Below are positions 1 through 35,267 of a stretch of DNA of 35,267 nt, in pieces. The notes beneath the pieces were generated by a model, which worked only from the letters and a program-made list of their open reading frames with translations, ran no database searches and was not told the DNA's origin. The translations under genes were made by a program, and so were the position numbers. The DNA lies in the NCBI GenBank assembly GCA_016866335.1, contig VGMT01000024.1:1-35267 (forward strand), in the 5' to 3' direction. Each line of letters starts with the position of its first letter. Within the stretch, counting starts at the first letter, position 1. Origin of the DNA: Bacteroidota bacterium. GTDB lineage: Bacteria > Bacteroidota > Bacteroidia > CAIKAF01.

Positions 1-1
1 C

Positions 2-517
2 AACACCGCCGAAGGCCAGGTGGCAGAAAGCATCAACACCCAGGGCATGTATTCCTTGGTTCGACATCCCTTGTACCTTGGAAATTTTTTGATGTGGCTG
101 GCTCCGGCGCTGCTCACCGGCCATATCTGGTTTATCATAATCTTTACCTTGGCCTTTTGGTTGTACTACGAGCGCATTATGTTTGCCGAAGAACAGTTTT
201 TGTTCGGCAAGTTTGGTGCTGAATACCAGAACTGGGCCCAAAGCCGTCCTGCCTTTCTACCCAAAGCCTTGACTTGGCATAGACCCGACCTGGGTTTTAG
301 CTGGAAAAAGGTATTGAAAAAGGAAAAGAATGGCTTGGCGGCCTTGCTTTTGGTCATGGCAGGCATTCGGCATGTAGAACGCTGCAGCGAATTGGGATTC
401 TGGGTTTGGCCTGAAGCCGATTTTTGGAATTTGGCCGCCTTGGTTTCAACCCTGCTGTATGTGGTGCTTAAACTGATTAAAAAATACAGCCATTGGTTGG
501 ACGAGGCCGGCAGGTAA
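2..517 (+). CDS. Isoprenylcysteine carboxyl methyltransferase / phospholipid methyltransferase-family membrane protein (5' partial)
   Basis: This is the C-terminal part of a small integral-membrane methyltransferase. The reading frame is open to the left edge of the window (it reads NTAEGQ before the first possible GTG at 20), so the true start lies upstream. The visible family signature is GMYSLVRHPLYLGNFL, followed by a hydrophobic segment and then an EEQFLFGKFGAEYQNW motif. This is the VRHPxYxG...EExxLxxxFGxxYxxY pattern of the ICMT/PEMT fold, which binds S-adenosylmethionine and methylates lipids or prenylated substrates in the membrane. After the catalytic part come about 80 extra residues with another hydrophobic segment near the C-terminus, less typical of short family members. 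The substrate cannot be told from sequence. The family assignment is solid; the function beyond methyl transfer is not. Confidence 0.75.
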   Translation, partial: NTAEGQVAESINTQGMYSLVRHPLYLGNFLMWLAPALLTGHIWFIIIFTLAFWLYYERIMFAEEQFLFGKFGAEYQNWAQSRPAFLPKALTWHRPDLGFSWKKVLKKEKNGLAALLLVMAGIRHVERCSELGFWVWPEADFWNLAALVSTLLYVVLKLIKKYSHWLDEAGR

Positions 518-531
518 ACATACGTTCTGCG

Positions 532-558
532 CGGCCTAAGATAGGCTAGCCGATTTTT
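532..558 (+). terminator. Possible Rho-independent terminator of the methyltransferase gene
   Basis: CGGC(C)TA pairs with TAGCCG (547-552) with one bulged C. A run of five T follows at 554-558 and more T-rich sequence after it. It lies 15 bp after the stop codon. The stem is short, so the call is moderate. Confidence 0.4.
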
Positions 559-630
559 CATTTTTATCTTTTGTTTTCGTTCCCGTTCAAGGTCGCAAAA
601 CCAAGGTTTTTTGCCGTTCATGGATGATGA

Positions 631-779
631 GGCGCCGCGGCAGGGATTGAACCGGGTAGCCCGCCAGGTTGCTGGGCCCGGCCCCGCGAGGCGCGGAGGC
701 GACTTTAGGAGCCACCGCAAGCCCGCTGGGGCAGCGCCCAGCACCGGCGGCCTACCGGTGAAAGCCCGGCTGCCGCCCA
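631..779 (+). repeat. GC-rich structured intergenic repeat, copy A
   Basis: This is one of six related elements in the window. It has an outer stem GCGGCAG (637-643) with CTGCCGC (770-776), and an inner helix with GGTAG (655-659) pairing CTACC (752-756). An apical hairpin has the loop GACTTTAGGA (701-710) closed by GGC/GCC and GCGG/CCGC. The GGGATTGA and GAAAGCCCGG blocks next to the outer stem recur in most other copies. It sits between two convergent genes. ORFs that read through it on both strands are treated as composition artefacts. Confidence 0.85.
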
Positions 780-780
780 C

Positions 781-803
781 AAAAAAAGGGCCTTACGGCC
801 CTT
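781..803 (-). terminator. Rho-independent terminator of glutamate dehydrogenase
   Basis: On the minus strand AAGGGCC and GGCCCTT form a perfect 7-bp stem (786-792 with 797-803) with a 4-nt loop, followed by a run of seven T. It lies 27 bp beyond the gdh stop codon. Confidence 0.85.
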
Positions 804-830
804 ATGCAGTTTGATTTTTGAATGCCTGAA

Positions 831-2261
831 TCAAGGGAAAATCCCCATCATTTCGTAGCTGACGGCGATTTTTTCGATGGCCGTTACGAAGGCGGCGGTG
901 CGCAGATTGCGGATGCCGTCGTGCTTCAAATAAGTGGCCCGAATTTGGTCGTAAGCCGTGATCATTGATTCCTCTAAGCCGCTGTAAACCAAGTCTTGCT
1001 CATCAGCGCCACGGTCAAGCACTTTCTTTTGTGTTTCGGTAAGGGCTTTACCGGTTGAACTTTCAATGGCCTGAATGATGCTGTTGTTCATGTTCTGCTG
1101 GTAGCGCTTTTCCATGCGGCCAAAGCGAACGTGCGACAGGTTTTTAAGCCATTCGAAGTACGAAACGGTAACGCCGCCGGCATTCATGTAAATGTCGGGG
1201 ATAATCATACCTCCACGTGCAGTAATGATGTCTTCCGCTTCAGGAGTTACGGGGCCATTGGCGCCTTCAGCAATGATTTTTGCTTTGATGCGGGCGGCAT
1301 TTCCTCCGTTGATTTGGTTTTCAAGGGCGGCAGGAATCAATACGTCGCAATCGACCTCCAACACGTCTGTGTTGTTGGGCAAGGCCGTTGAGCCGGGGTA
1401 TCCATGCAGGGTTCCGTTTGCACTGAAAAAGGCCTTAGCCTCGGAAGGGTCAATGCCGTTGGCATTGTAAATGGAGCTGTTGTATTCGCCCAGCGAAACA
1501 ATTTTGGCTCCACCTTCAAAGAAAAACTTGGCGGCGTGGTAGCCTACGTTTCCTAGTCCTTGAACGGCAACGGTTTTTCCAGCCAAACCTGTGCTTAGGC
1601 CCAATTTCTTCATGTCATCTTCAAACGACATAGCGTAACGGGTTCCGTAGAATACGCCCAATCCGGTGGCTTCGCGGCGACCGCGGATTCCACCCTGCGA
1701 AACCGGCTTGCCAGTAACGCAGCCCAAGGCATTTAGCTCGCCCATAGAAAAAGAAGCATAGGTGTCGGCCATCCAAGCCATTTCGCGCTCACCTGTACCA
1801 TAATCTGGAGCAGGTACGTCGATGCCAGGACCAATAAAATTCTTTTTTACCAACTCGGTGGTGTAGCGGCGGGTAATGCGCTCCAATTCGTCCACGTTGT
1901 AGTCGCGGGGATTGATGGTGATTCCGCCTTTGGCGCCTCCAAATGGCACATCTACAATGGCGCATTTGTAGGTCATCAGAGCGGCCAGGGCCATAACCTC
2001 GTCTTGATTTACATTTTCGTTGTACCTGATGCCACCCTTGGTAGGCAATTTGTGGTGGCTATGTTCCACACGGTAGGCTTCAATTACTTCAATACCGCGG
2101 CTGGTTTTTACCGGAAACCGCATTTTATAAACAGAATTGCAGTATTTAATCTGCTCTAAAATACCATCAGGGGCATTTACAAAGGAGGCTGCATAGTCAA
2201 AGTAACGAAGTACATCCTCAAAAAATGAATGGGGTTTTTGGGCGTCGGTTTGGTTAGACAT
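831..2261 (-). CDS. gdhA: Glutamate dehydrogenase (Glu/Leu/Phe/Val dehydrogenase family)
   Basis: This cytoplasmic enzyme interconverts glutamate and 2-oxoglutarate plus ammonia with NAD(P), linking nitrogen and central carbon metabolism. At 476 residues it is a little longer than most hexameric bacterial GDHs. The dimerisation/catalytic domain holds LPTKGGIRY (72-80), a conserved Lys in LMTYKCA (near 99) and the catalytic PFGGAKGG block (106-113). The Rossmann domain has GLGNVG (235-240). Later blocks [13 protein letters not shown] and [17 protein letters not shown] are also typical of the family. A -7 box TACCTTTG lies about 25 nt upstream of the ATG, and a strong terminator follows the gene, so it is probably transcribed alone. 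Cofactor preference (NAD or NADP) cannot be read off safely. Confidence 0.95.
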
Positions 2262-2283
2262 AAAACAGGTGTTAATTTGGGTA

Positions 2284-2291
2284 CAAAGGTA
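2284..2291 (-). promoter_or_regulatory. -7 promoter box of gdhA (TACCTTTG)
   Basis: An exact match to the Bacteroidota -7 consensus TAnnTTTG, 22 nt before the gdhA ATG and just beyond the stop codon of the TonB receptor gene. No clear -33 TTTG was found. Confidence 0.6.
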
Positions 2292-2299
2292 TATTTTCC

Positions 2300-4696
2300 T
2301 TAAAGTCTTAGTGCATATTGTATCAGGAAAAATCGAGGGGGGTCTGCAAAAAGTGGCCGCAAGGAGTACGAAAGGTTGGTCAGGTTGTTTACAATCAACG
2401 ACAATCGGCTTTGTGGGCTGATGCTGAAGCCAATTCTAGCGTCCATTACATGGGTGCCCCCGCGCTGTTGCTCGCGGAATTCCTTTAGGCCGGTTTTGAA
2501 GATGTCTTTGTCTAGAATTAAAAAGGCCTCGTCAATGTTCTCCATAAAGCTGTTGTAGCGGTAGCTAAATCCTAGGTTCCATTTTTTCCAAACCATTTCG
2601 GCATCCAGTTTGGCGGTGTGCCTGAACCTGTACTTGAGCACCCGTTCGTTGGGGTCTTCTTTGGTGACGCTGGAAGTCACATTGTAAGTTATTCCCTGTT
2701 CGCCCGGAATGGGATAAATAACAAAATCAGGATCAAGGGTAATGGGGTTGGAGTAGTTGTAGCCAGCTAAGATGTTCAAGGTTAAGTTGGGGCTCAGCTT
2801 TCCAGAAGTTACCACCGAGGCATCGATGCCGTACATGCGCACCGGACCAATGTTCAGCGAGCTGAATGCAATGATTTTATTGCTAAAAGGACCCGCCGTG
2901 AATTCTATGTAATTGTCGTAATCTTGCCAGTATCCCGCCACATCAATCAGGCCGTTGAAACTTTTTCCTAGGCGGAACCCTTGCTTGATGCCCAGTTCGT
3001 AGGAAATGCTGGTTTCGGGTTTTAGGTTGGGAGAAGGCACGATAAAGGCTCCCCCCACCACGGTTTCAACAAAGCGTTCGGCAATGGTTGGAAACCGGAA
3101 CCCTTGGCCCACCGATGCGCGCATAAAGGTATGCTCGGCCATTTTTAAGCTAAGTCCTCCCCGAAAAACAGGTTTGGTTTCTTGTAGGGCGCCAATTCGA
3201 AAATGCTCCAAACGGACCCCCGCCACCGCGCTAAGGCGTTTGCGAAAAAACTTGTTTTCTACCTGAGCGTAGGCGGCCAGGTTGGTTTGTTGGTTATCGC
3301 CTTGGTTTACGTTTCCGGCAAAAATTTCGGAACTGGCAAACACCTGATTCAGCATTATTCCTCCGGTCAGGCTCAGGTCTTTTAACCATACCGACTGTTC
3401 TTCGGAATCCACAAAGCGTTTTTGGTATTGGTATTCGGCGAACAAAACTTGGTTGGCGTTGGCTTGGTTGTTGTCGTTGTCGTTGTTTAGATGGTACAAA
3501 CGGGTGCGTAGGTTGTGGCTGCTGCCGCGCTTTCCAACATAACTGATGTAGGGGTCAACGGCCACCTGCTGCTGAACGGTTCGGGTAACGCTGCCGGCAC
3601 TAAATCGGTAAAAACCCTCGGCTCCATTTTCGTAAATAAAACCAGAGGAACTTCGAGAAAAAAGAAGCGTAGAATTCAATCCAATGCTTAATCCGGGTAT
3701 AGATTTAAAGCGGTATCGGGTGTTTAAATGGGTGCGCAGGCGGTTTCCGTATTGACCGGGGTCGGTTCCTAGGGTGTCGCCGTTGGCCAGAGAAGCCGCC
3801 ACCGAGGGAGGCCCGCTCCAGCCATTTTCGGCTTGGGCGTTCATGCCCACCACCAAATCGAACTGTCCAAACTGCTGAAGGTGGGTGGCCGAAACCCCGG
3901 CCTGCATCGGAGGCACGGCTTTGCTCCAGTCGCGGTTGGCGGGCAAATCGTATATTCCCGCATAGGTTTGAATGCGGGTAGAGGGTTTGGCGCCCGGGTA
4001 GGTGGTGCGCACGTGAATGGCTCCATTCAAAGCACTTGAGCCATACAAAACCGAAGAGGCACCCTTGATCACCTCAATTTGTTCAATGGTTTCGGTGGGT
4101 ACAAAGCTCCAGCTGGCACGTCCGGCGTCGCCCGATAAAATGGGCATATCGTCAACCAAAACCATAACCCGGCTTCCGGCTCCAAACGAATATCCGCTTC
4201 CCGAGCGGATTTGAGGCTCTTCGTCCACGATATTCACTCCGGGCACCTGGCTTAAAACCTGGCTAACGGTGGTGGTGTTTTTGTTTTCAATCAACGCCGG
4301 CCGAACCACTTCCATCGAAACCGTTAACTCTTCTAAGCGTTTTTCGTACTTGCCTTCCGATTTCACCATCATTTCGCCCAAAGTTCGAACTTGAGACTTT
4401 AGTTTAAATTCCATTTTTTTACTGCCGTTGGCTTCCACTTGAACCGATTGGCTAAGAGGAACGTGTTCAATGGAACTGATTTTTAGCAAGACCTCAGAGC
4501 CGGCGGGCACCGATAAAGAAAATTTCCCTTCGGTATCGCTGTAGGTTCCCGAACTGCTGTTCTCAATAACAATGTTGGCAAAGGGAATGGCTCGTCCGGT
4601 TTCGGCATCGATGATTCGACCCTCAATTATGCCTTTTTGGGCAAAAACAGACAAAGGAAACAGAAAAAACAGAAGGCATTTGAATAGGTGCTGCAT
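2300..4696 (-). CDS. TonB-dependent outer-membrane receptor with carboxypeptidase-regulatory-like N-terminal domain
   Basis: This outer-membrane gated channel imports a ligand (siderophore, cobalamin, metal chelate or similar) using energy from TonB-ExbBD. The ATG at 4696 gives a clean signal peptide ([20 protein letters not shown]); an in-frame GTG five codons upstream is less likely. After the signal comes a domain of about 80 residues of the CarboxypepD_reg-like type ([17 protein letters not shown]), common in Bacteroidota receptors. The plug domain follows, ending in [20 protein letters not shown], and then a beta-barrel to the C-terminus. There is no adjacent SusD-like lipoprotein, so it is not a polysaccharide SusCD pair. 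No neighbouring gene names the ligand. It has its own promoter upstream (-7 box at 4763-4770). Confidence 0.93.
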
Positions 4697-4762
4697 GGGC
4701 TTACAATCCACAAGTTAAATTTAGAATGCGTAATTATGAACAATGTGCACGTTTAGCATAGC

Positions 4763-4792
4763 CAAACCTAACAAGAATTCGGGATTTTACAA
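4763..4792 (-). promoter_or_regulatory. Promoter of the TonB receptor gene
   Basis: The -7 box TAGGTTTG (4763-4770) matches TAnnTTTG exactly. A -33-type TTG (4790-4792) lies 19 nt upstream of it, the expected spacing for Bacteroidota promoters. The leader to the ATG is about 65 nt; no riboswitch was recognised in it. Confidence 0.55.
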
Positions 4793-4872
4793 TATCCGAC
4801 TCAAAGCCGTTTGTGCTGGGGCGACCTAAAGGCTGTCCTAGGGTTCAATTTCTTGGAAAAGCGAACGGAATT

Positions 4873-5739
4873 TTATCGGATTCTTACTCCCAGCAGTAGC
4901 GCCTTTTCAACCATCAAAATGGATTCCTCTTCCGCTTCCTCTTCTATTTCTTCCTGGGTAAGAGAACCAACCGCCAAAGGGTAAGAAAACAACTTCCATT
5001 CCCCCTGGTTGTATTCAAGCGCCGTAAGGTTTTCAATCCAATCGCCCGAGTTCAGGTAACGCACTCGTCCATTTTCGTTTTCCACAATTCTGTCGGCCGG
5101 CTGATGAATGTGCCCACAAATTACGGTTTGATAGCCCTGTTCAATGGCCAATTCGGCGGCCGTATTTTCAAAATCAGAAACAAACTTGACGGCTTGCTTG
5201 ACGCTGTTTTTAACGCGTTTTGAAAGAGAAATCCTTCCTTGTCCTGCCTTTTCAGAAACCCAATTCAGGGCACGATTTATTAAAATCAGTAAGTCGTAGC
5301 CTTGGCCACCTAGTTTGGCTATAAACTTGGAATATTGAATGCTGGCATCAAAAACATCTCCATGAAAAATCCAGGTTTTCTCTCCGTTTAAATCAAAAAG
5401 CAGTTTGTCTTGAACCTTTAGGGAACCGAATTGAAGGTCGGAAAATTGGCGCAGCATTTCATCGTGGTTGCCGGTAATGTAGGTAACAGGAACCCCTTTA
5501 ATGGCCCACTTTAAAATATGCTGCAGCACCTTCATGTGAGATTGAGGCCAATACCATTTTTTAAACTGCCACATATCAATGATGTCTCCGTTCAGAATCA
5601 CCTGGTCGGGTCGCACGCTTTTTAAATAGCGAAGCAGTTCTTTGGCGTGGCATCCGAAGGTTCCGAGATGTATGTCAGAAAGAACCAGAACTTCGACCCT
5701 TCTTTTTGGAGGCATATCGGGTTTTTGCAAGGTTAGCAT
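4873..5739 (-). CDS. UDP-2,3-diacylglucosamine pyrophosphatase-like metallophosphoesterase (LpxH family)
   Basis: A calcineurin-type phosphoesterase of 288 residues, of the family that includes LpxH, which cleaves UDP-2,3-diacylglucosamine to lipid X in lipid A synthesis at the inner face of the membrane. All five metal-site motifs are present: DIH (22-24), GDIID (51-55), GNHD (90-93), HGD (126-128) and GHIH (209-212). The region between motifs IV and V is Lys/Arg-rich, as in membrane-associated members. A second in-frame Met at residue 9 is an alternative start. The C-terminus is acidic (EEIEEEAEEE). Bacteroidota genomes often carry several paralogues, so the exact substrate is uncertain. 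The gene follows rnpA with a 55-bp gap on the same strand. Confidence 0.8.
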   Translation of the reverse strand: MLTLQKPDMPPKRRVEVLVLSDIHLGTFGCHAKELLRYLKSVRPDQVILNGDIIDMWQFKKWYWPQSHMKVLQHILKWAIKGVPVTYITGNHDEMLRQFSDLQFGSLKVQDKLLFDLNGEKTWIFHGDVFDASIQYSKFIAKLGGQGYDLLILINRALNWVSEKAGQGRISLSKRVKNSVKQAVKFVSDFENTAAELAIEQGYQTVICGHIHQPADRIVENENGRVRYLNSGDWIENLTALEYNQGEWKLFSYPLAVGSLTQEEIEEEAEEESILMVEKALLLGVRIR

Positions 5740-5794
5740 TTAATTGCAACCTATCCGTTAACCCTATGTTAAGCAAATGCTATGTGTTTTGAAT

Positions 5795-6181
5795 TCAATG
5801 GGTGTTTCCCTTCGGGGTCGATTTGGGGCCTTCCCCATTTTCCGAAGGCAGTTCGGCCAACAGCTTTTTCAATGACATAGCCAGGTTTTGGCTTGGCATC
5901 AATTCATTCCCGACGTAAACCAAAGCCAAATGATATTGGGGGGGATGGGGCTGAAGAGAAAAGTAAACCGCGCGCAGTTGCCTTTTAACTCTGTTTCGAT
6001 CAACCGCCCGTTTGAATTTCTTCTTAGATACACTAAAAACCACCTTGCCGGGCGCGGCAATTTCGTCGGTTCTAATTAAAATCAATGGATATTGGAAATG
6101 CCGCTTTCCTTTGGAAAACAAGGCGGCGATTTGGGTGGGCGATTTTAAACTGCGTTGGCGACCGTTGGGACCTGGGTTCAT
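5795..6181 (-). CDS. rnpA: Ribonuclease P protein component
   Basis: The protein cofactor of RNase P, which removes 5' leaders from pre-tRNAs together with the RNA subunit. The 128-residue length fits the family. The basic RNR signature is at residues 53-70 (KKKFKRAVDRNRVKRQLR), preceded by a beta-strand with VVFSVSKK. The extended Pro/Gly-rich N- and C-terminal tails are variable parts of the family. Its ATG overlaps the hemD stop codon by 4 nt, so the two are translationally coupled. The usual rpmH-rnpA arrangement is not seen here. Confidence 0.92.
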   Translation of the reverse strand: MNPGPNGRQRSLKSPTQIAALFSKGKRHFQYPLILIRTDEIAAPGKVVFSVSKKKFKRAVDRNRVKRQLRAVYFSLQPHPPQYHLALVYVGNELMPSQNLAMSLKKLLAELPSENGEGPKSTPKGNTH

Positions 6182-6933
6182 TTTCCCGTCTTGCCATTAA
6201 CCTGTTTCAAATACCAATCTAGCGCCATAGCCATTGAGGGCGCTTTTGGCATGGGAGCTTTTAATTGAACAACCAAGCCGGCTGCTTCCGCCGCTTGAGC
6301 CGTTCCTTCACCAAAAGTCCCGATGTGCATATCGTTTTGCTTAAAATCTGGAAAGTTTTTAGCCAACGACTCAACCCCATTGGGGCTAAAAAAAACCAGC
6401 ATATCGTAATTCGACAAAGGAAATTCCGACATGTCGGAAGAAACGGTTTTGTAAAAGGCAGCCTTGGTAAAGGCAATCTTATTTTTGGCCAAAAAATCCG
6501 TAATCTTATCGCTGTGCTTGTCGGAACAAGGAAATAGAAACTTCTCGGTTTTGTTTTTCTTGAAATAATCCAACAAATCTTCCACCCCATTGGTGCCATG
6601 AAATATTTTACGCTTTCGGTACACAATGTACTTCTGCATATATAAGGCGATGGTTTCAGAAGCACAGAAATACTTCATGGTTTCGGGAATGCTGAACCGC
6701 ATTTCTTGTGCCAGCCTAAAATAATGATCAATGGAACTTTTGGAGGTCATGACCACGCAACCAAAATCTGAAAAATCAATTTTTTGCTTACGTAATTCGG
6801 CGGCAGTTACCCCCTCAACATGAATAAAGGGCTTAAATTCCAACGAAACCTTGTGGTTTTTTGAAACCTCATAATAAGGTGACTTATCCGTTTCTGGCTT
6901 TGGCTGACTAATTAAAACCGACTTGATTTTCAT
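6178..6933 (-). CDS. hemD: Uroporphyrinogen-III synthase
   Basis: This enzyme converts hydroxymethylbilane to uroporphyrinogen III in tetrapyrrole (heme, siroheme) synthesis in the cytoplasm. The sequence is divergent, as usual for HemD, but has family landmarks: SVLISQPKPE at the N-terminus, the mid-region VVMTSKSSIDHYF, and the C-terminal-lobe FFSPNGVESLAKNF and IGTFGEGTAQAAEAAG, matching the FTSxxGV...IGxxTAxAxxxxG pattern. Its 251 residues are normal for the family. It lies 20 bp downstream of a DUF4271 gene and overlaps rnpA; this gene order is familiar from Bacteroidota. No other heme gene is in the window. Confidence 0.88.
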   Translation of the reverse strand: MKIKSVLISQPKPETDKSPYYEVSKNHKVSLEFKPFIHVEGVTAAELRKQKIDFSDFGCVVMTSKSSIDHYFRLAQEMRFSIPETMKYFCASETIALYMQKYIVYRKRKIFHGTNGVEDLLDYFKKNKTEKFLFPCSDKHSDKITDFLAKNKIAFTKAAFYKTVSSDMSEFPLSNYDMLVFFSPNGVESLAKNFPDFKQNDMHIGTFGEGTAQAAEAAGLVVQLKAPMPKAPSMAMALDWYLKQVNGKTGK

Positions 6934-6953
6934 GTCTCGAAGTGCAAATTAGG

Positions 6954-7646
6954 TCAGATAAATACTCCGGTCCAGCGTAGAAAAATACCTAGGGGGATGA
7001 GTTCTAATGTGCAAAGATATAAAATATAGTAAACACCAAATGAATGGGTGGTGTACCAAAGTACTGAGGATAAGCGAATAAAATACAAAAGATAGCCCAT
7101 TAGAAAACCAAACAGCATTGTTTCTGTTTTGGGGATTGAAAGAGGAAACCAAGCTAAAGTAAAAACAAACATAGTCAATACTATAGCCATTCCAATTCCA
7201 AAAAGAAACTGAAAAAAAATAGCGTTGTGCGCGCGGGCAAGAGGCTTAAAAGAAAACAATTTACCCAGGTTTTCAATCAATAGGGTTTTTGCTAAAACAG
7301 CAGCCATCAAAACGAGGGTTGCAGTACCCGAGGAGTAAGGATTGGAGGCCAAACCCAACCACATTAAAACAACAGGTACGGCAGCAAATCCGGCTAAAAA
7401 AAGACCCCAGTCAGAGGGCAAACCTCTTCGGTCAAAATCATCAACGTATTCCAAAAGCAATGGCCGATGTGCCATTGACCTAAAAAAGACCGTTAATCGA
7501 TGCCGGTTTGTTTGAATAGAAAATACCAATAAGGCCAGACTTAAGAGCAAGGCCCAAAAAAACCAGTGGTCAACCTTAAACCCACTGGGATTCGGAATAC
7601 CTTGGTAAAAAACATCCAAACGGACTAAGGCGAATAAGGCAACCAT
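6954..7646 (-). CDS. DUF4271 polytopic membrane protein
   Basis: A hydrophobic protein of about 230 residues with roughly six membrane segments, ending in YYILYLCTLELIPLGIFLRW, which is typical of the DUF4271 family found next to hemD in Bacteroidota. The function is unknown. The start is set at the ATG at 7646. The longer frame begins with a TTG at 7676 that is itself the end of the -7 box TACCTTTG, so it cannot be the translated start if that box is used. Transcription probably continues through hemD and rnpA. Confidence 0.78.
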   Translation of the reverse strand: MVALFALVRLDVFYQGIPNPSGFKVDHWFFWALLLSLALLVFSIQTNRHRLTVFFRSMAHRPLLLEYVDDFDRRGLPSDWGLFLAGFAAVPVVLMWLGLASNPYSSGTATLVLMAAVLAKTLLIENLGKLFSFKPLARAHNAIFFQFLFGIGMAIVLTMFVFTLAWFPLSIPKTETMLFGFLMGYLLYFIRLSSVLWYTTHSFGVYYILYLCTLELIPLGIFLRWTGVFI

Positions 7647-7673
7647 GGTCGGTACTGAGGTTCTTTTGCATAG

Positions 7674-7681
7674 CAAAGGTA
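7674..7681 (-). promoter_or_regulatory. -7 promoter box of the DUF4271-hemD-rnpA operon (TACCTTTG)
   Basis: An exact TAnnTTTG match, 27 nt upstream of the chosen ATG. It argues against the alternative TTG start that overlaps it. Confidence 0.6.
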
Positions 7682-7755
7682 CAAGGATTTCACAGCCGAA
7701 TCCTCATAGACCCCTATATTTCACCCATTCAAATACCACCAAATAACCAGTTGGG

Positions 7756-7926
7756 AGCCGCGGCAGGGATTGAGCTGGCTACCCCGCAAAGACCGAAACG
7801 GCAGCCGGCCCTTGACCGGCAGAGCGACGCGAGGAGCTACTGCCGGGCGCGGGCTGGCCCGGTTTCGGACTGCGGAGTAGCCGCGAAAGCCCGTTCGCCG
7901 CCCGTGGAACCGCAGCCCATGGGCGG
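7756..7926 (+). repeat. GC-rich structured intergenic repeat, copy B (first of a tandem pair)
   Basis: Same family as copy A, with an outer GCGGC/GCCGC stem and an inner helix GGCTAC (7777-7782) with GTAGCC (7877-7882). The apical loop is GACGCGAGGA (7826-7835) on an AGC/GCT plus GGCAG/CTGCC stem. B and C also have an extra 3' hairpin, CCGCCC(G/A)TGG with CCATGGGCGG. Copy C follows at a 202-bp period. The gap 7677-8200 between the divergent DUF4271 and arginase genes holds essentially only these two copies and promoters. Confidence 0.88.
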
Positions 7927-7957
7927 CCCCTACACTCCCACATGATAAACAGCCACG

Positions 7958-8128
7958 GGCCGCGGCAGGGATTGAGCTGGCTACCCCGCAAAGACCGAAA
8001 CGGCAGCCGGCCCTTGAACGGCAGAGCGACGCGAGGAGCTACTGCCGGGCGCGGGCTGGCCCGGTTTCGGACTGCGGAGTAGCCGCGAAAGCCCGTTCGC
8101 CGCCCATGGAACCGCAGCCCATGGGCGG
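7958..8128 (+). repeat. GC-rich structured intergenic repeat, copy C (second of a tandem pair)
   Basis: A near-identical direct duplicate of copy B. Only two differences were seen within the shared element. One (ACCGG to AACGG) shortens a small side stem. The other (GTGG to ATGG) turns a G-U pair of the 3' hairpin into A-U, leaving it intact. The spacer between the copies is unrelated to the sequence after copy C. Confidence 0.88.
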
Positions 8129-8157
8129 ACTCTACTCCATTATCAAAAATCCCTTTG

Positions 8158-8165
8158 CATCTTTG
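8158..8165 (+). promoter_or_regulatory. Possible -7 box of the arginase-family gene (CATCTTTG)
   Basis: One mismatch to TAnnTTTG. It lies 35 nt before the ATG and just after repeat C. No other candidate lies closer. Confidence 0.35.
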
Positions 8166-8200
8166 CTCTACAATACGACCTGTTTTTAAACCATCGACCT

Positions 8201-9241
8201 ATGAGTTCTTTTGACCCAAATGCCCCAGCGGCCTCAGCCTCAGGAATTTTTGGCCTACCTTATTCGGAATTGGAAGCCGATTTGGTTTTGCTGCCTGTAC
8301 CTTGGGCCGTTACTGTTTCGTACGGAGGCGGGGCCGACCGTGGACCCAAGGCCATTTTTGATGCATCTATGCAGGTCGATTTGTACGACCCAACCTTCCA
8401 AAAGGTCTGGGAATGCAAAACCGCAATGGCTCCCATTTCTAAAACCTTAAAAAAGGAGAGCCGGCATTTGCGCGTGTTGGCCGAAACGTATTTAGAGGGG
8501 TTGCTGCGTGGCGAATCTGCAAATTCAAATGAGCAGGCCTTTCTACGAAAAAACATCGATGCTGGCTGCCATACCATGAACCAATGGGTCGAAAAAAAGG
8601 TGGATTCGCTTTTGAAGAAGGGCAAAATGGTTGGTTTGATTGGAGGAGACCACTCCACCCCTTTGGGCGCCTTGCGTGCCCTAACCAAAAGGCACCCTAA
8701 CCTATCGGTACTTCAAATTGATGCGCATTGCGATTTGCGGTTGGCCTACGAAGGGTTTAAATTCTCCCATGCTTCCATTAGCCGGAATTTTCATCAAGAA
8801 TGCCAAAATTTAACCGCACTTGTACAAGTAGGAATCAGGGATTTGTGTCAAGAAGAAGCAGAGTATGCCGAACAGCATAGCAACATTCACCTGTTTACCG
8901 ACAGGTATTTGAACGAAAGGGCGGCCGAGGGCCAAACCTGGAAAACAACCCTAGAACACATAATTCGGCCATTAGGTAAAGAGGTGTACCTAAGTTTCGA
9001 CATTGATGGCTTGGATCCATCTTTGTGTCCGAATACGGGTACCCCGGTTCCCGGCGGTCTCAGCTTTTATCAAGCTGTTTCAATTATACAGGCAATTCAC
9101 GCTTCGGGCCGAACCTTGGTTGGCTTTGATTTGGTCGAGGTGGTTCCGGGCGATTCGGAATGGGATGCCAATGTGGGAGCCCGAATTTTGTTTCATCTTT
9201 GTACCGAAGCACACCGTTCAAGACAATCTTCTAATCTCTAA
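8201..9241 (+). CDS. Arginase/agmatinase/formimidoylglutamase-family ureohydrolase
   Basis: A binuclear-manganese hydrolase of the ureohydrolase fold, 346 residues. The metal ligands are all visible: H151 in GGDHSTPLG, D174/H176/D178 in DAHCDLR, and D267/D269 in SFDIDGLDPS. The downstream TGTPVPGGLS block is also typical. Family members release urea from arginine or agmatine, or formamide from formimidoylglutamate. The gene ends 11 bp before a deoxyhypusine-synthase-like gene, so the two are surely co-transcribed. That context favours agmatinase (putrescine supply) over arginase, but no substrate-defining residue was identified. An insertion of about 60 residues between the N-terminal strand and the GGDH motif is longer than in short agmatinases. 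Confidence 0.85.
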   Translation: MSSFDPNAPAASASGIFGLPYSELEADLVLLPVPWAVTVSYGGGADRGPKAIFDASMQVDLYDPTFQKVWECKTAMAPISKTLKKESRHLRVLAETYLEGLLRGESANSNEQAFLRKNIDAGCHTMNQWVEKKVDSLLKKGKMVGLIGGDHSTPLGALRALTKRHPNLSVLQIDAHCDLRLAYEGFKFSHASISRNFHQECQNLTALVQVGIRDLCQEEAEYAEQHSNIHLFTDRYLNERAAEGQTWKTTLEHIIRPLGKEVYLSFDIDGLDPSLCPNTGTPVPGGLSFYQAVSIIQAIHASGRTLVGFDLVEVVPGDSEWDANVGARILFHLCTEAHRSRQSSNL

Positions 9242-9252
9242 TTTGAAACCAT

Positions 9253-10224
9253 ATGAAAGGCCCCGTATCAAAATTTATTGAACACCATTACCGGCATTTT
9301 AATGCTGCCGCGTTGGTTGATGCCGCTAAAGGATACGAAAAACACCTGCTGGAAGGCGGCAAAATGATGGTTACCCTGGCGGGAGCTATGAGCACCGCCG
9401 AACTTGGGCTGTCTTTGGCTGAAATGATTCGGCAGGGAAAGGTGGATATTATTTCATGCACCGGAGCAAACCTAGAAGAAGATGTAATGAATTTGGTGGC
9501 CCATAGCCACTACAAAAGGGTTCCTCATTACCGCGATTTAAGCCCTCAAGACGAATGGGATTTGCTGGAAAACGGTTTTAATCGAGTAACCGACACCTGT
9601 ATTCCAGAAGAAGAAGCATTCCGACGCATTCAAAAACACATTTTCCATTTATGGAAAAAGGCCCAAGATGCAGGCGAACGCTATTTTCCGCACGAATACA
9701 TGTACCAGCTGTTGTTGAGTGGAGTTATGGAACAGTATTACGAAATTGACCCAAAAAACAGCTGGATGATTGCCGCAGCCGAACGCAACATTCCCCTTAT
9801 TGTTCCAGGCTGGGAAGACAGCACCATGGGCAATATTTTTGCGTCGTATTGCATCAAAGGTGAGCTTCAGCCTTCAACCATGAAATCGGGCATTGAATAC
9901 ATGACCTGGCTTAGCGATTGGTACCGTAAAAATTCGGGAGGCAAAGGCATTGGTTTTTTCCAAATTGGCGGTGGCATTGCCGGTGATTTTCCCATTTGCG
10001 TTGTTCCTATGATGTATCAAGATTTGGAATGGCACGACGTGCCGTTCTGGTCTTATTTTTGCCAAATTAGCGACTCTACCACCTCGTACGGCTCGTACAG
10101 CGGCGCAGTGCCCAACGAAAAAATAACCTGGGGTAAGCTCGACATTCATACGCCTAAGTTTATTGTGGAATCAGACGCTACCATTGTAGCACCTTTGATT
10201 TTTGCCTGGCTTCTAGATTGGTAA
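9253..10224 (+). CDS. Deoxyhypusine synthase-like protein (probable polyamine aminobutyl/aminopropyl transferase)
   Basis: A 323-residue member of the deoxyhypusine synthase family. Bacteria lack eIF5A, and characterised bacterial relatives act on small polyamines, for example making homospermidine. Visible blocks are GGKMMVTLAGAMSTAELG and ISCTGANLEEDVMNLVAH (NAD-binding half), IPLIVPGWEDSTMGN, and the catalytic Lys in EKITWGKL (K295), which forms the imine with the aminobutyl group in the eukaryotic enzyme. It is paired with a ureohydrolase 11 bp upstream, consistent with an agmatine/putrescine-derived pathway. Its stop lies 6 bp from that of the convergent M23 gene. The family is certain; the in vivo product is inferred. 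Confidence 0.88.
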   Translation: MKGPVSKFIEHHYRHFNAAALVDAAKGYEKHLLEGGKMMVTLAGAMSTAELGLSLAEMIRQGKVDIISCTGANLEEDVMNLVAHSHYKRVPHYRDLSPQDEWDLLENGFNRVTDTCIPEEEAFRRIQKHIFHLWKKAQDAGERYFPHEYMYQLLLSGVMEQYYEIDPKNSWMIAAAERNIPLIVPGWEDSTMGNIFASYCIKGELQPSTMKSGIEYMTWLSDWYRKNSGGKGIGFFQIGGGIAGDFPICVVPMMYQDLEWHDVPFWSYFCQISDSTTSYGSYSGAVPNEKITWGKLDIHTPKFIVESDATIVAPLIFAWLLDW

Positions 10225-10230
10225 TTTGGC

Positions 10231-11202
10231 TTAGTCCATAGCCTGACCTGGGCGATTGGACTGCTCAACCAGTTTGGCATACTCTTCTGCACTGATGTCA
10301 GAATAGTAAAAATAGACGGGGTTTACGGCTTGGCCTTTATGAACCACTTCGTAATGCAGGTGAGGGCCGGTAGATTTTCCTGTGCTACCCAGCAAGCCCA
10401 CTTTTTGGCCACGGCTAATCCGCATGCCAACCCGAACCGAAATAGACATTAAATGCGCGTACACGGTTTCGTAACCAAAGCCATGCCGAATGCGTACGCA
10501 ATTTCCATAACCCCCAGCCTCGTGGCTAGCTCCAACCACAATCCCATTCCCTGTGGCATAAATTGGGGTTCCCATTTCGGCCACAAAATCCATTCCAGCA
10601 TGGAACTTGGGGGTTTGATAAATGGGGTCTATTCGGTATCCAAACCCGCTTGTCATTCGTCCTAAATCTTTTAATTCTATCGGAATAATGGCTGGAATGC
10701 TTTTCAACATTTCGCTTTTGTTTTGAATCAAACCCCACAATTCGTTGTACGACCGAGTTTGAACATAGGCGCGTTTTCGTAACTGGTCCATTTTTTGGGT
10801 GGCCTCCGTCAGCAGGTCGGTAAGCAGCAAACCCTTAAACCTGTCGTACCGATTTGGCCCTGCATTTCCCGATTTACGGACCTCGGCCGAAATGGGTTCT
10901 GCTGCAAACAAGGCCCGGTAAATTTGATCGTCGCGGTTTTCTAGGTCAGCTACCACCTCTTCCATTTGACCTAATTGATTCTCAAGAACCTTTAACTGGC
11001 TCTCGGTCAATTCCAATTCCCTTTTTAGCCTTTTTTCTTTTGGTGAATCCAAATACCGATACGCAAACAACAACACCAAGGTCGCAAACAGCATTCCTGC
11101 CAGCAAATTGAAGGCAATTCTAAATGCCCGTTTGGGCCATTTCTCTCGATAAGGCTCAAAGCGCAGGGTTTTGGTGTTGTAGTGGTATTTTATTCTCGAC
11201 AT
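10231..11202 (-). CDS. M23 (LytM) family metallopeptidase, membrane-anchored, canonical active site
   Basis: A probable peptidoglycan endopeptidase of 323 residues. One membrane segment (about 28-48) follows a basic cytoplasmic N-terminus, then a coiled-coil stretch (about 55-92) and the LytM domain. The zinc site is complete: H201 and D205 (HAGMD), and H283 in GPHLHYE, with catalytic H250 (YAHL) and H281. The domain also has TSGFGYRIDPIYQTPKFH, typical of Bacteroidota cell-wall peptidases with a single N-terminal anchor. It likely cuts peptide cross-links during growth or division. It is the only one of three LytM proteins in this window with all canonical residues. Confidence 0.92.
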   Translation of the reverse strand: MSRIKYHYNTKTLRFEPYREKWPKRAFRIAFNLLAGMLFATLVLLFAYRYLDSPKEKRLKRELELTESQLKVLENQLGQMEEVVADLENRDDQIYRALFAAEPISAEVRKSGNAGPNRYDRFKGLLLTDLLTEATQKMDQLRKRAYVQTRSYNELWGLIQNKSEMLKSIPAIIPIELKDLGRMTSGFGYRIDPIYQTPKFHAGMDFVAEMGTPIYATGNGIVVGASHEAGGYGNCVRIRHGFGYETVYAHLMSISVRVGMRISRGQKVGLLGSTGKSTGPHLHYEVVHKGQAVNPVYFYYSDISAEEYAKLVEQSNRPGQAMD

Positions 11203-11295
11203 TTTTTGTTTATTCCCAGTTACTGAAAAAATGAGAGGTCATAAACCACCTTTTCAACCCTTTTCATTTCAAATATACATTGGGTTTTTAAATCA

Positions 11296-11319
11296 CAAAA
11301 AAGCCCTCGTAAGAGGGCT
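11296..11319 (-). terminator. Rho-independent terminator of the DUF1573 gene
   Basis: On the minus strand AGCCCTC pairs with GAGGGCT (11302-11308 with 11313-11319) around a 4-nt loop, then a run of six T. It lies 23 bp after the stop codon. Confidence 0.85.
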
Positions 11320-11342
11320 CTAAAAACAAACCAGAAATAGGA

Positions 11343-11807
11343 TTACTCTCCGGGAACACCAGAGTTGTTGTTGACAGGAAGGCCGCCGCTTGCAGGTGGT
11401 TGCTTCACATTGCCTGTGATGCGCACCACATGCTGACGGTATTGTGGATTCCCAGCGTCGTCCATTGATTCAACCTCGTTGGTCGTTATGGTTACTGTTT
11501 TTGAAATCATACCTGGACGGGCTGTATCGTATTTGATTTTTACCACTCCTTTTCCGCCCGGACGGATTGGATCTTTTGGCCATTCTGGAACCGTGCACCC
11601 GCAAGACCCTTTGGCATTGGTAATCATTAGAGGCTGCTTACCCTCATTTTTAAAGACAAAATCACGTACCCCGTCGCCTTTGTAAGGCACTTCGCCGTAA
11701 TCTACAATCATTGATTCTGCCGTTAACTTAGCTCCATCGGAATTTTGAGCCAAAAGAGTTCCTCCAAACATTAAGGCCGAGGCAACCAGAAAAGATGAAA
11801 TTTTCAT
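11343..11807 (-). CDS. DUF1573 domain secreted protein
   Basis: A small exported protein of 154 residues. The ATG at 11807 gives a standard signal peptide (MKISSFLVASALMFGGTLLA). The rest is one Ig-like DUF1573 domain with the usual landmarks: VDYGEVPYKGDG, FVFKNEGKQPLMITNAKGSC, the GCTVPEWP motif, PGGKGVVKIKYDT and VRITGNV. A Gly/Asn/Pro-rich tail ends the protein. DUF1573 proteins are frequent in Bacteroidota and their function is not established. A longer frame starting with TTG at 11855 is rejected because that TTG is the end of the -7 box. It has its own promoter and terminator, so it is monocistronic. Confidence 0.85.
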   Translation of the reverse strand: MKISSFLVASALMFGGTLLAQNSDGAKLTAESMIVDYGEVPYKGDGVRDFVFKNEGKQPLMITNAKGSCGCTVPEWPKDPIRPGGKGVVKIKYDTARPGMISKTVTITTNEVESMDDAGNPQYRQHVVRITGNVKQPPASGGLPVNNNSGVPGE

Positions 11808-11852
11808 AAGAATTGTTTTAACGATGTTCTTCGTTTGCTTTCCAAAACTATG

Positions 11853-11860
11853 CAAATTTA
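11853..11860 (-). promoter_or_regulatory. -7 promoter box of the DUF1573 gene (TAAATTTG)
   Basis: An exact TAnnTTTG match with a leader of about 45 nt to the ATG. Confidence 0.55.
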
Positions 11861-11949
11861 AGCCGAACCTTTTCGATTAACAAAAGTTTAACAGGCAAAA
11901 TTCACATTTAACCCTCAAAGCCCGCTCCGTGCCCTACCAAGATTCTGCC

Positions 11950-11957
11950 TACTTTTG
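11950..11957 (+). promoter_or_regulatory. -7 promoter box of the membrane glycosyltransferase gene (TACTTTTG)
   Basis: An exact TAnnTTTG match ending only 4 nt before the ATG. If used, transcription would begin at or next to the start codon, giving a leaderless or nearly leaderless mRNA. Confidence 0.5.
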
Positions 11958-11961
11958 ACCC

Positions 11962-13119
11962 ATGCCGTTTTTGGAATTGCTTTTTTGGCTGTGTTTTGGA
12001 ATCCTATTCCTTATTTATTTGGGCTATGGATTTGGCCTTTGTCTTTTAAGCAGGTTCTTTTCTTCTGGTCCGCAAAATTGGGCCTCTATAAATGAAATCC
12101 CTTCGGTTTGCATTGTTATACCTGCCTACAATGAACTAAATTGCCTTCCCGCCAAATTGGCCAATACCCTTTCGCTTGATTTTCCATTCGACAAGCTTAG
12201 TATTCTGGTAATAACCGACGGCAGTACAGATGGTTCTGATGCGCTCAATTGGCCTGATGAACGCGTTCGGTTGCTGCACCAAGCTCAACGCCAAGGCAAA
12301 TCGGCCGCGGTGAATCGGGCTCTTGGGTATTCCGATTCCGAAATTACCGTTATTACCGATGCCAATACCCTTCTGAGCCCTGATGCTCTTCTTGCCATTA
12401 CCGCTCCGTTTCAGTGGGGTTCCATAGGAGCTGTGGCCGGTGAAAAGCGCGTTCAAGCGGACCGAGGCAACAGTGCCTCGAGCGAGGGCCTATACTGGAA
12501 ATACGAAAGCCTGGTTAAGCGTTGGGATGCCCGCTTTTACACCATTGTAGGTGCCGCAGGCGAACTCTTTGCCTTCCGAACTCAACTTTTCAAGCCTCTT
12601 GAACCCGATGCCATTCTAGACGATTTTGTGCTCTCCGTACGCATCGTTGAACAAGGTTTTCGCGTTGCTTATGCCCCAAGAGCTAAGGCCACAGAACAGG
12701 CTAGCCCCAGCCTGATGGCCGAATGGAAAAGAAAAATCCGAATTTCAGCCGGGGTTTTTCAGTCCCTGCCTAGACTTGAATTGCCCTTTAAGCCCTTTAA
12801 ATGGCCCCGAGCCTGGTTTGTTTTTTTTGGCCACCGCTGGATGCGCTGGATGCTTGCCCCAACCCTACTGCCCCTATTCCTGCTTTGCCACCTTTGCCTT
12901 GGTATTGAAAACCAGGGCGCATGGATGGCTACAGCTCTGCTTCATTTGGGTTTGTACTCCTGGGCTCTCTTGGGCTTGGCCTTAAGCCGCCTTCAATTAA
13001 AAATACCCCTTTTTTATACCCCAATGTACTTTTTGATGATGAATGCCGCTATTGTGGCGGGAGCCCTACGGCACCTAAGGGGCGAGCAATCGGTACTTTG
13101 GGAAAAGGTTCGGCCTTGA
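11962..13119 (+). CDS. Family 2 glycosyltransferase, membrane-bound (processive-type layout)
   Basis: A 385-residue inner-membrane glycosyltransferase. It has one N-terminal membrane helix, then the GT-A domain: IVIPAYNE (51-58), ITDGSTDGS (84-92), a DAN metal-binding triad (133-135, in place of DXD), LDDFVLS (219-225, likely general base Asp) and KRKIRISAG (256-264). Two to three C-terminal membrane helices (about 285-370) follow. This layout resembles cellulose synthase-like and hyaluronan-type enzymes that use nucleotide sugars at the cytoplasmic face to build cell-surface polysaccharide. No other polysaccharide gene is adjacent, so the product is unknown. Its stop is 35 bp from that of the convergent ABC gene. 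Confidence 0.88.
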   Translation: MPFLELLFWLCFGILFLIYLGYGFGLCLLSRFFSSGPQNWASINEIPSVCIVIPAYNELNCLPAKLANTLSLDFPFDKLSILVITDGSTDGSDALNWPDERVRLLHQAQRQGKSAAVNRALGYSDSEITVITDANTLLSPDALLAITAPFQWGSIGAVAGEKRVQADRGNSASSEGLYWKYESLVKRWDARFYTIVGAAGELFAFRTQLFKPLEPDAILDDFVLSVRIVEQGFRVAYAPRAKATEQASPSLMAEWKRKIRISAGVFQSLPRLELPFKPFKWPRAWFVFFGHRWMRWMLAPTLLPLFLLCHLCLGIENQGAWMATALLHLGLYSWALLGLALSRLQLKIPLFYTPMYFLMMNAAIVAGALRHLRGEQSVLWEKVRP

Positions 13120-13154
13120 TGAGACATTGGCCATATCAACTATTTTAGCGGCCC

Positions 13155-14828
13155 TTAATCGGGCATGGCGGCCAAAAGCAAGCCTTTGGTGTAAGCCTCC
13201 TTAGGATGTTCGAACACCTGTTCTACCATTCCATGCTCCACAGCCTTTCCTGCTTGCATAACCAGTACTTCATCGCTCATGTAATGTACCACTGCCAAAT
13301 CATGCGAAATAAAAAGGCATGCAAAGCCTTCCTCTTCTTGCAATCCACGCAGCAGGTTTAAGACTTGAGCTTGGACCGATACATCTAAGGCGGCAACCGA
13401 TTCGTCGCAAATCAATACCTGCGGCTTTAAGGCCAGTGCCCGAGCTATGCCGATGCGCTGCCGTTGCCCCCCACTAAATTCAGCGGGATAACGCCCAAAG
13501 GCCTCTTCGGGCAATCCAACACGTTGCAGCCATTTAAGTGCTTGCTCCCGGCAGGCGGCTTTGCTGGCATATTTACGGTGCACCCAAAGCGGCTCTGCAA
13601 TAGCATGGCCAACCGACATATACGGATTTAACGAACCAAATGGGTCTTGAAATATCATCTGCATGTTGGGCCTAAACTTCCTTAATGCCTCGCCTTTCAA
13701 TGTTCTAAGGTTGGTATCTGCGAACTGAATTTCGCCAGAATGCACAGGCAGCAATCCAAGCAGCGCCCTGCCAAGGGTTGATTTTCCACATCCCGATTCG
13801 CCGACCAAACCCAGGGTTTGTCCTTTTTTAAGTTCAAATCCTACTCCATCAACTGCGTTTATGCTGGTCCTTTCCCTTCCAAGCCAATCGCGTTCCAAAG
13901 TGTACTTTACCGTTAATCCCTCAACCTTCAATAAAGTGGCAGCTAAGGAATCGGTCGCTGGGCGAGGACTATGGAATAGGCTGTTGTTTTCTTGACCATT
14001 TAAAAAATCTTCTACCGTTGGCAAACGTGCAGGCCGTTGAGCGGCCGAAAGCAATCGAGGCCTGCAAGCCCATAAACTCCGGGTATAAGGATGCTGTGGA
14101 TTGGAAAGGATATCGGCCGTCTTGCCTTGTTCCACCAGGTCGCCGCGGTACAGCACGGCAATGCGATGGGCTAATGCTGAAACCAAGCCCAAATCGTGCG
14201 AAATAAAGAGCATGGCCATGCCCCGGCCCTCTTGCAGTCGTTTTAAGGTTTGCACTATGCTTTTTTGAACCGTTGGATCCAAGGCGGTAGTGGGTTCATC
14301 GGCAATCAATAAGCCCGGCGAACACGAAATGGCCATGGCAATCATCACCCTTTGCTTTTGACCCCCAGAAATTTGATGCGGATAGGCGCGCATCATGGCC
14401 TCTGGCCTAGGCAACTGAACCTCGCGAAACAATTCCAAACAGCGCGCTCTGGCTTGGGCTTTGCTTAATTTTTCATGGGTCCTCAGGGCTTCAACCACCT
14501 GAAATCCACAGGTGTAATACGGGTTAAGCGAGGTCATTGGCTCCTGAAAAATCATGGCTGCCGACTTGCCCCGTATGCTGGGCATTTTCTGTTCAGGCTG
14601 GCTTAATACATCAATTGTTTCTTCCCTATGACGCAGTAAAATACGCCCGCTGGCTTGTCCAGGGTTTAAGCGCAATACGCTAAGCGAGGTAAGGGATTTT
14701 CCGCTGCCCGATTCGCCTACCAAACCAAGTGTTTCTCCCGCTTGAATGCCAAAAGAAACGTCCCGCAACACCTGCTTGCCTGCAAAGGCAATGGATAAGG
14801 ATTGGATGTCGAGTATGGGCCCCAGCAT
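13155..14828 (-). CDS. Fused dipeptide/oligopeptide-type ABC transporter ATP-binding protein (two nucleotide-binding domains)
   Basis: A 557-residue tandem ATPase with two complete ABC domains of the Dpp/Opp type. Domain 1 has GESGSGKS (38-45), ISGGQKQR (153-160) and LLIADEP (173-179). Domain 2 has GESGCGKS (343-350), FSGGQRQR (451-458) and VLICDES (471-477). Each domain has the HPYT- or KEAYT-type C-terminal extension of peptide/nickel importers. It would energise uptake of peptides or similar solutes, but no permease or binding protein is encoded nearby. The ATG at 14828 shares its A with the stop of the upstream lipoprotein gene (TGATG); a TTG one codon earlier is an alternative. The layout resembles YejF-type fused ATPases. 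Confidence 0.9.
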   Translation of the reverse strand: MLGPILDIQSLSIAFAGKQVLRDVSFGIQAGETLGLVGESGSGKSLTSLSVLRLNPGQASGRILLRHREETIDVLSQPEQKMPSIRGKSAAMIFQEPMTSLNPYYTCGFQVVEALRTHEKLSKAQARARCLELFREVQLPRPEAMMRAYPHQISGGQKQRVMIAMAISCSPGLLIADEPTTALDPTVQKSIVQTLKRLQEGRGMAMLFISHDLGLVSALAHRIAVLYRGDLVEQGKTADILSNPQHPYTRSLWACRPRLLSAAQRPARLPTVEDFLNGQENNSLFHSPRPATDSLAATLLKVEGLTVKYTLERDWLGRERTSINAVDGVGFELKKGQTLGLVGESGCGKSTLGRALLGLLPVHSGEIQFADTNLRTLKGEALRKFRPNMQMIFQDPFGSLNPYMSVGHAIAEPLWVHRKYASKAACREQALKWLQRVGLPEEAFGRYPAEFSGGQRQRIGIARALALKPQVLICDESVAALDVSVQAQVLNLLRGLQEEEGFACLFISHDLAVVHYMSDEVLVMQAGKAVEHGMVEQVFEHPKEAYTKGLLLAAMPD

Positions 14829-15346
14829 CAACTGGGCAACTTAGGTTGGGGTTTGGATTCAGGAGCAGGCCTAATAATAAGCCTGACCATTCCTGGCCCA
14901 TGAAACGGACTTTCGTCCATAATTTCAAGCACAACGGCAGGTTTAGAAAGGACATATACGCCTTGGTCCATCAACGCTTCCTGCTTCCAAGCCTTAGAAA
15001 AATGTGCCACCGCCAATTCGGTCAATTCCTCGCCCCTTGGCTCGGAATCCAGAAAAACCTGCACATAAATTTCGTTCAGTTGGCCCTCAAAAAACTGGTA
15101 TTGAACTTCGTAATATTCTGAATCTGAGTAGTGAAAATGGTATTTTACAAAGGCAGAATCCAAGGCAATCAGGGCTTTTTTATCTTCTTTTTCTTGCACT
15201 TTTTCCCAGGATTCGCCCAGGGAAATTCCGCGCCAGTGGGCCTCAGACGGCCCTGCCATTTCTTCGAAATGCTGCTTCAATGGCGTTCCGAAGCAGGCCC
15301 AAAGCAAGCTGACCGGCAAAAGCCAAACCCAAATTCGTTTTTGCAT
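14828..15346 (-). CDS. Putative lipoprotein, function unknown
   Basis: A 172-residue protein with a lipoprotein signal: MQKRIWVWLLPVSLLWAC, with lipobox LWAC and the acylated Cys at position 18. The mature part is acidic, with aromatic-rich segments (FHYSDSEYYEVQYQFFEG), and has no domain I recognise. The region WRGISLGESWEKVQEKEDK may be a helical hairpin. It is coupled by a TGATG stop-start overlap to the fused ABC ATPase, so the two are made together; a role linked to that transporter is possible but unproven. The upstream gap to the next gene contains repeat D. Confidence 0.75.
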   Translation of the reverse strand: MQKRIWVWLLPVSLLWACFGTPLKQHFEEMAGPSEAHWRGISLGESWEKVQEKEDKKALIALDSAFVKYHFHYSDSEYYEVQYQFFEGQLNEIYVQVFLDSEPRGEELTELAVAHFSKAWKQEALMDQGVYVLSKPAVVLEIMDESPFHGPGMVRLIIRPAPESKPQPKLPS

Positions 15347-15412
15347 GGCTCAAAGATACGGTACCCAAGTTAATTCCACCAATTTCGGGGTTAAATCTCA
15401 GGTTTATGATTA

Positions 15413-15559
15413 GGGCGGTTGCGGGCTTTCAGGGGTAGTCCGCGGTGGGCAGCTTCGGGCCCAGCGGCTTTGCGGTGGCTCCCAAGGTCGCCTCCGCAGC
15501 TCGCGGGCCCGGTGCTGCCCCCCTTTCGTGCTACCCCCTTCAATCCCTACCGCAGCACC
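15413..15559 (-). repeat. GC-rich structured intergenic repeat, copy D (reverse orientation)
   Basis: Same family as copy A, read on the minus strand. The outer stem is GCGGT with ACCGC (15549-15553 with 15415-15419), a C-G to T-A swap relative to copies A and F. The inner helix GGGGTAG/CTACCCC (15531-15537 with 15432-15438) is perfect. The apical loop is GACCTTGGGA (15480-15489). It is the only reverse-strand copy and fills the gap between two minus-strand genes. Confidence 0.85.
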
Positions 15560-15572
15560 CGTTCAAAAAACC

Positions 15573-15914
15573 CTATTTCGCTCCCTTGGGCCAACCCAAA
15601 AAGTAAATACCCATAGAAATGCTCCACAAATAGGTAAGGGGGGGCTGAACAGCCAAATTGGGTAAGGGGTACAGCATTAGGCCCAATCCGGTCGCCACAA
15701 CCACAAATGCGATTGCCCTGGAAATCCAGGTCGGCCCGGTTACCGTTGCCAAGGCAAGGGCAGAACTGCTCAACAACAACCCCAACAGCAACCATTCACT
15801 TTTTGAGGCGGGTAAACGAAGCCGCAGCCAATCAATATGAAACCAAGCGGGCACAATGGGCAAAGAAAATCGAAAGACCCATGAGGTCAATTCCTGAAAA
15901 AAGCGGTTTATCAT
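15573..15914 (-). CDS. Small membrane protein, function unknown
   Basis: A 113-residue hydrophobic protein with about three membrane segments (near 38-57, 61-82 and 93-108) after an aromatic N-terminus. I do not recognise a family. It starts 7 bp after the frr stop codon, so it is in the frr operon. Codon use and length support a real gene rather than a shadow, but homology cannot be checked here. Confidence 0.6.
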   Translation of the reverse strand: MINRFFQELTSWVFRFSLPIVPAWFHIDWLRLRLPASKSEWLLLGLLLSSSALALATVTGPTWISRAIAFVVVATGLGLMLYPLPNLAVQPPLTYLWSISMGIYFLGWPKGAK

Positions 15915-15921
15915 ACCGAAT

Positions 15922-16479
15922 TTAAACGGTCATTATTTCTTTTTCTTTTCGCTGACAAAGGTTATCTACCTTAACCGTGTATTCCTCTATCATTTTTTGA
16001 ACCTTTGCCTCTTGGTCTTTGGCAGCATCTTCTGCCAACCCCTCTTTGACCAATTTTTTAAAGCCTTCGTTTGCATCTCGGCGAGCGTTTCGCAGGCTAA
16101 CCTTGGCGTTTTCGGCTTCGGCTTTGGCCATTTTAACCATTTCTTTGCGGCGCTCTTCGGTCAATGGCGGAACATGAATGCGAATCATTTCTCCATCGTT
16201 TTGAGGATTCAGGTTTAAATTGCTGTTGATGATGGCCCGCTCTATGTCTTGAAGCATTTTCTTTTCCCAGGGTTGCACGGTAAGGGTGCGCCCGTCGGGC
16301 GTATTCACGTTGGCCACCTGCTGCAAAGGCACATTGGATCCGTAATATTCAACGTACACCGAATCAAGCATTGCGGGATTGGCTTTCCCGGTACGGATTT
16401 TCAATAATTCGTCTTCTAAATGCGAAATTGCTTTATCCATGCTGCCCCGGCAGCGTTGCATGATGGCTTCGGTACTCAT
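15922..16479 (-). CDS. frr: Ribosome recycling factor
   Basis: A cytoplasmic factor that, with EF-G, splits the post-termination ribosome. The 185 residues from the ATG at 16479 match the family exactly. The frame continues upstream to 16578, but those 33 residues have no family counterpart. Typical blocks are SMDKAISHLEDELLKIRTGK (14-33), ANPAMLDSVYVEYYGSNVPL, VNTPDGRTLTVQPWEK, IRIHVPPLTEERRKEMVK and VSLRNARRDANE. The small membrane protein upstream and the one downstream are on the same strand and close by. Confidence 0.95.
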   Translation of the reverse strand: MSTEAIMQRCRGSMDKAISHLEDELLKIRTGKANPAMLDSVYVEYYGSNVPLQQVANVNTPDGRTLTVQPWEKKMLQDIERAIINSNLNLNPQNDGEMIRIHVPPLTEERRKEMVKMAKAEAENAKVSLRNARRDANEGFKKLVKEGLAEDAAKDQEAKVQKMIEEYTVKVDNLCQRKEKEIMTV

Positions 16480-16513
16480 ATTCGTTTTGTTAAAGTTGGG
16501 TAGAAATTCAACA

Positions 16514-16708
16514 CTAATTTTTTGCACATGATTCTGAGGGCATCGCACCACATAGGCTACAGGCTTTTCCATCTTCATTTAAAAATGGGCTTTGGCTGGC
16601 GCATGTGCCGGCAAATTTCCCGTTTTTCTTCAACAAAATCTTTACTGCAATACCTGCAAAAGCAAGGGCTAAGAGCCCAATTACCAAAAGCAATAATGTC
16701 CAGTTCAT
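16514..16708 (-). CDS. Small Cys-containing membrane protein
   Basis: A 64-residue protein with one N-terminal membrane helix (about 3-25) followed by a short soluble tail. The tail reads GKFAGTCASQSPFLNEDGKA and then CSLCGAMPSESC. Four cysteines, two of them in a CxxC, suggest a metal or disulfide site. This pattern resembles short 'membrane or secreted' proteins I associate with Bacteroidota; that link is from memory. It is the first gene of the frr operon, with its own -7 box 26 nt upstream, and ends 34 bp before the frr start. The longer frr frame overlaps its 3' end. Confidence 0.7.
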   Translation of the reverse strand: MNWTLLLLVIGLLALAFAGIAVKILLKKNGKFAGTCASQSPFLNEDGKACSLCGAMPSESCAKN

Positions 16709-16718
16709 ATCACCGTGC

Positions 16719-16726
16719 TATCTTTG
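16719..16726 (+). promoter_or_regulatory. -7 promoter box of mazG (TATCTTTG)
   Basis: An exact TAnnTTTG match 24 nt before the mazG ATG. It lies next to the oppositely directed box at 16735-16742. Confidence 0.55.
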
Positions 16727-16734
16727 ATGTAATG

Positions 16735-16742
16735 CAAAGGTA
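16735..16742 (-). promoter_or_regulatory. -7 promoter box of the small membrane protein-frr operon (TACCTTTG)
   Basis: An exact TAnnTTTG match on the minus strand, 26 nt before the ATG at 16708. Only 8 bp separate it from the mazG box, so the two transcripts would overlap at their 5' ends. Confidence 0.55.
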
Positions 16743-16750
16743 AAAAACAC

Positions 16751-17539
16751 ATGGATTCTACACTGCTTGCCTTCGGCCGCTTACTTAAGATTATGGATGA
16801 ATTGCGCGAGCAGTGTCCCTGGGACCAAAAGCAAACTATGGAATCGCTGCGCACCCTAAGCATTGAAGAACTGTATGAACTTTCCGATGCCATTCTTTCG
16901 GAATCGCCCGATGAAATTCGAAAAGAATTGGGCGACCTTTTTCTTCATTTGGTTTTTTATGCTCGAATTGGCCGAGAAAAAAACTGGTTTAGTTTAGAGG
17001 ATGTGCTGAATGGTATTTGCGAAAAGCTGATTCAACGCCACCCACATATTTATGGAGATGTTCAGGTCAAAGACGAAAAAGAAGTAAAGCAAAATTGGGA
17101 GCAAATTAAACTGAGGGAAGGAAACCGATCGGTTTTAGGCGGGGTTCCCGCCGGCCTCCCGGCTTTGGTCAAGTGCTGGCGTTTGCAAGAAAAAGCCGCT
17201 GGCGTAGGTTTTGATTGGGAAAAACCTGAACAGGTTTGGGAAAAGGTCAAAGAAGAATTGCAGGAATTTGAAGAAGCTCGAGCCAATGGCGATGCCGATA
17301 ACCAAGAGGAAGAAATGGGTGACGTGCTGTTTGCTTTGGTAAATTATGCCCGGCTTACGGGGATCAATCCCGAAGATGCTCTAGAGCAGACGAACCGCAA
17401 ATTCATTCATCGGGTTCAAGGTATTGAGGCTTGGTTGCGGCATTACGGCCAAACTTGGAGCCAGGTTGATATTCAAGTAACCGAGGGCTATTACCAGCGC
17501 ATAAAACGGGGTGAATTCCCTCCCGAAACCACAACCTGA
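16751..17539 (+). CDS. mazG: Nucleoside triphosphate pyrophosphohydrolase MazG
   Basis: A cytoplasmic enzyme that hydrolyses NTPs and dNTPs to monophosphates plus pyrophosphate; family roles are nucleotide-pool cleaning and lowering ppGpp. The 262-residue length shows the full two-domain form. The N-terminal domain has CPWDQKQTMESLRT, EELYELSDAI and the metal-binding ELGDLFLHLVFYARIG. The second domain repeats the pattern with WEKVKEELQEFEEA and EEEMGDVLFALVNYARLTG. Both sets of acidic metal ligands look intact. The family hallmark GGVPAGLPALVKCWRLQEKA links the domains. It is convergent with glpK, with 17 bp between the stops. Confidence 0.95.
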   Translation: MDSTLLAFGRLLKIMDELREQCPWDQKQTMESLRTLSIEELYELSDAILSESPDEIRKELGDLFLHLVFYARIGREKNWFSLEDVLNGICEKLIQRHPHIYGDVQVKDEKEVKQNWEQIKLREGNRSVLGGVPAGLPALVKCWRLQEKAAGVGFDWEKPEQVWEKVKEELQEFEEARANGDADNQEEEMGDVLFALVNYARLTGINPEDALEQTNRKFIHRVQGIEAWLRHYGQTWSQVDIQVTEGYYQRIKRGEFPPETTT

Positions 17540-17556
17540 AAAAACAAGGTAAGCGC

Positions 17557-19032
17557 CTAGCCTTTCCAATTTAGGGACACCTGAACGGCCCGCGACCATT
17601 TCTGCCTTTCCTCTTGAATTGACATTGCATTTTCGGGAGTAAAAACGGCCTTAGGACTGGGATTTTCGGCCCGTTCAAGTGTCCAAATTCCCGCACCCTG
17701 ACCTGCCATTACAGCCGCACCCCAAGCGGTTGATTCTTGAATGGGACTAATGAGCACGCGTATTCCCCCTAGGTCAGCTTGCCTTTGCATCAAAATCTTT
17801 GAAGCAGAAGCACCGCCATCAACCCAGAGGGCGGATGTTGGAATGCCCGTGGCTTTGTGCATGCTGTCGAGCACATCGGCCGTTTGGTGAGCAATTGCAT
17901 CAAATGCAGACCTCACCAATTCAGCTTTGCCTGTTCCGGCATTCAATCCCAGCCAGGTACCTCGTGCGCGTGGCGACCAATATGGGGCTCCAAGCCCTGT
18001 AAATGCGGGAACAAGAATTACTCCTCCACTGTTTGGAACCGATTCGGCCAAGGCGTTTAGGCCCGCCATGGAATCGGCCAAAAGCAGTTCATCGCTCAAC
18101 CAGTTCAGCAAGGCCCCGGCCATAAATACACTGCCCTCTAAGGCAAAAAATCGGCCTTGTTGGGTTTCCCAAGCTAGGGTGCTTAATAAGGCATTTCCTG
18201 ATTCGGGTCGAGTTGATCCAGCCTGTTGCATAATGAAGCAGCCTGTTCCATAGGTGTTTTTTGTTTCGCCAGGATGCAGGCAGCCTTGGCCCAGCAAAGA
18301 GGCTTGCTGGTCGCCCAGCACCCCAGTCAGAGGTATTTCAAGAAGGCCTGGCAAAGCTATATTTCCATACATAGCATCGCTGGGCAGAATTTCAGGCAGC
18401 CAAACTCGATTTATGTTCCACAATTCCAATAATTTAGAGTCCCAATTCCCTTTTTCAAGGTTATACAAAGAGGTGCGCGAGGCGTTGCTGGCCTCGGTTA
18501 AGTGCTTGCCTAAAAGGTGGAACATCAACCAGCTGTCTACCGTTCCTAAGGCAAGAGTTCCACGGTCGGCGGCCCGCCTAACTTCAGCCTTATTTTGAAT
18601 CAACCAGGTCATTTTTCCAGCACTAAAATAGGGGTCAAGACCAAGGCCGGTGCGCTGCCTGATTTGGGTTTCCAGTCCTTGTTGCTTTAGGGCTTCGCAG
18701 GCTTCGGTGGTTCGCCTGTCTTGCCAAACAATGGCCGGAGCCAATGCTCTTCCTGTGGTTTTGTCCCAGGCCACCACGGTTTCGCGTTGGTTAGTTAGGC
18801 CAGCGCATTTCACCTCGATGCCATGGGCACGGGCGAACTGAAGGGCCTGTTCCAGGCACTCGTACAGAGCCTGCCAAAGTTGTCCGGCCGATTGTTCTAC
18901 CCAGCCATTATGAGGAAAATCAAGGGGAACCGCACGGCGGAACTCGGCAAGCCCCCTTCCCTGAAAATCAAAGAGCAAAGCCCTCACCGAACTGGTGCCA
19001 GCATCAAGACTTAAAATGCCCGTGGGTTTCAC
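17557..19032 (-). CDS. glpK: Glycerol kinase
   Basis: This enzyme phosphorylates glycerol to sn-glycerol 3-phosphate with ATP. FGGY-family blocks are clear: ILSLDAGTSSVRALLFD at the N-terminus, GLTNQRETVVAWDKTTG, IVWQDRRT, GTVDSWLMFHL, LTEASNASRTSLYN, GDQQASLLGQ, NTYGTGCFIM, VPAFTGLGAPYW and WVDGGAS. The start is set at a GTG (19032), giving 491 residues as is usual for the family. The frame stays open to 19308, but that extension is low-complexity, comes from repeat E, and precedes the -7 box at 19084-19091. GlpF and GlpD genes are not nearby. Confidence 0.93.
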   Translation of the reverse strand: MKPTGILSLDAGTSSVRALLFDFQGRGLAEFRRAVPLDFPHNGWVEQSAGQLWQALYECLEQALQFARAHGIEVKCAGLTNQRETVVAWDKTTGRALAPAIVWQDRRTTEACEALKQQGLETQIRQRTGLGLDPYFSAGKMTWLIQNKAEVRRAADRGTLALGTVDSWLMFHLLGKHLTEASNASRTSLYNLEKGNWDSKLLELWNINRVWLPEILPSDAMYGNIALPGLLEIPLTGVLGDQQASLLGQGCLHPGETKNTYGTGCFIMQQAGSTRPESGNALLSTLAWETQQGRFFALEGSVFMAGALLNWLSDELLLADSMAGLNALAESVPNSGGVILVPAFTGLGAPYWSPRARGTWLGLNAGTGKAELVRSAFDAIAHQTADVLDSMHKATGIPTSALWVDGGASASKILMQRQADLGGIRVLISPIQESTAWGAAVMAGQGAGIWTLERAENPSPKAVFTPENAMSIQEERQKWSRAVQVSLNWKG

Positions 19033-19083
19033 ATCAGCGCAATTTAAGTCCAAGATAATGGAATTGATTGAACAGCCGAAGGT

Positions 19084-19091
19084 CAAAGTAA
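19084..19091 (-). promoter_or_regulatory. Possible -7 box of glpK (TTACTTTG)
   Basis: One mismatch to TAnnTTTG, 51 nt upstream of the GTG start and just inside the gap from repeat E. Confidence 0.4.
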
Positions 19092-19114
19092 ACCAAAGGC
19101 AGAGCGGAATTAGG

Positions 19115-19262
19115 GGCCCGCGCCCCGATTGCAGCGGCAGTCGGGTTGGTCTGGGGCTAGTTGGGGCAGGCGAGGCAGGGCGACCTTGGGAGCCACTGCC
19201 CCGCCCCGCCCCAACAGCTCCCGGCCCAACCCGACTACAGCGGAAAGCGGATTGGGCGCCCA
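19115..19262 (+). repeat. GC-rich structured intergenic repeat, copy E (divergent member)
   Basis: The most divergent copy. It keeps the architecture with different bases: a perfect 11-bp helix AGTCGGGTTGG (19139-19149) with CCAACCCGACT (19226-19236), an 8-bp helix GTTGGGGC/GCCCCAAC (19160-19167 with 19208-19215), and the apical hairpin GGCAG/CTGCC plus GGC/GCC. The loop GACCTTGGGA (19182-19191) is identical to that of copy D. It lies between the divergent glpK and tryptophan dioxygenase genes and creates false N-terminal extensions of both frames. Confidence 0.8.
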
Positions 19263-19292
19263 AACCTATCCCAAAAAGCCACGCCGATTTAT

Positions 19293-19300
19293 TACCTTCG
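19293..19300 (+). promoter_or_regulatory. Possible -7 box of the tryptophan dioxygenase operon (TACCTTCG)
   Basis: One mismatch to TAnnTTTG, 17 nt before the ATG at 19318. It sits directly after repeat E. Confidence 0.35.
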
Positions 19301-19317
19301 TGTTTCATCTTTTAGGC

Positions 19318-20247
19318 ATGAAAACGAACGAAAACGAATTGCAGGCTAACCTTCGATTGCTGCAGGAAAAATACCAGGCCAGCGGGCAAGACATGAACAG
19401 CTATTTACAGGGCCTAATGCAGTCTAACTATTTGACTTACTGGGACTATATAAATTTAGACACCCTGCTAACCTTGCAGCAGCCTAAGACCTCTTTTCCC
19501 GACGAAAAGATATTTATTTTGTACCACCAAATTACCGAATTGTATTTTAAATTGTGCCTGAACGAGCTTGAGCAGGTGCCGGGACGCAGCAGCGATGCTG
19601 GCTTTTTGCTGAGCCGATTAAAACGGCTGACAGCCTATTTTTCGGCCTTAACCCATTCGTTTCAAATCATGGTAGATGGCATGGAGCCAGAACAATTCTT
19701 GCAGTTCAGAATGGCACTGCTGCCTGCTTCAGGCTTTCAATCGGCTCAATACCGAATGATTGAGATCTGGTCCACTCCCTTAGAAAATTTGCTTCAGTTT
19801 GAACTTAGGGCAAGTTTGGCAGGGAATGCCGAAACCGGGTATTTGTTGGAGAATATTTATTGGGGCCGGGGAGCTGCCGAGCTTTCGACGGGACAAAAAA
19901 CCTTGACTTTAAGGCAGTTTGAAGAAAAGTATGGACAGCGGTTTTTTCAGTTGGCCGAAGAGGTAAAAGGGAAGACCTTGTATGAAGTTTATCAAGGCTT
20001 GCCCGAGGAGGCTCGGAATCGTTCAGATTTGCGCGAGGCCTTGCGGACGTTTGACCGCTTGGTGAATATTGAATGGCCCTTAATGCATTATAAATCGGCC
20101 GTGCGGTATTTAAAACGGGACCCCGAAGACATAGCGGCCACCGGCGGAACAAACTGGCAGAAATACTTGCCACCTAAAAATCAATTTCGAATCTTTTTTC
20201 CAGAATTGTGGACAGAACAGGAGCGAGCGGAATGGGGAAGGCATTAA
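19318..20247 (+). CDS. Tryptophan 2,3-dioxygenase
   Basis: A heme enzyme that opens the indole ring of tryptophan to N-formylkynurenine, the first step of the kynurenine pathway. The ATG at 19318 gives 309 residues. Family marks are YHQITELYFKLCLNELE with the substrate-side His (H70), LLPASGFQSAQYRMIE with the carboxylate-binding Arg (R145), WPLMHYKSAVRYL with the likely proximal heme His, and ATGGTNWQKYLPPKNQ near the C-terminus. An upstream frame through repeat E is not part of the gene. No kynurenine formamidase or later pathway gene is present. It overlaps the downstream M23 gene by 16 nt. The family call is strong; catalysis is inferred from these residues. Confidence 0.9.
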   Translation: MKTNENELQANLRLLQEKYQASGQDMNSYLQGLMQSNYLTYWDYINLDTLLTLQQPKTSFPDEKIFILYHQITELYFKLCLNELEQVPGRSSDAGFLLSRLKRLTAYFSALTHSFQIMVDGMEPEQFLQFRMALLPASGFQSAQYRMIEIWSTPLENLLQFELRASLAGNAETGYLLENIYWGRGAAELSTGQKTLTLRQFEEKYGQRFFQLAEEVKGKTLYEVYQGLPEEARNRSDLREALRTFDRLVNIEWPLMHYKSAVRYLKRDPEDIAATGGTNWQKYLPPKNQFRIFFPELWTEQERAEWGRH

Positions 20248-21542
20248 AACGGTACGGGGTGGGGCGCTGGCCGATTCGGGTATGTGTGCCCCTGTTGGCG
20301 TTCTTGGTTTCCTGCGGAAAATCCGAAAAGCAAGCCAAGGAAGTGTCGCCCAGCGATTCATTGGCGGGAATCGTGCAGGCAGATTCGGCCTATGGCATGG
20401 ACTTGAATAATTTAGAGGAACAAACCTACACCATATCTTCGGGCCAAAGTTTGTCGGGCATTTTTGGGAAATTGGGCGTTTCTGCTCCGGTTTCAGAACA
20501 GTTGATTTCCCAAGCAAGTTCTTTAATGGATATGCGCAGTTTGCGTGCAGGCCATTCCTATCGGGTTTTTTGTAGAAAAGGGGCAGACGGTAAGCCTGTG
20601 TGCATGGTTTACGAACCCAATCCCCGGTATTATTTGGTGTTTCAGTGGAGCGACAGTGTACCACGGGTATACAAAGAAGAAAAAACCATGCGGTTGGTTC
20701 AAAAATCAGCGGCAGGGATAATTACCCAGTCGTTGTATCAAACTGTGGTTGATCAGGGATTGGACCCCGTGTTATGCTACAGATTGGACGATATTTTTAA
20801 GTGGTCGGTCGATTTCTTTGCATTGGCCAAAGGGGATCGGTTTCGGGTGGTGTACGAAGAATGGGAAGCCGATTCGGCCTCGATGGGCATAGAGCGCATC
20901 GTTGCGGCTTCGTTTTTGCATCGGGGTAAGGAGCAATTTGCCTATCGGTTTGAACACGATGGGCAGGTGGGCTATTATGATGTAGAGGGGCAGAGCATGA
21001 AAACCCGGTTTTTAAAAGCGCCCTTGGAATACAGCCGCATATCGTCAAAATTTTCAAAGAACAGGATGCATCCGGTACTGAAGCGGGTGAAACCGCATTT
21101 GGGGACCGATTATGCTGCCCCCCATGGAACGCCGATTGTAACGGTAGCCGACGGAATCGTAACAGATGCTCGTTTTGCAAAAGGAAATGGGAACTATGTT
21201 AAGGTAAAGCACGACGGGGTTTATACCACCCAATATTTGCATATGAGTCGTTTTGCTCCGGGCATTCGCGGAGGGGTACGGGTGCGGCAAGGCCAGGTTA
21301 TTGGCTTTGTAGGCAGCACAGGCTTGGCTACTGGCCCACATTTGTGTTACCGATTTTGGAAAAATGGCAAGCAGGTAGATCCATTTAGGGAGCAGCCTCA
21401 GGCTACGGTTCCATTGGATTCAAAATATTTGGCCGCCTTCAAAGCCAGTGTTGACACCTTGGCACCCCGTTTAACCGGCCTTTCATTTCATGAAAATTTA
21501 TTTGAAGAGGCATCTCAGACGGTAGAACTATTTATTCCATAG
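20232..21542 (+). CDS. M23 (LytM) family lipoprotein with His-to-Cys change in the zinc site
   Basis: A 436-residue lipoprotein: the ATG at 20232 gives a signal ending in lipobox LVSC (C28). An N-terminal module with EQTYTISSGQSLSGIFGKLG resembles the LysM/OapA-like domain of MepM-type peptidases. The C-terminal LytM domain has H289 and D293 (HLGTD), H337 (YLHM) and H370, but the last ligand is Cys (GPHLCYRF, C372) where the consensus is GPHLHYE. Cys can bind zinc, so it may still be an active peptidoglycan hydrolase; this variant may be a Bacteroidota subfamily. It starts inside the dioxygenase gene and ends 2 bp before a histidine kinase gene, so it is part of one transcript. Confidence 0.88.
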   Translation: MGKALKRYGVGRWPIRVCVPLLAFLVSCGKSEKQAKEVSPSDSLAGIVQADSAYGMDLNNLEEQTYTISSGQSLSGIFGKLGVSAPVSEQLISQASSLMDMRSLRAGHSYRVFCRKGADGKPVCMVYEPNPRYYLVFQWSDSVPRVYKEEKTMRLVQKSAAGIITQSLYQTVVDQGLDPVLCYRLDDIFKWSVDFFALAKGDRFRVVYEEWEADSASMGIERIVAASFLHRGKEQFAYRFEHDGQVGYYDVEGQSMKTRFLKAPLEYSRISSKFSKNRMHPVLKRVKPHLGTDYAAPHGTPIVTVADGIVTDARFAKGNGNYVKVKHDGVYTTQYLHMSRFAPGIRGGVRVRQGQVIGFVGSTGLATGPHLCYRFWKNGKQVDPFREQPQATVPLDSKYLAAFKASVDTLAPRLTGLSFHENLFEEASQTVELFIP

Positions 21543-21544
21543 CT

Positions 21545-22846
21545 ATGTTGACATCAAAAACCTTGCGCGTAGTTTCTTTGGTTTCGGGCATAGCCTTGGG
21601 TGGCCTGGTTTTAATTCAGGTATTTTGGGTTCAAAAGGCCTATCGATTTACGAACGAGCAGTTTCAAAACCGAGTAACCTTGAGTTTGATTTCGGTAGCC
21701 TCGCAGGTGTACCGCTACAACAGCGATACAACCTCGGTGCGCGAAGCGGTAACCCCCTTGGGCGACGAGGACTTCTTGGTGAGTTTAAATGGGACCGTTC
21801 CACCGGATTTTTTATTGAATCTGCTGGTTGCCGAGTTTCGAAAGCAATCTATTTTGCAGGATTTTCAGGTTGGCATGTACGATTGTTTTGCCGACAGCAT
21901 GGTTTGGCGCACCTACAACACCAAATTGGGCCCCCTTTTTTCGGGGAAATCCCCAGGAGAAGCAGTATTGAAAAAACTGCCCTCGTACACCTTTAGCGGC
22001 GATAGCCACATGATGGTGGTTCATTTTCCAGGAAAAAGAACCTTTATAGCCCGCGAACTTAGGGTATTGTCGGCCAGCACCCTGGGGGTAATGGTGATTA
22101 TGGGGGTATTTATATTTGTGGTGGTGATTGTTTTTAGAGAAAAAAGGTTGTCGGCCATGCGCCAAGACTTTATCAACAACATGACGCACGAATTCAAAAC
22201 ACCCATTTCGACCTTATTGGTGGCCGCCGAAGCTCTAAAGAAAAACGCTTCGGGTTTGGAGGGCGATCGGGTAAAGAGATATGCACAAATAATTCAAGAC
22301 GAATCGCTGCGGTTAAAGACACATGTGGAACAGATTTTGAAAGTTGCCATGGTCGAATCGGCTCGAAATAACGTGGAAAGGCAAGAGATAAATGCCAGGG
22401 ATCTTTTGCAATCGGTAAAAGAACAGTTTAAAACAAGGTTAGAAAACAAACAAGCAACCTTTGAGTTTTGCTCGGACTTGCCCACAGAACTTACTTTGCA
22501 GGGAGACAAAAACCACTTAAGCAATGCCTTGTTTAATTTACTGGACAACGCCTTGAAGTATGGGGGTGAGCAGGTTCATATACGGCTAAGGGCCGAACTT
22601 AAATCAGGTCAGCTTGTGGTAGAGGTTAGCGACAATGGCCCAGGCATTCCAAAGGCGGTTCAAGGCATGATTTTTGAGAAGTTTTATCGGGTTTCGACAG
22701 GCAATCGACACGACATAAAAGGATTTGGCCTAGGACTTAGTTACGTAAAGCAAATTGTTCGGCTGCATGGAGGACAAATTACCCTACGCAGCAAAGAAGG
22801 TGCGGGAGCGGTCTTTACCCTGAAATTAAAACCAAATTTGTCATGA
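21545..22846 (+). CDS. Two-component sensor histidine kinase
   Basis: An inner-membrane kinase of 433 residues. Two membrane helices (about 8-28 and 176-198) bracket a periplasmic sensor region of about 145 residues with no domain I recognise. The H-box is MTHEFKTPIST with phospho-acceptor H215. The ATPase domain has the N-box HLSNALFNLLDNALKYGG, the G1 box VSDNGPGIP, the F-box IFEKFYRV and the G2 box GFGLGLSYVKQI. The stop overlaps the response regulator start by 4 nt. The pair resembles RprX/RprY of Bacteroides by layout; this is similarity by family only. Confidence 0.93.
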   Translation: MLTSKTLRVVSLVSGIALGGLVLIQVFWVQKAYRFTNEQFQNRVTLSLISVASQVYRYNSDTTSVREAVTPLGDEDFLVSLNGTVPPDFLLNLLVAEFRKQSILQDFQVGMYDCFADSMVWRTYNTKLGPLFSGKSPGEAVLKKLPSYTFSGDSHMMVVHFPGKRTFIARELRVLSASTLGVMVIMGVFIFVVVIVFREKRLSAMRQDFINNMTHEFKTPISTLLVAAEALKKNASGLEGDRVKRYAQIIQDESLRLKTHVEQILKVAMVESARNNVERQEINARDLLQSVKEQFKTRLENKQATFEFCSDLPTELTLQGDKNHLSNALFNLLDNALKYGGEQVHIRLRAELKSGQLVVEVSDNGPGIPKAVQGMIFEKFYRVSTGNRHDIKGFGLGLSYVKQIVRLHGGQITLRSKEGAGAVFTLKLKPNLS

Positions 22847-23538
22847 GTGCAGCCCTTAATTTATTGTATGTAGAAGACGATGCTGCGTTGGGTTTGATTT
22901 TAAGTGAGCAATTGGGAGACGTTCCGGGGTGGAAGGTAGATTGGATATCGAATGGCAAGGAGGCGGCCGAATCGGCTGAGAAAAACACCTATGATGTGGC
23001 CGTTCTAGATGTAATGTTGCCTGGTATGGATGGTTTTACCTTAGCCAAGATGCTCAGAGAAAAAGCTCCTCAGCTACCCATTTTATTTTTAACTGCCCGC
23101 GACGCACAACAGGATGTACTTGAAGGCCTTAACCGCGGCGACGATTATATGTCGAAGCCCTTTTCGACCGAAGAGTTGCTTTTACGCATCCGGAATTTAG
23201 TGAAGCGCACCACGGCGGCAGCGGCATCGAAGGAAATGGGGTTCTTCAAACTGGGGCAATACCACTTTGATTACCAAAATTTTTTGCTGGTTCATTCAGA
23301 AGGAGAGGAACGAAGGTTAACAGAACGCGAAGGCAAATTGCTGCACTACCTTTGCCAGCAAGGTCAGGCCGTGATTCGGCGTGAAGATTTATTGCAGGCG
23401 GTTTGGGGAAAAACAGACTACTTTACGGGCCGTTCTATGGACGTATTTATTTCGAAACTAAGAAAATACATGTCGGCCGACCCAAGGATAAAGATACAGG
23501 TGGTGCATGGCATTGGATTTGAGTTTTTACGCCCTTGA
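22843..23538 (+). CDS. OmpR-family response regulator
   Basis: A cytoplasmic DNA-binding regulator of 231 residues. The receiver domain has acidic pocket E11/D12/D13, phospho-acceptor D56 (VLDVMLPGMDG), T84 and K105 (MSKPFS). The C-terminal winged helix has LTEREGKLLHYLCQQ and GRSMDVFISKLRKYM, typical of OmpR/PhoB regulators. It forms a cognate pair with the kinase encoded just upstream. Because the pair is in one operon with an M23 hydrolase, a role in envelope state or stress is a reasonable inference. Confidence 0.94.
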   Translation: MSAALNLLYVEDDAALGLILSEQLGDVPGWKVDWISNGKEAAESAEKNTYDVAVLDVMLPGMDGFTLAKMLREKAPQLPILFLTARDAQQDVLEGLNRGDDYMSKPFSTEELLLRIRNLVKRTTAAAASKEMGFFKLGQYHFDYQNFLLVHSEGEERRLTEREGKLLHYLCQQGQAVIRREDLLQAVWGKTDYFTGRSMDVFISKLRKYMSADPRIKIQVVHGIGFEFLRP

Positions 23539-23619
23539 TTAAGGATTGCCCCAAGGCATAAAGGTGGCAGGGGTTCGGATTGGGTTTTTTGGTAAATTTA
23601 CGGCAGTAAAATAGAACTC

Positions 23620-25005
23620 ATGTCAGAAGAACGCCCATTAAGTGCCGAAGAAAAACGGGAAAAACTAAAGCAGCTTTTAAAGCAGAAAGCCGCCCAGGCA
23701 GAAGCGGCAAAATCGACCGTGGTTGCTTCGCCCAGCAAGGGAAATGTTGATACATCTCGGTTTGCCGATGTAAATCAGTTTCCTGAGGTTCAAGCCTTGG
23801 CCGCCCAATTTCAAACCCTGCAATCGTTGCAGGTTGAGAATCCGTATTTTAGAGTGAACGAGGTTATTGTAAACAACAAAACCCAGATCGATGGCCGGGA
23901 ATTGTTGAGCTGGTCTTCGTACAATTACATTGGTTTGTCGGGCGATGTTCGGGTTTCAGAGGCAGCAAAAGCCGCCGTTGACCAGTATGGTACATCTGTT
24001 TCGGCCAGCCGCATTGCCACTGGAGAGAAACCTTTGCACGGGCAGCTAGAAAAAGCCTTAGCCGAATTGATTGGCACCGAAGATGCCATAACCTTAGTGA
24101 GTGGGCATGCTACCAATGTAACGGTGATTGGCCACCTAATGCGTCCAGGCAAAGACCTAATTGTGTACGATGATTTGTCGCACAACTGCATTATAGAAGG
24201 CGCTGTTTTGTCTGGAGCGCGTAGAATTGCGTTTCCTCATGAAAATTACGAGGCCTTAGACCAGATTCTTACCGACAACCGAGCCGATTATGAACGGGTA
24301 CTTGTAGCCATTGAAGGGGTTTACAGTATGGACGGCGACATTGCCGATGTGCCCAAATTCATAGAAATAAAGAAAAAACACAACGCCCTTTTGCTGGTTG
24401 ATGAAGCCCATTCTATGGGTGTGATTGGGCCCAATGGATTGGGGGTTCGCGACTATTTTAACCTAAACCCCAACGACGTAGATTTGTGGATGGGAACCTT
24501 TAGCAAAAGTTTTGCGTCGTGTGGAGGCTACATTGCTGGCCGAAAAGCCCTGGTAGATTATTTAAAATACAACACCCCAGGGTTTGTATATTCGGTAGGC
24601 ATTAGCCCAGCCAACGCAGCCGCTGCCCTTGCCAGCACCCGCATAATGATGAGCGAACCTTGGAGAGCTCAAAAATGCCAAGCCAATGCCGCCTCTTTCC
24701 TTTCAAAGGCTAAGGCTAAAGGATTAGATACAGGTCCGAGCAAAGATACGGCCGTGGTGCCCATTATTACGGGGAATTCAGCACATGCCCTATTGCTGGC
24801 CGACGCCTTGTTTAAGGAGGGAATAAATGTGCAGCCCATTTTGTACCCAGCTGTTGCAGAAGAAGCAGCTAGATTGCGCTTCTTCATTACTTCAGACCAT
24901 ACCGAAGAAAACATTCTCTTTACCATAGATAAAACCGCCCATCACCTAGAGCGGATAAGAAAAGAGTATGGAAATTTAAGCTTCCCTAAAGTTCCTATGG
25001 GCTAA
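23620..25005 (+). CDS. PLP-dependent alpha-oxoamine synthase-family enzyme with long N-terminal extension
   Basis: A fold-type I PLP enzyme of the family that joins an amino acid to an acyl thioester with loss of CO2 (KBL, BioF, serine palmitoyltransferase, HemA-type). Blocks are SWSSYNYIGLSGD (97-109), YGTSVSASRIATG, IEGVYSMDGD (231-240), DEAHSMG (261-267) with the PLP-N1 Asp, and the PLP Lys K296 in GTFSKSFASCGG. At 461 residues it is about 60 longer than BioF or SPT. The extra N-terminus has LSAEEKREKLKQLLKQKA, which resembles linker helices of PKS/NRPS proteins, and the core resembles PKS-associated family members. A sphingolipid (SPT) role is the main alternative. No PKS or carrier gene is in the window. 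Confidence 0.85.
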   Translation: MSEERPLSAEEKREKLKQLLKQKAAQAEAAKSTVVASPSKGNVDTSRFADVNQFPEVQALAAQFQTLQSLQVENPYFRVNEVIVNNKTQIDGRELLSWSSYNYIGLSGDVRVSEAAKAAVDQYGTSVSASRIATGEKPLHGQLEKALAELIGTEDAITLVSGHATNVTVIGHLMRPGKDLIVYDDLSHNCIIEGAVLSGARRIAFPHENYEALDQILTDNRADYERVLVAIEGVYSMDGDIADVPKFIEIKKKHNALLLVDEAHSMGVIGPNGLGVRDYFNLNPNDVDLWMGTFSKSFASCGGYIAGRKALVDYLKYNTPGFVYSVGISPANAAAALASTRIMMSEPWRAQKCQANAASFLSKAKAKGLDTGPSKDTAVVPIITGNSAHALLLADALFKEGINVQPILYPAVAEEAARLRFFITSDHTEENILFTIDKTAHHLERIRKEYGNLSFPKVPMG

Positions 25006-25084
25006 TTTCCTTGCGCAGGGACAATTCTATTGCCCCCGTTGGGGAAAGGAGAATCGGAAACCCCTAACCAAGGTAAAAATACCC

Positions 25085-25092
25085 TACCTTTG
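25085..25092 (+). promoter_or_regulatory. -7 promoter box of the second glycosyltransferase gene (TACCTTTG)
   Basis: An exact TAnnTTTG match ending 3 nt before the chosen ATG, again predicting a leaderless mRNA. It lies inside the longer TTG-initiated frame starting at 25030, which argues against that frame. Confidence 0.5.
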
Positions 25093-25095
25093 AAC

Positions 25096-26034
25096 ATGGC
25101 AGAATTGCTGCGGATAAGCGTTGCAATAGCAACTTACAACCGAGAAAAATATATTGGGAAAGCCCTGTTGGGCTTGCTGAATCAGGACTTACCCTACGCT
25201 GCATTTGAGGTTTTGGTGATTGACAACAACTGCAGCGACGCTACCATGAACGTGGTTAAAGACTTTCAGGAAGCGCACCCTCAACTTCAGATTCGAACCA
25301 TGTTGGAAGCAAAACAAGGACTTTCGCATGGTCGAAACCGAGGAGTTCAGGAGGCCAAGGCCAGTTACATCACCTTTTTGGATGATGATGCCGTTGCGCC
25401 CCCTGATTTTTTAAGCAAAGCCGTAAACTACTTAGATTCACGACCGGAGTTGCTGGCCATTGGTGGAAAAATTGAACCGGAATTTGTAGATGGAAAGCCC
25501 AATTGGTACACCCGTTATTATTGGGGGGTAACGGGTCAATTTGATGCCGGAGATGCAGAAGGAGCCATGTTGGATTGGGGAAAATTTCCTTGCGGGAGCA
25601 ACATGACCTTTCGGCGCGATTTTTTTAATGATTATGGCCTTTTCAATCCAAATTTAGGCCGAAAAGGGGCAATCCTTCTTGCAGGCGAAGAAAAAGAGCT
25701 TTTTAGTCGGGTTAAGGGCTTAGCGCGACAGCGAATTTGGTATTATCCAGATTTAACGGTTGGGCATTTGGTTGACAATCAAAAATTGAACCCAACCTAC
25801 CTAAAAAAATTCTGCATTGGCTTTGCTTTGGGGGAACGACTTGAAGTCGCTGAAGCCCCCATTTTGGTTCGAATTCGTCGACACCTAGAATTTACAGCAA
25901 AAAGTGCGGGAACACTTCTTTTGGGCCTAGGTTATTTGCTGCAAGGTCAACCCGCCAAGGCCAGAATGATTGTGCGTTTTGGAACCTGGATTTTTTGGGG
26001 GTTATGGTTTAGCCCAATGCCCCGTAGTGGGTAG
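25096..26034 (+). CDS. Family 2 glycosyltransferase
   Basis: A glycosyltransferase of 312 residues with a GT-A fold. It has the N-terminal nucleotide-binding VAIATYNREKYI, VIDNNCSDAT, GLSHGRNRGVQEA and the metal-binding FLDDDAV. The acceptor-side region contains CGSNMTFRRDFF and LLAGEEKELFSR, the latter with acidic residues in the general-base position. The C-terminus is hydrophobic and may associate with the membrane. Probable role: transfer of a sugar onto a surface glycan or glycolipid; substrate unknown. The last residues (PRSG) and the stop codon are encoded by the start of the TAGTGGG array, so the C-terminus is set by the repeat. Confidence 0.85.
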   Translation: MAELLRISVAIATYNREKYIGKALLGLLNQDLPYAAFEVLVIDNNCSDATMNVVKDFQEAHPQLQIRTMLEAKQGLSHGRNRGVQEAKASYITFLDDDAVAPPDFLSKAVNYLDSRPELLAIGGKIEPEFVDGKPNWYTRYYWGVTGQFDAGDAEGAMLDWGKFPCGSNMTFRRDFFNDYGLFNPNLGRKGAILLAGEEKELFSRVKGLARQRIWYYPDLTVGHLVDNQKLNPTYLKKFCIGFALGERLEVAEAPILVRIRRHLEFTAKSAGTLLLGLGYLLQGQPAKARMIVRFGTWIFWGLWFSPMPRSG

Positions 26035-26290
26035 TGGGTAGTGGGTAGTGGGTAGTGGGTAGTGGGTAGTGGGTAGTGGGTAGTGGGTAGTTCAAGCTAT
26101 TCGGGAGTGCTCAACGAACTGCGTCAGAAAGTCTAAGTTCACTGCATAATTATACATTATTTTCTTGAACTACCCACTACCCACTACCCACTAAAAACTA
26201 CCCACTACCCACTACCCACTACCCCCTACCCACTAAAAACTACCCACTAAAAACTACCCACTAAAAACTACCCACTAAAAACTACCCACC
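26025..26290. repeat. Inverted pair of heptamer tandem arrays with a 67-nt centre
   Basis: The left arm has nine exact TAGTGGG units (26025-26087), then TAGTTCAAG. The right arm starts CTTGAACTA (26164-26172), followed by 16 heptamers (26173-26284): CCCACTA, with AAAACTA variants and one CCCCCTA, alternating CCCACTA/AAAACTA at the distal end. The innermost 30 bp of the arms are perfect inverted repeats (26067-26096 with 26164-26193). The left arm has nine GGG runs spaced by TAGT, a G-quadruplex-type pattern on the plus strand; the right arm has it on the minus strand. No gene lies in the array apart from the end of the glycosyltransferase; the 26097-26163 centre is not recognised. Confidence 0.95.
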
Positions 26291-26334
26291 AGCCGAACAA
26301 AATGGCTTGCAGCGTATCAACACAGAATAATCTG

Positions 26335-26342
26335 TATTTTTG
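26335..26342 (+). promoter_or_regulatory. -7 promoter box of gatC (TATTTTTG)
   Basis: An exact TAnnTTTG match ending 4 nt before the gatC ATG, predicting a nearly leaderless transcript. It lies about 45 bp after the heptamer array. Confidence 0.5.
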
Positions 26343-26346
26343 ATGT

Positions 26347-26679
26347 ATGAACGTCGAAATTAGTCCGAAATTATTGGCCCATTTGGCCCACTTGAGCCGA
26401 TTGGAATTTGAACCCCATGAAATTCCACAGCTTCAAGCCGATTTAACCCGGATTTTAGGTTTTATTGATTCCTTGTCGTCCATTGATACAGAAGGTGTTG
26501 AGCCATTGGTTCATTTGTCGGACCGGAAATTTTTTCTAAGTCCTGAAAACCCCGAACAGCCTAGAAAAGACGAGGTTCTATCGGACAGGACATTGAGCCA
26601 CGAAGAAGCTTTGCAAAATGCCCCGCAGCGCGACAGCGATTATTTTAGGGTGCCCAAAGTGTTGAGCGGAAAAAAATGA
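26347..26679 (+). CDS. gatC: Aspartyl/glutamyl-tRNA(Asn/Gln) amidotransferase subunit C
   Basis: The small subunit of GatCAB, which converts Glu-tRNA(Gln) or Asp-tRNA(Asn) to the amidated forms. It is 110 residues, the normal size. Family marks are LLAHLAHLSRLEFEPHE at the N-terminus, the helical LTRILGFIDSLSSIDTEGVE (52% of family members keep a similar pattern is not claimed; only the visible pattern is), PLVHL, and the C-terminal FRVPKVL. gatA and gatB are not adjacent, as is common. Its stop overlaps the start of the nitrilase-family gene by 4 nt. Confidence 0.92.
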   Translation: MNVEISPKLLAHLAHLSRLEFEPHEIPQLQADLTRILGFIDSLSSIDTEGVEPLVHLSDRKFFLSPENPEQPRKDEVLSDRTLSHEEALQNAPQRDSDYFRVPKVLSGKK

Positions 26680-27440
26680 GCGTACTGCAGATTGCTTGGC
26701 ATCAGCAGAATCCTATTTGGGAACAGCCAGAATTAAATTTAAGGGCCTTGTCGGCGGCCGCACCTCGAGAAGGGGAATGCGATGTTTGGATATTGCCTGA
26801 AATGTTTGCCACCGGGTTCAGCATGAATTTAGAAATGGCAAACAGCGGACCACAAGCCCTAGATTGGATGCGGCAAATGGCCAAAGAGCGCGGGATGGTT
26901 TTGGCTGGAAGCCTTGCCTACCTTGCAGAAAATGGGCCCGTTAATCGTTTTTTCTGGGTAAATCCAGACGGAAAAACCGTTTATTACGACAAGCGAAACC
27001 TATTTGAACTTGCAGGTGAAACGGCGCATTTTATTCCAGGAAACAAGCGGGTGCTTTTGTCTTTTCGGGGGTGGAACATTGCCCTATTTGTTTGCTACGA
27101 TCTTCGCTTTGGCGCCTGGATGTATCGACGGCCTCATTTTAATTACGATTTGGCCCTGGTTGTTGCAAACTGGCCAGAGCGTCGTAGCCGAGCTTGGAAA
27201 ACCCTGCTTTCTGCTAGGGCAATTGAAAACCAATGCTATGTTCTAGGTGTAAATCGGGTAGGGACCGATGGGAATGGTTTGCTTTACAGTGGAGACAGCA
27301 GATTGATTGGCCCCTTGGGCGATTCGGTGGCCGAAAACAATCCCTTTGAAGAAGCAAACGCAGAAGCAAGGTTAGACCTTGCGGAACTTCGTGAGGTACG
27401 CCGCCGTTTGCCTTTTTGGACGGGAGGCATAGATGAATGA
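26676..27440 (+). CDS. Nitrilase-superfamily amidohydrolase (omega-amidase/YafV-type)
   Basis: A cytoplasmic C-N hydrolase of 254 residues. The Glu-Lys-Cys catalytic triad is visible: E42 in LPEMFATGFS, K106 in YYDKRNLF and C140 in FVCYDLRFG. The combination of PEMFATGFS and CYDLRFG is typical of omega-amidases that hydrolyse 2-oxoglutaramate or 2-oxosuccinamate, a metabolite-repair step in glutamine transamination. Translationally coupled to gatC by an ATGA overlap, which may only be convenience. The next gene has its own promoter, 123 nt downstream. Confidence 0.88.
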   Translation: MSVLQIAWHQQNPIWEQPELNLRALSAAAPREGECDVWILPEMFATGFSMNLEMANSGPQALDWMRQMAKERGMVLAGSLAYLAENGPVNRFFWVNPDGKTVYYDKRNLFELAGETAHFIPGNKRVLLSFRGWNIALFVCYDLRFGAWMYRRPHFNYDLALVVANWPERRSRAWKTLLSARAIENQCYVLGVNRVGTDGNGLLYSGDSRLIGPLGDSVAENNPFEEANAEARLDLAELREVRRRLPFWTGGIDE

Positions 27441-27562
27441 AACCGGAAATTGATTGCGTTTTTTTTCGGCTTACCATACTGGAAACAGTAGTATGTATGT
27501 TTTCAAACCTGAATTGTTGATGCTTTGATGAAAAGAATACACCAGGAAATTAAAAAGCCCGT

Positions 27563-27570
27563 TATATTTG
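27563..27570 (+). promoter_or_regulatory. -7 promoter box of the EnvC-like gene (TATATTTG)
   Basis: An exact TAnnTTTG match ending 6 nt before the ATG at 27577. The TTG start of the longer frame (27568) is part of this box. Confidence 0.55.
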
Positions 27571-27576
27571 AACCTT

Positions 27577-28830
27577 ATGCTGGTTCATTCTAAAAAAACC
27601 CTGTGTGCATTGTTCCTACTTCTAGGAATAGCGGGGCTTGGCTTCGCCCAGAGTCGATCTTCGTTAGAAAAGAAAAGGAAAAAAATAGAAAACGACATAC
27701 AGTACACCGAAACCTTACTAAAACAAACCCAGCAAAAACAAAACAACAGTGTTGATGCTTTGCAAAAAATAGCCGCTGGTATTGAAGCTCGCGAGCAATT
27801 GGTTATGACCTTGGGAACAGAAATTGCGGTTTTAGACAGTTCCTTGGCTTCGGGCCGCCGGGAATCGTTGCGCCTTAGTCAATTGTTGGAAAAACAAAAA
27901 GATGCGTATGCCGGAATGGTAAGGGCAGCCTATGTTCAACGGCGCCGCCAGTCGGGCTTAATTCCAATTTTATCAAGTCCAGACCCCGGCGCCCTGCTGC
28001 GCCGTAGGGAGTACATTGAGCGTATGGCCCGCTTAAGACAACAAAAGGTACATTCCATTCGCGAAACCAATACCCATTTAACCAAACAGCTGCAGCAATT
28101 GGATACCTTGCGGCAACAAAAGACTGTTGCCTTGAGCGAGCAACAAGTTCAAGCCCAGCGCCTGGAACAAGAGCGCCTACGAAAGGAGTCATTGTTGGTT
28201 CAATTAAAAGGGAAAGAAAAAGAACTTAAAAAACGGCTGGCACAAAAGCAGCAAGAAGCATTGGCACTAGCCCGAAAGATTGAAGGCATTATTGCGGCCG
28301 AGTTAAAAGCGGCCAGAAACCGCGATGAAAAAACGGCTAAAGTTCGGGCAGATGAAGCAAAGGCAAGTGGTTCTAAGGCACCCATTCCGGCTACTCCTGA
28401 AAGCGTTGCCCTTGGAAACGATTTTTCCTCAAACCGGGGCCGTTTGCCTTGGCCGGTTAAACACGGGCTGGTAACCGGACGATTTGGAACCCACCCCCAC
28501 CCTGTATTTCAACATGTTACCATTCAGCGCGACGGGATTGATATCAGCACCCAAAGGGGCGAAAAGGCACTGGTGGTTTTTCGTGGAGAAGTATCGGCCG
28601 TTTTTACCTTGGAAGGCTATCAAAATGTGGTGATTGTCCGGCATGGAACCTACCTTACCGTTTATGGAAATTTAGAACAGGTTCTCGTAAAAAAGGGGCA
28701 GAATGTTAAAACAGGCGATGCCATTGGAACCGTTTACTTGGATGAAGAAGATGGCAAATCGGCCCTGCATTTTCGTGTTATGAATGGGCAAACCCCTGAG
28801 AATCCTCAGAATTGGATTTTAAAAAAATAA
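27577..28830 (+). CDS. EnvC-like murein hydrolase activator (coiled coil plus degenerate LytM domain)
   Basis: An exported 417-residue protein. A signal peptide (about 1-24, ending GFAQ) leads into a long coiled coil (about 26-265, rich in Gln, Lys, Arg and Leu heptads). A LytM domain follows (about 289-415). It lacks most catalytic residues: the first zinc His is R318 (RDGID), the YAHL His is N365 (YGNL) and the first His of HxH is A396 (SALHF). Only D322 and H398 remain. This matches EnvC/NlpD-type regulators that activate periplasmic amidases during cell separation rather than cutting peptidoglycan. It is co-transcribed with a small membrane protein 3 bp downstream. Confidence 0.9.
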   Translation: MLVHSKKTLCALFLLLGIAGLGFAQSRSSLEKKRKKIENDIQYTETLLKQTQQKQNNSVDALQKIAAGIEAREQLVMTLGTEIAVLDSSLASGRRESLRLSQLLEKQKDAYAGMVRAAYVQRRRQSGLIPILSSPDPGALLRRREYIERMARLRQQKVHSIRETNTHLTKQLQQLDTLRQQKTVALSEQQVQAQRLEQERLRKESLLVQLKGKEKELKKRLAQKQQEALALARKIEGIIAAELKAARNRDEKTAKVRADEAKASGSKAPIPATPESVALGNDFSSNRGRLPWPVKHGLVTGRFGTHPHPVFQHVTIQRDGIDISTQRGEKALVVFRGEVSAVFTLEGYQNVVIVRHGTYLTVYGNLEQVLVKKGQNVKTGDAIGTVYLDEEDGKSALHFRVMNGQTPENPQNWILKK

Positions 28831-28833
28831 GGC

Positions 28834-29157
28834 ATGAAAACTTTGGAGCAACGCTTGCAGTCTTTGAACGACCTTGAGCTGGTTCGTTTTGCATTGAAAT
28901 ACCGAAAAACCATGCCCGATGAGCATGCTGAGGTGCTTGAAGAGGTCATTAAAGACCGAATTAGTCCCGACCGCTGGACTCGCCTATGTGAAGAGTTGGC
29001 AAGAGACTCTGTTTTTCAAGAAGAACTAAGGAAAACGAGTCAGAACAGATTGGACAAAAAGGAAAGTTCAAAAACCCAGCAGTGGTGGCTGTATGCCTTA
29101 ATTGGAACAGGAATTTTGGCTCTGGCAGCCTACCTTCTTCAGCCTTATTTTTCCTAA
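28834..29157 (+). CDS. Small protein with C-terminal membrane anchor, function unknown
   Basis: A 107-residue protein of charged, helical character (about 1-80) followed by one C-terminal membrane helix (WWLYALIGTGILALAAYLL). I do not recognise a family. Three nt separate its ATG from the stop of the EnvC-like gene, so the two are surely in one operon, and an accessory role at the membrane for that protein is possible. It is convergent with a type IX cargo gene. Confidence 0.7.
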   Translation: MKTLEQRLQSLNDLELVRFALKYRKTMPDEHAEVLEEVIKDRISPDRWTRLCEELARDSVFQEELRKTSQNRLDKKESSKTQQWWLYALIGTGILALAAYLLQPYFS

Positions 29158-29163
29158 CGGATA

Positions 29164-29188
29164 CTGGATTTCTTGGTATAAAATCCAG
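29164..29188. terminator. Hairpin between convergent genes, possible weak terminator
   Basis: CTGGATTT (29164-29171) pairs perfectly with AAATCCAG (29181-29188) across a 9-nt loop. It lacks a T-run on either strand, so its role as a terminator is uncertain, but it lies in the 57-bp gap between convergent genes. Confidence 0.35.
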
Positions 29189-29214
29189 CATGGTTAGGGG
29201 TTAATGAACTGCTG

Positions 29215-32013
29215 TTAACGCAGAACGTTTAATTTTCCTAGGTAATCGTATTCCGTCCGGCAGGGCGAAATGTAAAATACTCTATAGGCAAACACTTCAG
29301 ATTCGTAGGGATCTGCGTCCTTCCATGCATTCCAACCTTGGCTTGGATTTGTACTCTCGAAAATTAAGTTTCCCCAACGGTTAAAAATCATAAACTGATA
29401 TTCAAGGTATCCTGGATCAACCCCGCGCACATAGTAGATTTCGTTCAGGCCATCGCCATTGGGGGTAAAGGAATTCGCCAAAAACAATCCGTCGCGCTTG
29501 TTTGTGTAGCGCACAAAAATAGTATCTCTGTACACCTCGCCGCAGTATTGCACATTCACTGCGTAGTTGTCTTCTTGGAAGGCAAAAGCGGTGTCTGAGG
29601 TACTTCCATTCCACCATAAATACTGAGCATCTGTACCTAGATTTGGGACAAAAAGAGGTGCCAACCCGCTGTCGCAAACGGTTATATCGGATCCTAAGTT
29701 GATTTGACCGGGGGTTAATTGTTTGATAAAAATGGAATCGGTGGTTTGTCCACACGCTCCTGTCCAAGTAACCAGGTACCACCCGCCGGTAGTTACCAAA
29801 ATGGTGTCGGCCGTTGAGCCTGTATTCCATACAACGGAACCGGTTGTTCCGCTTGTCGTTAAAAAGGCTGTATCGCCAGGGCAAACCAGCGAGTCGTCTC
29901 GCATATTAAATTCGGCGGTAGAACCAATGACCACTGTAAAGGTATCGCGAAGCGTACCACAATCGTTTGAAACTTGAATCCAATAGGTTCCCGAATTGCT
30001 TATTTCAATGGGGTTGCTAATCGGCTGGTCGTTTAGTTGATAGGTGCATGCAAAGCATGAAAAGTCAAAACTAAGCAAAGCGGTATCGCAGACCAATCGA
30101 TCTGGCCCTAGGGTTCCGGTTGGGGGAGTAGAGGAACTCACCCAGACTGTATCGGTAGACACACCGCATATTGAACTTATGGTAACGAAGTATTCCCCTT
30201 CCAGCAGGGGACTGATGGAGGCCGTGGTTGCTCCTGTGCTCCATTGGTATGTACAGCCGGGGCAAGAAGCATCAATTATGGGAGGAACGCCTCCACAAAT
30301 TAGGCGGTCGCTCCCTAAATTCACATTGCTGAACAGGATCACCGAAATGCTATCGCGGAAAGCACAGCCATTAAGGCCCACTATATCAACAAAGTAAATG
30401 CCCGGCTGGTTGACAATGGTTTGTGGGCCTTGAGTACCATTGTTCCAAACTTGAGGAACCACAGCGGGCAATCCCGTGTTCAAGGTGATGTTCTGCCCCA
30501 AGGCGCACAAAGTAGTATCGGAAGGAAGAACTCCTCCGAACGGAGCTGAAGGGACAATGATAACCATTCCTGTATCGCAACGAGGGAAGCAATAATCGTC
30601 GCAGACGGCAAAAAAAACGGTGTCGGGCCCCGTTTGTGGGGCGAGCGAATTTATGCTTATGATTCCATTGTTGACCGAGGCAGTTACATTGGTCGAGCTT
30701 CCCAAGACAGTGACGCTAAGATTCGGGTTATCGGCATCGGTTGAAACGGCAAGTACATTGGCCTGCAAATTGGTAAACATAGGTGAGCAGGGCGCAATAA
30801 CCTGTAGGTCTTGGGTGATGGGTTTAAGGTTTTCAGGAAGGGTTTCAGAAATCTTAAAGGCGAAACCCATATCGACGTTCAAATTCAAGCCAATGGCTTG
30901 AGGGTTACAGGCCATACCTGCAGCATTGGGATTTCCAATGCCGCCGAGGTACTGAAATCCCATTCCCACATCGCGGCGAACAAAATAAACAACATTGTCG
31001 GGAGCCAATTTAATTCCTGCGGTAACGAGGGAACTGTTGGCCCCGGCGTTGTAAACTTGAACGGGTGCATTTCCAGGATTGTTCAAATCGTACTGATACA
31101 CCCTGCCACCGGTGCCATTTGAAGAGCGAAGTTTATTGATGTACAATTTGGTGCCGTCGGGGCTCCATTCGGCATCGTAATTTCCTTCAAAGTTGGTAGG
31201 AGACGCTCCAAAAATGGAATTGGGAACTTGAGTAATGTTGGTTACTGCCCCGGTAGCCAAATTGTAATCGGCCAGCAAAACCGCATCGGATTCTCTAAGA
31301 GAGGTAATGGCAAGTTTTTGGTTTACTACACTGTGTCGAATTGAGGAAGGCTCGCCTAAGGTAAATGGAAGTTGAATTCCTGGTAAGGGCAGCATCCCCA
31401 CATTGTCAATTCTCCAGCTCAACAGCGAATCGCCGTTTGAATTAATGGCATACAGATAATATATGTTCGAGGTTTGCCCTTTGGCAATTTCAAAGGCATC
31501 AGAAATAGAAGGGTGTAAAACTAAATCCTTAGCTCCTGCTGGAATATCGCCCAAGGGGGCAGCAATGGTTCCGTTTCCGGGGAGCGACATATCAATGGTT
31601 GCGTACATCAGTGGGCCGAATTGGTTTTGAACCACATTGTTGGGGGCGTAAAAAAGATAAAATTGGTCGCAGCCTGCAGGATTTACACTAACCTGCCCGT
31701 TGCTGGCACAAGAACTTAAGCCTGCCAAATTCCCATTGGGCATGGCCGTATGGCTGTTGTCCCAAACCCGATTTCCGTTTGAGTAAGCAATCAGTTGCCC
31801 TGTATTGGGATGATTGATGACCCCGTTCCCTTGGTCGGCATACGGTAAGGCGTGGCCGGTAGCAACCGACGGAAAATTGGTGGTTTGATTAAAAGTAACA
31901 ACCGGGTCGGCATTTAAGCCCAAAAGCCAACGATGGTTGTGAAACTGAGCGTTAAGGCTAAGCGTCCCAAGAGCTAAAAAGCAAACAAGGGGAAGGAATT
32001 TTTGAAAGTTCAT
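29215..32013 (-). CDS. Very large secreted protein with type B T9SS sorting domain (gliding motility-associated C-terminal domain)
   Basis: A surface or secreted protein of 932 residues from the ATG at 32013 (a TTG three codons upstream is not needed). A signal peptide ending LNAQ precedes a region of about 400 residues with repeated WSPDGTKLYINK-like strands, suggesting a beta-propeller. Several Ig-like repeats follow, each opening with a motif such as NLGSDRLICGG, GPDRLVCD, DDSLVCPGD or GSDITVCDSG. The last about 85 residues are the type B sorting domain: NSFTPNGDGLNE, IFNRWGNLIFES and a terminal GKLNVLR. In Bacteroidota this domain sends proteins through the type IX system. A weak -7 box (TACCTTTA) lies at 32041-32048. 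The ligand or role is unknown; adhesin-like is the likeliest. Confidence 0.9.
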   Translation of the reverse strand: MNFQKFLPLVCFLALGTLSLNAQFHNHRWLLGLNADPVVTFNQTTNFPSVATGHALPYADQGNGVINHPNTGQLIAYSNGNRVWDNSHTAMPNGNLAGLSSCASNGQVSVNPAGCDQFYLFYAPNNVVQNQFGPLMYATIDMSLPGNGTIAAPLGDIPAGAKDLVLHPSISDAFEIAKGQTSNIYYLYAINSNGDSLLSWRIDNVGMLPLPGIQLPFTLGEPSSIRHSVVNQKLAITSLRESDAVLLADYNLATGAVTNITQVPNSIFGASPTNFEGNYDAEWSPDGTKLYINKLRSSNGTGGRVYQYDLNNPGNAPVQVYNAGANSSLVTAGIKLAPDNVVYFVRRDVGMGFQYLGGIGNPNAAGMACNPQAIGLNLNVDMGFAFKISETLPENLKPITQDLQVIAPCSPMFTNLQANVLAVSTDADNPNLSVTVLGSSTNVTASVNNGIISINSLAPQTGPDTVFFAVCDDYCFPRCDTGMVIIVPSAPFGGVLPSDTTLCALGQNITLNTGLPAVVPQVWNNGTQGPQTIVNQPGIYFVDIVGLNGCAFRDSISVILFSNVNLGSDRLICGGVPPIIDASCPGCTYQWSTGATTASISPLLEGEYFVTISSICGVSTDTVWVSSSTPPTGTLGPDRLVCDTALLSFDFSCFACTYQLNDQPISNPIEISNSGTYWIQVSNDCGTLRDTFTVVIGSTAEFNMRDDSLVCPGDTAFLTTSGTTGSVVWNTGSTADTILVTTGGWYLVTWTGACGQTTDSIFIKQLTPGQINLGSDITVCDSGLAPLFVPNLGTDAQYLWWNGSTSDTAFAFQEDNYAVNVQYCGEVYRDTIFVRYTNKRDGLFLANSFTPNGDGLNEIYYVRGVDPGYLEYQFMIFNRWGNLIFESTNPSQGWNAWKDADPYESEVFAYRVFYISPCRTEYDYLGKLNVLR

Positions 32014-32040
32014 TTTAATCAAATGATTTCATGATTGGTA

Positions 32041-32048
32041 TAAAGGTA
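32041..32048 (-). promoter_or_regulatory. Possible -7 box of the type IX cargo gene (TACCTTTA)
   Basis: One mismatch to TAnnTTTG, 27 nt before the ATG at 32013. The gap 32049-32161 upstream holds no gene that I can see. Confidence 0.4.
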
Positions 32049-32161
32049 CACCGCAAAAAATGAAACGGAAACAATCCTACATTTTTAACAGGTTTAAGAC
32101 CGTTTTTGGGGGGACATGCTGCATTCGGTGTATTAAGTTTTGTGCAAATAGGAATAACCAA

Positions 32162-32314
32162 GGCGCTAGCGGCAGGGATTGACGAGGCTACCCCGCAAGG
32201 GGCGAACCGGTTGGCAGCTGTGGCCTGGCAGAGCGACGCGAGGAGCTACTGCCGGGCAAGGGCTGCCCCGGTTTCGGCCCGCGGAGTTGCCCGGAAAGCC
32301 CGGCTGCCGCCAAC
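32162..32314 (+). repeat. GC-rich structured intergenic repeat, copy F
   Basis: Same family as copy A. The outer stem is GCGGCAG (32169-32175) with CTGCCGC (32304-32310), as in A, while the apical loop GACGCGAGGA (32235-32244) and its stem match B and C. Inner helix GGCTAC faces GTTGCC, with one mismatch. It therefore mixes features of the A and B/C types. It lies in the 388-bp gap between two minus-strand genes, beside the terminator at 32336-32370. Confidence 0.85.
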
Positions 32315-32335
32315 CCAAATAACCTACCCTGATGT

Positions 32336-32370
32336 AAAAAAACCCTTTCGATGTACATCACCGAAAGGGT
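32336..32370 (-). terminator. Rho-independent terminator of the type IX cargo-lipoprotein operon
   Basis: On the minus strand ACCCTTTCG pairs with CGAAAGGGT (32362-32370 with 32342-32350) across an 11-nt loop and is followed by a T-run (32336-32342). It lies 31 bp after the lipoprotein stop. Confidence 0.85.
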
Positions 32371-32401
32371 CTTGAAAACGATTTGGCCTAAGGCCTGAAA
32401 A

Positions 32402-32620
32402 TCAATTGTTCACGATGGAACAAGAGTCGCCCGTGCCAGCAGCAAAGTTGTTTGCACTGGTAACATAGTTGTCCCAAAAAGCGGGGTCAACAGAGAATTC
32501 AGAGTCGTTTGAACAAGCATTGTACGAAGAGGCGGCTCCCGAACACTCCAAACACTCGGTTTTGGTGCAAGAAGCTAGACCAAAGCCAAACACAACAGAA
32601 AGAATAAGCATTTTTTTCAT
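32402..32620 (-). CDS. Small Cys-rich lipoprotein, function unknown
   Basis: A 72-residue lipoprotein precursor: MKKMLILSVVFGFGLASC, with lipobox LASC and acylated C18. The short mature part has Cys at C18, C23, C26 and three further Cys, in the pattern CTKTECLECSG near the N-terminus and GDSCS near the end. This suggests disulfides or a metal site. No family recognised. It begins 17 bp after the stop of the 807-residue cargo gene and precedes a strong terminator, so it is the last gene of that operon; it may help anchor or fold the cargo. Confidence 0.72.
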   Translation of the reverse strand: MKKMLILSVVFGFGLASCTKTECLECSGAASSYNACSNDSEFSVDPAFWDNYVTSANNFAAGTGDSCSIVNN

Positions 32621-32637
32621 GGCTTACATTTAAAGGG

Positions 32638-35061
32638 TTAACGGATTAAAACAACTTTTCCCATGAACTCCTTGTATTTATTCATTTCGTTCAGGAACAT
32701 GATTCGGTAAGAATAGCTTCCGGGCTGACATTCGGTTTGGCCGTCGGGCTGATTGCCTGTCCAGGGGTTATCGGGGCTTCCGCCTTCGTACACTAAATTT
32801 CCCCAACGGTCGTAAACCAGCACCAGCAGATTCACATTGTCGGTCAGGTTGGTCCCTTTCGGGAACCATGATTCATTAAGGCCATCACCATCGGGAGTGA
32901 AAGAGCTTGGTATCCACAATTCAGAAATTCCTTCCACCTCTACCATTTTGCCTGTGCTATCGGTACATCCGTATTGATTGGTAACCGTTAATTGTACGGA
33001 GTATTCACCCACATCGGGGAAGGTCCAACTTGGGTCAGCGGCACCCACCCCACCTACTCCGTTAAACGTCCAATTCCAAGCCACCACATCGGCGCTTGAT
33101 TGGTCGGTAAAGAAGAAAACGGGGTTCCCAATGTTGGTTTTTTCGGGCGTATGTGAGAAGTCGGCAACGGGCAATGGGCGGGCAAAGGCTACGCTATCGA
33201 TTCTGACGCTATCCACGCAGCCATCGGCGGTGGTAACTTTAAGAAAGGCTCCATACACTCCAGGGGCAGTGAAAACAATGGCTGGATTTTGTTGAGTAAA
33301 GCCACCTTTGGAATCAATAAACCACTCCCAGTTGTTGATAATGCCACCGTTGCCTTGCGACATATCGGTGAAGATTAGGTTTGCGGGAATGCAAGCCTCG
33401 GGTGGAACCACCGAAAAATTGGCTGTTGGTAGGGCAAAGACAATAAGGGTAACGTCGGCCGAGTCAACACAGCCGTTGGCGTCGGTTCCAATAGCTCGGT
33501 AGGTGGTGGTTTGGCTTGGCGAGGCTTGAATTGCAGCACCGGTGGTTTGGCCGTTCATACCTGCGGGGTTCCAAAGGTAAGATACGCCGCCGCTTGCGGT
33601 TAGGGTAATTGAATCTTGCAAGCAAATCGAGGGGGCAAATGGGCTGATATCGACCTGAGCGGCAGGGAATACGGTTACCAATACGGTGTCGAAATTGACG
33701 CAGCCGTTTGCGTTTGTGCCGCTAACGATGTACTGACTCGTAACAGCTGGGTCGGCTATGGGGTTTGAAATATTGGTAGCACTCAAACCGGTAGGTGGAC
33801 TCCATTGGTAGGTGGTTGCCCCTGATGCAACAAGTTGAACGTCGGCCTCTGGACAAATAGAAGGAGCCGAAGGGGTGATGCTAACGGTTGGAAGAGGATT
33901 AACGGTTACATTTATGGTGCGCGTGGCCGTACAAAGGGTGCTGGTAATGGTAACCGAATACGCGGTTGTTTGGGTAGGAAAGGCCAATGGATTTGAAATG
34001 GTTGTGCTGCTGAGGGAAGCTCCTGGCGACCAGGCATAGGTAATGTTCTGACCTGTGGTACCCAATGCCCAAATCTGAGCGGTATCGCCAATGCAAATCG
34101 AAGTGTCGGGGCTGGTTGTTACCGGCATAGGGCCAACCGTAACGGTTACAGTATCTTGGAAAAATGAGGTTCCGCAACTTGAATACGGCAATTTAGCCAA
34201 ATACGAAGTTGTGGTTGTAGGGGTTACAGTCAGGGTGTTTCCGGTACCTAAAACTTGGCCGCCAAGGGTAGTCCACTGAATTGCAGGGATGTTGGTCGCA
34301 ATAAAAATAGGAGCAAAAGGAACGGTGGAGAGGGTGTAGGTATTGCCTGAGGGGCTAAAACGCCGTCCGTCGGAAACCGCCGACCATTGATTAGGGAAGT
34401 TTCGGCCAGGAACGGCAACGGCAATAGTGCCGGTAGCGTTTTGAATACCATGAATAGCTCGGCCATTGTTCCAAGTATTGCAAAGCTGTTTGTTGGCAAT
34501 GTGGGTTTCAATCAAATTGCTTGTTTCGTACAGATGGATTTGACCACCGTAGCAAACGTTTGTACAGCTAAACATATTGATGTCGCGAAACTCCACAACA
34601 AAGATTCGGTTTGGTGCGGTACCCACCGTTTTGTAGCTGATAACTCCTGATGGCGAAGTCCAAACGCTGGGATTAATGTCTTGCCATGGAGCCATTATGG
34701 AGTTGAATGGGGTTCCAGGGCCGGGGATGGGCGCGTTGATGCTCCAGGCTGAATAGCCGTTGGCATTGGCTAAATTAAACGAAATGTAGCCATTGGAACT
34801 GATAATGCAATTGGTGTAATTGATGCCAAAATAATTGAAGGTAAAACCAATGGGAACAACACCGCTGTATTGGTCGTCTGACAAGGAAACTGTGCCCGAG
34901 TTGCCAGGACCGCTGCCTGAAACAACCGCATTTAAAGTTACGGTTTGGCCTGTGCAAACGCTGGTGTCGGGCCAAGCTGTTACCACCTGCTGGGAATGCA
35001 TGGTTTCGCCCAAAAGCCCTAAAACACAAAACAGAATGAACAATATAGGACGCAATCTCAT
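32638..35061 (-). CDS. Large secreted protein with Ig-like/PKD domains and type B T9SS sorting domain
   Basis: An exported protein of 807 residues from the ATG at 35061, which gives a good signal peptide (MRLRPILFILFCVLGLLG); the frame continues 19 residues further upstream but runs towards the IS30 remnant. After an N-terminal region with FNYFGINYTNCIISSNGYIS (a nidogen-like surface-protein motif), several Ig-like repeats appear, each with SICIGDTAQIW, SICPEADVQLV or SICLQDSITLT. Two PKD-type domains follow (NWEWFIDSKGG, NWTFNGVGG). The end is the type B sorting domain: SSFTPDGDGLNE, VYDRWGNLVYEG and FMGKVVLIR. A type IX-secreted adhesin-like or matrix protein is likely. It shares an operon with a Cys-rich lipoprotein. 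Confidence 0.9.
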   Translation of the reverse strand: MRLRPILFILFCVLGLLGETMHSQQVVTAWPDTSVCTGQTVTLNAVVSGSGPGNSGTVSLSDDQYSGVVPIGFTFNYFGINYTNCIISSNGYISFNLANANGYSAWSINAPIPGPGTPFNSIMAPWQDINPSVWTSPSGVISYKTVGTAPNRIFVVEFRDINMFSCTNVCYGGQIHLYETSNLIETHIANKQLCNTWNNGRAIHGIQNATGTIAVAVPGRNFPNQWSAVSDGRRFSPSGNTYTLSTVPFAPIFIATNIPAIQWTTLGGQVLGTGNTLTVTPTTTTSYLAKLPYSSCGTSFFQDTVTVTVGPMPVTTSPDTSICIGDTAQIWALGTTGQNITYAWSPGASLSSTTISNPLAFPTQTTAYSVTITSTLCTATRTINVTVNPLPTVSITPSAPSICPEADVQLVASGATTYQWSPPTGLSATNISNPIADPAVTSQYIVSGTNANGCVNFDTVLVTVFPAAQVDISPFAPSICLQDSITLTASGGVSYLWNPAGMNGQTTGAAIQASPSQTTTYRAIGTDANGCVDSADVTLIVFALPTANFSVVPPEACIPANLIFTDMSQGNGGIINNWEWFIDSKGGFTQQNPAIVFTAPGVYGAFLKVTTADGCVDSVRIDSVAFARPLPVADFSHTPEKTNIGNPVFFFTDQSSADVVAWNWTFNGVGGVGAADPSWTFPDVGEYSVQLTVTNQYGCTDSTGKMVEVEGISELWIPSSFTPDGDGLNESWFPKGTNLTDNVNLLVLVYDRWGNLVYEGGSPDNPWTGNQPDGQTECQPGSYSYRIMFLNEMNKYKEFMGKVVLIR

Positions 35062-35101
35062 ATTAGTTATTAACAAAAAGAGGTTAAATATATGGCTGAA
35101 T

Positions 35102-35266
35102 TCAAGCCACAAATGCAACTTTTGGATTAAACAATAATTCTTTCATTACAAATATAGGTGTTTCGAATTTGAATCGTTTTCTTGGGCGTGAATTTATTTT
35201 GAGTTCAACTTCTTTTACTTGTTCTTCTGTTATAGATTTAAAGTCCATTTTCTTAGGAAAATACTG
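35102..35266 (-). mobile_element. IS30-family transposase, C-terminal part (cut by the window edge)
   Basis: A reading frame open to the right edge of the window encodes the last 54 residues of an IS30-type DDE transposase. The visible pattern is YFPKKMDFKSITEEQVKEVE then NSRPRKRFKFETPIFV, the YFPKxTDF...LNxRPRKxLxxxTP signature of this family, ending in KVAFVA and TGA. IS4351 of Bacteroides belongs to the same family. The element's end should lie just beyond the stop; its inverted repeat and target duplication cannot be seen because the other end is outside. It has no ATG in the window. Whether it is intact is unknown. Confidence 0.8.
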
Positions 35267-35267
35267 T

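Follow-up and report, generated by a model that had tools for sequence, protein, structure and literature searches.

A probable internally deleted copy of a one-gene insertion element with inverted heptamer arrays, between a glycosyltransferase gene and gatC in a Bacteroidota genome

Two facing arrays of 7-bp repeats in a Bacteroidota genome are probably the ends of a non-autonomous (MITE-like) copy, shortened by internal deletion, of an insertion element that has a single gene, is related to rRNA intervening sequences (IVS), and would work by the mechanism proposed below. In its complete form, such an element has a 7-bp repeat array, then a single gene of the four-helix-bundle 23S-rRNA-IVP/S23 family, and then an inverted copy of the array. 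This anatomy, a four-helix-bundle gene between inverted 7-bp repeats, recurs across many bacterial phyla and a few archaea. The window analyzed here is the whole stretch of 35,267 nucleotides around the arrays, lying in contig C24 of a 2.45-Mb draft genome.

Direct reading and TRF both gave a left array in which nine perfect TAGTGGG units are followed by TAGT (9.7 copies, 100% match), and TRF resolved the right array into 8.7 copies of a 14-bp unit at 88% match (Table 1). An inverted-repeat search placed the arms at 26025-26096 and 26164-26235 (72 nt, 94% complementary, 67 nt apart), with perfect pairing over the innermost 30 bp. An earlier sequence-only reading had described the facing arrays, their 67-nt centre, the perfect inner pairing, and the right-arm 14-bp unit, and all of these were borne out. 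Folded as single-stranded DNA, the feature reached -83.2 kcal/mol, compared with -33.4 +/- 3.6 in dinucleotide shuffles (z -13.8, 0/200), a foldback far beyond chance; the foldback potential suggested from sequence is real in the window, and it is general for the family. The nine GGG runs reported for the left array are also present, amounting to four or more G-runs at short spacing, but G-quadruplex formation did not hold as a common property, and we rejected it as a shared function, since most words of the family are not G-rich and lack GGG (AGCTTAT, AGTTTAA, GAGATTT, and others). The suggestion of a terminator also fell away, as a search from 25800 to 26500 turned up no terminator-like site. 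An Rfam search returned only weak sub-threshold matches to plant miRNA hairpins, which we read as generic long-hairpin matches.

Table 1. Parts of the feature and neighboring host genes, in window positions
Feature	Position	Strand
Upstream host gene, family-2 glycosyltransferase; end (MPRSG*) apparently displaced by insertion, compared with KPKA*/MPKP* in congeners	25030..26034	+
Left terminal array of inward-reading TAGTGGG x9.7, with the glycosyltransferase stop codon supplied by its TAG at 26032-26034	26024..26091	+
Inner edge of left arm, TCAAG of TAGTTCAAG; partner is CTTGA of right arm	26092..26096	.
67-nt centre, probable four-helix-bundle (PF05635/TIGR02436) gene remnant that lacks most of the coding region and does not encode the protein	26097..26163	-
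C-terminal gene piece inside the centre, reverse complement GTGAACTTAGACTTTCTGACGCAG; homologous to the intact gene of the sister species (G001)	26119..26142	-
Leader and putative start-codon piece, reverse complement TCAAGAAAATAATGTATAATTATGC; common to the C40 copy and two G001 copies	26143..26167	-
Right terminal array, CCCACTA and CCCACTA+AAAACTA; minus strand reads TAGTGGG inwards	26168..26289	-
Host DNA right of the presumed insertion; pre-gatC sequence GAATAATCTGTATTTTTGA recognizable in empty-site congeners	26290..26346	+
Downstream host gene, gatC	26347..26679	+

The sequence-only reading had named a unique occurrence with no similar pairs in relatives as its refutation, and a search for the centre and for other heptamer pairs found the opposite. 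A second array pair lies in the same genome at C40:17961-18280, with TAGTGGG in 9.6 copies, a right arm of ACCACTA/AAAACTA heptads, and a centre 90% identical to that of the window over 51 bp. The window and C40 pairs share one word, as recent copies would. A further centre match in this genome, at C4:88847, was judged on reading to be due to chance. The sister species G001, a congener, has about ten more loci with TAGTGGG arrays, several of them at contig ends, and arrays of the related words TAGTGGT, TAGTTGT, and TAGTTGG occur in other families of the same class. At G001 loci L081-L089, the arrays sit within a longer repeat unit of ~120-140 bp, often at contig ends, in which one side bears CATTCGTGCATTCGTGG and the other the final bases of the four-helix-bundle gene.

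The centres of the G001 copies, when read on the minus strand, carry on the C-terminus of a four-helix-bundle protein (NLDFLTQKNSSNLLMNCEEVGKML). The family has a member of solved structure, PDB 2gsc (E 1e-23). One intact gene of 126 aa is present in G001 (PF05635, 138 bits, E 1.9e-40; TIGR02436, 131 bits, E 1.7e-38), and it directly adjoins nested deletion copies. At that locus (L084, positions 2480-3500 of G001:C24), the gene stands beside a tRNA sequence and is followed by three nested deletion copies, and the arrays on its two sides share one orientation where an inverted order is usual. Alignment revealed one common internal deletion, in which a leader ending TAATTATGCA, like the ATGCAy start of several intact genes, is fused to GNGAACTTGGACTTTCTGAC from the C-terminal third. 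From those ATGCAy start regions, we infer that the leader piece in the window includes the start codon. The junction of leader and ATGCA with GNGAACTTGGACTTTCTGAC is common to the window, C40, and G001, and the same deletion junction at three different genomic places indicates copying of a deletion derivative. In the window copy, more of the C-terminal piece has been lost. Homology between centre and gene is transitive, as the window is 90% identical to C40 and 83% to G001, while its direct match to the intact gene is weak (E 0.014). A profile search of the window's genome gave no PF05635 match, and the window feature is not itself an intact gene of the family. With no intact gene found there, the window copy is probably immobile now. 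Collectively, the copies are short and non-coding, with inverted ends and an internal deletion of a longer element, and they occupy several sites, with orthologous sites that are empty, as in MITEs. They differ from MITEs in that variable arrays, and no fixed sequence, form the ends, no target duplication is seen by eye, and no parent transposase is known.

The orthologous site was examined in three congeners, G001, G003, and G004 (77-83% identical in GatC), in which the glycosyltransferase ends in KPKA* or MPKP* and is followed by an array-free spacer and then gatC. In the window, the array starts at the last glycosyltransferase codons and provides the stop, and the pre-gatC sequence is still recognizable. 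The simplest reading of this comparison would be that an insertion specific to this lineage took place at the gene's 3' end.

A further site is the spacer before a GroEL-like gene (groES-groEL from translated ends) in genus g63, probably Flavobacterium. An element is present here in G114. The G154 spacer, with flanks 98% identical to those of G114, is 81 bp long and holds heptad debris of another word and no element. No target-site duplication is evident by eye at this G114/G154 site or at the window site. In five other species the element is complete, at 414-478 bp; G195 shows an inverted heptad pair that lacks the gene; and in most other species the spacer measures 42-91 bp. Comparison of these spacers shows gain or loss, and decay, at one site, including a derivative of the same kind as the window copy. 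Separately, three of the groES-groEL spacers (L340, L349, and L351, within L228/L322-L351) hold a different inverted sequence that is C/G-rich. Presence and absence, together with dispersal, suggest that the element moves. The earlier proposal that the window arrays are the remains of a mobile element is accordingly backed by the second copy, by the three congeners in which the site is empty, and by the make-up of the centre, two pieces of a four-helix-bundle gene.

To characterize the family, we collected the flanks of intact genes at 166 loci. Of these, 30 came from the same class, a further 60 were taken from the same genomes, and the other 76, all that were usable, came from wider genome contigs (Planctomycetes, Acidobacteria, Alpha- and Betaproteobacteria, Clostridia, Cyanobacteria, candidate phyla, and Methanophagales). 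Arms were scored as the best local match between the 300 bp upstream and the reverse complement of the 300 bp downstream, with a cut-off score of at least 14. Inverted arms were present at 79 of 106 loci, compared with 1.2% of 1620 random intervals in the same loci. The 60 added loci contributed 45 with arms, for a total of 124 of 166 (75%), all loci being best-scoring matches that are not phylogenetically independent. Matches in direct orientation reached the same cut-off at 12% of loci. No clear arms were found at a quarter of the gene loci, including that of the intact G001 gene. An S23/IVP ORF thus lies between terminal inverted repeats at 124 of the 166 loci, and the window has the repeats with the ORF as two pieces. 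At one Syntrophomonadaceae locus (L179, 2501-2936), the gene's first third is followed by heptads and then by a second copy that restarts, forming a tandem or nested element.

The arms are periodic at 7 bp, with autocorrelations of 0.52, 0.49, 0.43, and 0.37 at lags 7, 14, 21, and 28 against a background of 0.26-0.29, and no further peaks apart from a small rise at lag 8. Their words vary (TAGTGGT, AGGATCA, GAGATGT, AGCTTAT, AGTATTG, AGTCGGG), though when aligned they follow NNTNAG(T/G), with A and G at 91% and 95%. The word profile holds 4.78 bits, compared with 3.92 for shuffled words and 3.50 when the strand is randomized, and this collapse with randomized strands indicates a conserved inward polarity of the arrays. 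At the same cut-off, the two arms of a locus match in 74% of cases, arms from different loci of one genome in 4%, and arms from other genomes in 2.5%. Because words match within a locus and not across one genome, the data point to homogenization in cis between arms; we rejected genome-wide homogenization, as words differ among loci of the same genome.

The left arm starts a median of 5 bp from the preceding gene's stop codon, and the right arm ends a median of 11 bp before the next gene. The left neighbor is co-directional in 146 of 156 cases, compared with 75% of control pairs (p 3e-5), as expected if the element is read from a host promoter. The remnant in the window is oriented against its host operon and in this departs from 94% of intact copies. 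Named examples of position include the nrdB-nrdA region on a Nostoc edaphicum plasmid and the cas6-cas4 interval on plasmids of Anabaena sp. 90 and Pseudanabaena galeata; six plasmid loci were checked, and two had no arms. At the cas loci (L354 on P. galeata pPg_01 and L355 on Anabaena sp. 90 pANA02), the gene between cas6 and cas4 has inverted heptad arms. IVP genes have been reported in cas loci (PMC3936711), and heptad arms at two such loci suggest insertion, rather than a cas function, for cas-associated IVP genes.

The nearest known system is the IVS of 23S rRNA, found with an S23/IVP ORF in Coxiella burnetii, for example, and proposed to be of selfish or transposition-remnant origin (PMC4990558). 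Both are ~430-450 bp long and have one ORF of the PF05635 family between terminal inverted repeats, but the IVS is an insertion in helix 45 of 23S rRNA that RNase III cuts, whereas the elements described here separate protein genes and have terminal arrays of 7-bp period, with words private to the locus. Lying between a glycosyltransferase gene and gatC, and not in rRNA, the window copy is not an IVS. It could still be an intergenic IVS-like RNA element, in which the arrays would make the transcript fold, the stem would be cleaved by RNase III, and RNA pairing would be preserved by selection. The shared gene family, the RNase III-cut terminal inverted repeats described for IVS (PMC4990558), the co-direction within operons, and the strong fold of the window are all compatible with this. 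However, arm mismatches were of the G-U type in 269 cases and the A-C type in 324, giving no sign that pairing is kept as RNA; the arms have a repeated word in common and not a fixed paired register; and searches of the 166 loci with three 23S motifs found no convincing match to an rRNA context. We therefore consider an RNA element rather unlikely.

Arrays also occur away from the four-helix-bundle gene. HMM searches found no such gene near the solo arrays L090-L100, so some arrays are solitary or part of something else, and at one array (G116:C231) a PF13366 gene lies ~800 bp away. Among 30 PF13366 (PDDEXK_3, GxxExxY) loci in relatives (L292-L321), 22 passed the cut-off of 14 with inverted arrays; their words include CACAGAG/CGCAGAT, and they show a period of ~9-10 bp and no 7-bp peak.

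Family-specific periods (7 bp for PF05635, ~9-10 bp for PF13366) would suit protein binding, as would be expected if the arrays were immobile cis-regulatory operators of the encoded protein in an autoregulating operon, with the window holding a decayed gene and its operators. The closeness of the arms to the gene and the conserved word frame agree with this idea. Operators would not, though, be expected on both sides in inverted order, nor to show presence/absence at orthologous sites or to recur as deletion copies at different places, and a shared operator is hard to square with words that differ from locus to locus within one genome; we regard this explanation as quite improbable. Simple-sequence expansion by slippage at a chance inverted heptamer pair, possibly G-quadruplex-prone and without any element, fits the abundance of heptamer arrays in some bacteria (PMC4679880, PMC4692102) and the length variation in 7-bp steps, but it is scarcely credible given the second copy with a related centre, the gene-derived centre, the empty site, and the strong association of inverted heptads with one gene family.

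Under the insertion-element reading, we propose the following mechanism. The element occupies short operon spacers, right after one stop codon and just before the next gene, and the array pair would serve as its recognition and foldback end structure. The encoded protein, which has a solved relative that is a pentamer of four-helix bundles, would recognize the heptads. Array length would shift by 7-bp slippage, and cis copying through foldback template switching may keep the arms of one locus alike, which would make words differ between loci and match within one. Deletion derivatives would be mobilized in trans. At ~440 bp, the element is too small for any known transposase, integrase, or reverse transcriptase. 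Avd, the protein of diversity-generating retroelements, belongs to a homologous four-helix-bundle family, to which the similarity is weak (NF033474, E 1e-9, below cut-off).

Two known classes of heptamer resemble the arms. The TAACTGA heptamers of Beggiatoaceae, cyanobacteria, and Bacteroidetes have been described as direct repeats and read as translation signals (MacGregor 2015, PMC4679880); they too form intergenic 7-bp arrays by start and stop codons, in overlapping groups, and their other strand, TCAGTTA, has the inward AG. The GGGAATC and GGGGA(C/T)T heptamers of Xanthomonas and Nostoc have been interpreted via G-quadruplexes (Rehm 2015, PMC4692102). These heptamers are likewise intergenic and near stop codons, with 70 convergent inverted pairs in X. 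campestris, the source species of 2gsc, although most words described here cannot form G-quadruplexes. Searching the text of PMC4679880 gave no mention of the four-helix-bundle gene family, and the same for PMC4692102 gave no link to it. The open-access literature yielded no description of the gene family with heptamers or inverted repeats, which does not in itself establish priority.

TIGR02436 proteins occur in 117 of the 149 relatives searched. A single genome has as many as 23 copies, and the annotation given is either ribosomal S23 or one with no function. Our data suggest that this very common, unexplained protein family marks a selfish element between operon genes. A fixed anatomy of inverted private heptads, placed after a stop codon and co-directional, would account for both the spread and the copy number of these proteins. 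Such an element may also join separate puzzles: rRNA intervening sequences, the TAACTGA and GGGAATC heptamers, and IVP genes in cas loci. More tentatively, it is possible that these are widespread minimal mobile elements of bacteria and some archaea, with one small gene, no recognized recombinase, and inverted arrays with a period dictated by the protein family (7 bp for four-helix-bundle/IVP and ~9-10 bp for PF13366). The word would be private to the locus and rewritten jointly in both arms, the protein would recognize periodicity and the AG frame and not a fixed sequence, and rRNA intervening sequences would be a special case. Elsewhere in the window, an intergenic stretch at 7757-8135 consists of a G+C-rich 202-bp unit beginning GCCGCGGCAGGGATTGAGCTGGCTACCCCGC, repeated 1.9 times at 97% match and unlike the DNA around it.
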